NCBI GenBank assembly: GCA_950295325.1
Contig: OX485804.1
Location: 38,376,001 to 38,440,000, forward strand
Direction: 5' to 3'
Length of the DNA stretch: 64,000 nucleotides
Source of the DNA: Polytrichum commune
Taxonomy: Eukaryota; Streptophyta; Polytrichopsida; Polytrichales; Polytrichaceae
The notes beneath the pieces were generated by a model. The model searched no databases. It had not been told where the DNA came from and worked only from the letters and a program-made list of their open reading frames with translations. This document shows positions 1 to 64,000 of the stretch, piece after piece. Every line of letters begins with the position of its first letter. Positions within the stretch are counted from its first letter, which is position 1. The translations under genes were made by a program, and so were the position numbers.

Positions 1-102
1 CTCACATAGCGCCACAATTGGCGGCAACTGCTTTACCCTACCTCTCTTACTTGCTTTGGTGCATATATTGTGAGGGCAATATATGTATAGATGGAGATAT
101 TG

Positions 103-594
103 TAGGTTAATAGCAGGTTGGGTGGAAAATCACTTAAAATATCATGCCTAATTTTTTAGGGAAATTAATGAGTCAAATTGCCTAAATGGAAGGGAAAATA
201 AGTAGTAAAAATATAATTATTAAGAAATTCATCGACATCCTTGTCAATAGGATGAAACATATGATTGATTTGCCTCTACCTCTTAGCCATGCTTGCAAAG
301 TCTCAAACAACATGAGCACAAAAGATTGAAAAATATTCTTTGCAACCTTAATCAACACACTAAGAAGGCGTCACCTAAACTCTATGTAAACATCGTGTAC
401 TTTGTCGCCATGAATGAATGAAAAATAAGTTATAATACATGAATTTGTATATAAGTTATGTTATGTGCTTAAATTACTAATTATATGTGTACATATTTGC
501 CTAATTTTTTATAAATGTTTTATGGACTGCCTAAGCTTGCATTTAAAAAATAATTAATTATTGGGCATTTTCTACCCAACTTGCTATCAACCTA
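103..594. mobile_element. TIR element (family H), copy 1
   Basis: Terminal inverted repeats are visible: the left end reads TAGGTTAATAGCAGGTTGGG and the right end is its inverse with two or three changes, followed in both arms by a GAAAAT-like stretch. The interior is AT-rich with no reading frame. The ends resemble those of the element at 44982-45927 (shared core TTAATAGCAGGTT and a nearby ATGCCTAA), so I treat both as one non-autonomous DNA transposon family. Superfamily and target duplication are not resolved. Confidence 0.6.
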
Positions 595-1309
595 TAGTAG
601 AAGGGGCTAATTAAAAGGAACAATATTGATTTTGAGAGTTCATAAACCCTAACAATTCTACCCTTGTTGGTATCGAGTTATGATTATTAATACTATCTTC
701 AAACCCTCTATACAAGTGCACTAGAGAGCAGATTTAGTGTGGCATAAAATTTGGTAGATTCCAATATTATTTTGCAACTTCTGGGCATGTCATTGCATTT
801 TCTCCAATTGTTAGCAAATTTTTGTATGACAGTAAATATACACCTAAAAAAAAATAAAGTACATGGTATTCGTGAAAATGTCACATGGCACATAAAAAAT
901 ATCACATATGCCATATTCTTAAATACAAGGAAATTTTGCTTGAATTGGTCTTTGAAGGCAACTATTGCCAACTACACAAGTTTTTGCCAACTAATTTTTT
1001 CCCAAAGTTCAAGTGCACTTCACAAGACTAGAAATTGAGTCGACCTTCAAATAAATAAATAAAGAATCACATGTGAATATGACATTTCCATGAATACTAT
1101 GTTGAAAATAAAAATCCATATTATTCTGAGATTGCATAGTTGCAGGCAACAATGCAATAACATTGATTTTTGATACCAAACAATGTAAAATACTCTAGTG
1201 TATACTTCAATTTGAAGTATTAAGGAATTTAATTTCCTAATTTGGATAAAGTTGTAGCATTCTATGAAAAGTTAAAAGTGCTATAATAACCAAAGGAAGT
1301 TTTCACGTA
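595..1309. other. AT-rich intergenic DNA, nothing recognised
   Basis: Short overlapping open frames on both strands here have no protein-like composition. I see no RNA gene or repeat copy. Confidence 0.5.
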
Positions 1310-1839
1310 GAGCCAATTTACACTAGTGACCACTGACCCTGACCGTTGCTTTCTAGAATCTCTCAATGGCTAATAAATGAGTGGTGGTCCCACTTCATCT
1401 TACACTTGGTCACCTAAAACAAAAGTCAGCATGGGTGAGAAAGTGACATGAAATTACATGAAATCCTACATGTCCAAAAATGGATAATAATTGGTGTCAC
1501 CCGGATTTTGCAACGAAAGAACCCAAATCAGTTGTCTCAATGAAAAACAAGGGTAAGTATGTCAAAAAGAAGTTAAAAAATTTTAAACCGTTGATTTTGA
1601 TCAAATTTATTTCTAGTCATTTTTCTTTTGTTTTTTTACAGAAAAATTAAATTAAAATAAAATAAATTAAAAAAATCTACGTCTTGGTCTAAGTCTGCTT
1701 TACACTATGACATGTGACCAAGGTTTTTTAAATGCGACATGGATTTCTCTTGGTCATGTTCTCCAGATCACCAATCATGACCACATTAACCCATAAATCA
1801 ATTTTCTCGCGGTCACTTGTCATGTGTATGAAATGGCCC
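1310..1839. mobile_element. MITE with GGGCC-type inverted ends
   Basis: The left end reads GAGCCAATTTACACTAGTG. The inverse of the right end reads GGGCCATTTCATACACATG, so the terminal repeats align over about 30 bases with several mismatches. Flanking triplets are GTA and TTA, a possible decayed 3-bp target duplication. The ends belong to the same type as the elements at 24147, 29147, 33684 and 51553. No coding capacity. Confidence 0.5.
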
Positions 1840-2187
1840 TTATTTATACATAATGCTACCACAATCTTCTTCCTTCACACCCAAGCTTTGTGTTGTAGGT
1901 TGGACAAGACTTTTTAGAGGGATATTGCTCACTTTGAACCGTGCTATGATAAGAGGTGTTCACCACAAAGAGTGATGAATTTTAGCATAGTATCTTTGAA
2001 ACCTTCAAGCACAAGAGGTCCTCATAGGTTGTCACTTGTGAGAGCATGTTATACAGCATTGAGGACCTCTTTGTCCTTCAAGGGTTAATAAAAAACACGA
2101 TGCTTCAGGAGCTCATAAAATGGTCTTTCAAAGACACTGCTTAGGACACATTGACGTTTTGTCCACCGCAAAAGGATTCATCTCCCG

Positions 2188-2500
2188 CTTCTAGCATGGA
2201 TTCCGACTTATAGCCCACCCACACTTACTAGTGCGGGTCACCAGTGAACAATTCCTACGAGCAGGGGCCACTTTTAGAGTTGGTTTAGCCAGTGAGAGGC
2301 ATGGCGTGGACACCACTACTCGTGTTCGGGTTACAACCAGGGAGGTAGAAAACGCCACCGCTTCTAGCATGGATTCCGACTTGTAGTCCACCCACACTTA
2401 CTGGTGCAAGCCACCAGTGCAGGGTTCCTATCAGCAGAGGCCACTTTTCGAGTTAGTTTAGCTAGTGAGAGCCACTGGATGTAACTAGTGCTAGTATTCA
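2188..2500. repeat. Tandem duplication, 173-bp unit, of the 25S 3' tail plus part of an insert
   Basis: The segment starting CTTCTAGCATGGATTCCGAC at 2188 recurs at 2361. Both copies run from the rRNA tail into the CACCCACACTTACT-containing insert. The duplication therefore happened after that insert entered the rRNA sequence. Confidence 0.75.
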
Positions 2501-2543
2501 TTGCTCACTGGTGGCCCACACCAATAAATGTGGGTGGGGTATA
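2393..2543. mobile_element. Small foldback insert inside the 25S pseudogene
   Basis: About 151 bases sit between rRNA sequence ending in the inverse of AAGTCGGAATCC and sequence beginning AGAGGCGTTC, which are adjacent in 25S rRNA. The ends are inverted copies (CACCCACACTTACTGGTG against CACCAATAAATGTGGGTG). No clear target duplication. A partial copy lies in the 2204-2300 duplicate. Confidence 0.6.
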
Positions 2544-2741
2544 AGAGGCGTTCAATCCTTATCCTACACATGGTAGCTTCACGCCATTGGCTTTTCAACC
2601 AAGCACAATGACCGATTATGTGAATCAACGGTTCCTCAGTACTAAGTTGAACTACTATTGCGGCACCGAGTGAGCATCAGTAGGGTAAAACTAACCTGCC
2701 TAACGAAGGTCTCAACCCAGCTCACGTTCCCTGTTGGTGGG

Positions 2742-2832
2742 TTGGGGCGAACCAACCCGTACACTGATTCCTTGGAGGCAAGGGGTTTAGGCATCCAACA
2801 AGGAATGAGTGTATGGGTTGGTTCGCCTAAAT
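2742..2832. mobile_element. 91-bp foldback element in the 25S pseudogene
   Basis: The insert is almost all inverted repeat: GGGGCGAACCAACCCGTACA on the left and its inverse on the right around a short loop. It is bordered by imperfect 12-base direct repeats (CCTGTTGGTGGG at 2730 and CCTATCGGTGGG at 2833) that correspond to one site in 25S rRNA. The repeat could be a long target duplication, but length and mismatches leave the superfamily open. Confidence 0.65.
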
Positions 2833-3145
2833 CCTATCGGTGGGTGAACAATCCAACACTTGGTGAATTCGGCTTCAACAATGATAGGAAGAGCCGCCAT
2901 CGAGGGATCAAAAAGCAGCTTCGCTATGAATGTTTGCCTATCCCTGTGGTAATTTTTCTGACACCTCTAGCTTCAAATTTCGAAAGACTAAAGGATCAAT
3001 ATGAGGCCATGCTTTCACAGTTTGTATTTGTACTGAAAATCGAAATCAACAGAGCTTTTACCCTTTTGTTCCACACGAGATTTATGTTCTTGTTGAGCTC
3101 ATCTTAGGACACCTGCATGATCTTGTAACAGAAGTGCCATCCCAG

Positions 3146-3292
3146 CATAACATTATTCAGATCCATAGCAGTGTGTTGTGGGACTCACAATATTTTGTGG
3201 AATATTCCTCACATTCACTCTTAATGTGGGGAATATTCTATAGAATATTGTTAGTCCCATAGAACACTGTTATGGATATGAATAATGGTATG
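3146..3292. mobile_element. MITE family A, copy 1 (near-palindromic, in 25S)
   Basis: Starts CATAACATTATTCAG and ends with the inverse, with subterminal inverted repeats around GGAATATTCC-type palindromes, so the whole 147-bp element can fold into one hairpin. rRNA sequence on either side joins at a CT (plus-strand AG) duplication of two, possibly three, bases. Further copies are at 7258 and 32886. Confidence 0.8.
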
Positions 3293-3421
3293 AGCCAAAC
3301 TCCCCACCTGAAAGTGTTTTCCACCTGCATCGGCGCACCTTGATAGGCACTCCTTAAGACCAGAATCAGGGGCAAAGCCTTGCCTCCGCCTCATATAAGG
3401 AGTAAAATGACGTTAAAAGTA

Positions 3422-3741
3422 CACTAAATAGGATACTTAGTGTTTGATACACTATATACGATCGCATACACTAAATGTCAATAACCTTATGAAAGTAAGT
3501 AATATTGAATGTAAACTCAAACACTAATATCAACTATGGTAATATGTGGAGGTGACATCTTTGAGTTTAGTGTTAGTAGGGATATGGAGAATTTTAAAAT
3601 AACAATGATAAAAGGAGAATTCCGGCATATCTTCTAGTATATCTTCTAACAATAATTGTCAAGGAATTGAAAACTAGTGTTGAGCAGGGTGGGGTAGTCA
3701 CAACATTAAATATAATCCAACACTAAATATCGTATTTAGTG
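3422..3741. mobile_element. TA-target MITE (family T), copy 1, in 25S
   Basis: The 320-bp element is flanked by TA on both sides, and 25S sequence (CCACTA / TACTTTTAACG) closes perfectly when element plus one TA are removed. Each end is CACTAAATA followed closely by TACTTAGTG or TATTTAGTG, so every terminal repeat is itself a small palindrome. TA duplication points to a Tc1/mariner-type transposase. No coding sequence. Other copies: 46045, 59731, 62876. Confidence 0.85.
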
Positions 3742-3893
3742 TAGTGGTATTTCACTTTCACTTTTAGGGGCTCCCACTTGTCCTACACCTCTTGAGTCAT
3801 TTCACAAAGTCGGACTAGAGTTAAGCTCAACAGGGTCTTCTTTCCCACTCGTTGATTCTTCCAAGCCCGTTCCCTTGGTTGTGGTTTCACTAG

Positions 3894-4225
3894 CTCTAGT
3901 AGAAAAACTATGCCAAAAAGAACCACAGCCAAAATCGGTTGCGGTGCTTTGGACCAACTTGATCTGCAGTCACTAAACAATTGCATTTTTTTTTTTTGGT
4001 TTAGCAAATTAAATTTAGGAATTTGGGAGTGTGTGATATACCGTTGAAAAGGTCTTGAAAATGTCTTTCCAACACTATACTAAACTCCCATAAATTTCCA
4101 AAATTACAATCGCAAAATGAAAAAAGAATAATATGTAGTCGTTTAGCGACTGCAAATCATGTTGGTAAAAAAAAATTGCAACCGATTTCAGCTGTGGTTT
4201 TTTTGGGCATAGTTTTCTACTAGTG
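3894..4225. mobile_element. CACTA-type MITE in 25S, 3-bp TSD TAG
   Basis: Ends read CTCTAGTAGAAAAAC and, inverted from the right, CACTAGTAGAAAAC, matching the CACTA (En/Spm) terminal pattern. A TAG triplet flanks both sides, the 3-bp duplication expected of that superfamily, and 25S sequence (TCTAGTGAAACC) is restored around it. Arms of about 80 bases are inverted copies (CCACAGC...ATCGGTTGC). The element is 332 bp and non-coding. Confidence 0.85.
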
Positions 4226-4274
4226 TAGATAGTAGATAAGGACAGTGGGAATCTCATTATTCCATTCATGCGCA

Positions 4275-4308
<34 letters not shown>

Positions 4309-4357
4309 TAGAGAGTCACAATTACTCCTACCATTTGCCCGCACTTGGTTGAATTTC

Positions 4358-4404
4358 TTTTTCTTTTTCTTTTTTGAAACAGAAGGCCGACAGGCCAACG
4401 CCAT
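4358..4404 (-). mobile_element. Tiny retroposed insert with A-rich tail, 14-bp TSD
   Basis: On the minus strand 47 bases (29 unique, then an A-rich tail with two G interruptions) lie between two identical 14-base copies, GAAATTCAACCAAG, of one 25S rRNA site (plus-strand 4344-4357 and 4405-4418). Long TSD plus A-tail means LINE-type target-primed insertion of a severely 5'-truncated LINE or SINE. The source is unknown. The unique part holds a GGCC-TGTC-GGCC hairpin. Confidence 0.75.
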
Positions 4405-4470
4405 CTTGGTTGAATTTCTTCACTTTGACATTCAGAGCACTGGGCAAAAATCACATTGCATAACATCAAT

Positions 4471-7257
4471 AGACCCTAGTGGAGACTACAAGGCTCTTTT
4501 CTTGAGATGACTTGCAAATTTATATGGATTGCATGTGAATTTTTGAATTTTCTTTCTTCTGTAGATTCTGCATAGATTTGCTAATTTATAATAAAAATTT
4601 GAATTTTTTCTAAGCAACATAACATTACTGAAATAGCAAAAGTATCACTTTAAGGCCTTCGTACCTTAATGAGTGCATGTTTTGGGTGTAGTAATTGAAG
4701 TTGGACAGAGTTGGCTTCCAACTATGAAGTATGTTTGATGTAGTGGCATTAAAATTGATGTGCCATGTTTATTAGAATGGCGTGCTCAATTCATCATATA
4801 AGGTGTGTGGATGTTATTCGGTTACTTTTCATGATTGGACCCCCATAGATTTGATTGTGTGTGATTAGGTGAGGATCAAAGAGCAAACACCATAAAGACA
4901 CATGTTTTATAAAAATTGGACAAAAGTTGCAAATTTTATTATTTACTCCACACTCAATAGTGGACGAAATTGGGAGGATCTATCTATCTATCTATTCATG
5001 TAACGTCAACAAACATGCACTTTGGAAAACCGTAACCAAATCATGGAAGGTCTGGATTTCATTATGATATTTGTTGATGCTTCATCGTAGATCAATCAAT
5101 GCAAACACAAGTTTTGTTGTGTAAATGCAATCAATGCAAGTTGGAGAACATAAAAAACAAGCCAAATTACACCCACATAACAAGCACCTATGATTGCCAC
5201 CCAGTGGTTGCAAGATCATTTCTATGGGTTATTGGTAAATAGTATGGATTGCACTAAATCGAATGTATATTGGAACTTGTATACCCTAAAGCCTTAACCC
5301 TTACCCTTGTTCACGTCCATGATTCCATCTCCCAATGATCCTAGCTAAAATTTATCTACTTTCTGATTGAAAGTGATGAAACATAATTGTTGAATAGATT
5401 GGCCATTTTGTTTCCATCACCCATGGGAGGGTGGGGGGGGGGGGGTTGGGGCTGGGGGCTGGGGGGTGCATTCATTGTTAGAACAAGTAAAACCATGTGC
5501 GTGCATGCCCTTGAAATTAATACACCTAATATAAAATATTTTTCTCTCTTAAAAATGACATACATACAATGTGTAGCTAGGAACTCCCCTCAAATACACA
5601 CACATTTGAAAAATAAATAAATCATATAAACTGCAATCATATGTATATGCCAGAAAGATCATATGGAAAATATGATTAAAACATTCTTAGCAAGATATAT
5701 TTATTTATCATTGAACACTTGTTCATTCATTGGATGTAGCTCATACACATTTGTTTCTATAATATAATTCATTGTAGCCAATGCAATGATTTCTCAATTA
5801 ATAAGTCCACATTGTCCGATTCTTATTATGATACTAACATAACCCCATATCCATATTGGAAGGCCAATCCGAAAGGTCAATTAGTTGTTGACACTCAATC
5901 CACATGTCGTCAATTGCAGCGCATCCTATAAACCCTTTCCAAATAACAAGTCTTGGTCTTGGGGCGATCACACCCCCTTACGTTTCATAAGGACGTGCAA
6001 TAAAAGTTTGCTACTCTATATCATACGCCATTGATCATTTTAAAAATTATTGTATATTTTCTACATATACATAAACATTGATAATATCTTTTTCATAACT
6101 TTTTGTGAAATTTTTAGTCATCTTCATTTTTGTAGTAATTTTTTTTGTTTTAGTTCAATTTTGATTCATTCTATTTAGAAACGGTATGTTTTATTAAAAA
6201 AAAAACAAATCATCAAATTTGGTTACCCTTTTTTACTATGTAATAGATACCGTGTATATCTACTCCTAAAAAAATTGATAAAATTTTGACCCATTTTGGT
6301 GATGCTTTATGTAAAAAGTAGATTTGTTTTTATCGCACGTGGTGTTCAACTTGAAAATGGAGTGCACCCCCAGGGTCTTGATGGTCAATGTTTTAGCCAA
6401 ATTGGTTTTTATCTTCTTCTTCTTTTCTTTTGTTTCAATCCTTTTTTTCTTCACTCCTTCAACTACTGCTTGAGAGACAAACGATATTGCACAATCACAT
6501 CTCAATTTCAATGAGTAATCGTTATTCCCAGCTCTAGATAGTCGAACTTTGGTTTGACATACAACATACAAACATTTGATTCTAGTGAACCTATCGTTGG
6601 ACAATATGGGATTACCATTCAACTCACATATTGGATGAAATATTCATTTGAACATCTTGTAAATTACCCACTTCTATATAAATGACTTTGGACCTAAAGG
6701 GAGAAGTACAACTAGGAGTATATGAATAATATGCCTAAAATATTCACAAAGTTAGATTAAATAATACCCACACCTTATGTATATTTTGTAACCCCTAGTC
6801 ACAATTTACCCCTTTCGTGCACCAAAGTGTGTCTATACAAGCCATATTGAGCCCCCCCCCCCCGCCGCCATCACCGCACTCTTGATATAGTGAATTGAAA
6901 GGCGACATCTTCTTTGATTCTCTTGGATTCTCCCATAGAGTGCTCACTCTACCGATCACATGTGCATTGCATGCATGAAAAATTTCTCTAAACACTAAAC
7001 CTTAAACTTTGCTAAACCTTCACTTCCACATTTCCATCTTCCATTTGACCCAAGTTGAGTGAAGCCACTCAAAACAAATTACATTGTGGTGGAAAGTGAT
7101 GACACGGCATTGTTGAAAAGAATGCCCACATTTTGCTTCCATCATTGCACCCTTTCAAAAACCTTTTGATAGTGGATTGAGTGGTGACATGCAAGTTGTT
7201 CGGTTAGACTACATTATTTTTGGCATTCAATGTCAACTATTATTTGGCATAACTTGA
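4471..7257. other. AT-rich intergenic DNA without a recognisable gene
   Basis: No convincing gene on either strand; the open frames are short and low-complexity. Landmarks are the G-run at 5427-5467 and a C-run near 6851-6868. Confidence 0.5.
5427..5467 (+). repeat. G-rich tract with G-quadruplex potential
   Basis: A run of about 14 G is followed by GGGG, GGGGG and GGGGGG separated by TT, CT and CT. The plus strand can therefore form a stable G-quadruplex. The run lies between unremarkable AT-rich flanks and is not next to a recognised gene. Confidence 0.8.
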
Positions 7258-7415
7258 TGCAACATAACATTATTCAGATCCATAACAATGTTCTATGGGA
7301 CTAGCAATATTCCATTGAATATTCTCCACATCCAGTCCAAAATACGAGGAATATTCCATGGAATATTGTCAATCCCATATAACATTGTTATGGATCTGAA
7401 TAATGTTATGTTGCA
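7258..7415. mobile_element. MITE family A, copy 2
   Basis: A near-perfect palindrome: TGCAACATAACATTATTCAG at the left and its exact inverse at the right, with inner GGAATATTCC palindromes as in copies at 3146 and 32886. At 158 bp with flanks included it is the best preserved of the three. The flanking TGCA on both sides may be the target duplication. Non-coding. Confidence 0.8.
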
Positions 7416-7489
7416 GTTCTTAATATGGATATCGTTTCTTACAAAGTACACACAGTTAGATTGGACACCACTCTCTGGAAAAAATTGTC

Positions 7490-7700
7490 AGCTAGTTACA
7501 GATGAACTAGTCGAGTTTGAAGAATAACTGGTTGAAGTTGGAGACTTCAAGAGGATTACCGATCAGTTTAGAGGAATCTATAGAAGGAATATACCTCAAA
7601 TGAATGAAGCAAAAACGGAAGATGCCAACATGTAACGGGCTGGATTTAGAATCACTAGGATCTTGACCGACTATTATGCCCAAAAACTTCCCAGGCACTG
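7490..7700 (+). repeat. Interspersed repeat family D, copy 1
   Basis: Shares a long colinear segment (ACTGGTTGAAGTTGGAGACT, TTACCGATCA, AACATGTAA, TTATGCCCAAAAAC) with 23944-24125, 34735-34975 and, inverted, 27790-28110. Copies are diverged and lack obvious terminal repeats, so the type (LTR fragment or large MITE) is unknown. Confidence 0.65.
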
Positions 7701-8885
7701 TTGGGCACTATAGAGCAGAATACGTTTTCCTTGAGAAAATTCTACATTCTTTGAACTCATTATGGCACTGCATAACTGCAAGTAGAAAAAACCAAACGCT
7801 AAATACCATGAACAATATAGGTCAAGCTCATGATTCTAGTCACTTCCATCGGGATCTAAGGTTGAGGCATCTATAATCCGTAAACTAAGAGAGTTTGCAT
7901 CTCTTCAGGAGCACAAAAAGTGGGCTATTATTTTTCTTGCAAACAAAAACAAATTCTAAGGAATTATGCTTAATTAAATTAAAAAAATATGAATATGGAA
8001 ATTTGTTACAAATTTTGGAAGTGTGAATTTTAGGGTTACACATAGTCGATCCACATATTAACTCATACATGTTCATCTCAATGCCGCTCCTTGACTACGA
8101 TAATTGTCAAAACTCTTATGATGATAATCAATCAAAAGACGCCACCACATAAACTTTAACTCGTTTGCCTACAAAACACAAATCTTATCTATGTCAACAT
8201 TGCATGACCCTGGTGAGCGGTTAAATGGACGTGATCGACTAAGGATGCCTCGACCTTAACCAAACGTACCAAACACACTCACTAGGCATTCATGTATACA
8301 CCCACCCAACCTTCATGGAATGATTGAACAAGGTAAGTAAGCCATATGTGCGTACTTCTCCGAATGACTTCCAAGCATGGACACCTTTTAGAGCGTTCTC
8401 CTATGCGTGCTACACCGGATGAAGGCCTTGGACAAGTTCACTAGCCTCCAAGTCTTGCCTCCCCACTCGCCATCCACTCGTGCCCTAGAAGTAAAAATAG
8501 TGCATCGCCGTGGCGCCCATCTTGCTTGTCAATCGAAGCATCGCTCACGTAATGTAAAAGGGAAACGGATCATGGTGGTGACTGCTTTGGTGTTCACCCA
8601 AAGGTGTCATGATATGAGCCACACCACCGCAACTTAAACCTAAAGGAGTTGGCACATCCGCAAGACTTCAAATCTCAAGTGATTGTTTCTTCTACCGTAA
8701 CGTGAATGGCCACATGGACATCCTTCTCATGACATCCAAGCCTTGTAATCCTTTCATATCACGATCCATTTGTGGATAGCACCAAAGTCATCTAGATCGA
8801 GCTTATATTTGCCTCTCTATTTCGAGCTTTATGGATCTACACTAGCTCCACCTCTAGAACGAAAGGTTTTCTTTTATTTGTCACA
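7701..8885. other. Intergenic, probable upstream region of the 8886 pseudogene
   Basis: No gene found. GC content rises from about 8.4 kb towards the reading frame at 8886. A TATATTT near 8800 and a CACAATGG start context suggest a former promoter and leader. Confidence 0.4.
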
Positions 8886-9284
8886 ATGGTGTCTGTTGCG
8901 AAGCCCGCTCTTGTGTTCATGCTCGTGCTGGCCATTGCAATGGTCACCCACGGCACGGTCGTGTGTAAGAACGAATGCATGGTGCCTATCATTGTGAATG
9001 GCATTAACATCACTGCAGGCCTTGAGGTGTAGATCGAACTCCTTTTGAACGTTACCCTCAACCTCATTGTGGAAGTGTTGGACGTAACCGGGACACTAGT
9101 TGCCGGCTCCTACTATTGCCCATCGGACGTGACAACATTGTCGCTTGTGCAAGTGGACACGGGCATTGAAATCGTGGTCACGGGACTCACTACCCTTCTC
9201 TCGGGGTTGTTGGGTACTGTGGTCGGGTTGTTGGACCAAGTATTGGGCCTTGTCCTTGGAGTAGTCCCCATTAAGCTACTTTGA
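8886..9284 (+). pseudogene. Small secreted protein gene interrupted by one TAG
   Basis: From ATG 8886 (context CACAATGG) a frame of 133 codons runs to TGA 9284, broken only by TAG at codon 49 (9030-9032). The first 26 residues are a textbook signal peptide (charged start, then ALVFMLVLAIAMV). The mature part holds three cysteines (CKNEC and YYC), an NIT glycosylation site and a hydrophobic, Leu/Val/Gly-rich C-terminal half. Frame continuity across the stop and higher GC than the flanks argue for a recent nonsense change, possibly from CAG. I do not recognise the family; an extracellular or wall protein is only a guess. The last 79 codons alone could look like a separate gene but lack an ATG. 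Confidence 0.55.
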
Positions 9285-10698
9285 ATGAACTGGGATGATG
9301 ACAGGTTTGTTTGGAATCACCCTACATCTCCGTGAACAATTATACCACTACACAAATTCAAATCTCTCTATCTTAGATGGGAAAGCCTATGGGGTGATGT
9401 CCCCAACAATGCTTTGTAGGAACACTAAATTGTCCTGCTAGCTTGGGGCACCATACGTTCTCAAATCCACATGTTGATTATCGATCCCCACCAAATCTTA
9501 GGATCTAAATGAATGTGGGTCACATCAATTATTTGTTTAAAAAATGATTGATGCATGGGGCGACATTATTTATACTTGTTGGTATGCTTGAAGAAATATA
9601 AAACATGATGGTTGAAAGTCTCTAGGAGAACTTAGGGGAAGAACCGGAGACTTGGGCCCATGATGTTGCCACCCTAACTAGATACTTAGTTATTTGGTAT
9701 TTTCATTTTCGTTGATTATTTTCACGTTTGTTGTTTTCCACCTGCCTATTGGAACTTTTCAAGTGTAGTTGTGATAAATGCTAATTTAAACTCTTTAGAT
9801 CAACTTCATGACTTCATGTCAATTGAGATATTGCATCAAATTCACATGAAACCCGCTATTTCAATGTGGGATGGGGTGTCCATACAAGGACGTTACCGCA
9901 AATCTCAATGTTTTTCGATTGACATTTTGTAAGTTTTTCGTGGTTTAATCACATGCTTCAGTGACTCCATATCGGGGACCCCTGAAAGCTCACAAGGACT
10001 TCTGGATATGCTATCAAGGGTTGTGTCATGATGAATTGGACGTGTTTGGCGGTATGCTACTACTTATATATTGCATAGCAATTTGATATTGGTATTACGA
10101 ACATGTTTTGAAGTGCAAAGCCATCCATAGGTACACTCCAAATGCAAAGAGATTTGCAACCCAAAGACTAGAACACAAAACTTACGATACTCCTAGTCGG
10201 TTGTGCATATGGGATGCATATAAACAATAGGATCCGAGGTTTTAGTTTTGCAATTGTCAATTTGAGGTGCAAACTTCAAAGTTGATAATGTTCTATGACA
10301 ATCAGATAGTGATGTTGTCATAGATCCTTTTCTATAAGAAAAGTCATGTCACACATGTGGAGGTTTTCAAATATTATGTTTTGGGAATACGTTCCTTGAC
10401 GTTGTTTGTATTATGTTGTATCTTGGAATTGAATCTCACCCAAATGCATGGTAGTGAATATTGAGCAATGCAAGTTTTATGTTTGTTCCTTCTAGATCAA
10501 TCAAATGTCAGTCACCATGAGAGGTTTGAAATGAAATTATTAGGGGTTAGGTAGAACGAAGGGCCCTTTCGGTGATGTTCTATTTGAGCGTCCTTGGTGT
10601 AGGGATTCATCGTAATCACTTCAAATGTGTACTAGGTTTGCTATAGGAAACCGATATCAAGGAAGAAACAAAGGAGGGATGTAGTATCAAATATATAG
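9285..10698. other. Intergenic DNA, nothing recognised
   Basis: No protein-like frame, repeat copy or RNA gene seen between the secreted-protein pseudogene and the LINE target site. Confidence 0.5.
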
Positions 10699-10711
10699 TG
10701 GAGAAACAAGG
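10699..10711. repeat. Left copy of the LINE target-site duplication
   Basis: TGGAGAAACAAGG here is repeated exactly at 23177-23189, immediately after the LINE 3' tail. Joining the outer flanks through one copy gives a continuous empty site. Confidence 0.85.
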
Positions 10712-12736
10712 GTGGGGGGTAACGGAGCAGAGCGATGAGGAGCTGAGTATCACGGCGAAGCCCTGCTGGAACGTTGAAAGGCTGCCAGAGGTAGGAGGAG
10801 AGGGCTAGGGTCGAAGTAGCACCGGTGTTGCTCCTCGAAACCCTCTCCTCCATCCACCCACTTGTTCAGATTCCGAAAGGGCAGCTGTAAAACCCCTGCA
10901 CACGCACTATAAAACGGCTAATCTCACCACACCAACCATCTCATACTGCTAGCGAGCCCCTGTGTGCACCCTGTGGAAGCGAGAACAGAGATAGCTGCAC
11001 TTGGAAGCAACGCTGCTGCACTACGAAGTACCGAAGCAGAGGACGGATCTGAAGGAGGCGCCGCTGCTGCACCTGCACTCGACCATCTCCCTCCCCCACG
11101 CTCCAGACGCCAACGACCTAGGACCTACCACCAAAAATCTTTGGGGCGGCACAAACACCGGCGATCAACTCTCCGCCACACTTCTGTCATCAACACCGAA
11201 GGACCTGCGCATCACCAAAGATCACTGGGTTGCACAAGAATCGACACTACTGTCGCCGAAGTCCACTGGAGCGGCACAAGGAACGGCACTACTGCAAGAT
11301 CGACACTACCGAGACCGAGATCTAGAGATCCAGCCTCCAACACCAGGATTCAAAGTGGTGTAACCTCAAAACCAGGATCTTAAACATAGCTTGTCCATTC
11401 ATTGATTTCTCGTTTTATAGACTCACTTATAGTCCCATCTCTGAGATCTCCGAAGAATCTACAAAACCCACATAGATCGCCGCCTTGTAGGATTCCACTT
11501 ACTATTTTTCTCACTCATAATTCCAGTAGCGCCCGCCTCAACCCAAAGACACCCTTCTTTGAAGAATCCCACAAAACTTAGAAAACCTCTAGAATCAGAG
11601 AGATCCCCACTCTTGAAAGATCCCATTCACTGATTGATTAGTCAAAGTCCCACCTATAGTTACATTTAGTGTCTCATCTCCAATCTGCCTCAATACTTCT
11701 CCCCCGTAAGCTTAGAAACCTTAGAGAAATCAAAGTTTCGGATACCCCCCCCTTTTCCTACAGAATCTCGTGAAACTTCGACCCGCATAGATCACTGCCC
11801 ATATAGAGTTCCATAAATCACTTTAGACACACAGCTGTTGTCGCAGTAACCTTAGCTGCTACAGAAGATAGTCTCGCTCCACCGTTACTAAAGTAGTTAA
11901 GGTTGCTTAAACCACCTACTGTTGCTAAGAGGAGCCGGCAGTCACCATACAAAGAGTGCCTCACAGGAAAGCAGGATCGGGAGACTCTTACCCTTCATCT
12001 CTCTTGAGCTAGGAAGAGTCTACTGCGGACACATAATCAAAAATTGTATCTGCCACTCAGAGGAGTCTGCTGACCGAAACAAAGCCAACCGAGAAAGGGT
12101 GTTACTGCCACCAAAAAGTAACTCTGCCCCAAGAGAACTTTGAAGCTTTGGGAGCTGCCGGGGAGCTTTCAATACGAGGAAAGAATACGTGGAAGCCGCT
12201 AGAGAGCCTGCAACCGAGGAGCTGCCTGGAGCTTGGAGCTTGGAGCCGAGGAGCTGCCCGGACAACAGTTGGGGAGCCCTTGTAGAAGATTGTGGAGTTC
12301 CAGCTGCAGCCGTGTTAAGCTACCAGGGGCGTTAACAACAAGGAAGAAGCGAGAGTAACTAGGAGCTGCCGGAGGAACTGAGCGTTGCTGCAGTGTTCGA
12401 GAAAGTGCCGAAGGCTGCAAAGAACCAAGAATTCGGGTCAGATTTGGAGCTTGATCACTTAACGAATTGACTGAAGGACCACTCTGCCTCAGAAAACCAC
12501 AGACAAAGTTGCCGACTCGAAGTCTACTGCTTGCCTGACCAGTGCCGGAAGCCGCGATACGGTGCTGCAACCATCTCAGAACCTGTTGGAGAGCTGACCA
12601 AATTGGGAGCTGTTGGAGCTATTGGAGCTACAAGCAACTCAACTCGTTGGAGGTCATTGAGTGAAGAACTCCCATCTCAGGTAAGATTCCTAAAACCTAT
12701 TACACATAGATTTAGTTGCACACACACAATAAGTAG
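10712..12736 (+). other. LINE 5' leader / promoter region
   Basis: About 2 kb, richer in GC than the surrounding DNA, between the left TSD and ORF1. Two overlapping frames (10964-11383 and 11001-11363) are repetitive and probably not proteins. The 12150-12620 part has recurrent GGAGCTG/GAGCTTGGAGC units. A GTAAG donor-like site at 12680 and an AG at 12758-12759 could define an 80-nt intron, but a spliced intron would be lost on retrotransposition, so I doubt it. Confidence 0.6.
10908..10914 (+). promoter_or_regulatory. TATA-like box inside the LINE leader
   Basis: TATAAAA, about 200 bases inside the element, followed by a C/A-rich stretch. A Pol II start about 30 bases downstream would give RNA lacking the element's first 200 bases, so either it is a secondary promoter or a chance match. 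Confidence 0.35.
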
Positions 12737-13012
12737 TCACATTGCAATTCCTTTGTTAGGATAGGAGGTAGAATGAAGGTTGCATATGCAACCATCTTTT
12801 CTTTTGTATTATGGCTCATAGTAGCCGCTTCATATTGGAAACTCTCTCACCGTGTCCCCTCTCACACTCTTTTGATAGGGTATTTAAGTAGTTGTTTTGA
12901 AAAAATACATGAACACAAACCAACATCTAGAGTAGTACCACCATACTTTTATGCCTCCCCATATGGAATCTCATGTATCTTATCAAAACACCCACACACC
13001 TTGATAACTTAA
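12737..13012 (+). pseudogene. Possible N-terminal part of LINE ORF1 with hydrophobic helix
   Basis: A short frame with ATG at 12773 encodes 79 aa with an N-terminal hydrophobic stretch (IFSFVLWLIVAASYW), then polar sequence. It overlaps the main ORF1 frame, which lies one base out of register. The overlap near 12973-13012 could mark another indel, making this the true ORF1 start, or it may be non-coding leader. A membrane helix would be unusual for a LINE ORF1 protein. Confidence 0.3.
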
Positions 13013-14911
13013 CACATCAATACACTAATCTAGAATATGAACACTCAAAATGGTTGCATGCTTGGATTGCTAAAAGTTATTGTTACAAAACCAATAAACT
13101 AAATAGGAGTAGATTATACGTAAAACACTTAAAACACTTCTTCCCAAAAACCAATATCCAAGTTGGCCCACAACTTAATTTGTGGAATGGATTTGATATA
13201 GGGATGATAAGAAGTATGGATCTAGTTAACCCTCCACAAAAACTATGTCACTTATTTGAACATTGTGTTTGTCACAGAATGTCTACATCTACCAATGTTG
13301 CTGCCACCACTACAAAATTATTTGAGCAAAATGCTAATATGATAGATACATTAGCAAACGGTCAAAAAAGACAAGTCAGTGCCATGATTGTGTCTAGCCA
13401 AAAGAAGACAAAGGGCAAGGGAGTTGTATCCCAACTCCCCCTCTTTTGGTTGGGATATCATGCGATGAATGCAATTGCATGTGAAAATGGGGATGCATTA
13501 GAACCAACATATTCGGTTAGCGAACTTGTTAAATTTGGAATGGAACATGATGAGGCATTAGAACATCTAGAAGCGGTCCATTCCTTCTCATACATCCCCC
13601 AAGAGGCTTGGCCTTCCAAAAGGATGGATGGTAAAGAAGGTGGGCACTTCAATCTCACTCAAGTGCCCTTCGATGTAGAAGTGGATGAAGGCGGGTTTTC
13701 TCTTGACTACCAAGTAGTCATAACCTTTGAGCTTTGTGATCGAAATTTGTCACGTGATGAAATATATGAAAAAACGGAAGCTAGGTTAAAAGCTATGAAC
13801 ATTCAACTAGGAGAGATCCTAGGAGAATCCATAGCCATCCTTTGCTTTCATGGTTCTAAAAGGTGGAGTGGTACGATCAAACTCCATCTCAAGAACCTAA
13901 TGAAAGATGCCAATGACCTCCTACATGGCAATATGTCATTTATCCTCAAGTTGGATAATATAACCTATTGTAGAGGAAAGGTATTCAAATCATTTGATTA
14001 TATAGCCATCGCAAGCTTGCTCTCGGTTAAAATTTCTAGCCCAACATTCAAAGATAGAAAATGGTTCCAATTGCATGAAGAAATTGTCAAATATGGCTTC
14101 AAGCGAGGGTATGAATTTGAAGTCACCAATGTGCAAAAGAATGATAGTGCCGAATTTGCATGGATAAAAACCCCATCTCCGGAGCAAGCAAAGAAACTTA
14201 AAAACTTCAAAGTTTCATTCTATAATGAAATTATGGAAGTATACTTTGTTAGTATGGACAAACTCTTCGAGGATGACAAGGCCAAAAAGAATGCGGTAGT
14301 CTTGATTGCAAAAAACTTAAACAAAACCAAAGCTACCGCTGCCTTAGAGGAAAAGAAAAAAAAAACTCTTTGAAGAAGGAAATGTAGTGGGCACTTTCTT
14401 CCAATTAGAAAAAAGTAAACATGTGGGGTCATGCAATGTGCAATGTCTAAATGCAGCTGTCTACAAGAAATTTGTGAAGCAAAATCACCTAATTAATGGC
14501 AAATACGTAGAATTTTCACCTCACCCAAAAAATTTGGACGGAATTGACGCCCCCTCCGCATCAGAACTTGCTATGCTAGGCTTTGCTGATGTGAATACCG
14601 CACTAGCCAACACGATTCAAGCATTAGAGAACGCGCCATCCAAAGGTTACACAAAAGTAGATTTGAGCAATATGGTAGAAGAGGCGGTCCACAAAGGGGC
14701 GGTGGAAATTCGAAAAGAAATGAGCATCCTCAAAGAAGAAATTGTAGAAGAAGCAAAAATATATGCGGACAAAATTCAAGCAGAGTCAAACCGAAACTCA
14801 AGAATACAAATTGCACTCCTCCAAAAACAAATGCGCATCACCTTGGAAACCCTTCAAGCCGACCACCCCAACACTCCCGAAATAGAAAATCAAATGGATA
14901 TGTCAAACTAG
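12973..14911 (+). pseudogene. LINE ORF1 protein (nucleic-acid-binding, coiled coil), one frameshift
   Basis: A frame open from 12973 (best start perhaps ATG 13279, MSTSTN) runs to TGA 14373. The protein then plainly continues one base out of register to 14911, through VKQNHL, VEFSPHPKNLDG and a C-terminal heptad-rich coiled coil (about 14680-14860). The switch falls at ten A at 14354-14363; one A fewer would restore a single protein of about 640 residues. The middle has an SQKKTKGKG basic patch. I see no canonical CCHC knuckle. By position and architecture it is ORF1p, which in LINEs binds element RNA and trimerises through a coiled coil. Composition is balanced (13 G, 7 C in 13741-13800), unlike ORF2. 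Confidence 0.8.
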
Positions 14912-15199
14912 TTTTGACATATGTAGCTATGGAAACATATATTATAAAAATATATTTATATACAAAAATAAATAAACAATAAAACAAATATTATTAAGTA
15001 TTATTAAATACTACACTCAAAATATATACAAAAATCAATAAACAACAAAACAAATATTATAAAGTATTACTAAATACTATATTCAAAATATATATATAAT
15101 TTAATAAACAACCAAACAAATAATATTAAATAATATACACAAAATGTATAAACACCACTTTAATAAAACTAAAATAAACAAAGTATCTATCGATACTAA
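14912..15199 (+). repeat. AT-rich spacer with about 68-bp tandem repeats between ORF1 and the 2A frame
   Basis: Nearly all A, T and some C. Units of about 68 bases (AATAAACAACAAAACAAAT, then AAGTATTA and AAATACTA motifs) recur two to three times between about 14960 and 15120. Stops occur in all forward frames. Confidence 0.7.
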
Positions 15200-15865
15200 A
15201 AAAAACAACAAAAAAACAACATACAAATTAAAACAAATTCAATAGTTCTATCCAATCACATCAAAAACAATAAATATACAAACAATAAACCCCTATACAA
15301 ACAATCCTACAAACAAACCTACACTAGAATAAAAAGACAAAACATAATCAAAACACTAGGCAACATACACAAGTGGATAGAAAAATTTACAATCAAAACC
15401 AAAGACCAAATATTAAACCACTCTCCTAACATACGGAAAAGACAACATTACACATTAAATCATAGACAAGAACAATTCACATACCTTAATCCACACCTTG
15501 CAAAACCCCCCATAATATGGCACACACAACACCAAACAGGCTCGGCCTACCGGCCTCGCCACAAAACCAAACAAAAATCTTTTACACACTACCACACAAT
15601 TCAACAAACTTTCAATACAATCACACGGACTACACACAAACAAACCGAATTCACACACTACCTCCCTAAGCAATCTCAAAAAATAATACTTGCCCTACCT
15701 AATATATTCACTACAAGTAAATATACACTAATAAAATACCATAATTTAAACAAACGAAAACCAAAAGTAAAACAATACTTAGGATATCACTTTATTAATC
15801 AATTAGCATTACTATGTTGTGGAGACATTGAACCTCACCCCGGCCCAATGCCTAATATAATATAA
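15200..15865 (+). pseudogene. ATG-less basic frame of the LINE ending in a 2A-like motif
   Basis: A plus-strand frame is open for 221 codons from 15200 to TAA 15863-15865 with no ATG before position 15848, so ATG-based gene calling misses it. The product is basic and polar (KRKPKVKQ) and ends LLCCGDIEPHPGP-MPNII. The D-I-E-x-x-P-G-P pattern, with preceding leucines and G, is that of 2A ribosome-skipping peptides (usual core D-V/I-E-x-N-P-G-P), known from several APE-type LINEs. Here His stands where Asn is normal, which probably abolishes skipping. The same frame resumes after the stop and leads into ORF2, so the parent element likely made a polyprotein split by 2A just upstream of the endonuclease. 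Confidence 0.7.
15803..15850 (+). other. 2A-like ribosome-skipping motif (His for Asn)
   Basis: Codons 15803-15847 read ALLCCGDIEPHPGP-type sequence and a Met follows. In working 2A peptides the bond between the final Gly and Pro is not made. The Asn-to-His change (CAC, one base from AAC) suggests this copy is inactive. Confidence 0.7.
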
Positions 15866-16438
15866 AATCACCCAACCGCTCATAAAAGACGATACTTAAC
15901 CTACTTTATACCTAGCACTATAAAACTACAACCAAAATACCAACACTTAGCCACTAACTTCAAACCATTATTCCAAAGTACACATCCCCTTCACGAACAA
16001 GTTGCATCCTCACTTCCACACTTACACAATTTTATACAACAAAATACCAACCACCCACCCCCTAGACTAATACACGCCCTAATTGTAACAATTAGCCCCT
16101 CCACCAAAGATTGCAATGCATACTTACAACAACAACCAACGCCTAATTGGACCGCACAGATATTAGAAAAAATGGCAAATTTACCTAATCCGCCAGAAAG
16201 ACACGTTGAAACCACACACCCATATACACAACTCATGTCTACACATCAAGACAAAATATCTCCCCCAAACACAATACACCATCAGCTATATGCATATATA
16301 CACCGACACGTCATACCACCCAATCTTCAGGACCTACAAAACACGTTCCCATACCTACCCCAACAATTACTTATAGAAGCACTAAGATGCACAGAACCTA
16401 TCACAGAATACACACACCCTACCCCCCCCCCCCGATAG
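15866..16438 (+). pseudogene. N-terminal segment of LINE ORF2, frameshifted at C12
   Basis: Directly after TAA 15863 the frame stays open for about 190 codons (ATG at 16172 inside it) with steady protein-like sequence rich in Pro, His, Gln and Thr. It stops within a run of twelve C (16422-16433). The endonuclease frame overlaps and takes over one base out of register, so the junction is a homopolymer length change or, less likely, programmed slippage. Function of this N-terminal extension is unknown. Confidence 0.7.
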
Positions 16439-19400
16439 TACACAACCAAATACTGTCACCTAGACCAATAACACCCACAACACAAGAAGCATACATCATA
16501 ACGTGGAATGCCGCGTCATTCAACACGGCAATGCCATGCCTCCACGAACTACTAACCCACTACCGATACCCCCCAACAGCCATAACTATACAAGAAACCA
16601 AACTTACTGCCACAAAATCCACAAAATCCACAAAATCCATCAAATACATACAAAACATCTTCCCACAATACAAACTTTTCTTCAACAATACGCACAACAT
16701 CACACGTACTATACGTCAAAGAATGACATATAGGAGTTACAGAGGCGGTCTACTCACTCTCATCCATAATAGCCATGCGTACCCTGGTAACCTATCCAAA
16801 ATATCCACTCCTGCAGACATATCACATTTTCTTCAAATCATTCGTATAGCTAACCAACCCCTCCAACCATGGCTATTAATAAACATATATATGCCTTCCC
16901 ACGACGAAGATCTACCCCTCATCCCCACCATACAAACCACCATAGTTGAACAAATTAATGCACACCCCAACCACGTCTATGTACTATGTGGCAATTTTAA
17001 CCGCGACATAGCGCTCATAGGAAGACAAAACGACCAACAAACTACACCACCCCAAGCAGAAGACTATCAATGGAGGGCATTTACAGATAACTTAGATCTA
17101 TCATACGTTACAACAAACTCCACATTCTCAAGACAAGGAGGAAACAACTACACGCACAATAGCTTAATAGATGGCTTCTTCATCAAAACCTTAAACAATA
17201 ACCAATATAGATCAACCACAAACCAAGATATAAACCTCAACTCCGACCACATACCCGTACAATTACATATCCCACCTAATACACTAATGGCCAGAATACC
17301 AGTACCCAAACCGGAACCGCCTCCAAGAATACTCAACCCCATACCAAAATCAAATCTAGAAAACTTTCACGTGCAGTTCTTCGAGACCAATTCAATCCAA
17401 ATAAACGAACTTACACAATTGCTTGAAACTAATACGACCTTAACAACAGCACAATGGCAAATGGTATGTGAATTATTTGAAACCCTCGTCAATAGCATTT
17501 CTAATATAATACTAGAAACATGCAGTGCACCACCAATTCCAAACTTACCAAACAACATTGCTAAACAAGGAGGCTATCTTCCAAAAAAACTCCAAAAACA
17601 ATGGAAAAAACACTTAGCCACATACCACCTTACCCGGAAAATAATATACATTACAAAAAATAACCCGAATTGGCGAGATCACCCCATCCTTCAACAAATG
17701 AATAACCACACGCATAGCATCCTCCCAACACCTCCAATACACCCTCTCCCACACAATACATGGATAGAAGACCTAGCCAACAAGGCAAAATTAGCCAAAA
17801 AAGAAGCCCAAAAAATCACAACGGAATATTCATTAAAACAAATAAAAAAAACCATATCCAAGTACCAACAATTATATGACAAAAGTCCCAAAAAAATCAA
17901 CAAAAAGGTCTTCAAAGAAAACGAATCACCCCCACTAGACTGCATTATAGATAGATATAATAACATCCTCACCAACCCAGAAGACATCGCCAAAGAAATC
18001 CACACCCAACAAACTATCATTAACAAACCTATAGTTCCCATATGCCACTACCAACATGATCACCCACAATACTGCACCTGTGGGGTTAGGCAATACCCAT
18101 GGCATGACCTAGACGGATATACTATCGAAAAAAGAGGTGAACCAAATGATCCATTACACACATACCTAGACCAAGAAACATACGACATGTGTCTCCGAAA
18201 TCTAGCAAACGGGAAAATCCCAGGGCCAGACAAAATCCCTAATGCCATATTAAAGTTCATGCCTCCACGCTTCCATACACTCCTATTTCTCTTCTTTACT
18301 CATTGCTATAAACAAAAACGCATCCCGACATCTTGGAAAACAAACCTTACTATACTATTGTATAAGAAAGGCAACCCATACTGCCTCAACAACCATAGAC
18401 TAATTGCTCTTGCCAACACAATATACAAATTCTTTACTAGCACACTTACTAGCATTCTCACCACGTATGGAGAAAGACATCAAATCCTACATGACAACCA
18501 AGAAGGATTTCAAGCCGAGATATGTACGTCAAGGCAACTACAAACCCTAATATCAGCACTTGAGGATGTCATATTCACAAACCAAGATATCTACATCCTA
18601 TATATAGACTTCAAAAATGCCTTTGGCTCAATTGATCACGCCAGACTACTAGCCATCATGAAAGACCTAGGTTACCCACAAGATGCCGTAACATTGATAG
18701 GAAATATCTATTCACAATCTACCACCACATACATCGGAGAATACTTTGGTAAAACACAACCAATCCCCATACAACGAGGAACCATACAAGGAGATACATT
18801 AAGCCCATACTTGTTTATTATTTTTCTAGAACCCCTTTTACGGTGGTTACAAAGGGGAAACTATGGATATACCTTCAAAACCTCTACCACTAAGTTGAAC
18901 TCCGCAACATATGCCGATGACTTAGCCGTCCTAGCCAACAAAGTAACATCATTACAATTACAACTAGACAAACTAGATAAGTTTTGCGAATGGACAGGAA
19001 TGGACCTAGGTATACCTAAATGCGCGATCACTGGATGCCCCAACAAGTCAAAACTAAACCCACAAACCTTCAAAACACACTTACAAGAAGCAAATATAAA
19101 TTTCAGACAACAACCAATACCCATACTTAGCCAACACGAACCATATGTATACCTTGGAATTAACCTAGTTCCTTTATTACAATGGAAAACACAAATGCAC
19201 ATCACCACGGCTAAATTAACCAAACAAAGTAAACTCTTAATAACATGCCCAGCGACCATGAAACAAAAAATAAAAATGGTCGATACTGTCATAAGAGCTG
19301 GTATTGCCTACAGCTTCTATGCCGTATCGTACTCTCTTCCGGCCATTAAAAAACTAGACAAGAAAATCATCGCCCTACACAAAACTATATGTGGCTTACC

Positions 19401-20589
19401 AAAATGCATGTCAAACGCCGTTACACAACTATCACATGACATGTTCGGGACAGAAGCATTTTCATTAAAAAACGCATACATAACATGCATAGGAGAACAA
19501 CTAATCAATGCCTTAAACGACAAAGGGAGGCTCGGTAGAATATACAAGGGATTAATACAACACATACTTGCCAAACACGGAGGAGCCCAAAACCTAACAC
19601 GTCTTTCACCTCATGACTGTACGAGATCACCAATTACAAGATCCCTATTCCTACTGAAAAAAACAAGTGGAACCCACCTAAAAAGTACACTAGGAAACTT
19701 CCCTCTCAACCCTACACCACTAGAAACACAATGGATGTTACAAGCAAGAAACACTCCAACACTTACCCCCGAACTATCACTAAAATACCTTCACAAACTA
19801 ATATTACATAACATATATGAAATAAAACATATCACATGCCCCAATGGAACACACCTAATGAATAACGAAGAATTTAAAGATCACTACAATAAACCCACTA
19901 AATTAGAGAAAATTGCACTGGAACACGCCATAAAACTATTCTGTAAGCCAACATGCTTTACCCCATGCACACGACAATGCTCAACACATACGACACCAAA
20001 CACCCTAAAAGATGAATATAAAATAATAACCCATAATATGCCCCTGAACCCCCAAAGAGACAATATTTATGTACCACCCACAATAATGGAAGAATACCCA
20101 AAACCACCCCCACACATACTCAAAGACCCAACACACTTTCTGATATACAAAATAAAAAATGACCGCCCATGCGCATACACGGACAAGTACAAAATCAAGA
20201 AAAAATACACATCCTACCTATGCCAATGGACACTCCCAAATGACATAATCTATGATAAATGGCTACCCCAAAAAGAATTGTTCCCTTGGAACAACCAAGA
20301 CGCCATAAACCACAACACTATGTTATTAACACAATACTATACCCGAAAACAACACCAACATTTTACTAACATCCTCAATACAAACTTCAACCACGAACAA
20401 ATGAGAGACACCAGATATATCCCCCCACCACAAACCATACCCTTATGCCACATACACATCAACGAATGCAACCCAGAGGATGATATTGCAAGCACAGAGT
20501 ATACTATCCAAACACAACATGACACGGCACATATCTACGACAACACCGGACGCCACTTAATTACCATTCCGAAAACAAGATTAAACTAG
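16387..20589 (+). pseudogene. LINE ORF2: APE endonuclease and reverse transcriptase
   Basis: 1400 codons. The endonuclease/exonuclease/phosphatase domain spans about residues 35-295: TWNAAS (39), IQETKL (about 70), GNFN (202-205, where GDFN is normal, so a catalytic Asp is lost) and SDH (286-288). Reverse transcriptase spans about 600-900: PGPDKIPN, NQEGFQ, YIDFKNAFGSID, the QGDTLSP turn and YADD at 842-845 (18910-18921). YADD is intact, though the usual DFSKAFD-type motif ends in Gly here. The rest to TAG 20587 is a Cys/His- and Lys-rich linker. The frame goes on past TAG without a shift. The coding strand is strikingly G-poor (7 G, 19 C in 20041-20100). Confidence 0.92.
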
Positions 20590-22548
20590 TTGTGGGACCA
20601 ATACCACTCAGCACTAAACACACTACACAACCTAGAACCACCCACTCAATCATTCAAAACAGAAGTAGCATGGTTATACCAAAGGTACAAATACAAAACC
20701 CCCAAAAATGACCCCCTTAAACTCTCTCAATACACACTCCCAAATGCCATCCTTGAAAACCTCATAAACACATTCGGAATAACACATTCATATTTCTCAT
20801 CACCTGTAACATGCCCCACTACACTCAGACAATTCTACTCTCCATTTCCTAGGGATGCAATATTTGGATCAGTTGGAAAGGCATTCCAACATAAATGGCA
20901 TGGAAATGGCTATGCACATCCACACACGAGTACCGAAACTCAACAAACCCTCCACTGGGCCCGGCTCGCAGCCAAAAATGATTCCAACTCTGTCACAATA
21001 CTAGTAATGCCAGACGAAAATTGGTATCAAAATCCTAACCCCTATAATGGACCCTTCCCAGACTCACATATCATAACTCACTTCAAAGCCGACACCATCA
21101 CATACGAAGAACCAACAATTCCCCCAGAACTACGTACAGAACCTAGGACAGAAACCCACGCTATACAAATAATATGCATACATCACAAAAACACACCCAT
21201 AGGAACATATATCTTTACCCAACAAATGAATGATATTGCCAACACACTACAAATCCCTGAAATGGTCTGTCAAATTTCTCCACCAACACCACCAGACACA
21301 CCAGTGAACCGTAATAAAAAATGGGCCAAACTCACCTATCCACCTCCCCCTACCCCGCCAACCACACAAATACCAACCAACCTATGGAACATCAACCCGG
21401 TACAATGCCTACCGCTTAAATACCTGCCTCAATTCTGCTATTACACGGACGGATCATTCAAACCACCAAAACAGTTAAACAATGGACAATGGAGACGGGA
21501 AAAAGCTGGTTACGGCATTTACAACCCTTTCAAAAATCTAAAAATTACAGAAAGGCTACCAGGACTACAAAGTATTCTCCGAGCAGAAATGATGGCCATA
21601 CATCACACTCTACAACTCCTCACCACAACATACCGAAATGAGCCAGCATACATATTCATAGATTGCCTAAACATATTATATCTCTTAAACACACAAATCA
21701 AACACCCCACCAGCCATAACAGTCACCCAGACAAAATAATCCTAGAAAGCACGCTTAAAATGTTAACATCCCGAACACAAATAACCACATTACATAAAAT
21801 CAAGGCCCACACAAACATAGGAGGAAACGACCAAGCAGATATACTAGCCAAACAAGGATGTGAGCTAGACCACAAAGATGCTACACTCCCATATGAACAC
21901 GCACACCCTACACCATATTACCTACAAAAAGACTGGTGGCACTCCATGCAAGAAACACCTGATAAAGGCCCCATTAGACACCTCAGCAAACATATCCTCA
22001 AACATGACAATGAACATAACTTAGCTACAATAGCAAATCAAACACATCAATTACACAAATGGTTGGACAATGACGACATAGATAAAACATTATCAAATGA
22101 CTTCTGGACGAATCCTAACGTCACAGATAAACAAAAAACATGCTTAGTAAAATTCCGAACCGGTCAATATATGGGTCATGCTCGAAAACAACTATTTTTT
22201 GGAAGAGAAGCCTTCCCATCAAGAACATGCCCCATATGCAATTCGACAGATGCCGATACATGGCTACATGTACTACTTAAATGCAAGCAACAACATATCC
22301 ATGCATTAATCACTAAAAGGCATAATAAAGCGGTATGGGAAATACGTAAACTCATTGTCTCAAACCGTACATCAAGGCACTACACATTAATGAATGCAGG
22401 AATACATAATGACCAACCGCAAGAAAATACAGTCCCACCATGGCTACTCCCATGTACATGTAACTCCCAAAGATGTCACTGCAACGCTCGGCTCAAACCC
22501 AACATACTATGCATCATAGGCCACCCATATAACCACCCACCCCCATAA
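20590..22548 (+). pseudogene. LINE ORF2 continuation: RNase H and zinc finger
   Basis: In frame with the reverse transcriptase segment after TAG, with no ATG of its own at the junction (TTG follows the stop). RNase H is recognisable with all four acidic residues: YTDGS (Asp 21448), AEMMAI (Glu 21586), FIDCLN (Asp 21661) and NDQAD (Asp 21838). Then come a CPIC-x9-H-x4-C finger (from 22228) of the type found at the end of many LINE polymerases and a CTCNSQRCHC cysteine cluster near 22460. RNase H would remove template RNA during second-strand synthesis. Ends at TAA 22546, but homologous-looking sequence continues. Confidence 0.9.
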
Positions 22549-22905
22549 ACCCCCACGCTCGATATCACCATACAGTTCATAGAATTCACATACTGCAACG
22601 ACAGATTCGCCACTGAAACCTTAGACAGAAAAATTATGAAATACCAACCACTCATAAACAACATAGCCACAAAAGGTTGGAAGGTGGCCCCACTCATGGT
22701 ACTAGCTGCGGGAGCAAGAGGCACAACACATATCCCCTCAATGAAAAACTTGGAATCCACATTTACACTCCCCATCACGAAAATCAAAAACACGTTTAAA
22801 CAAATTAATATAATTGCTACACAATACGCGCACTCCATCCTTATACATAAACGAAGGCTAGAAAACCGACAAACTATTAATGATCTCCAAGACCCCCATA
22901 ATTAA
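22549..22905 (+). pseudogene. C-terminal block of LINE ORF2 after an in-frame TAA
   Basis: Same frame as the RNase H segment. It reads through FIEFTYCNDRF to a 90-residue tail with KYQPLINN, GWKVAPLMVLAAGARG, THIPSMK and ILIHKRRLE. I recall this block at the C terminus of related LINE polymerases in seed-free plants and algae, but cannot check it here. Function unknown. The 22546 stop therefore looks like a nonsense mutation rather than the natural end. Confidence 0.65.
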
Positions 22906-23138
22906 ACTTCCACACCTAAAGCAAATTCAAATTCAAATTCAAATTCAAAATATAAAATATATATATATATATATATATATATCCCAAACAAGAACCACAT
23001 ATAACTCACTAGCTACCGAAAATCAACACTGATTACTAAATATAGTGTCTACGTCCTGAAAGGGGCGAAGTAGTTTTACATCTAAAGCCAATGCCGTAAG
23101 GCTTGGCCTAGGATGTTCTACGAACATACACTTTATTC
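22906..23138 (+). other. LINE 3' UTR with simple repeats
   Basis: Contains about four and a half CAAATT units (22920-22948) and an (AT)13-14 run (22955-22982), followed by unique sequence leading to the terminal hairpin. Confidence 0.8.
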
Positions 23139-23176
23139 ACTCCGGCCCCCTCCGGAGGCCGGAGTTCTTCTTCTTC
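23139..23176 (+). other. LINE 3'-terminal hairpin and (TTC)4 tail
   Basis: ACTCCGGCC (23139-23147) pairs with GGCCGGAGT (23157-23165) over a 9-nt loop, immediately followed by TTCTTCTTCTTC-like tail and the right TSD. In several LINE clades a 3' stem-loop and a short tandem tail are recognised by the reverse transcriptase, so this is the probable RNA recognition element. Confidence 0.75.
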
Positions 23177-23189
23177 TGGAGAAACAAGG
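23177..23189. repeat. Right copy of the LINE target-site duplication
   Basis: TGGAGAAACAAGG, identical to 10699-10711, directly after the tail. Confidence 0.85.
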
Positions 23190-23262
23190 AGTATGTGCCT
23201 TCCCGCACTGTGCATTGGAAACAGAAAGACTAGATAATAAATTGGAAGGCACATACTCCTTG
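23185..23262. repeat. 19-bp inverted repeat at the LINE target
   Basis: CAAGGAGTATGTGCCTTCC at 23185 and its exact inverse at 23244-23262 flank a 40-base loop. The first arm overlaps the TSD by five bases, so the LINE entered at the base of a hairpin-forming sequence. Confidence 0.75.
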
Positions 23263-23943
23263 TAACTTGAGAAGTGGCATGCCTAGTTTGGATCCTTCCC
23301 TAGATTGGAGGAGAGCAAACACTACAAATGTAACAAATCCCAAAAATGTAATGGGTTTGAGCATGACATGTTTACACTTGCTCAAACTATTGAGAACTTG
23401 AAGATTAGTCAAGGGTCTCATGAGTTGGAACATTGGAGTAAGACTTGTGGAATCCACGTATCACATTCCCAAGAATGACAAGTTCGAGCTCTCCCATTTC
23501 AAACTATAGTGTTAAGGATATCTAAAAGCTTGATGAAATATAAAATACAACAAGGAGGAAATGACATGAGATATGCTCGCCTTTGGTTAACTCCTAAAAG
23601 TTTTTGGAGCCTGATTCAAACCTCTTTTACATACATTAATTTGGAATTCTAGAACGTGATATTACAGTGTGGTGTGACTTTTTGGTAGAGAGTGATAGCT
23701 TGCTATCATGGAAACTTACACTTCTTACCAACCACTCAAAGTGATTCAAAATGAATTTGACGGGGATATCATACCTATGGTATAAAGAGAGGATAGACAA
23801 TCAATATGAAACTGTTGAAAGTATTTATGGGTTGAGTTACCCACTTGTTTTCATGCCCCTTCACTCAAGCTTGCTTTTGGCATTGCACCATACAACGAAC
23901 AGGAAGAAGCGACCACTAGTTACATATGGACATGTTCGGTTTG
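23263..23943. other. Intergenic DNA, nothing recognised
   Basis: No protein-like frame or recognised repeat. Confidence 0.45.
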
Positions 23944-24125
23944 ATAAGTAACCGGTTCCCGGTCAGGACTTTAGAAAGCTATTAATCATTTAAAAGAATT
24001 TAGAGAACATGCCTCAAATCAATGAAGAATAAACCGACAGATGTCGACATGTAAGCGGTTGGACTTGGAAACACTAGCGTCTCGACCGAATATGCCCAAG
24101 AATCTCCCGGACACCGACACCATCA
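23944..24125 (+). repeat. Interspersed repeat family D, copy 2
   Basis: Diverged copy of the 7490 and 34735 segments (GTAACCGGTT, TCAATGAAGAATAA, GACATGTAAGCGGTTGGACT, TATGCCCAAGAA). It directly abuts the TIR element at 24147. Confidence 0.6.
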
Positions 24126-24146
24126 CCCAACACTTTCTTATTCTAA

Positions 24147-25543
24147 GGGCCGCTTTACACCTAGAGGCCGGGCCAATTCGTTGTGTAAGAGGCTTGAAAT
24201 CCTCACTTGTGATTGGCCAAAAGGTTGAAATCGGTCCCAACCCCTTTACACCTAGAGGCCGGGCCAATTTCATGGTATGGTTTTTTTAATCAAAAAATGC
24301 ATGGTATGACACAACCCGAGCTCATTGAATTGGGTGCATCCAAAATAGAAGGCCAATTCTTGGCCTCGGGGCCAATGTCTAATTTCAGTAAATAATTTTT
24401 TTTAAAACAAAATATGATTTTTTTAGCGAACCATATCCACTGCATAATGTGGAAATATGAACAGCTCTATGCTAAATTATGCTAGATCCGTTGAATTATG
24501 CTAGATTTATTGAATCGGCCTAACTTCTTGGCCCTAAGACCTTTACATATGGGAAAATTGGCCCATGTAGTAAGTTTTTGCTCTCAGTTAAATAACCCAA
24601 AACTCAGGGTACAAACTCTCAAGGAAGGCTTTACAAGCGTCTATTACAGGCATTTGTCACATTATAGTTCATTAATCAGACAATAGGGTTGCTATCTTCA
24701 CTCTAAATCATGACTGGTATGTATTTTGCTCTCCTTTTCCCTCTTGGTTTTCCTCTCAATATTTCTCAGTCACTAGGGTATGTGTGTCAGTAAGCTGTAG
24801 TTTCCATCTCACCATGAGATTTTGTATAACAATAGTCTTTCGAGAACAATAGTCTTTGAGTATCACAATTATCTTTGGTAACCATTGGCCAATGCATCTT
24901 CCAATCATAACAATTCCTTCATTACTTGGCCCTGTTAATTCCAATGAAAGACAAAGTGTTCATTCATTAGTCTCAAAGTTTAATCATTACTCACAACTTA
25001 TGCAACTAGCAACAATCATCAAGTCAAGCTATAGTCTTGATTGCCCTGCACAACCTGCAACAACAACAACCAGGGTAACACACAAAACAATAGTTGATCT
25101 GGTTAGCTTGCCCTTTTATCCTCAAAGATCAAGTCTCTAGACTAAGTCTCAATTTACAACTCCACTTAAGACTAGGATAACTTATGCCTAGATCTCATTG
25201 ATAATCCAAAGTTCATCCTATCTTAGACTTACTCTCAATAACCCTAACTTCTCAAATCCCTTTTAATCAACTGATCAGAAGTGATTTCTCATCACTTTAG
25301 TTGATTAGGGTCCTCTCATTAAACTCCCTTCCCAAATTATAATCCTATCATCCTAAAATTCAGGATTCAACTATAATCTCATTCGGCTAAACTATTCATT
25401 TTTTTCAGCACTGCCTCTCACAGGCTTCAACCATAGTCAATCATTCCACTTTGTGGTCTGGCTTTTGGCCTTACAATTTCCTCTCAGTGCTCATCTCATG
25501 CCTCAACTATAGCCAATAGTTTAACTCTCGGCCTCACACATGG

Positions 25544-25592
<49 letters not shown>

Positions 25593-26779
25593 GTCGCTCT
25601 CGGCTCACCCTCTCACAGGGAGACGATAGTTTTTCCTCACTTCCTTTCATTAATTTCTGACTTCTTCGGCCAAGGATTTTACTTCAGCTCTCCTCTCAAT
25701 TGGACATTGTCCATAGTTCCACTTAACCCCTCATCCTCGAGGTTTTGACCACTCAGTGATTGTCTCCCAGACCAGATACGCTTCTCACTCAGACAATAGT
25801 TTGCTTGTATCACAATATTCACCATTTCGGTAGGCTCAACTATGTGCACGGGTTCACATTCAAACAATAGTTACACAATGTTTAGTTCAGTCCGTCAATA
25901 GTTTCCACTCGTGTTTTCTCCTCGTAGTTTTCTCTCCCTTATTTGTATATTCTCTCACTCTGAGGTTGATACATTCTCACACAATCTCTCAATCCTTCTC
26001 ATAATCTGAACTCACTCAATTTCTCTCTCATTCTCGCGTTGCTCACTATAATCCAAGTACGCTCAATTTCATGATTAATTTCACCATTTACAATTCACTC
26101 CCAGACTGTTTAATAATCCGCTCACGTTGCTTCATCCTCATCGGTTCACACGCACTCACTCTGGCAATTCTAGTCTCAATCAATTGTAATTATCACAACA
26201 GAATATAGTTATCCCACATTGCATTCATGCTATCTCAACAAACAAAAAGTTCGACACTGCTCCGGCCATTCAATGCCAACAACCATCGAAAACACAATAA
26301 ACTTAAACGGAGTCTGGCAATCCTGTAATCATTGCAGTGATTACTCAATTTCTCATAAAATAGTTTAACTATTATCCTCGCACAATGTGTGTCGAGGGAG
26401 ACAAGACTATCAGTTAAACAATGTGCTAAAAAACTATCAGAGTAATGTTTGCTTTCCTCCCCCTTGCCAGCCCTCTTAGCTTGGCGGGGGAGACAACGAT
26501 AGTTCCAGTAACCGACTAGGGCCACCTATGGCCGTGCCTATGGTTATAACCAACTTCCTAGCCTATGGTTCAACTATTTTCATCCGCTTGGATAAACTTC
26601 ATCCAAGACTCAACTATGTACCTATAATTAAACTAATTGACCAAAAATTTGACTCACAACCCCCATTATAATCTTATTATAATGTGTAGTTGAGGCCGGC
26701 CTCCAACCCAAAACAGGCTAAAATTTCATGTAATTGGCCTCAAGGGGAATTGGCCCGGCCTCTAGGTGTAAAGCGACCC
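24147..26779. mobile_element. 2.6-kb non-autonomous TIR element with TAA target duplication
   Basis: GGGCCGCTTTACACCTAGAG at the left is mirrored at the right with one change in about 33 bases (GGGTCGC). TAA flanks both ends, so a 3-bp TWA duplication as in PIF/Harbinger elements is likely. Part of the left terminus is repeated at 24245-24272. No transposase frame is visible. The interior is C/T-rich with a (CT)n run and many spaced ACAATAGT/AACTATAG motifs that might be transposase-binding sites. Confidence 0.75.
25545..25590. repeat. (CT)n microsatellite
   Basis: More than 20 uninterrupted CT units inside the 2.6-kb TIR element. Confidence 0.95.
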
Positions 26780-27067
26780 TAAATTTGCATCCAATGCATG
26801 AGAAATTCAGTGTAATTCTCTCACAATCGCAGCACAAGCATTGGGATTTCCGGCCTCCGCCTTGATCGATGTAACCAACCGCACATCGATTGCAATTCTA
26901 GGCGTCTGTGAAGCATCCGGGGCGCTTTCTATCCGAGGATTTAGGGATCCCTTCAGTACTACGAAATTTCTTTTCTAATAATACACAGGTCGGAAGCCAG
27001 TCTGCATGAAGAAAAAAAAAAAAAAAGGCCAAGAAACACATGCAATCTATGGATACAATGTTGGATT

Positions 27068-27286
27068 TCATGGGGGCTCTTTCTTCACATTCGGAAGAAC
27101 TCGGCTGTGCATCATTTCAACTATCTTCCTGTAACGAGAACGGTGGTCTCCCCTAAAATTTTTATATTGGAAATCGGTACCACTGTTCAATAAATCTTCA
27201 ATGTTGCACAAGTGCAACAAAAGTGTAAGTTTTGTTTTGGTGGATGACAAGTGCAAACCCTTTTTTTTTCGCGTCGCTGCGGCCAT
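27068..27286 (-). CDS. Hypothetical 72-residue protein
   Basis: Minus-strand ATG frame beginning MAAATRKKK, with a basic N terminus, a hydrophobic LTLLLHL stretch and a basic C-terminal half (RGDHRSRYRK, NVKKEPP). I do not recognise it. It sits between the 2.6-kb TIR element and a 25S fragment, with no clear promoter or splice sites, so it may be a chance frame or a piece of a transposon gene. Confidence 0.2.
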   Translation of the reverse strand: MAAATRKKKGLHLSSTKTKLTLLLHLCNIEDLLNSGTDFQYKNFRGDHRSRYRKIVEMMHSRVLPNVKKEPP

Positions 27287-27514
27287 TTTCCTGGTGTATT
27301 GCTACCAATGTCTTTTGATATTGTTTGGGTATTTATAATGAGGATTTCACATTTTCGATACCAAGAAGGTGTGGAACTTGAAGACATTTTTTATGTTTGA
27401 TACCATGACCCTCATGCCCTAGGTGAAATCGTCCTAGTAACAACATATGGGTTTAGAATGGTGAACTTGGGTGTACTAAGATTTTCCCACTTTTAGCATA
27501 CCCATTAGAACTAG

Positions 27515-27785
27515 CGATGTGGGATGAACCAAGAGCCGGGTTACGGTGCCAAACTGCGTGCTAACCTAGATCCCGCAAAGGGTGTTGATTGATTAAGGCA
27601 ACATGGCAGTGGTCATGGAAGTCGAAATCCGTTAAGGAGTGTGTAACAACATGGTGGTGGTCATGGAAGTCGAAATCCATTAAGGAGTGTGTAACAACAA
27701 GTCACGTGCCGAATTGACTAGCCCTAAATATGGTTGGCACTGAAGCGGGCGACCTACACCCGGCCACTGGGGCAAGAGCGAGGCC
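27515..27785 (+). pseudogene. 25S rRNA fragment (central region) with 48-bp duplication
   Basis: Plus-strand sequence matching the middle of large-subunit rRNA: GAGCCGGGTTACGGTGCC, GCTAACCTAGA, AAGGGTGTTGATTGATTAAG, GGTCATGGAAGTCGAAATCC, TAAGGAGTGTGTAACAAC, GACTAGCCCTAAATATGG, GCGACCTACACCCGGCCA. A 48-bp unit starting CAACATGG is tandemly repeated at 27599 and 27647 with few differences. Decayed and truncated at both ends, it is a second rRNA relic separate from the one at 2.2-4.5 kb. Confidence 0.85.
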
Positions 27786-27789
27786 GCGA

Positions 27790-28110
27790 GAGTGATCGGG
27801 GAGATTTTTGGGCATAATCGGTTGAGATCCCAGTGTTTGCAAGTCCAACCCCATGATCAACATTAGGCTAACGGGCTCACATTCATGCCGATACTAAGAT
27901 ACGGGTGTTATTTTTATTTTTATTTTATTTGCAAGTCCAACCGGTTACATGTTGACATCCTTCGGTTTTCCTTTATTAAATTGGGGTATAATTTGTAGAC
28001 TCCTCTAAAATGATCTGTAGTTCTTTTGAAGTCTCCAACTTCAACTGGTTATTTCTCAAACTCAACCGGTTCATCTGCAACTAACTGCCGGTTCTCCCCG
28101 ATCATTGAAT
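27790..28110 (-). repeat. Interspersed repeat family D, inverted copy
   Basis: Inverse of the 34735 segment (AACCGGTTCATCTGCAACTA, AACTTCAACTGGTTATTTCTC, GGTTACATGTTGACATCC). It begins directly at the end of the 25S fragment and has a small inner duplication (GCAAGTCCAACC twice). Confidence 0.65.
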
Positions 28111-29146
28111 TGGTCCATCATGGGGCAATCCTATGTCAATAGCGCAATGCATGCCATGTATCAATCCTTACTTCAAGGTACTTCATTGTTGTCTATCTTC
28201 CTTCTCCCGTATGCTAAGATGCTATGGAATCATTCTTAGCTTAATGGAATGACATAAGCTTTATTCCATTTGCACCGGGAGGCTATTTAAGATTACTAGG
28301 CTACTCTCAAGAATGTTGTAGGGAGTGTGTGGGTGGGGGGGGGGGGTCTAGCACATGAGTGCACAATAAGGTTAGGCCAAGTAGATAAAAAAAAGGTTCA
28401 AAGTTTATATATATGCATACTTGTCGTTTTCTAGGGCGGTCTTTTTCTTTCCAAGGGTTTGTTATTATTATTCAACGAACGGGCGTAGCCTTCCCATTCA
28501 ATTAAAGACCATGGTCTTGACCTAAAAACAACACGGGTTTAGTATACTAAAGCATTTTTTTGGTCCACTTTACCATACCTACACCCGTGACCCAACAAAG
28601 ATTTGTTTTGCCTACAAATATCAAAGGCCTATTTTTGCAAGTTTCTCTTCTCTTTCTTTCCATATACATATGGTATGGATTTTTTTTAAATTTTTTTTAA
28701 TGATGTACATACATCAATTTAGTTCTTAGCTATAACTTCATATGTATATCCTTTATTTTTGTCCACCTTATAAACGTATACGGGGGTATTAAGTTGAAGG
28801 TGACGCACACATGTGAAGAGAAATTTTAGTGAAGGGCACCCCCACCCTTCCCCACCCCCCGACCCCCTCCCTCCCTTTGACGGGATAATGTAATAAGCCA
28901 ATTGGATGTGCCATACACTATACTATTTCCTCATGGATCACATTGTAACAGTTGTTGGGAAAGGTGGCTTGGAATTTGTGATGTCTACGTAAACCCATCC
29001 ATTGTGGAAGAAGTGGTGCGAGTAGAAACAAAGCCCTTCCATAGTGAGGGTCGGTTTATTCCAATAGAATCTCACTAATCTAATTCAAAACCTCTAACAT
29101 TATTTCTGAAATCATATCGTTTAACAATAAAACCTATAAAGCTTTG
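28111..29146. other. Intergenic DNA, nothing recognised
   Basis: No gene. A G-run at about 28336-28348 and several T-runs are the only landmarks. Confidence 0.45.
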
Positions 29147-29648
29147 GGGCCACTTCACACACGAGATTGAGAGCCCGTGACCATTACACTTCAAGCACTC
29201 TCATTGGTGGAAAAGGCAGAGCCGGTCCAAGTTCGCTTCCCATTGCACTAGAGGGACCAACATAGTATGTGGATGCAAGATGGTTGTAAGTCTACATGGA
29301 CTCCTACATTGCATCAAAGGGAGCATGTTTCACGGTCACATGAACTATTTTCAAAAATCACCTCTTGGAGGTAGGCCTAACACGAAATTAGGAGACCATG
29401 TCACTCCAAACGTTAACAACCATTGGTTTATTCTACTGTATCGTGTGTGAGGACCTATATACATGATTAGACATTCATTGAAATGGCATTTGGTTGAGGG
29501 CCCATACATATATGGGTTCACACTAAGCTTGAGGGCCCGTGACCACACTACATGATTTTGGAGATGTGTTGGGACGGTCTTTGGACACTTTCTTTTGGGC
29601 TCTCACAATTTCGTGGTCACGGCTCTTGGCTCGTGTGTGAAGTGGCCC
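29147..29648. mobile_element. GGGCC-ended MITE, 502 bp, TTG target duplication
   Basis: Left end GGGCCACTTCACACACGAG, right end its inverse over 20 bases, with a further GAGCCCGTGACCA match inward. TTG flanks both sides. The interior is homologous to 51553-51955 (GGAGACCATGTCACTCCAAA, GGCATTTGGTTGAGGGCC), so both are copies of one subfamily. Non-coding. Confidence 0.8.
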
Positions 29649-29887
29649 TTGGAATCAATGTTTAATATTGAAGTCTTCAACACCTGTCAAATGCCATTTT
29701 GACCATCAAACAAGTCTTTTTTTTGGGCACTTCACAAAAATGTGCTCTACAAAGTTTCCACCTGTCACAGTGAAGGCCTCTCCAAAAATTGCATGTCACA
29801 AAATTTAGTGGCTACAATTTGCAAATAGAAACATAGTTGGACTCCAATCTTGGCACTCTAGTAGACACTTCCAATTTCAAATAGCTC

Positions 29888-30139
29888 TTGCAATTTCGAC
29901 TCAGCATCAATTTTAACTTCAACTTGGCAAGCAATGACATATGTGAACGTGGATTTTCCAAACAAAATTGGGTGAAGAGTGATCGCAAAAGTCGATTGAA
30001 ACTTGAAACATTCGACGCATTGATGCGCGTGTCATTATGCCGTCTTCCGATAGAAACTATGGATTGGACTAGAATTTTTGACACTTGGAAATCGATCAAA
30101 AACCGGAGGGCTTTGCCTTTGGAGTTGGATGATGATTAA
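29888..30139 (+). pseudogene. hAT transposase C-terminal dimerisation-domain remnant
   Basis: About 83 codons ending at TAA 30139. The stretch ASNDICERGFSKQNWVK, then RLKLETFDALMRVSL and the tail LPIETMDWTRIFDTWK are characteristic of the hAT-family C-terminal dimerisation domain (cERgFS-x-n-x-K...LDALMRIS). The frame starts without an ATG, and the upstream zinc finger and catalytic region are absent or unrecognisable, so this is a relic of an autonomous hAT transposon. Confidence 0.8.
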
Positions 30140-31282
30140 GTGCATTATGTAGAGACTCTAGATAATTTTAGTGCATCACTATACTGCACGTACTTCTCCA
30201 ATAAAAATAAATTAAAAGAAAAAAAAAAACGCCGGGGTTTCTTTTACACTGACGTGAATGGGAGCCCATTCATACTTCTCCAATATAGTGAGACATCATA
30301 CTATTTTCATATTCAATACAAAACAGCCAATGTCAAGTTGTTGCTCCTTTTTTTCTTTTTTGGTGCAGTGTTGCAAAAAAGTTTGAGGGATGAAGTGTGA
30401 TCATTTTGAAGCCCTTCACATTGAAATGCATGTGCACACTGCTTTGAATAGTGCATTACATGTTCACCTTCCTAGTAGATGAGTCAGCCAAGGAAACCAA
30501 AAAAAGAAGGGAATGAAACCTAGGAGCCTTCTTGGATATCGTGAGCCCATGCCGTACCAAGGTAGACTTTGCACGTACTACCTTTGCACTTGCAAGGATA
30601 ACGAATCCAATCTACCCCACTAAAATTGATGGATAAGATAGTGCTGCCCCAGGTGAACCCGGAATATATAACTTCGGAGTCTCGGCCATGAGAGAGAGAG
30701 AGAGAGAGAGTGTGTGTGTGGGGGGCGGAAGGTTCTCGATCGATTCTTAACGCGTGGGAGTACTTGTGGTTATATACTTGCCGGTTGGTTAGTTGGGACC
30801 TTACAAGTGAGACGTGGATGAACACGGTGAGAGGGGGTTTCAATCCTACACGAGTGTACCTCCCTCCCTCACACGCTTTCCATCATAAAAAAAGCCCCGA
30901 AAGTTCACACTCTAATGCCCCCTTCCCACCTGACTTTAGCTGAGACTAAAAGTATTTTCTAAAAATTGGATAAAGCCCCCTCGGTTATAGCGGAGGCATC
31001 CGGCTATCCCAATGCACCTACAAGAACTTGCTCCGGAGATTTTCAAGTAGGTTTTAGTTATGTAGCTTTCACACATGTTCATTGTTTTTATCTACCAAGC
31101 CTTGCTACTCGTCTATCTTACCATCGGTTTTTGTTAATGGAGCTCCGTGTGCCCTTGTAGCTAAGACTAAAAAGCAACGAATCACAAGGGCGGGAGGTGA
31201 CACTTTTAAAGGTCCTATGTTCTTGCCTCATGTTTAGGTACTGATGGGAGGGTTCAACTTGGTGCTTGAGGCATAACCTCCG
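30140..31282. other. Intergenic DNA with (AG)n/(TG)n microsatellite
   Basis: No gene recognised. A compound (AG)10 (TG)5 G-run tract lies at 30690-30725. Confidence 0.5.
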
Positions 31283-31500
31283 TAATATCACACCTTGTGG
31301 CGACCAAAGTGCACGTGATGTGAAGGAGTTACGTAGTGTTAAACGTGGATGCGTGATGAAAGAGGATTGGTGTAGCATATGGCATCATGAAATTCACTCT
31401 CAAATTTGTAATATCACACTTTGTGACAACCAAAGTGCACGTGGTATCATGGAGTTGTGTAGTGTTGACATTGATGCGTGATAAAAGAGGATTAGTGTAC
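31283..31500. repeat. Diverged tandem duplication, 126-bp period
   Basis: AATATCACACCTTGTGGCGA at 31283 recurs as AATATCACACTTTGTGACAA at 31409. The units stay alignable through AGAGGATTGGTGTA / AGAGGATTAGTGTA. Confidence 0.8.
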
Positions 31501-31515
31501 CACACAACATGTGGA

Positions 31516-32073
31516 ATGACATAAAGTCAACATTGCAGTAATGGCAATCGTTACAATGATGATAACGTGATGTGTGCGAGCGTGTGGTTTGAGTTCTTCA
31601 GTGGTTTATTTTAATGTTGAGACTCGTGTTATATGGGAGGGAAACATGATGACAAGGAGTGAGATTCAAACCGAGAACATCTGCTCCCTAGGGATTTGGG
31701 ATGTGAGAGAAGGAGTGACATTAAGGAGGTTGATATTATGGAATTTAAAAGTATAGTATGCAACTTGGAGATTTATTTGTTTAGTTGATTTGGCATGACA
31801 TAAAGTCAACATTGCAGTAATGGCAATCGTTACAATGATGATAACGTGATGTGTGCGAGCGTGTGGTTTGAGTTCTTTAGTGGTTTATTTTAATGTTGAG
31901 ACTCGTGTTATATGGGAGGGAAACATGATGACAAGGAGTGAGATTCAAACCGAGAACATCTGCTCCCCAGGGATTTGGGATGTGAGAGAAGGAGTGACAT
32001 TAAGGAGGTTGATATTATGGAATTTAAAAGTATAGTATGCAACTTGGAGATTTATTTGTTTAGTTGATTTGGC
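31516..32073. repeat. Recent tandem duplication of a 279-bp unit
   Basis: Copies 31516-31794 and 31795-32073 differ at only two positions that I see (TTCTTCAGTG/TTCTTTAGTG and CCCTAGG/CCCCAGG). Each copy carries the same 60-codon frame (31574 and 31853), which I do not regard as a gene. Confidence 0.95.
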
Positions 32074-32885
32074 ACCGGAAGTAACTATAAAAGACCATGA
32101 ACTAGTCTACTTGAGATCATTTGAGGTGAATTGGCAACAAACCTATAGGGGGTTAAGGTTTTTTTCTATGTTGGATGGATGAGAGCTAAGCACGTATGCA
32201 ATGATTATGTTTATCCAATGAACACAAAGCTTGCATGATTTAGGTTTACATTAGGGTCCAAGACAAAATGAAACGGAGGGAGGGAATTGTCACATACAAA
32301 CATACCTCTCATCCATCAAACATCAAAAACTTGATGATCTCTATATGTTTGTTGTTGATTCATGTCAAATGACTTGGACGAGATTAAGTTGGGCCTTTGA
32401 AACTAATTCCGGTGTCAAATAAACTAAAAGTAATAATCTTTGGGTTGCGTTTTATTTCAAGGATTGTGTGGTGGATGAATGAGAGGTACACTCATATGCA
32501 ATAATTCCCTCTGTTGAATTGAAAATTAAATCCTCAAGGGCCGTTTACACTACCAAGGTGGTTGTGGTCATGGTTCACCACATAAACGACCACAAACTAT
32601 GGTTTATTTCATTTACACTTTTCTTGTGTGGATCCTTGGGGTTTGTGGTTGATGGTGGGGTCTTGGTCTTCAAGGCCAATGTATGGGAAGTTGAGAAAGC
32701 AACTAGTTTGATACTACGATCCCAAAGCAACAAGGAAATAATCACTTAAATTTCCCCTCGAGCCCAAGACCTAAACCAAGACCCCACCAAGTCCTAACCT
32801 ACTTTGTCTTCAATCCCTTCTACCAACTTTTACTTTAGGCAGTTTTGATTTAGTTTCTTAATTATTTAGCACCATGTTGTTTTCC
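32074..32885. other. Intergenic, one isolated GGGCC-type end
   Basis: GGGCCGTTTACACTACC at about 32538 looks like one end of the GGGCC-ended family, but no partner end was found. No gene. Confidence 0.4.
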
Positions 32886-32995
32886 CATAACATTATTCAA
32901 ATCCATAACAATGTTCTATGGGACTGACATTATTCCACATTTGTGGAATATTGTCAGTCCCACATAACACTGCTATGGATCTGAATAATGATATT
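32886..32995. mobile_element. MITE family A, copy 3 (shortened)
   Basis: About 110 bp: CATAACATTATTCAAATCC at the left, inverse of CATTATTCAGATCCATA at the right, with GGGACTGACATTATTCCACA mirrored in the centre. It lacks part of the middle present in the 147-158-bp copies. Confidence 0.75.
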
Positions 32996-33683
32996 ACCTC
33001 CCCAATTTATAGTCTTACATGAATCAAGGGTCATATATTGGTTGAGAACAAAATTTCGAACCTCACCTTTGATCCCTTTGCTTTACCTTTGGAGGTTTCA
33101 TATTCAATTGGTCGTATCACATGTGGCACTTCAAACTTGTCTTAGGCATTCAAACTTAACACCTTTGTGACGGCTAGGACAAGACGACCACCTCTTTAAA
33201 CTGGACCCCCACCACTATTACCAAAACAACGGGGGTCTAGTAAAAACACAAACCCCATAGATTTGTGATTTATTCATTTCAAGTAGATCTATATGGATAG
33301 ATTCAGGACCTCTGAAGCTACTATTGAGATTACAATTCCATACAAAAAAGATAAAAAGTAAATAAATATACGCTTATGATATAATTGGATGCGTTTTCAC
33401 GTCGGGTAATAATGAATAGGGGCCAAGCTCAAAGAGATGGGCATCTACATAGCCCTGGCCCCTCGTGACCAGTGCATGTGCATTTCCAACTATAAGCCCA
33501 TCAATATTACCCTAAGTCCAGGCTTTTGAAAAGCTCACATAAACACTGCTTAATAATGTTACACACCATTCACTCATTTCACTAAAATGTCCGACACGGC
33601 AGCGTTGGAGCCTCCCGTTTTGCAACCTTTTTGCCAGGTTCCCATCTCTGCACCCAACCAAGTTAAAATCGTCTCAAAGCTAA
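32996..33683. other. Intergenic DNA, nothing recognised
   Basis: No gene, RNA or repeat copy recognised. Confidence 0.45.
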
Positions 33684-33971
33684 GGGCCGATTCACATGGG
33701 ATCCAAAGTCCCACTCATATTGGCAAGTCCCAACATGGAGGCAAAAAGGTCCCAACTCTTGAGTCTCAAGAACCCACTAAAGTATCATTAGAGTCGGATC
33801 TTGATTATTTCATGCTAAATATTCCGAGGGCTTGTGTTGACAGTTGGGTCTAGCTTTTTGCTCAACCCAACTCGCAACACAAGTCCCCAGCCTCACCTCC
33901 AAAAAGTGTTGCCATGTAGGCAACCATGTCATACTTGGGACTTAGGACTTGGGAACCCGTGTGAAGTGGTC
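33684..33971. mobile_element. GGGCC-ended MITE, 288 bp
   Basis: Left GGGCCGATTCACATGGG; right end inverse GACCACTTCACACGGG; both are followed inward by AAGTCC-type sequence. Left flank TAA, right flank AGT, so the target duplication is decayed. Non-coding. Confidence 0.6.
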
Positions 33972-34116
33972 AGTCCCAACTTCCATGCTCTCAACGGTTG
34001 AGATTGCACGGATTGACCTCTAGTGACTTGGGGGACTCATGGCTCTTGTGCGAACCGGTTTTGAGTAGTGTGATGGTGACGGATGCCATACTAGAGTCAC
34101 CCATAAAGTCCTTCAA

Positions 34117-34530
34117 AGAGGGATCAAACCTTAGGTTTAATCCTTCTTTGGGAAAACTTTCTATTAAGAGCTCCTTTAGCTCATCGTACATTGGAGCCTA
34201 TTTTGAAAGTTGGATGTAGATTTTGGGACCTCCTCTTCCTAGTTCTCAAACTTTGAGAGAATTTTAGGATCTAAAATAGGATATGTTCTTGGGACCCACC
34301 GCCCTAAAGTCCCGCATTGATCTATGCGAAGCTAGCTTGGCCCACCCAACATCATAGGAGAAGCTAGAAAATTGGTTTTTAATAGCTTGGCGCCACTCTT
34401 GGTGTATGGTAATTTAGGCTATAAGAAAACTTGGGTGACTTTGTGTTAATTATTATAAACTAGAGGCTTGGGACAAAACACATGGTTTGGCCTCCTCTAC
34501 TTTACAAAACACTCGGTCCCAAATGACCCT
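34117..34530 (+). repeat. Interspersed repeat family E, copy 1
   Basis: Colinear with 62022-62440: ATCCTTCTTTG, TATTAAGAGCT, GGGACCTCCTCTT, CTCAAACTTTGAGAGAATTT, TTTTTAATAGC, AAGAAAACTTGGG. Type unknown; no terminal repeats seen. Confidence 0.7.
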
Positions 34531-34734
34531 AAATTACGGGTGATAGTGGAGAGGTGCCCATTTTTCGAACGGAGTGGTTGGCGGTTTGATTCTTGTTGTG
34601 AAATCTTCTCTCTACTTGACGGAAAAAAACTAGCTAGGTAGGCAAGAAGCCAATGCAAGAGCCCACCCACCGCAATGTAAGCAATAAACCAAGAGGATTC
34701 TTGAGTAGAGTAGGGCCAACTGATGATCGGGAAT

Positions 34735-34975
34735 AACCGTCAATTAGTGATAGATGAACCGGTTGAGTTTGAGAAATGACCGGTTGAAGTTCAAGACTTC
34801 AGGAGAGAGTTACCGATCACTTTAGAGGAATTCATAGAAGAATGTACCTCAAATTCAGTTAGAACAACTGAAGAATGTCAACATGTAACTGGTTGGACTT
34901 GCAACACTCGGATCTCAACCGATTATGCCCAAAAACCTCCCCGATCACTCACTCGGGCCAACGGGCTCAAGTTCA
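34735..34975 (+). repeat. Interspersed repeat family D, copy 4
   Basis: GATGAACCGGTTGAGTTTGA, TGACCGGTTGAAGTTCAAGA, CAACATGTAACTGGTTGGAC and TTATGCCCAAAAACC match the other three copies. Confidence 0.65.
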
Positions 34976-35088
34976 CGTCGGATTGCCCGGCGTTCGTTAG
35001 TTCGTTTTATTCATTTACAAATAACTCTAATGTCAACCAAAGCTTCAAAAGATGTGTAGGTAAGTAGGTAGAGAAAGTAGGCAGGCGC

Positions 35089-35121
35089 AGTTTGTTTGTT
35101 TGTTTGTTTGTTTGTTTGTTT
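35089..35121. repeat. (TTTG)n microsatellite
   Basis: About seven to eight TTTG units about 1.4 kb upstream of the DUF579 start codon. Confidence 0.9.
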
Positions 35122-35554
35122 GAGAGTTTCCTGCGTCGGTCTTTTGCTTGCGCGCAGTAGGCTATCCAATTAGCTTGACAATAGAGCGGAAGTGTGAGGG
35201 GAAAGACAGCGTCGTCAGCCGCCTGGCCGGATGCTGGCGCTCCACGACTCCGATCCTGTCGGGGAAAGGTCCGCCTGTGGCCAGCCAACAACTTTGGCCT
35301 TCATCACCATCATCAACACCAATTCATCAATAACATGCAGGCAACGTTGTGCGCTTTGCTGCGCTCCTTTTCCCTGCCATGCTTTTGATCCTTTTTGTCA
35401 CACTCACGTGTCGCTACAACGTAGTGTCTATGCCCTGGAACTTTTAGGTCAGGTAGGGTGTGTCGTCGTGGATCGGTGAGAATGTCAATTTGTCTGCTGT
35501 GCACATGGGAAGGACAGAGGACGATCATCATGTCCGAATGTTTTCACAATTCAA

Positions 35555-36465
35555 AGAGGAGGCGATTTGCGCCCATTCTATAAGAGGCTCGATGGAGCTC
35601 GAAAGGTCGGGAGCCCGGGTTTAGTAGCGGTGGCGGCCTGAATAAATTTCTTATTCAGTCAAGGAGGCAATTTGCTGCCATTTCTAATAAGGTTTGACGG
35701 AGCTCAGAGCTCTGAGGCCCGGGTTTAGTGGTAGCGAAAGTTTTCCTCGTTCAGAGAGGCGATTTTCTGCCATTTGAGTAAGGTTCGACAGAGCTCAGAA
35801 GCCGGGGTTTAAGTAGCGGAAGCAGCCTGAGTGTTTTTTTCTAATTCAAATCAGGGAGGTGATTTTCTGTCATTTTAATAAGGTTCGACGGAGACTAGAG
35901 GTCTGAGTGACGCTCGGGTTCAGTAGGAGCGGAAGAAGTCTGAAAGTTTTCCTCATCCTGGGAGGCTATTTGCTGCCATTTTAGTGAGGTGCGACAGGGC
36001 ATTATCAGAGCTCTGAAGCCCGGGCTAACTAGTAGCGGGGAGCAGTCTGAATGGTTTTTTCCATGTTCCGGGAGGCAATTTGAGCCATTGGAGTAATGTT
36101 TTAGAGGGCGCAGAGCTCTGGATTCCGGTTTTAGTAGCGTGAGAGTTGGATTATTCTCCTTGTTCTGGGAGGCAATTGTGCTGCCATTTGAGCAAGGTTT
36201 CGAGACAGGGCTCTTTCAGAGCTGCGGAATCCGGTAGTTAGTGGCGGAAGGTATCTGTGTACTTTGTTTTTGATTCGGAGAGGCAGTTTGCGCCATTTGA
36301 GCGAGGTTCGACAGGCAGAGACTCTGGATTCCGGTTGTATTAGTGGAAGCATTCGAACTCAGTCCTTGTTCGGGTAGGCAATTTGCTGCCATTTGAGTAA
36401 GATTCCGAGACGAGGCTCTAACAGAGCTCCAGAGCCCGGTGATTATTAGCGGAAGCAATCTGGTT
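35555..36465. repeat. Nine-copy minisatellite (about 100-bp unit) upstream of the DUF579 gene
   Basis: Units begin with GGGAGGCAATTTGCTGCCAT or close variants at about 35562, 35664, 35754, 35855, 35957, 36069, 36164, 36277 and 36376. Each continues with a GTAAGGTTCGACAG-like stretch, one or two GAGCTC palindromes, a CCCGGGTTTAGTAGCGGAAG-like stretch and a T-rich end. Copies differ by substitutions and small indels, so the array is old. It ends about 50 bases before the DUF579 ATG and therefore lies in the promoter or 5' UTR. Confidence 0.9.
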
Positions 36466-36515
36466 CTGGTGAGGTTAAGTGAAGTGAAGTGGAGCAATTG
36501 CGATCGAACCAGAAG

Positions 36516-39500
36516 ATGATGAAAGGCGCGGTGCTTCCCACGGCTTCATGCAGAAGCAGCAACGGCGGGGCCAAATCCTCCGTGCACGTGATCGTCCCTG
36601 TACTCGTTTCAGCCGGTCTACTGGCCTTACTGCTCGTCTTCTGGATTTCGAAGCTGGCCGCGGTCGGCATTCTGCGAGATCGGATAACGCAGCCTGAAGA
36701 ATTAGGAGGAATCGGTGGCCACGTGGGGTGCTTGTTGGCCACCACTCCTCCTCATGTATGTACTACTATACCGCGCGGGGTTGCCATGGCGCTTCTGCAC
36801 TTCGCCACCACCTCGGAAGTCCCTCAGCAGTCGAAGGAGGAGCTGTCGGCGACTCTTGCGGTTCTCTTGAAGCGCTCCCCTTGCAATTTCCTCGTCTACG
36901 GCATGTGGCATGACAGCTTGCTCTGGGCGACATTCAATCACGGCGGCAGAACTGTCTTCCTCGATGAGAGCCAGGTCAGTAATCGGTGCTGCTGCTCAAA
37001 TCTTTCAACACATTGGGATGATGATTTGTCTAATGCGAAATTTGCATTTGCATCCACTCCGTTCCACTTGCTTTTGTACTTTAAGAGTTGCACCTCAGGA
37101 GCACTGCAGTGTATGCTTAGTGCGTAATCTTGCATCTGGGATACCTGAACATGAGTGAGCTGGTTCTTACGTGGGATTTCAGAATTGGTTTCTTCGTGGG
37201 GAATTATCATCTGCATCCACTCCGTTGCACTTGCTTTTGTACTTCGATAGTTGCACTTCCGGAGCACTTCGGCGTGTGCGAAGCAATCTTTGCAGCTGGA
37301 ACACCTAAACATGAGTGTGCTGCTCCTTGCGTGGGGTTGCTAGCTGTGTTCAAATGTAGGGGGTTCTAAATGTGTTTCTTACTGCGGAATTTGCATCCTT
37401 TCCGTTGCGCTTGGTTTGTACTTTGACAGTTGCAATTTCGTTGTGTGCGAAGACCTAGCATCTGGAATTTGAAGTAGGCAATTTTGCAGTGTTGCTAACT
37501 TTTTGAGCGGAGTAGCAAGTCTAGTAGGGGTGCTAGAGTTCAAAACATGTCCCTCGACAAATTAAAATTAGATTTTTTTTTTTTTTCATTTACATTAAGA
37601 TTTTAATATAAGGTCCAAATAGTGGGGCTCTTGCCCTAGGATAGCTGTATTCATAAAACCCCTATATTTTAGTTTGTAAGCAATTTGACCCATCACAAAA
37701 TGATCAATTTTCTTATAGAGAAATGTTTTTGGACTATTCTATGCAAGGACTTGAAGGATTTTTCTAAGCTATAGGAAACTAAAATACTTCGTATGTATCA
37801 TATATAACCAAAATATGAGTGTACTTCTCCTTTGCGCTAGTGAAGTCATAACCTCAAAAACTTGAGCCAAGAGGCCGGGGAATGCTTCACTTTTGTCATG
37901 ACGTGGATCCCCTTGTTTTTGTTTTTGTTTGCTAAGTCTTTTTGGCATAGGAAGCGGTACGTAGTGCGAAATAAAGGCCCGGTGCACTCTCTGGTTGTCT
38001 TCTCGCAGGGGGCCATCAAAGCTTGTATACATTGAAGCTGATGGATGATCTGTACTTTCTGGAGTAATGGGATTCACACATAAACCTTGCGGTGCTTTGT
38101 GTTGTGCAGGACTGGATTGATCGCATGAAAGTGAAACACCCGGAGCTAGAAACCTACAAAGTGGACTACACGACGACTCTCAAAGATGCTCCGGAGTTGC
38201 TTTCAACTGCACGGGAGAGACGCTCCGGCGATTGCAGTCCGACGCAGGCAATCGAGTCATCTAGCTGCCCTCTTGCAATGGCGCAGCTTCCTCGGGAGCT
38301 TCTTTCAGTGCAATGGGATGTGATCATGATCGACGGGCCGCGGAGCTTCCCCAAGTTCCCGGAGTTTCCCGGACGAATGAGCCCTATCTTCACGTCGGCG
38401 GCCATGGCCCGCTCAAGGACCGCTGCAGGTAAGAATTCACCACACTAATTCCGGTCTTTTGATGTCCACAGCAAAATGAGGTCTAAGAATGGAAATTTTT
38501 GTGATGTGCACTCAAATTATTTGGACGTAGAAACTTGATTCATTAGCACTAGTATCCCTCTCCCATGCGGAAAGTAGTTAATAAAAGGGAGCAAAATCAA
38601 GGGTTCCACATTATGACAGAAGTGACGTTTTCTCCGGTCACATGGGTCAAGTGCACACTTGTGATTACACTAATGCAAAGGAGAAACTCTCTTGAAAAAG
38701 GTTGCTCTCTGAATTGTGTGTACACAAGTACCTTCCATTTCTCCAATGTGGAAGTGTTTTGATGACTAACCCTGAGTACAAACTTGTGATTGCATTAGCG
38801 CAAAGGAGAAGACTGTCTTCTTTAAGGCTGCTTTCTTATAAGTGTCCAGACAATTGCCTTCCATTTCTCAATTATTTTAGTGTTTCGAGGTGGCTTAAAC
38901 CCAATACCTTTCAGATCCCCTGGAAACTCTGAGGTTAACCTATTGAAGGCCAGTATATAGTGCTTGGATGGGTGACCTTCCTAGCACTTGATTTTTAGTG
39001 CACCCTACCACCTATGGTCTACCCAATCATAGTTGGGTTATTCAGGTGAACCGGATGTTGTCAATCAAACTAGGCAAGAACTTAGGGGCTTGTCCTTGGG
39101 AAGATTAGATGTGGGTTGGCTTGTCCGGGCCCATCAAGGTGTTTACCTTTGAAAGGAGGCAATAGTCTTTGGGGGTCCTCCAAGTCTCGTGATGCCCATT
39201 TGGGATTACATATAGACTTACACCAACATGAAGATGAAGCAACACGGTATAAGTCATGCCGGTGGCAACATTGGAGTCATCTCTTCTCTTTTTCTCTTCA
39301 TCTAAGTGTTGTGGTGACTAACCTACTTCTGAGTTGTCATCCCTACTCACTAGAGGCAATTACACATATGTTGGTTCAAGTTCACCCGCAAGTGGTGCTT
39401 CCTCCCTGTGGTTCACACAGTTCAATGAACTGACAATTGATAGGAGATTGCATTTTTTCTCCGCTTCTAGTGCCTCAATCTTACAGACCTTATATTGGTA

Positions 39501-39754
39501 CTCCTTATGGGAAATTGAGCTCATGTTGAAATCTCATCTGAGCTCTTTGACTTATAATCTGGATGTAAACTTCAGGATATACCGACATTTTTCTTCACGA
39601 CATTTCGAGGCCACTGGAGACACAGTTTGGGCAGGAGTTTCTGTGCAGAAGCAATCTTGTGAAGAGTGTGGGAGACCTGTGGCACTTCCAGATCCATCCC
39701 AGCAACAGCACCGAATTTTGTTCGCAGTTTGATGACCAAGTTGAGGCACTGTGA
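36516..39754 (+). CDS. DUF579 protein, glucuronoxylan methyltransferase / IRX15-like, 3 exons
   Basis: Exons 36516-36974, 38110-38428 and 39576-39754 join with GT-AG introns in matching phases (0 and 1) to 318 residues. Residues 24-45 are a hydrophobic Golgi-type membrane anchor. The DUF579 core follows: CNFLVYGMWHDSLLW (123-137), GGRTVFLDE (143-151), VDYTT (171), WDVIMIDGP (222-230), PGRMSPIFTSAAMARS (240-255), then TDIFLHDISRPLE and EFLCRSNLVKSVGDLWHF (280-297), ending NSTEFCS. Family members 4-O-methylate glucuronic acid on xylan with SAM (GXM) or affect xylan length (IRX15) in the Golgi; which applies here is unclear. The NSTEFC ending leans towards IRX15, and a Trp replaces the usual small residue in the FGLGHDS-like motif. 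The start is the first ATG after the minisatellite; a second ATG follows at once. The third exon is too short and out of register to show up as an obvious frame. Confidence 0.92.
37030..37470. repeat. Tandem duplication (three units, 163-180 bp) in DUF579 intron 1
   Basis: GCATCCACTCCGTTCCACTT, GCATCCACTCCGTTGCACTT and GCATCCTTTCCGTTGCGCTT recur at 37050, 37213 and 37393, with matching downstream ACTTT/CGA-AGTTGCA and TGTGCGAAG stretches. Confidence 0.8.
38645..38890. repeat. Tandem duplication (about 126-bp) in DUF579 intron 2
   Basis: CACACTTGTGATTACACTAA at about 38651 and ACAAACTTGTGATTGCATTA at about 38777, both followed by GCAAAGGAGAA and later CTTCCATTTCTC. Confidence 0.75.
38889..39006 (+). 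pseudogene. 5S rRNA-derived segment in DUF579 intron 2
   Basis: A 118-base stretch of 5S length. GATCCC, AACTCTGAGGTTAA and above all GGATGGGTGACCT (38966-38978, the internal control C box) match plant 5S rRNA at the right spacing, and the end TTAGTGCACCC matches its 3' end. Too diverged to be functional 5S. It could be a stray pseudogene, a 5S-derived SINE, or part of a Cassandra-type TRIM whose LTRs carry 5S sequence; I found no second LTR copy. Confidence 0.7.
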
Positions 39755-42700
39755 TTGATGGCCCAATTTGCAGGGAGTTTTCTCAGCAATTGGAACTCTA
39801 CTTCTCTGGCTGTTGTCAAGGTTAGCAAATTTCCCTCTTGTTACTTTCGACATGTGAACTTCTAGATTTGCTTCTGTATTCAACTCTGCAGTTCAGGTCA
39901 CCATGTCAATCCCCCCTGGCATTATCGGCTGACTGTTCCGCAAGCATTCACAATCTTGACATTTTGGCACCACCCTCTATAACAGAGCTCGTAACTTGCA
40001 ATTTCTGGGAGTTTGATAGTTGGATTGGACAAGCTTGCATTAAAAGCTTAATCTATGGAGAGCTTGACCAATCCTAAAGCTCTTGATAGTTTGAGCAAGA
40101 GTGAAATGGCCATGATTAAAATATGATGTCAAGGGAGGAATGGGATTAACAACAAAAGAGAATTCTTGACAGGCCAAAGAATGCCTGATAGCCAATTGGC
40201 TTCAATCCCAGTTGGCAACAATATGGAGTACAAGCATGGGTTAACATTGTTTAGAACTTGGTTTGGAGCTGCTAAAATATTTCTAAAAAGCATTGTTTGA
40301 AGCTGCTTTCTTATGATAAGCTACTTCAAGACTGTAAATTATGAAAATTTTAAATTATTTTTAGAAGTTGAATTAGATACCTAGGGTCTGGATGGTAACA
40401 TCTGCTTCAGGAGTATTGCTTTTAATCAGTATTGGAAAACAATATTGAAAGCACAAACCCTCTCTAATTCAGACAGAAATGGTATCATTGAGTTCCTCTC
40501 AATTACCTCTCCCCAAGAATGTTGCACCTATTAGTGAAATAATAATTTATCGATTCATTAGAAGTGATCTAAGAAGTAACTGTCCTTAAGGAGAGCCTTG
40601 CCACCCCGGGCTTCACTTGTGCTGAATAATCTTTCATCTGGGAAGAACATTAATATTACTTCTATTAATAGAGAACCTATACTTGAAAATCCTCGTCCTG
40701 CATACTAAGCTGAACACATTCCTGTTGTCGAACATGTCAGATAATTTTCGTTTGGGTTGCCACTCGATTTCTTTTCACATTATTGTTACTTGTGTGTGCA
40801 GGGATCTTGGCAGAATCCAGTGTAACGTATTCTTTAAGCTCGCATTGAGCTTAACCCGCTGTGCAACAGGTCACTGTAGGATGGAGTGGATCTGTAGTCT
40901 AGATAGAAGTGGTTGTGCAGGAGTGACACTGCCAATTAACGAACAAATTTGCAAGTCATTTGTAGATTCAAAGGAATGCTGTCAACAACCACCTTTATCT
41001 TGACAGTAGGCAATTCCTGGTTTTCTGCACTTACTGTAGGTGCTGTTTATATACCTTGAGAGGTTTTGAATATGTACAAAAGATATTACATCAGGTTTTC
41101 AGAAAAAAGCCATTGTTGTTCTCTCTATTTCAGGACTGTTTGCTTCTATCCAGTCGAGGCCATGTCACAAAATTGTGCATATGAACTAAAAACGCTGCAG
41201 AATTGTTGAATTATTTGGCAGCCAGTGGCAATAAAATGAAATGCAAAACCATATTTCATCAGGTAATCCATCATTTCTCACTTACTTCCAATCCAAGCTC
41301 ACACCGAAGTTCAAATGGCAAATCATAAATTAAGGATGGTAGTGTGGAAGGGACAAGAAAAGTTGTTGCTATGGAGTGTAAGTTACCTCTCATTCATCAA
41401 GTGAAATAACTTGGATTAGTTTGTTGTTTTAGAACTAATATTCAAAGTGGCTTTGATATATGAATTGCCTTCAGTGACCCCAAATTAATCAAACAAGACA
41501 CAATTATAATCAATTAATGACAGAGTAGTCATGGTTTTACTTTGGATGGATGGCATTTACACTCCAAGGCAACAACTCTCTTTGTCCATATAAATCTGCT
41601 TATGGACTTTGAAGCTTGAACATGATGAATGAACCCCGCCTTAAGACTAGTTATGGCATGACAATTATAATCTTACCGAACTAAATAATGCTCATAGAAT
41701 GGTGTAGAAAAACATGAATGATTTTACAGTAAGTTTGAGAGTAATTTCTCTTGAAATAATGTGGTCAGCCAAAAGGTTTGAGATTTTTTAATTTTTTTTG
41801 CATAGTAGCACATGAACCACCTGGTGTCCCGCACAAACTCCATTTCGAAACGTAATTATTGATTTTTGCGCTGGCTTAATTTGCGTCTGGACGATTTGGT
41901 CAGATATCGTGCGTCTGAGGATTGGAAGAGCAAGACCATCACTAATCTCACGTTGCCCATTCAAATTATCACTCCTCCATTCAAATATTGGCCGTGTAAC
42001 TCTTGGCGAGAGCGGTTGTTTGCCGCCTTCCTCGAGTGATTCGCACTTAAATTGACATTGCTACAGCCTTTGTGGAAGAGACAGGGTCATGTGGGAATCT
42101 GGGGTCCCACCACACGGTTCACATGTTCATTTGCTATTTATTGAAGTTGACAAGAGTAGGAAGCTATCTTTGTGAAGCAACTTGTTGGTGTTGTTGAAAG
42201 ATTACATCCATAAGATTGATGGTTTCAAATAACTTTGTGAACCCCATTTCAATAGTAAATTTTGAAGCTAATTTGTTTAGTAAATCATAAAATGTTGGCT
42301 TTTGTAAACCATTCCAATAAGCATATAAATATAATTTATTGGCGAATGTTTATTGACCTTCAATGTAGAAATATTATGAAATTATGTGGCATTTATTTAT
42401 AATTAAAATAATTTCCTCTAAGTGTCTTGATAAATAAATCATTAAATCTTAGACACACTAATGGGTGTTATGGAGGTATTCATGAGAAGATTTGAGTTTT
42501 TAAAATTCCTAGACAGAATATGCATTGAAAATGATTACGTGTGTTTGGCTTGAAAGTCTTTTAAGTGCTTTGACTGGTCCATAGGTTTATGATGAAATAA
42601 AAGATGATGGTTTAATATAATTATTTGTGAATGATATTAAGACAAATTGTATAAAAATTGTATAAATACTATGTTATAATTTGGTAATTTCAAATATGTA

Positions 42701-42808
42701 CATGATGATGATCAATGTCTAGGTGTCATAATTTGTTCAAATGTAATTTCATTTGCATTTCAAATAAAGTTTGAATATTTAAATTATCATAAATTGATAT
42801 TGGCCCAT
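39755..42808. other. Downstream of DUF579: 3' UTR and intergenic DNA
   Basis: No further protein-like exon found. AATAAAA at 41229 and other AATAAA-like sites could serve as poly(A) signals, but the transcript end is unclear. Confidence 0.45.
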
Positions 42809-43594
42809 TGCAATGTTCCAAGCCTTGGATAGCTGGCCAACTAGCATCACCTAGCTAAATTTCCCAGCCCTCATTTGTCACTTAGTTTAGCTAACTAGGT
42901 TCACCAAACCTATGATTCTTACTTAGCTTTAGCTAGCTGACTTTTTTGGAACTCTAATTTTCACTTAGCCTCAACTAGCTGAAAAGTTGTGTGACATGCA
43001 TATTCATTCTAAACAAACTCAAACAAACTCAAACTAATCCACTCAAACAACTCAAATAATATTTAATTCGTTGTATTGCTCTCAATTGGCTTTATATTTT
43101 CATGTTGTTGCACAAGGAAATTGAAAGGCTTCAAATCATCACACATAGTCAGCTTCCTCACTTTCGATTGGCACTGGTGACAGATCATCATCTTATTTAT
43201 CATTGTCATTATCATCATCATCTTCTTCATTTTCATTATCATCAAAATCGTCAATGTCATCAGACAATTCAGGACGAGATGAAATCAAGGTGTTCCTAAT
43301 TGAAGATTCTTCGACATCTGTGGTATTATTGGGAATCAGGCTCTTGTTCAGTTTCAAAAACATTGTTGCTTTAATGAGTTTAGGTTGGTTCAGTGTATAT
43401 TACATATTCTAGCTAGCTATTAGCTAACTTCAGCTAGCTAACTTTCCTCGCGTGGATTATGGCACTTAGTTTTTGCTAACTATTACATTGAAGCACTGAA
43501 ATTTTGCGTAGCTTTAGCTAGTCAGAGCTTTTAGCTAACTAAATAACTGCCCACTTAGTTAGTTGTCCAAGGTCTGCAATGTTCAAGCAATGTA
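42809..43594. mobile_element. Foldback element with TAGCTAAC-rich arms and acidic coding scrap
   Basis: Near-direct repeats TGCAATGTTCCAAGC (about 42809) and TGCAATGTTCAAGC (about 43575) bracket inverted ends CCTTGGATAGCTGGCCAAC and CCTTGGACAACTAAC. The arms are rich in CTTAGTTTAGCTAACT-like units. A duplication of 8-10 bases would suit hAT or Mutator. The middle carries a minus-strand acidic frame (43193-43333). Confidence 0.55.
43193..43333 (-). pseudogene. Acidic C-terminal coding remnant inside the foldback element
   Basis: Read on the minus strand: TTDVEESSIRNTLISSRPEL, then a run of Asp, Glu and Asn (SDDIDDFDDNENEEDDDDND), then stop at 43193. A second frame just upstream (NNVFETEQEPDSQ) suggests a frameshifted continuation. 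Acidic tails are common at transposase termini, but this could also be a captured host fragment or simply a translated TCA repeat. Confidence 0.35.
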
Positions 43595-44060
43595 ATTCTT
43601 GCAATGTATTCTATATAATCTTTATCTACATTTCTAGTGCAGAAAGCTTTAATGTTTAGAAGTGGAAGGTCCACAGTTTTTAGGGTTTTGGCATTCCAGT
43701 CAATGAATTTCTAAATTATGATATCCATAAGAAAAATCACAAGATTAGCAACCAAACATTTTTGGTAATTTGCTGGAGCTATTGTACTTCAACTGGCCGA
43801 GTTTTTTTTAATAATATAAATAAATAAGGTTTATATTCGTTTTTTAAAAATCACAAAATTTCAAGTAGATTTGAAAGACATCATGGTGATGTTGGCATTT
43901 TCTTTTAACATTGCTTTGGAATTGTTTAAGGAGGGTGAGATATTATAGGAGAAAATGATGATCTTCTTTCCTAGTTTATAGAAGTGAATGTGTCATGATA
44001 CACAATGAACGCTACACCAATTTTCAAAGCGACGCATGTCAATCCCATGTCATTATTTAA

Positions 44061-44394
44061 GGTGTGCAATTAGTTAGTTAGCATATTAATAAGTCAATTC
44101 TCAATAATCAACATTTTTATCTAATTCTCCTAACTAGGTGGTGCAACCGCATAACCATGATTTTAGTTAGCTAGAGTTTGGTTAGCTAATCTTCACTAAC
44201 TCGTAAGTTAGTTAATTCTCTTAACTAGATGTTGTCGTTGGGCCCTTACAAGTTGGTGAAGATTAGCTAACTAATATGTTAGCTAACAAAAATCATGGTC
44301 GAATTGCATGCACCACCAAGTTAGGAGAATTAGCTCATAATACGAGTTAGTGAGAATCTACTTACTAATATGTTAGCTAATCCAATTCCACACC
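44061..44394. mobile_element. Foldback MITE with long inverted arms
   Basis: GGTGTGCAATTAGTTAGTTA at the left matches the inverse of the right end; the arms continue through AATTCTCCTAACTAGGTGGT and CATGATTTT-AGTTAGCTA, so most of the 334 bp can pair. A partial relative (ACTTGTAAGTTAGCTAATTC) is at 46390-46450. Confidence 0.7.
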
Positions 44395-44981
44395 CACACA
44401 TCCCAGTATTGACTAACCAAAGGTTGACCAATCCAAGAGAAGTTAAGGCTAACCAACCAAAGTTGTACTCCACTTGCCCAAGTTTTGAGCATAACTCTAA
44501 TTATGAACATTGCAATATTTGTGGCCCACACTGATCATGTTTCATGTTAATGATATCTAGTTATTTATTAATATTATGATCTAAATTTGAACATATGAAA
44601 TGATATTATAATATATTTTCAATAAAAAACAAATTCATGGTTTTAAACTAATGCTAACTAAGGGTGTTGTGAGAGATAGTGCGGTCCACCTCGTAGCAGA
44701 ACACATAAGAGATGGGGAAAATGAGAGGCAAGCATTCAAGAGAAAAGTCCAATCAATCATTGGTAAAAAGTTGGTTAGCATTTGGGGTATGGATGAGTTA
44801 AGATTTCTTCACAAAAACAATGTTCAAAAAGTTAGTTAACTTCTGGTTCGATAACTTTCCTTTCAAACTTCAGTTTAACTAAGTGGTGCATGCATGTGTG
44901 AGATTGATTAGCTCTCATATAGGTCTTCTACCTCACATTTTACTTGTTTCTCGTACCTAGACAATGCGGGCACAATATAAC
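44395..44981. other. Intergenic; small frame 44651-44839 not recognised
   Basis: A 62-codon frame with polar composition lies between two TTAACTAA-rich stretches. It has no recognised motif and I do not call it a gene. Confidence 0.35.
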
Positions 44982-45927
44982 TACCGTAGTTTAATAGCAG
45001 GTTCGGCACAAAATAATTCTAAAAATAGATGCCTAAAATTTTGGAATATTATTGGCACTTTTTGCCGAATATAAAATTAATTATTTTTCAAAATTGCCTA
45101 AAAGTAAGAAATTTTTACTTCTCACTAGAGTTTTACTTACAGTGGAAGCATATGTGAATTTTGAAGGAGAGAAGGTGCTCCTTTTGTAATCAAGCTCACG
45201 TACATTAGTCCACAAAGAATATGGGTTAAGAAGTAGCAAGACTCTAGGCGAGGCTTTTCAAATGTGTTGTACATAACTTTTTGGAGTCCAATTGAGCATA
45301 GAAGATGAAGTTTTATAGAATTTTGTCCAACTAACAAAAGTTGAGAAATCAATCCTTCTTCCACCTCCAACAAGTTTTGTGTCAAAATAAGTCTTTATGA
45401 AAAAGATATGGACAAAACATTGCAGCCGTGTAAAGATCAAAAAATTAAAATGCGTTCATAACAGTTTTTTGGAGCTCATTTGTGCATAGAAGATCAACTT
45501 TTTTGGAATTTTGTTGGTCTAAGAAAAGTTTAGAAATCAAGTAATATTTCACCTCCAACAAATTTTATGTCATTTGAAGACTCTATGCAAAAGTTATGCG
45601 TGTTATAAAAATGACGTCTAACTAGGTGCTTCACCTCAAAGTTTACATATCCCATATGCATTGTTGAACACAACCCACTCTACTTGCATAAAGCACAGAG
45701 CATTCTCAACTCTTCACTCACATCTTACTTGTCATTCAATGCAAGAGAGACGTACAAGATATAAGTTGAAATAGAAAATTAAAAATGAATTTAAGCCGAA
45801 TTTTTAAAAATTAAAAGAAAAAAATGCCGAAAATATGAATATACTATTTTTAGGTGCCGAACCTACTTTTTGAACTTTAATTAAATATTAGGCAGCAAGT
45901 TGCCTAACCTGCTAGGAAACTACGGTA
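44982..45927. mobile_element. TIR element (family H), copy 2, 946 bp
   Basis: Ends TACCGTAGTTTAATAGCAGG and inverse of TACCGTAGTTTCCTAGCAGG. The subterminal GGTTCGGCA and ATGCCTAA resemble copy 1 at 103. The interior contains a tandem duplication of about 190 bp (GAGCATAGAAGATGAAG at about 45296, GTGCATAGAAGATCAAC at about 45483). Non-coding. Confidence 0.7.
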
Positions 45928-46044
45928 TTATGAATGGTCACTTACTCTGACCCAAGCCTTACCGGTAAGTGCAAGTAGACCCTAAAATTGGTCAGCCTTT
46001 GGTTAGTTGCAACCAGGATGTGTGGGTGTGCAACCGGTTAGCTA

Positions 46045-46386
46045 AACTAATATATGATATTTAATGTCATATGGTAACTTTTCAGATGACACTTCTTATG
46101 AACAAGTTTCCAAATACCATCATGGACGATGGATGAGTTCATCCATCGGCCAAAACCCTACCTTCTCGTGTCAACAACTTGTGATGAAATATTGTCATGG
46201 AAGATTGAAATCACCTAGTAAGTGATAGTGACTGCAACACTGTAAACCTATTATCCCCTAAAAAATTTACAAGGTATGACAAATAATGTTGGGTTACCAT
46301 TTAGTGTTGGTGACACTATACCGCGGTTAACAATTAGTATTGAGCAAGACACTTAGAATTGGTGACACTAAGTATCATATTTAGTG
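46045..46386. mobile_element. TA-target MITE (family T, long subtype), copy 2
   Basis: TA flanks both ends; right end TATCATATTTAGTG, left end a mutated inverse (AACTAATATATGATATTTAA). The interior matches 62876-63253 over almost its full length (GATGACACTTCTTATGAA, GATGAGTTCATCCATCGGCC, GTTGGGTTACCATTTAGTG). Confidence 0.8.
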
Positions 46387-47625
46387 TAGCATTTTGATTA
46401 GTTAATCTTCACTAACTTGTAAGTTAGCTAATTCTCTTAATGAGGTGGTGCGGGTTAGGTGTCGAAAAGGAGCGTGTGGAGGGACACTCATGAATATGAA
46501 TGCACGTGAGTGTCCTTGAAGTGATATCTTAAGCTTGCACAATGTCTCCCTCACTGACACCTAAGTAAAGTGCAGTGAACTCAAGTCTTAAGCCCAAGTC
46601 TTAAACCCTCGTCCATTCTAAACCCCTGCTCCCCTGCATTCAACTCAAGTCTTAAGCTCAAGTCTTAAGCCCCCCTCCACTCCAAATCCCATCATCTCAT
46701 GCATGCCACCGCCAAAGCTGCCGAAGAAGAAGGTGGAGGGATTCTTGCTTTGCAATTAAGGCGGTGAGAAGTCTAGTGCCTGCTTGTTGTGATGCATTGG
46801 TTTTCAGTGCAAAATTTGGTGTGTAGGAGGAGGTTCAGTGGGCAGGGTTTAGGCAGGCGGAGGGTTAGGAAGATTGTTTGTAGGTATGTGGTTTTATGGG
46901 GTTTAGTTTGGGTCGATGAGGGGCTGGGCTTTTGGAGGGCTTTTGGTTTAGTTCCCTTTGGTGTGTGTTCGCAGCAATTGGGCTCCTACATCTCCTGGTT
47001 AAAGACCAAAAGTAAATAAATAAAAACTACTAAATTACAAAATGGGTAAGAGGAATCTTCGCCTGCCATTCAAGAAACTGTTACAAATTGCAATGTGAGT
47101 GCACATGTTGAATTCTTGAGCCTTTTATCAACAATGTGGACCGTTTTTGTCATTCGAAAGTTTCTTGTGCGCATGCACGTCCAATGCTGTTTTGGAATTT
47201 CGGTTTCCAACCTCTTTGGAAATGATTACTTCCCATTAGAGCATGGATGTCTTTTGAGGTAGCATAGCCCACCTCAGGAGCTGCGGGTTTCTCTTCGGTC
47301 ATCTTTCTTTTTAATTGTCAGTCTCCTGGTTTCTGGAAATGTACCGTCGCGCTGGCTGTAAAACATTTTGAGGTTTAATTATCTCATGTTGGAAGTTCTG
47401 TGTGTAGGTCGCATTACCCTCAAAGTTGATCAAAAGAGCATCGAGCAATGCACTTCCATCTTTAATGCGTACATTACCTAGTTCGTAACACTGATAATTC
47501 ACTCCCCCCCCTGCTGTTGTTCTTTCTTTCAATGTCAGGGTCATTTATTTTTTAATGTGTTCTTTGAGGCGTACTTTGTTCTTTGGGTACACATCTTGCT
47601 CAGGCCATGGTTGGGTAAATATTGG
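46387..47625. other. Upstream of SRA gene 1; no coding exon recognised
   Basis: GC rises at 46690-47000 and may include a 5' UTR exon. Repeats of CTCAAGTCTTAAGC occur at 46572-46665. A frame at 46789-47019 is not protein-like enough to call. Confidence 0.4.
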
Positions 47626-48330
47626 GTTGTCCAGATATGACATGTAGTTATGGATGTTGGCTTATGGACCTTCTCTGCGAGTTTGTCCTTGAAGATGTCC
47701 GAATTGAGGTTTCTGCTCAGAGGCAAACCCCATTGAGGCCAAGTGTTAGGAACGATCAGCAACCTTTATGCTCTTTTCTCCTGCACTCACATCAGATAGC
47801 GAAGTCATACGTATGTGGACTTTGTGAAAGGAAAAGACTTTGGACATTTTGGTTGTCCAGATATGACATGTAGTTATTGATACTCCATTATCAGAGCTTC
47901 TCTGCAAATTTGTCCTTGAAGATGTCCAATTTTAGGTTTCTGCTTAGAGAAGACCCCCTTGGAGGCGAAGTGTTAGTAATGGTTAGAAACCCAATGCCCC
48001 TCACATCAGATTACGAATTCATACCTCTGTGGACATGTTTGATGTTTGATGGGTAATGTTTTGGTTGTCCACATGTGACATGTAGGTATTGATGTTGGGT
48101 TATCAGAGAAGTTTGTTTTAAACTTAAGTTTCTGTTCAGAGGCGAGCCCCATTGAGGCTAAAGTGTTAGAAACCCAATGCTCTTTTCTATCTCCTGCACT
48201 CTTGCACCGGTCACATATCGAATTTCCAACCTCTTGCAGACTTGTTTGATAGATAGGTAATGTTTTGGTTGCCCATATGTGCCATGTAGTGATTGATGCT
48301 GGCTTATCTTGACGAAATTCCCATTGTTTG
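47626..48330. repeat. Tandem array of about 204-226-bp units upstream of SRA gene 1
   Basis: Units begin GTTGTCCAGATATGACATGT at 47626 and 47852, with variants at 48064 and 48268 (partial). Each continues with TTCTCTGC-AA/GTTTGTCC, AGGTTTCTGCTCAGAG and AACCCAATGC-like stretches. The array ends about 190 bases before the ATG at 48516, so it lies in the promoter or 5' UTR, as does the array in front of the DUF579 gene. Confidence 0.85.
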
Positions 48331-48515
48331 TTCATGTAGGCGACATGCAATACTGGAGTAGATGGAGATGACGATGCAACCAGGAGTCCAGGGTGTTCCG
48401 GCTATAACAAAGGAATTCCCGGAGAATTGCAAGATTAAGATGAGGATGAAGATGAAGAACCAATGTTGGTAGAGGTCAATTGAACCAACTAAGTGGAGTA
48501 ATCATCATCATCATC

Positions 48516-51500
48516 ATGGGGATGATGAGTATTCTACCGGATTGGGGTGTTCCAGAGCACATGGGGAGCATGCTGCAAAACATCTTCGCCGAATACATGG
48601 ACAGGTGGGATGAAGGTGATGAACTCTTCTATGGAATCATGGAGGTCACGGAGTCATCAACAGTAGATGAATTGTGGAGCACAGATGGTGACACCACAGA
48701 CATCGTCAACTTTGAGATCGAGGCCGAAGTGTGCTTGACTTCCTTGGCAGCCAATTTCGCAGACTCCATCAACAAAGCACAACAACAAGCCTCCCCATCA
48801 TCAACATCAACATCAACATCAACAGCTATGGACAACACTCTTGGGGTTGACATCTGCCCATCTTCTGCTGACATCATCTGTGATGAAATGGGAAATTCAA
48901 AAGGACTGGGGGAAGTGAGAGAAATGCAACTTCATCTTCAAGCTTGCACAGACATCATTCCATATGACCCTCTATTGTTGTCATGTGATGTGGATTTCAC
49001 GGATGAGCTTGACCTAATTGGGCTAGATGTCAATGGACATATGGGCAGTGACCTCCTGTTGCGTGCAACCACCATGATGCAAGGCTGGGATGACCTTGAA
49101 TATGAGACAAATGCGAGTCATGCGGAAATTAGCAATAATACGGATACTGATGTATCGTTGTACACTGGATATGAAGATGATGAAAGGGTTAATTTCAACT
49201 CCATCAGCAACTTGGCACAAGGGGCATCAACTTCAAAAGAACTTTCTTCCATCCGTTGCAATAATCTTCAGACGAGACGATTGGGTTCAGTAGAAGAGGA
49301 AATTCTGGAGTATGCAGTTCCAAGCTTGGATTTGTCGCCACAAGACTCTGAAATAAGTTCCCCTCCCTCAGCTGGCAATAACGGATCGGTGACAGAGAGC
49401 ACAGATGACAGTGACTCTGTAATGTACAAGCAAGCACAAGTGGAAAATAATTGCAGCTTTGGTAAGAAAGGTGAGAAAGGGGTTACAATGTCAAGCCCTG
49501 GGGTAAAAAAGCGAAAGCGAAAGCGAAGCAAAAGTAGCGCTGCTGCTGCTCACAAACCCAAATCAAATTTCAAGAAATCCAGGAGGTCTGGGTCTGAAAC
49601 TGATGAATGTCTGGCTGCTGATCCAAGCGAAGTTGATGAAGATCGCATCAAGTGGGATCCCTTGAAGTGTGGGCCTTCCAAAAGAAAAGGGACTTCCTGT
49701 AGGAGTAATACTGGGGCTTGGAAGGATTTGATGAGTAAAAATGGGGTCTGCTCCGACAAGGACAGGTTAGTAAAAAAACTCATATTCATAAGACTTTGTT
49801 CCTCCAAACACAATTCAATTCCTCATTTAGTCAATTCGGGCGTGTAGTTAGGTGTGGATCTAAGAATGGACACCAAAACGACATGTTTAAAAATGATTGG
49901 ACTACGTGCTACAAAATTTGTTAACCATTCTAGGCTCAGTATTCAACATAATTGGGGAGCCCTATCTGGTTGTCTAAGGCTCCGGCACCTTTGACTTTGA
50001 AAAATCATAGCAACAAGGGAGATCAGAAAATGCCTTAAATTGTTGCTAAAATCTCAAATCGCATTCTCAGATCCAAGAAAAATATTAAATTTGATATCCA
50101 AGTTCAAGTTTTGAGAATCATGGCAAGCAGCAAAAACTAACTATTGAAGACATGTTTGCCTTAGTAAATGTCATCTCACATGCTTACCATGGAGGGATCG
50201 AGCAACCAAGATATTTTAGTGTGAAGTGTGGGTTGTGTCTTTTTTTAAGGCAGTGGATATGTGTGTGTGCCGGTTGTGTAGGCAAAGAGTTGTGCAAGCC
50301 CTGTATACATTTGAGGAGTTGCGACAGAGCTTCATTGGGGTTGAGGGAGCACGAGCCGCAAAAGGTCGGGCCGCGGGTCTGCGGTGCAACCCCAGGGCTG
50401 ATTTGCGAGCCAGCAAACAAATGAAGGCAGATGGCCTTCGAGTGAACACGAGCCAATGTATAGGCAATGTGCCTGGGATCCATTTGGGGGATCGATTCTG
50501 GTATCGCATTGAGATGGTTGTTGTGGGCCTTCACCAGCAGCTAGAAGCTGGGATTGCATATATTGGTAAGAACAGCTCCCCATCTGGAGTGTCCTTAGCC
50601 ACCAGTATCGTTATAAAGCACTCCAGCAACCCATATCAAGATGATGCTGAAAATGGTGATCTCATCACCTACACTGGGCAAGGGGGTAACACGACTCATG
50701 GCACCAATGTTTCCACCCACCAGGTATATATCTTCTGCTTTACTTCTGATTCAATTCGTAGTAAGGTAGGTAAGGTAGGCCGATGTTAATCCAACATCGC
50801 AAGAGGTCTGGAAACCTATATTTGAGTGTGTGGTTAGGTGTGGATCTAAAAATGGACACCAAAAAGACATGTGATTGGACTAAGTGCTTAAAATATGCCA
50901 ACCATTCTAGGCTCAGTAGTTAACATAACTTGAGGGGGGGCTATATGACCATTTAATGAGCATGAGAATCTTCACTTTGATAACAAATAAGATATTCATA
51001 CGAGCTCCGAAAATTATGAGGCAAATGGTTACGGGTGCAATTTGTATCTGTTAATCATCTCGAACTATTTTCATGTTTCATATCCTACAAGAACTGGGTG
51101 CAGAGAGAGAAATGTCCGATTAAATCATGTCTACCTTATGTCTTATTCAAACACCTACTTTTGGGTGCAAAATGGTCCAATGCTCTCCTTAAACAAACGT
51201 TTCTAGTAACATCTTAAACTTTTTACGCTGGTCCATTGGTTGGGATAGCCAAAACTCAATCCTCAACGCTCAACACTAACCTCTTTAGGCACAGCTGTAT
51301 AACCACTTAAGAAGATCGCAAATATACTCTTTGAAAATTCGTCACAAATAGAGGTTCAGTCACCTTACTCATTCTTATGGCACTTGATTTGTACAAGGTT
51401 TGCTAATCGACTAGGGTTTTTTTTCCCCTGGATTTATTGCACATCAGAAGGGGTCAAACCTCCTGGAAGTAATGGTGATAGGCTGTCTACCTTATTCTTC

Positions 51501-54091
51501 ATCAGTGAAGTCTAAGGAGAACTTTACAGCAGAGCTTGAGGGCCGAGACAGTCCCACTTCACTTTACACTATAGCTTTAGGGCCTAAGGGATCAAGGAAG
51601 TTTGAATGGCATGCAATGGATAATGATGCTTCAATGTCTTCTGAATTTTGCATCAACCCCGCCTCAAAGAGGTGAGTCCAACACAAATTTGGAGACCATG
51701 ACACTTCAAAATCTCATCACAACCCTTACTTTATTTGAAATTATTGTGTTGAAGGGCCTATGTGAACAGGATGGTTATGAAATAGCATTCGGTTGAGAGC
51801 CTGGTCACATATGTCTTTACACTAGACTTCCAAGGCCTGTAACCACACAAAAATCAATTCAATTTTCCATGGTATGGCCTTCAGAGCTGTACCGTAGTTT
51901 CAAGGGCTCTTACAATGTCATGGTCCCGGCCCTTGGCCATAGTGTAAAGTGGCGCTAACTTTCATGCATGTCAGGTTGTCATTAGATGAAATTCACCCTG
52001 TGCATGTTCCTTGGGATTTTAGCTACTGACACATATGCTAGTTGTGGGTTTCTTGTGGTTGATTGGAACAAGTAACAAAATAGTTGAAATGCCTAGGTGA
52101 GCTCTTTTTCCAATCCTATGTGGAACTCATAACATGTTTGTAGTCAATATATAGAGCTTGAGATGATGTATGCATGCCCTTTTCAAATGTGAAAACAGTA
52201 CCTTCCAATGATGAAAATGCTGCGGGTTGACCAAGCAAATAGGGACCTGTAAAGCTTGCCATGACCTTGATGTGTTGTTATTTTTTATGTGAATGTAAGA
52301 CACAGCTTTTCATGTTGTGCATGTGTAAATTCCTCTCAGGTGCTAAAACGTGGAAATGAGGCATTGAAAAATAGTTGCCAACATTGCAAGCCAATCCGTG
52401 TCATCCGCGGGAACAAGGATGAACGAAGTCCAACTGGAGAGTCATACACATACATAGGGCTCTACCAAGTCATGGCTATGCGGTATGAAAATGGTGTAAT
52501 GGGCAACCTTGTTTACAAATTTGATCTTCGCCGTTTGCCTGGACAACCACGTTTGGAGTCTATTGTTGATATAGGAGAGGGAAAGCCAACCACGTCAAAA
52601 AGAATGAAAGGCAAAGGTTCTTATGCGAAATCTGGTGGTGGTAAGCGGGCTTGTGAGAAGCCCTCACATAATCGGAAGGGGTGGTCAAACTACATCAACG
52701 GTGAGGAAATTTCAAAAAAGGCAAAGAGTGCCAAAGCTGATTCGTCAACAGAAGATGAATCAAGCAGTCCCGAAGATCACGTACCAAAGTGGAAATATAA
52801 TTTCCATAGGCCTGATGAAAGCATGACAACATCAGGAGGGACAAGTTATCCTTCATTAACAGATACTGGTAAGCAAGGAGGTGTTTGCCTTCATAGTTGG
52901 AAGATGTTATATTTTGGGGAGCTTGTCAAAACCTCTTAGCAAAACTAGGGTGTTTTCTTAAACACATCATTTTTTATTTTTTATTTTTTCCTACACATGC
53001 TAAATAATTTCCTTCAGTGTTGTCCGAACCTCGGTACTCACAAGGACATGTTTTGGAGTTCCATTTATGGCTGTAGATATGGTGTGAACAATCAATATTT
53101 GAAGGCATCTCATATTTCACTTCTCCATGCTTGAAATCTAACTCTCCTAATACGTCCAGATTTTATGCTTTGCTGATCCAGTGCCGCGCACATTGACATG
53201 GGAGGGAGAGAGTAGCATGGATCACGACAATTCAGAGAGGCCTTTATTAAAGTGGAAGGATTCAAGTGGCAAAGGTAAAGACATTGCAGATGACTAGAGT
53301 GCTTAAAGTGCTCGTGACCCTCTGAAGACCAACTCTATTCTTCTATTCAGAAGTTTTGGAGGTATGCCTTAGCCTGACACAAACATCTTGGACTTGAATC
53401 CAAAGGGTCTTTATGCAGTTTGAACCACTTTGGTTGCAGAGATTGAGAATACAGATCCATACCAATTCTTGAATGGAAGCTATCCATTTGTACATATTAG
53501 TCCAGATTTTGTCAACACTTGGAAAGCGAGATTCAGAAGTATGAATGTTAGAGTGGCACTCTCAATTTCCGCAAATGAGGTGCAATGTAAATATGTACCA
53601 AATCAGGTTGATTTTTCTAGGTGTTCGTACTGGATTAAATCCACATACTGGACGCTGTGGTGCTCATCTACTGCTTCCAATGTGGATAGAGCACAATTTT
53701 GGTGAGGTTGAACCGGTAGTAAGAATTATTTTGACACACAGGAACATTGAGTTGTGTGTCTGGATGAAACAGGATCAAGCATAGTCTTAATTGGATCAAA
53801 ATATGTATATACCTCCATGAGATCTATGGTTGTTTAACATCTCCTTGGCTACTAACTTGCTATGATTATTTTTCCTGGTATCAGCCCTTTTCTAGGAAAG
53901 GTGCTTGGTGCAGGTTTAGCCTCTGGCAATTGTTTGAAACCTTTAGATCCTTACATACAAGAGCTCTTTTGACAATTGTTGGCAACCATAAGTGTGTGGA
54001 GCTGAAGAGATTTCTAAAAATTATAAGAATTATAAGGGAAAACTTAAAAACTCGAGCACCATGGAGGTCTGATGTTAATGAAAAGGAGTGA
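48516..54091 (+). CDS. SRA-YDG (SUVH-type) protein, multi-exon, gene 1
   Basis: Exon 1 48516-49765 (416 codons) is acidic and Ser-rich, ending with a basic nuclear-signal region (KKRKRKRSKSS). Exons 2 (50282-50723) and 3 (52340-52868) join in phase and give the SRA domain: FEELRQSFIGVEG, VPGIHLGDRF (480-489), VVGLH, DLITYTGQGG, RGNEAL, IRVIRG, YTYIGLYQV and LPGQP. SRA domains of SUVH proteins bind methylated cytosine in chromatin. Exons 4 (53182-53274) and 5 (53440-53701) are phase-consistent and encode PYQFLNGSYPFVHISPDFVN, faintly like the start of a pre-SET region, but no pre-SET cysteines or SET motifs follow. A last exon from 53885 gives a stop at 53972 or, in another phase, 54091, so the 3' end is uncertain. 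The ATG follows an (ATC)n run; earlier exons are possible. Confidence 0.8.
51553..51955. mobile_element. GGGCC-ended MITE in intron 2 of SRA gene 1
   Basis: Right end AGTGTAAAGTGGCGC followed by TAA; the left end contains CACTTTACACTATAGC with an apparent small insertion. The interior aligns with the 29147 element (GGAGACCATGACACTTCAAA, GGTTGAGAGCC). About 403 bp. Confidence 0.65.
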
Positions 54092-54957
54092 TGCACTGTC
54101 TGGTCAATTAGAATATGGTGACCCCACCTGTCATCGTCCTTTCAAGCATTTGAACAGTTACTATTATTAGGTTAATTTTATGGGGGTCTTGTTAATTGAA
54201 AAGGGAGTGGTTAAACACCCGTCCACAAGCTCTGCCCAGGGTGGAGGGCCAGGCATTGGAGGGGGAAGCTGGGCAGGGCTAGGCTGCCCGCCTCCATGGT
54301 CAGCCCTTACAAGGTTTTTATCATTATGTCTCATGACTACTGCGTAGCATTAGTTCTGTTAATTCGACCAATGGTCCTGGTGCAAAGTTTTTGTACTGCT
54401 TAAAGTTAATTTTGCATTACAAAGAATCCAAGGGAGAATTCATCTGTGAAACTACATTACATCCCTCTGCAGTTCTGCTTTGTGGTGTGGCAAACTATCT
54501 ATGTTAGCAACAGCTGGTCACCATGCTCCGTTTTCTTGTGTTAGCAGAACTTATTGGGGGGGTGTTTAACCACCTTATGTAAAGGTCCCAAATTGGTGCA
54601 GTTACCATGCTTCATAATTCCATCCTTCAAGTTGGTGAAGCACAAACATGTGGACGTTATAATCCATTTTTGATGAATCAGGTATCCCAGCATTTGAATC
54701 CAAGACACTAAAAAGACCAATATGTCGAACAGGTAATCACAGGTGAAATAATGAGCTCAGTAGACCAATAACTTGGTTGAATATCATCTATGATGTGCAA
54801 TTGCCATGGGCACAATTGCAAAGTTGTTACCTTGACTGGATAGCTGCCAACATGCTAGAAAAAGGCATTGTTTGTCTTGCTGATTCAGTGTCGCCCCTAT
54901 AATTTGCACCATTCACAAGGCTTGGCCACTTTTGAAAATGGAAATTGCATCATATTT
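54092..54957. other. Intergenic spacer between convergent SRA genes
   Basis: No gene recognised. A G-rich stretch (54230-54300) and ordinary AT-rich DNA. Probably holds the 3' UTRs of both genes. Confidence 0.45.
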
Positions 54958-57760
54958 TTAAGGGGAGAGCTGCGGTTGCCCAGGTAGGCGTCGCAGAACA
55001 AACTTGTAAACTAGCATGCCTTGCATCCCAGCCTCATAACGCATTTCCACAATATGGTAAAGTCCTAAATATGTGTAGCATTCGCCATTTAAACTTGAAG
55101 CATCCTTCTGTCCCCGGATCACACGGACTGGTGTACAATTTTTGAAACTGTTTCTAAGAGCCTCGTTGCCTCTTGTCAATTCCTGACACACGACAATGCA
55201 CATCATAACCGTCATGCCCACAATCACTGCAATGGTCTCGTAATAATTAGGAGCAACTACAAAAGGATATGATTGAGTTATCATCTTGACTAAACATGCC
55301 TTCTGGTTGGGAGTTGATTGTTTTGCTTAGAACACCTTCCATGTTTGGTGAGTTCGTGGTGCATATTTGGAGGTAGTGTAAATAACAGTCTATCTCAGTT
55401 CATTGAGGTGCTAAAATGAGTCTGACCCTCAATGAACCAAAACAGGAGCTCTTCATTCAAAATCACACTACCTCCAAGCGTGCACCACATACAGAATTAA
55501 AAATTAGTGATTTGGTATGCACAACTAATGAAAAACCGTAGGAGAGACCAACTTTGCACAAAAAGTTCCATCAAGTTGAAAGGATAACTCTAATGTATTG
55601 AAACTTTGAATGATGATGATGTTACCTGATTATTGATAGGGACTGCAGCATTGTTGTGCTGGGAGAGCCCCCCCTGGCCAGTGTAAGTGATTAGGTCACC
55701 ATTCTCTTTTTCAGCGTCATCATGATATGGGCTGGCAGTATTTTTCATGACTATGCTAATAGCCAGGGGCAACCCAGGAAGTGGAGAATCAGTCTTTGTA
55801 AAGTAGGAAATTCCCGCCTCTGATTGGAGGTGCAGGCCCAACGCATGCACTTCAGCACGGTAAACAAACCGATCACCCACATAGATACCCGGTACATTAC
55901 CCAAGATTTTTTCTTTGTTCACTCGCAGATTATTAGTCCCCATCCACTTTAGCGCTTGCAAGTCCGGTCTCTTGTGACATTTCTGACCTGAAGCATGAAC
56001 ATCAGTCTCACGACTTCCCTCAACCCCAATGAAATCCTGTCTCAGCTTATCAAATCTCTCCCTTGCTTTCTGCACTTTTAGCCTGTCCTCTTCAGTCCCA
56101 GTCTTAATTTGATACTTCACGTCTTTCGTGCACACACATGTAGATGTGGAGCACGACTTCCCGTTGTTGGGCGGGGCAACATAATGATGAGCTTCCAGCT
56201 TCACGGAACCCAGCTTGCTTGACCCAGCATGGTCGCTCACACCCACCTTGCAAGATTTTGCACTCTTACGGCCACTTTGAGAAGCACCAGAAGCACCAGG
56301 GCTTGCCTCTACTCTTGCTGACGAGCACAGTCCACTGCCACTTTCTACAAAGCTCTCTGGGTCGTTTCTAAAGTCAGCTGAGGAAGGAAGGCCAACAGAC
56401 AAAGACACGGTCTCATCCCCTACCATATCTTGTCTGGTAGTCTTCAAGGCCAATGACAAAGGTGGACTTCCAGCTAACCTGACCACCTTATCAGAGACTA
56501 TACAGGGAGACTCCACCTTCACCACAATTTCCTTTGTCTTGGCAATAGATGACCTCACGGTCTCTCCCTTCTGCACATCATGTCTCAGTTTGCTCGTTTC
56601 CTGACGAGGAGATACCTCGGGCATGTAATCCGTCCAATCAATCGCATTCATGCTAGGAGAAACCTTACTCACACTTTCTTTGCCATGGTGGCGCTTGTCC
56701 TTCTTCATGTGCTTGCCATCAGAGTAGCTCCCAACCTGTACTTCCAAGTCATCCCTCCTCCGTTTCACCTTGTGCGTGGGGTCTGTTTCCCCCCCAACTG
56801 GAGGAGCTTCCTTGACTTTGAGAGGCCGAATATTTAAATGGCCTACACAAGGCCCAAGGAGTGTCAGACAAATAGCCAGACCATACACGAGACTGCTGAG
56901 ACGTAAATTGATTTATCGGGCAGTTAGAGAAAAAATATCTTTATGATGCATCGAGATCAATGAGTGTTGCGTCCATGCAAGATGTGGTCGTAAGATAGCT
57001 CTTGAACATAAACATGCAAAATCTCTCAATTAGTAGATTTGCAGCTAGAGACTCATCACTATGATGAAATCAATGTGCAGACTGAGCTTATTATGCAAGC
57101 AGCCAGTGCAGGCCCATCATTCTCCAAAGAGAATAATCTAGAGGTGTTTTCGCCATTTTGAGAGGTCATGATACAAGGATAACATTAATAGGATGCCATT
57201 TCCAATATTCGCATTTACTGGAATTTCTTTGTATCAAGCTTTTTGGTTCTTCCAACAAGATGGAAGGGTGTCCTGACAACAGACCCAAAGTTCTGGAGAT
57301 CTTATGAACAGTTTATCTATGCTAGCTTCTTTGGGTGATCAGCATGATTGTTAGAAAGTTAGGTGGATGATGCCCCGAATTCCATGCCAGTCAAATCAGG
57401 TGAACGAGATCCATCATTGAATCTTGATTAGGAATTGCATTTGATATGTGAAGGCAAGTAAAACTTATCTCTCCCCATTTTTTGTTTCTCTTTTCCAGTG
57501 CGCAAGGTAGAATGTCAAGAAAATGTCCCAAATGGCTAGGAGAGAGGCGGAATGCTACCTGGAGGAAACGTCGGCACAGAGAAGCTCTCTTTAAGTACTG
57601 TAACGTGAGAGCGGAGCCTCGTCAATTCCCGCTCGATTTTTTCCACATCCTTGCGCCTCACCCTCACTAGCTCCTCCAAAGCTTTCTCTGCAGCCTTTCC
57701 CACAATGTCTGCAGTTTGTATCCTGCACCGTTCCGGTGCTAAGTCCATGTCTCTTGACAT
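54958..57760 (-). CDS. SRA-only (SUVH-type SRA) protein, 3 coding exons, gene 2
   Basis: Coding exons, in gene order: 57760-57559, 56842-55626 and 55182-54958. They join in phases 1 and 0 to 547 residues. The N terminus (MSRDMDLAPERC) has a charged coiled-coil helix (AAEKALEELVRV to ERELTRLRS), then a long Ser/Lys-rich disordered middle with KVKRRRDD. The SRA domain fills the last 200 or so residues: RFDKLRQDFIGVEG, RPDLQAL, VPGIYVGDRF, ALGLHLQSEAGISY, DLITYTGQGG, then exon 3 ELTRGNEALRN, VRVIRG, YTYLGLYHI and RLPGQP. The frame stops seven codons later, so pre-SET and SET domains are absent: a probable methyl-cytosine reader without methyltransferase activity. It faces the paralogous gene 1 tail to tail. 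ATG 57760 is the first in a frame open a little further upstream. Confidence 0.87.
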
Positions 57761-59431
57761 GAGAGCTACATGAAGGCGTGACCCAGAGCTCCCTGCAGGG
57801 GCAATTCAACTCTGCGCCCAGAGAGAACAATCATTCATTAGTCCAGTGAGCCTGTGTTCTACAGCTGAAGAGGGATGGGTGGGAATCAAAGTAATCAAAT
57901 TGAACAGGTTCAACATTTTAAAAGCACGCCAAAACTGTAATATACATAAGTTTGAAGGGTGAGTCTCTCAATCTAGAAGCAGGAAGACAAGAAGTAACCT
58001 CAGTGACTGAACACAGAAATGGAAGACTCCGGAATCCATAAGGAGGGTTAAGGTGGAGCATATGGAGAGGAACATTCGAGAGAAATTATAAGGACATTGC
58101 TAAGTATTGTAAATATATAGAATGTTGACGAAAGAAAATTCTACAGCAAGTCATAATTGAGAGGCTGAGAGAGAGGGGAAGATGACGGACCAAGAACGAA
58201 GAGATGCATACCGGAGACCCCAAGATTGTAGGAACGGGGTAAAGGTAACGATTCCTTAAATCTTGTCAATGGGGAAAAACATGTCCCCCTCAGCGTTAGG
58301 GAAACAGTGAAGTACAGAACCCATCTGACTGATTTCCTCAGAAAGGAAGCCAAGCGGAGATTTACCCAGGATATTATGACTTCACGAAATGGTCCTTAAG
58401 AGAACAGACCGGAGTGGATGGAACAGGGAGCTCGCAGCCTCCAATCACAGGGTGGCACAAATTCAAGTAGAGAAGAAATTGAGCGAGAAAAACAGCTGAA
58501 AATGGCCAAACGAAGTGAAACCCTTCAGTTCTTCCTGCATCGGTTCTTAATCATTGCTTATTCTTGAAATGTTGCCACGTAAGACGATCCAAAGCCCACG
58601 TGGATACTGTACTTCGGCATCACATAGATGAACCAGGAAGCCCCTTACGGTACCTGAAAGGACAAGGTACTGCAGTCTTCCGTGAAGATGGCCAAGCTTA
58701 TGACTATCTCAAGAAGAATGACACTTGAAAATCAGCCGGTGGAGTCAGAAGCCGATTAAATAACGGAGAAAGAAATGCTGGACGGCGTACAGGGAAAAGA
58801 TATTACCAGACGTAAATCCAAGAAAGACAATGAGGCTGCCAATTTGGCAAGAAGTATTTGAAAAAATTGCAGGGTGCTTCCCAAGTAGCGGTCGAAAATA
58901 CCATCGATCAACGTGAGAGAAAGAGATAGAAAACTCGGGTAAAGAGAGAGAGCCCAGCTGATAAAACGTCCTCGCCTTCTCCCATACTCGGCAACAAGAA
59001 ATTCAAAAGAACTCTAGAGCTTGCAAGAGTGAGGCGTCTGAAGCTTAGGAAAACCTTCCAACTGACCTTATTCTTCTCCTCGTTCTCCTCCGGTCGATTG
59101 AGGAGTTGAGGATCGGTGGCCGGAAACTTCTTGATTCGAAAAATGCTCTGACCAAGATCAGCTTAAGTCAGGTCCAGAATTCCATTGTCCAGCTTCTTCT
59201 TCGCCTTCGCCTTCGAAGATTTCGTGGAGGCGCAAACAAGTGAGCCACTGTGACGAAGTGGTGCGACAGGAGAATTCTTCCGCGAACGTTTAGCGCACTC
59301 ATCCGCCCCTCTATAGGAAAGGGAAATAAAAGGCGCGCACATCCACCTCAAACAAAAGCGACAGCAAGCGCGGTAATGGCACCGCCACTCTCAAGGCCGA
59401 GGTTGGCAGGCGCGGTGGAAAGGACCTCTTA
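57761..59431 (-). other. Probable 5' UTR exons, intron and promoter of SRA gene 2
   Basis: A donor (AAG-GTCAGT, exon end 59067) and an acceptor (CTGCAG, exon start about 57792) suggest a 5' UTR intron of about 1.27 kb. The first exon, roughly 59067-59430, is GC-richer and contains only a short upstream frame (59351-59163). The transcription start is not determined. Confidence 0.5.
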
Positions 59432-59730
59432 AACCCTAAACCTTGACACCCACCTATACCCGCGCATCCAATGCCAGGATTCACCATACTGTAAAGAGCT
59501 GGGGCTGATTCCCTTTGTTACTATTTGTCCCTTATATAACAGAATGCCCTGCTTGTGGGTAATGGGCCATTATCATCCGCTTCAAAAGAATAAATAAATA
59601 AATAATAACGCATGTATCTCTACATACCGGCATGAATGTGAGCCCGTTGGTCCTATGCTGATCACAATGTTTCCTAGTGCAATATAGGGTGTAATGCCTC
59701 CTTTGGGAAGTGGGCTTTGGTGGCGTACTA

Positions 59731-60021
59731 CACTAAATACAAATGCATACACTAAATATCAATAATCTTATGAAAGTAAGTAACATTAAATGTAAACTCA
59801 AACACTAAATATCAACTATGGTAATATGTGGAAGTTACATGTTTGAATTTAGTGTTAGTAAGGATATATATATAAATAATATAATAAAGGAGGTGACAGC
59901 AGGGAAGGCAGCGGTACATTTATGTCTAACACTAATAATCAAAGAATTGAAAATTAGTGTTGAACATGGTAGGGTGGTAACAACACTAGATATGATCAAA
60001 CACTAAATATCATATTTTGTG
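59731..60021. mobile_element. TA-target MITE (family T, short subtype), copy 3
   Basis: 291 bp flanked by TA. Left CACTAAATAC, right TATTTTGTG. The interior closely follows 3422-3741 (ATGAAAGTAAGTAA, ATGTAAACTCAAACACTAA, TCAACTATGGTAATATGTGG). Confidence 0.85.
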
Positions 60022-60885
60022 TAGTTATCGCATTTCATTAGGCATCCGCTTCAAAGAGAAGGAAAGGTAGTGCGGTAATGACACTACCATTTTCAAGGGT
60101 TGAGGATGGTACAGTGTGATAAGGGCTTTGAAATCCTCAACATGACACCCACCTATTAGTGTGCAACCACTACCATGGTTTACCTTAATGGAAATGATAT
60201 TGCTCATGTAAATGCTTCACCTCTCACAAGGCATTTCCACAATTCTTCCACTCGAAGAATATACAATGCTTGTGACTTTCCATCACTCCGTATATGATTG
60301 AAAAGTAGATGATACTATGACCATCACTTTTGAGTGTTGAGTGTATTTACTTTTTATTTCGTTGGTTAAGTTCTAGGTGTTTCTTGTGGGAAGTTGAGAG
60401 GGGAATCTAACACTCCAACATATACGTTGTTTAAACTCCATATGCAAAAGCTATGAGGTTTCAAATCTTTATTGGTAGATGACTCCAAACCAACACACGA
60501 ACACAACGTTAAGGTGGTGGATATTCTCATAATCAATGTGCACTTATTGTGCAAGATTGTAAGGGGTTGTTTATGGGTGCGGTGTTGATTTTAGCCCTGT
60601 CGAGCTTATGAATCTTAACTAATCCTACCAGGTTCACAATCGTAAACAATGAGGCATGTGTTTGTGATGAAATTTAGAATAAATTACCTCTGAATTCAAT
60701 ATTTGGAGGGGTTGGAAAAAAAATTCACAAACACAACAAACATGATCCTTCCATGGTGCCTTTCAATTTGATTTTTGTGTGATAACCCTCAAAAGACATC
60801 AACTTACTCATTTATGTATCAATGCTTCGTGGGGCCAGAAATATCCAGCGCATTATGTCCTTTTTATAATGGGGTTCCCCATATA
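60022..60885. other. Intergenic DNA, nothing recognised
   Basis: No gene. Part near 60040-60190 resembles the SRA gene 2 upstream stretch 59380-59480 (GCGGTAATG, AAGGCCGAGG-like, TGACACCCACCTAT), suggesting a local duplication. Confidence 0.45.
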
Positions 60886-61373
60886 CAATCCACCCTCGAT
60901 AAATGTTACACTTATAAACATTAACTCATTATATTTGTCAACAAAATCGTACTCCCCTCATATTGCTAACTATAATGTTAACTATGTTAAATGTTAACAA
61001 TAATTTACTCCCCTCTTTGTTAATTTGCCACTTATAAATGTTAACCTATGAAATACATCCAATATTGTGTGATGACATCCATTACATTGACTCACAACCT
61101 TTCAAAGTTGCAAAAGCCACCAAATTTGACTTTTGTGATCAAATTAGTCATCTGGACTATATTGATTCTTATTTTGTTTCATAAAAATAAAATATTGATT
61201 TGATACACATATTTTATATATGATAATTTTGCAAAACTCTCCCTCCATAATTGTAATGAATTTATATTTGTTAAGCATTCAAAAAGCTCCCTTTATAACT
61301 GTTACAATGTTAACTCACTATAAATGTTAGAAAATTTTTACTCCAGAACCTAACATTTATAGAGGGTGGACTG
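60886..61373. mobile_element. TA-target TIR element, pogo/mariner-like ends
   Basis: Left CAATCCACCCTCGATAAATG, right end the inverse of CAGTCCACCCTCTATAAATG, TA on both sides, 488 bp. The interior repeats ATAAATGTTAAC-like units in both orientations. Such CAGT-CACCCTC termini with TA duplication are typical of Tc1/mariner-pogo relatives. No transposase. Confidence 0.75.
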
Positions 61374-62021
61374 TATGCGGGTGCACTAAGGCTGAGTATT
61401 GTTTGTTGCTTAACAAACATCACCGGCAATTGGCTATTAATCCATGAGTACCGAAACACGGACGTAAGTTTTGTCTAGACTATCATGGCATCAAATTTAC
61501 CATCTATTAAAGGCGTCGCTTATTTGTCAAGCATGCCCCGGAAACTTCCTTCTTACATGCCGCTTTTGGGTTCCCGAGATTCATGCTTACCGGTTCCGGG
61601 GGGGGGGGGTCCACTTGTGCCAACATCTCCCTCCATTTTCCTTGTAGAAAGGACGTGGAACTGAAAGGTTGAGTGATGTTTATATGGACCCTTGAAAACA
61701 CGTTCAATTAAAATAAAACTAAATAAATCTTAGAATGTACAATTCCCCTTAGTCCATTAGGGGATAAATGGGAACAAAAACAAAAGGTTTCTTTTTTAAA
61801 AGACTCTTAGGCTTAGACATTGTATCTATATACGAGGAAACATGAAACGTTAAGAAACAAAAACATTGTAAGTACATAGTACGATTATTTTGAACATATG
61901 CCATTCTAGCTTGTTACACCCGTGCATGTGATCTATGAATCATTTAATGATGGGACGATGGCCTCACCACCACCACCACATTGTCTATTGTATAATATAA
62001 TTATTTGTAATGTCCCTCAAG
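61374..62021. other. Intergenic DNA with G-run
   Basis: No gene. A run of ten G lies at about 61598-61609. Confidence 0.45.
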
Positions 62022-62440
62022 GAGGAACAAAACCGTGGATTCCATCCTTCTTTGAGAGCAAACTCTATTAAGAGCTTGCCACCATGTTGTGTTTTGAAGC
62101 CTATTTCGACAATTGGGTGCTACCTTTGGGACCTCCTCTTTCCACTTCTCAAACTTTGAGAGAATTTTAGGATGTAAAAAAAGTATGGGCATGGAACCCG
62201 TTGTCCTAAATCCCGGATTGGCCTATGCAAAGGCCATCTTGGCCCACCCATCTTGGCCCACCCATCCTAGTTGGACAAGTAAGGAAGTCAATTTTTAATA
62301 GCCTGACACCACTCTTTGTATGTTATAATGTAAGCATTAAGAAAACTTGGGCGAATTTTTGTTAAGTCTCATATACTTAGGGTTTAGGACTAAAACCCAT
62401 GGTTTCATCTCCTTTACTTTACAAATAACTCTAAGAGTGT
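62022..62440 (+). repeat. Interspersed repeat family E, copy 2
   Basis: Colinear with 34117-34530. It contains an extra short duplication of TTGGCCCACCCATC (62238 and 62252). Confidence 0.7.
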
Positions 62441-62875
62441 CATTTTCCGACGTTGACAACAAGAAGTTAAGTGCACGTTTGCAACTTTGAGACTCGCACC
62501 ATTTTGATGATCCATGTCCTAGTCGTCAATTGTTTGGCTACATGCCCAAGGATGCATATGCCTAGTAAGGTAGATGCGGCCAATCCGGTTAGCTTCCTTA
62601 ATGGAACATCTATTTCTGGCTCTTAATCGGCAGTATAGTCACCCTAATATGGTGGGTGAGTAATACATGCTAGTTTAGCCGTCACCTTGATGATACTTGG
62701 GTGAGTCACCTTCGCAAAAATCAAACTACACTCGCCATCTTCCATAATTAAAAGCATTGTCCACCAACTTGTGAGACACTTCATTCTTGTGGGCAAGGTG
62801 GGCAAATTAGGAGATGGCACGTGGTTTTGAGGTGCCAACAAATTTGCATTGTGGGTATTCTATAATGAAATGCTA

Positions 62876-63253
62876 CACTAGATATATATTTTAGTGTCAT
62901 ATGGTATTTTATGTCACCATGATAACTTTTCGGATGACACTTCTTATGAATAAGTGAACAAATATTGTCATGGATGGCGGATGAGTTCATCCATTGGCCA
63001 AAACCCCACCTTCTCTTTGTCAGCAGGTTGTGATGAAATATTGTCATGGATGATTGAAATTTGAATGAAAAATCAATTGGTAAGTGGCAGCAATTGCAAC
63101 ACTGTAAATCTATAATCCGCCCCCCAAAAAAATTTTACAAGGAATGACAAGTAATGTTGGGTTAACATTTAGTGTCGGTGACACTGTCCATAGTTTACAA
63201 TTAGTATTGAGCAAGACCATCAAAATTGGTGACACTAAAAATGTTATTTAGTG
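62876..63253. mobile_element. TA-target MITE (family T, long subtype), copy 4
   Basis: 378 bp flanked by TA. Ends CACTAGATATATATTTTAGT and TTATTTAGTG, interior shared with 46045-46386. Non-coding. Confidence 0.8.
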
Positions 63254-64000
63254 TAGTTTGACAACATTTTATCTTACCCATGACTGCTTTAGAGACATGA
63301 CAAAATCAGTATTGGCATTAAACTTGGTCTTTATTGGCAAATGACCCGTGTAGAATTTGTTGGTGATATCGTTCACTTGCACAACATTGAACGATTAAAG
63401 AATTCCCCCTTACAACACCAGATTGGGAAGCAAAGAATCTTAGATTCCAAAGCATGGATGAACACTTTCCTCAACTTTGACTTCAACAATTTCAAATTCT
63501 TTGGTCTCGATTCGCAATTGCTAACGTGCTCAAGCTTTTAACGCTCGAATCCATCGGTTGGATGATTCCACAAGGTTGGAGGTGTTCACATGAGCCTCAT
63601 CTACCTTATGACAAGTGCATTGGTCACATTGACCAATGTTGTATGTGGGACGCTGCTCACCGTAGACAACTAAGCTTGTATTTATTCTAAAATTAATGGT
63701 CGGAAAAGAAATCCACGTAATTTAGTTTTTGGTTCTGACAAACAACCAGGGAACAATCGGGGAAGACTTAAAAGGTGATTTGTATAACATTTAGGTGCCA
63801 CAAATAAGTTTTATTAGGACAATCACATGATTATTTTATTGGTTCATATTTGGATAAAAGGATTATAAAACCACTCATGCGCAATACATGCAATTGTGAC
63901 AGGCTCTCACCTTACTCTAATTACCCATGCAACAATCTCGCAATGAGTTCATTTTTATTTTTCAAAGTGCAGTGCACAAGCACAGGCATAACCATAGTCA
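63254..64000. other. Intergenic DNA, nothing recognised
   Basis: No gene or repeat copy recognised to the end of the window. Confidence 0.45.

Follow-up and report, generated by a model that had tools for sequence, protein, structure and literature searches.

Does the 64,000-nucleotide stretch of Polytrichum commune DNA analysed here (the window) contain one very long retrotransposon, or neighbouring pieces that merely lie between two copies of a short repeat? A reading made from the sequence alone had proposed the former: a LINE delimited by a perfect 13-bp target-site duplication at 10699 and 23177, with a 2-kb leader, ORF1, a "cryptic frame" and ORF2 tied into a single insertion. That proposal stands. 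The region 10712-23176 is a single copy, complete in extent but no longer intact, of a giant non-LTR retrotransposon that is abundant and was recently active (Table 1). The full explanation that we favor—an inactive full-length insertion of 12,465 bp, from a recently active plant family, together with the mechanism proposed below—is in our judgement very probably correct.

Table 1. Features of the element and its target-site duplication (window positions)
Feature	Position	Strand	Remarks
Target-site duplication, left copy, TGGAGAAACAAGG	10699..10711	+	exact repeat; present once at the paralogous empty site
5' leader, about 2 kb	10712..12772	+	varies among copies except for the 5'-near module and the ORF1-proximal end
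Conserved structured RNA module (long hairpin; GGAGG pairs with CCACC)	10746..10895	+	25-copy alignment, folds, covariation
ORF1, frameshift-broken	12773..14911	+	pieces 12773.., 12931-14373, 14348-14911; 747-aa open frame in A, B, C
"Cryptic frame", the N-terminal part of ORF2	15200..15865	+	forms one frame with ORF2 in A, B, C
2A (StopGo)-type motif, mutated in the window copy (GDIEPHPGP)	15821..15847	+	sequence motif
APE-type endonuclease domain	16498..17115	+	PF03372 E 0.0032, below cut-off in the window copy
Reverse transcriptase core	18364..19164	+	PF00078 E 1.7e-25; best solved relatives R2
PCIF1-like (cap m6Am methyltransferase-like) domain; HPHT replaces NPPF	20590..21231	+	PF12237 E 9e-11; PDB 6irx E 1.5e-5
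RNase H domain	21436..21861	+	PF00075 E 2.8e-12
CCHC-type finger (CPIC..H....C), then RHNKAV..IRKL	22228..22360	+	motif reading only
REL-like region ([KR]PDILC..QFIEFTY..K..KY)	22488..22890	+	window copy: KPN replaces PD; in-frame stop 22546
3' UTR	22906..23176	+	ends in hairpin CTCCGGCC..GGCCGGAG (23140-23164) and (TTC)4 tail
Target-site duplication, right copy	23177..23189	+	exact repeat of TGGAGAAACAAGG

Boundaries and age of the insertion

The 12,465 bp of the element are exactly bracketed by TGGAGAAACAAGG, the right copy of which lies directly 3' of CTCCGGCCCCCTCCGGAGGCCGGAG(TTC)4. These are the only two matches in the 64 kb, even allowing one mismatch; shuffled sequences gave a mean of 0.11 matches, and two matches in none of 100 shuffles. 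A search for the empty site, as the sequence-only reading had suggested, recovered a paralogous one: a query made of the joined flanks aligned continuously at C2:8539689-8540161 (80% over query 1-502), where the repeat is single-copy and agrees at 12 of 13 bases (GGAGAAACAAGG). We know of no case in which an empty site of a LINE originated as an excision product. Each of the five other long copies fetched, 12.0-12.7 kb in length, is flanked by its own duplication of 12-13 bp, with one mismatch in 13 in copy E. Because the duplications, the empty site, and the ends of other copies agree, leader, ORF1, "cryptic frame," and ORF2 belong to one insertion with a genuine target-site duplication. The element has the attributes of a LINE, namely a reverse transcriptase (RT), a constant 3' end, 5'-short copies (C and L079), target-site duplications, and no LTRs, as no terminal repeats of at least 20 nt were found in it.

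Could an ORF2-type LINE instead lie beside an unrelated leader locus, the 13-bp repeat being coincidental? Such a composite would fit the matches to the leader elsewhere, often short (about query 53-193 in many cases), and the different leaders that copies A and B carry on near-identical bodies. However, the outer flanks are directly joined at the paralogous empty site, the duplications of all five other long copies enclose leader and body together, and the conserved 5' module is present in four of these five, copy C being without it; in A and B a distance of 9-10 kb separates it from the PCIF1-like domain downstream, matching the window copy. The empty site and the duplications of other copies rule out a chance or composite origin of the repeat, and we give the composite virtually no credence.

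How recently has this single insertion, and the family it belongs to, been active? Over 10-12 kb, copies A, B, and C show 99.3-99.6% identity, and they have open frames of 747 and 2,625 aa; the family has been active recently. These three are closer to one another than the window copy is to L079, the nearest of ten copies compared with it, which differs by 1.9% (about 1.5% on the window copy's own branch). By an arithmetic estimate, the chance of an unmutated 13-bp pair at the window copy's age is about 0.67. The perfect duplication dates the insertion only loosely, because an intact pair is likely even at that age, and to conclude from it that the insertion is young was an overstatement. The coding is broken, as had been claimed, by frameshifts in ORF1 and by the in-frame stop at 22546, which the window copy has in common with L075 and which is absent from L079. 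Shared premature stops were also considered as proof of trans mobilisation, but homoplasy and recombination are indistinguishable at 22546. An IMG/VR search with two alignments found no relatives. TTTAGGG arrays observed at the start of C1 and SRA-domain pieces in a Pfam scan both indicate a plant host.

Constant 3' ends, variable leaders

The alignment of other copies gave a shared 3' end point: 37 of the 39 scored, out of 1,237 first-look candidates, reach the boundary between tail and target-site duplication (query 627-632). A hairpin followed by a TTC-type tail closes all 20 fetched 3' ends (L023 has a tail variant), so that this part of the proposed termini characterizes the family, whose tail is TTC (or TATC) rather than poly(A). 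The G-rich 5' start that had been paired with it does not, as six copies start in six ways. T stands directly after the tail in 18 of the 20 fetched copies; partial tail units may account for part of this preference. The fetched flanks differ from copy to copy, and no shared insertion target was found among them.

At the other end, leaders that differ between copies still have in common an RNA module of 140 nt in which pairs covary, although the count of further pair types was no better than in shuffles (83 of 500 reach it). Between 5' end and first shared module lie about 40 to 236 nt, depending on the copy. No Rfam family was found for the module at cut-off: the sole hit of a search with the window, mir-350 (E 0.22), lay largely in the right flank, and the eight matches among 20 fetched modules were all under family cut-offs. 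The leader pieces of B and A that were searched have almost no other matches, and the A piece recurs in C. Between the leaders of A and C, an apparent identity of 95-96% is mostly driven by gaps, with mismatches of 0.6-0.7% per 500 nt, which rules out faster leader mutation between these two copies. Given this low mismatch rate, replacement is therefore a better reading of the difference between the leaders of A and B than point mutation.

Coding capacity and a PCIF1-like domain

ORF1 begins with a hydrophobic N-terminus (MKVAYAT..FVLWLIVA), and its Pfam scan gave no domain above cut-off. The "cryptic frame" lies within the insertion but is no separate frame, being continuous with the 2,625-aa ORF2 in A, B, and C. 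In copy A, whose ORF2 frame is open, a 2A-type motif at residue 281 closes a fast-evolving pre-2A piece (dN/dS 0.55, A vs. L034). The motif reads GDIEPNPGP in A, GDIETNPGP in L033, and GDIKPNPGP in L034. The consensus given in PMC12846837, (D/G/C/N)(V/I)ExNPGP, fits two of four elements, A and L033, but not L034 or the window copy.

Along ORF2, an APE-type endonuclease is followed by RT, the PCIF1-like domain, RNase H, the CCHC finger, and the REL-like motif, and this plan resembles that of Dualen/RandI elements. The APE domain of the relative L033 scores 25.5 bits against PF03372, above the cut-off of 24.5; for L034 and for the partial piece of A, the scan gave no PF03372 entry. Among solved structures, the RT is most similar to R2 (E 1e-25, compared with 8e-14 for 8c8j, an "RNA-directed DNA polymerase" that we take to be human L1 ORF2). 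The REL-like motif after the CCHC finger is kept in all five relatives aligned, with a dN/dS of 0.14 (A vs. L034), and had no significant match among Pfam families, solved R2 endonucleases, or the PDB, profile search included. Single-sequence structure predictions of the PCIF1-like and finger/REL-like regions of the window copy were uninformative (pLDDT 33 and 30).

Why would a LINE carry a PCIF1-like segment between its RT and RNase H? The segment is homologous to the methyltransferase core of PCIF1 (PF12237; PDB 6irx, 6irv), although a profile of 17 rows gives a weaker match to PCIF1 (0.0017) than the window sequence does by itself. A rough count gave 1,922 first-look candidates for the domain in the genome, and all 150 scored matches, from a set of 697 first-look candidates, passed the PF12237 cut-off. 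PCIF1 needs its NPPF tetrad. This motif is kept at none of 22 loci (21 including the window copy, plus copy A), most of which have HP[HPNY][NT] in its place, and the motif required for catalysis has apparently been lost from the domain. Many of its residues are nevertheless invariant across 17 loci, and its dN/dS between A and L034 is 0.10, compared with 0.05 for RT, 0.06 for APE, and 0.05 for RNase H. Purifying selection acts on the domain at a strength similar to that seen for RT.

Loss of this one motif, taken together with conservation, suggests a non-catalytic domain that binds RNA or a cap. Two other readings bear on the same data. An active or altered methyltransferase marking the element's own capped RNA would explain why the homology spans the catalytic core and why selection is strong; with the tetrad missing from all 22 loci, we consider it improbable. 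The segment could also be a structural linker of methyltransferase descent with no binding role, as the lost motif and the uninformative AF2 model would allow. Its dN/dS, however, is about as low as those of the catalytic domains, in contrast to the relaxed pre-2A piece, and many of its positions are invariant across the 17 loci; we find this reading rather doubtful. In its most specific form, the binding reading has a LINE lineage capturing a cap-adenosine methyltransferase of the PCIF1 family in ORF2, with its catalytic motif then lost. The domain would have been kept to read the cap or 5' end and, together with the 5' RNA module, would select full-length 12.5-kb copies or help to finish them, the leader being mostly exchanged freely. 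This scenario is tentative, and as a whole we think it unlikely.

Proposed mechanism and relation to known LINE groups

How might such an element move? ORF1p would bind the element's RNA, and a 2A skip during translation of ORF2 could detach the enzyme from its fast-evolving N-terminal portion. Recognition would be of the 3' hairpin and the UUC tail, and an endonuclease would nick the target at a position that places T directly after the tail, with cDNA primed at the nick. The PCIF1-like domain, having no NPPF, may bind RNA or the capped 5' end instead of methylating, and the 5' module perhaps helps in the choice or completion of full-length RNA. To our knowledge, extra RNA-handling enzymes are rare in LINEs. 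If the reading of the PCIF1-like domain is true, it offers a handle on 5'-end recognition and full-length insertion by non-LTR elements, and a large family with near-identical copies and open frames makes comparisons feasible. That a plant element has a Dualen-like plan is also relevant to the shift of LINEs from REL to APE endonucleases.

Is this simply a usual L1-type plant LINE, merely longer? Plant L1s have APE and RT and are roughly half the length of this 12.5-kb element. They have in common with it APE-RT-RNase H and target-site duplications; RNase H is reported from plant L1s as well (PMC4640811). Against an L1 identity stand an RT nearest to R2 among solved structures, the C-terminal CCHC finger and REL-like motif, the PCIF1-like domain, and a hairpin with a TTC (or TATC) tail in place of poly(A), and we regard it as very unlikely. 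The sequence-only reading was thus right about one element of unusual length, but the PCIF1-like domain and Dualen-like plan set it apart from a plain plant LINE.

The Dualen-like plan can be compared with three further systems. The homologous core is common to the element's domain and the cap-adenosine N6-methyltransferase PCIF1/CAPAM, except that here NPPF is replaced and the domain is embedded in a LINE. Odon 2013 reportedly described 2A/StopGo elements of APE-type non-LTR retrotransposons. Such elements, for which PMC12846837 and PMC4981915 cite that study, have the same D-I-E-x-N-P-G-P motif as copies A and L033; the present element differs in its plant host and in its putative skip site at residue 281 of the ORF2 of A. 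R2, the closest solved relative of the RT, has a CCHC finger followed by a REL motif, as this element has a finger followed by a REL-like motif, but the present element also has an APE domain, an RNase H domain, and an ORF1 of its own, and its fetched flanks show no shared target.

Dualen/RandI elements were first described in Chlamydomonas, and algal Dualen has a cysteine protease domain, which may not be defining. No such domain was seen in Pfam scans of ORF1 and ORF2 pieces. As the group is defined in PMC3636483 and PMC4640811, the likeness lies in an APE with a candidate C-terminal PD-(D/E)XK-like motif, in RNase H, and in an RT near that of the REL-bearing R2. The element departs from Dualen/RandI in its PCIF1-like domain, its 2A-type motif, its length of about 12.5 kb, its plant host, and a REL assigned by motif only.

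Boundaries of the insertion and an unoccupied site

Do the two 13-bp repeats delimit a single LINE insertion, as the sequence-only reading had proposed? The 13-mer TGGAGAAACAAGG has exactly two matches in the 64-kb window, at 10699 and 23177, and none is added when one mismatch is allowed; shuffled windows gave a mean of 0.11 matches, and two in 0 of 100 shuffles. The repeats lie 12,465 bp apart, the right one directly adjoining a hairpin and (TTC)4, and their standing as target-site duplications (TSDs) outside the LINE ends is borne out. To look for the empty site, we searched the window's own genome (408 Mb, 64 contigs) with a 502-bp query in which the outer flanks are joined by one repeat copy. 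The two flanks themselves aside, one of the best 40 of 151 candidates (C2:8539689-8540161) matches the whole query at 80%. Its alignment is uninterrupted across the joint (...GGAGAAACAAGGAGTATGTGCC...) and keeps 12 of the 13 repeat bases, the first T being A; it is a paralogous unoccupied site, not an unoccupied allele. Thirty-five further short matches (79-92%) among these best 40 of 151 places carry no weight, because the stretch of right flank concerned (query ~419-500) is a dispersed repeat. An 87% inverted repeat that starts at the TSD, with a weak mir-350 match (E 0.22), belongs to the target, because most of it is also present at the paralogous empty site.

Features of the window, with database matches (E-values) in the window sequence unless stated
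Feature	Position	Match or remark
TSD copies	10699-10711, 23177-23189
Leader	10712-12772
5' RNA module	10746-10895
ORF1 hydrophobic N-terminus	12773-12860	ORF1 start at 12773
Tandem units	14957-15154	between ORF1 and ORF2
ORF2 N-terminal part	15200-15865
In-frame stops	15863, 20587, 22546
APE		PF03372, 0.0032; above cut-off in L033; not listed for L034
RT		1.7e-25
PCIF1-like domain	20590-21231	PCIF1_WW family, 9e-11
RNase H		2.8e-12
Hairpin	23140-23164
Inverted repeat, right flank	23173-23203, 23244-23274	87%
Dispersed repeat, right flank	23356-23437
SRA-domain gene pieces, opposite strands	50220-50786, 55593-56912	PF02182, 1.6e-19 and 3.3e-16

Other copies, age and exchange of parts

The ends recur elsewhere in the genome. 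When the last 641 bp served as query and the best 40 of 1,237 first-look candidates were scored (n = 39 without the window itself), 37 of 39 copies reached the tail/TSD boundary at query 627-632, 31 in one piece and 6 in two; the remaining two stopped at 599 and 359. All 20 fetched 3' ends carry the hairpin followed by 1 to 10 tail units of TTC type (a variant in L023), with differing sequence beyond. The first base past the tail is T in 18 of 20, which incomplete tail units partly explain. All five fetched long copies (A-E) have their own duplications of 12-13 bp. In the subfamily of copies A, B and C (on C5, C1 and C2) a similar hairpin is followed by a tail of TATC rather than TTC units.

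Long copies of the LINE family and their TSDs
Copy	TSD	TSD length and match	Element (bp)
A	TTTGAATTAGGA	12 bp, exact	12,490
B	TGGCCCCATAGG	12 bp, exact	12,702
C	TCCATTCTTAAC	12 bp, exact	11,965
D	TTGAACAAGATT	12 bp, exact	12,476
E	TGTCAAGGG[T/C]CAT	13 bp, one mismatch, exact part 9 bp	12,183

How recently has the family moved? Copies A, B and C show 99.3-99.6% identity across their shared 10-12 kb, C starting inside the leader, and alike have open ORF1 (747 aa) and ORF2 (2,625 aa); the family has thus moved recently. Frames are broken in D and E. The nearest of ten copies compared with the window's is L079 (C1:0.37 Mb), which spans only the 3' half and is 1.9% apart over the last 2.6 kb; the window copy's own branch since that split is ~1.5%. 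Broken coding had been noted correctly (frameshifts in ORF1 and ORF2, three in-frame stops), but the perfect TSD does not establish youth: it proves insertion and dates it loosely, because a 13-bp pair would probably still be intact after a ~1.5% branch. A related copy, L075 (C1:51.35 Mb), has a 1,154-bp insertion within the last part of ORF2.

Copy E (C6:11.70 Mb) is 86% like the window's in the ORF1 region, while its ORF2 matches the window's at ~67% and A's at 74%; it is a chimera between subfamilies, with ORF1 of the window's subfamily and ORF2 nearer that of A, which fits with exchange of leaders. The bodies of A and B are 99.3% alike, but their leaders differ upstream of an abrupt joint, the 5' module excepted. 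A 1,401-base piece of the B leader has only one other genome match (110 bp at 79%), and a 1,301-base piece of the A leader recurs only in C, plus one 65-bp match. The window copy and D likewise have similar bodies and largely different leaders.

The constant part of the leader is a 140-nt module near the 5' end (35 matches listed). We aligned 25 copies (20 fetched, A, B, D, E and the window): GAGGT and TGCTCC are invariant and a CACCCAC stretch nearly so. Single folds (n = 5) have z-scores of -2.2 to -4.1. Both-side changes occur in 10 of 25 consensus pairs (shuffle mean 7.1; 14 of 500 shuffles reach 10), and 92.3% of cells pair against 52-67% with partners slid, although the shuffle control loses force because the copies are related, and the structure was itself built from the same 25 sequences. 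The count of further pair types does not stand out (as many in 83 of 500 shuffles), the consensus energy is only -7.4 kcal/mol, in part owing to poor alignment of the stem, and no Rfam family matched at its cut-off.

Coding regions and the PCIF1-like domain

ORF1, with no Pfam match above cut-off, begins with a hydrophobic stretch (MKVAYAT...) common to A-E, interrupted by a stop in D. The stretch, conserved in the window, L002, L004 and L006, has a maximum 19-residue Kyte-Doolittle mean of 1.76 in A, and is possibly a membrane or signal segment. Between the ORFs lie three AT-rich 66-bp tandem units, the third diverged; their number appears different in D and E. The "cryptic frame" of the sequence-only reading does lie within the one insertion; it is not a separate frame but, by A's frame, the N-terminal part of ORF2. 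In A, the ORF2 open frame (2,625 codons) starts upstream of the ORF1 stop and has its first ATG downstream of it. The N-terminal part closes with a 2A-type motif: A has GDIEPNPGP (residue 281 of its open frame), L033 has GDIETNPGP, L034 has GDIKPNPGP, and the window copy has the mutated form GDIEPHPGP. The published motif (D/G/C/N)(V/I)ExNPGP (PMC12846837) fits A and L033 and not L034 or the window.

Downstream follow APE, RT, the PCIF1-like domain, RNase H, a CPIC..H..C finger and, as the REL-like part, a [KR]PDILC..QFIEFTY..K..KY region. Pfam placed the PCIF1 family above cut-off in four elements, and a PDB search matched PCIF1 (6irx) at 1.5e-5 with the window sequence and, more weakly, 0.0017 with a 17-row profile. 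The catalytic motif NPPF lies within the matched PCIF1 segment, where LINE copies have HPHN, HPHT, HPPN, HPNN, HPYN or HANN; NPPF occurs in 0 of 22 distinct loci (the window, 20 others and A; L037 was excluded because it duplicates L031). Comparison of the open ORF2 of A with that of L034 gives the PCIF1-like domain a dN/dS of 0.10; the values are 0.05 in RT, 0.06 in APE, 0.05 in RNase H, 0.14 in the REL-like part and 0.55 in the piece before the 2A motif. A vs L033, which approaches saturation and served as a check only, gave 0.09 for the domain. Motif loss at all 22 loci, yet such constraint, indicates that selection maintains the domain for a purpose other than PCIF1-type catalysis; we infer a role in binding. 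The genome search with the domain gave 1,922 first-look candidates (best 150 scored; rough counts). No separate cellular PCIF1 was seen among the best 150 of 697 candidates (top 55.6 bits), a search that an intron-split gene could escape.

Family placement

Among solved structures, R2 is nearest to the RT (1e-25), ahead of 8c8j (8e-14), which we take to be human L1 ORF2. A cysteine protease is part of the description of algal Dualen; none was seen in Pfam scans of the ORF1 and ORF2 pieces. The REL-like (PD-(D/E)XK-like) C-terminal region has no significant match in Pfam or PDB. Because of these two results, we assign the LINE to Dualen/RandI only provisionally. The literature matches listed, which cover subscription papers thinly, hold no report of a PCIF1-like domain in a retrotransposon or of Dualen in land plants, weak evidence for novelty. 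Dualen is reported from green algae (PMC8226300) and cryptophytes (PMC12747079), and the plan of the LINE, APE with a putative REL-like end and RNase H, is that described for Dualen/RandI (PMC3636483, PMC4640811).
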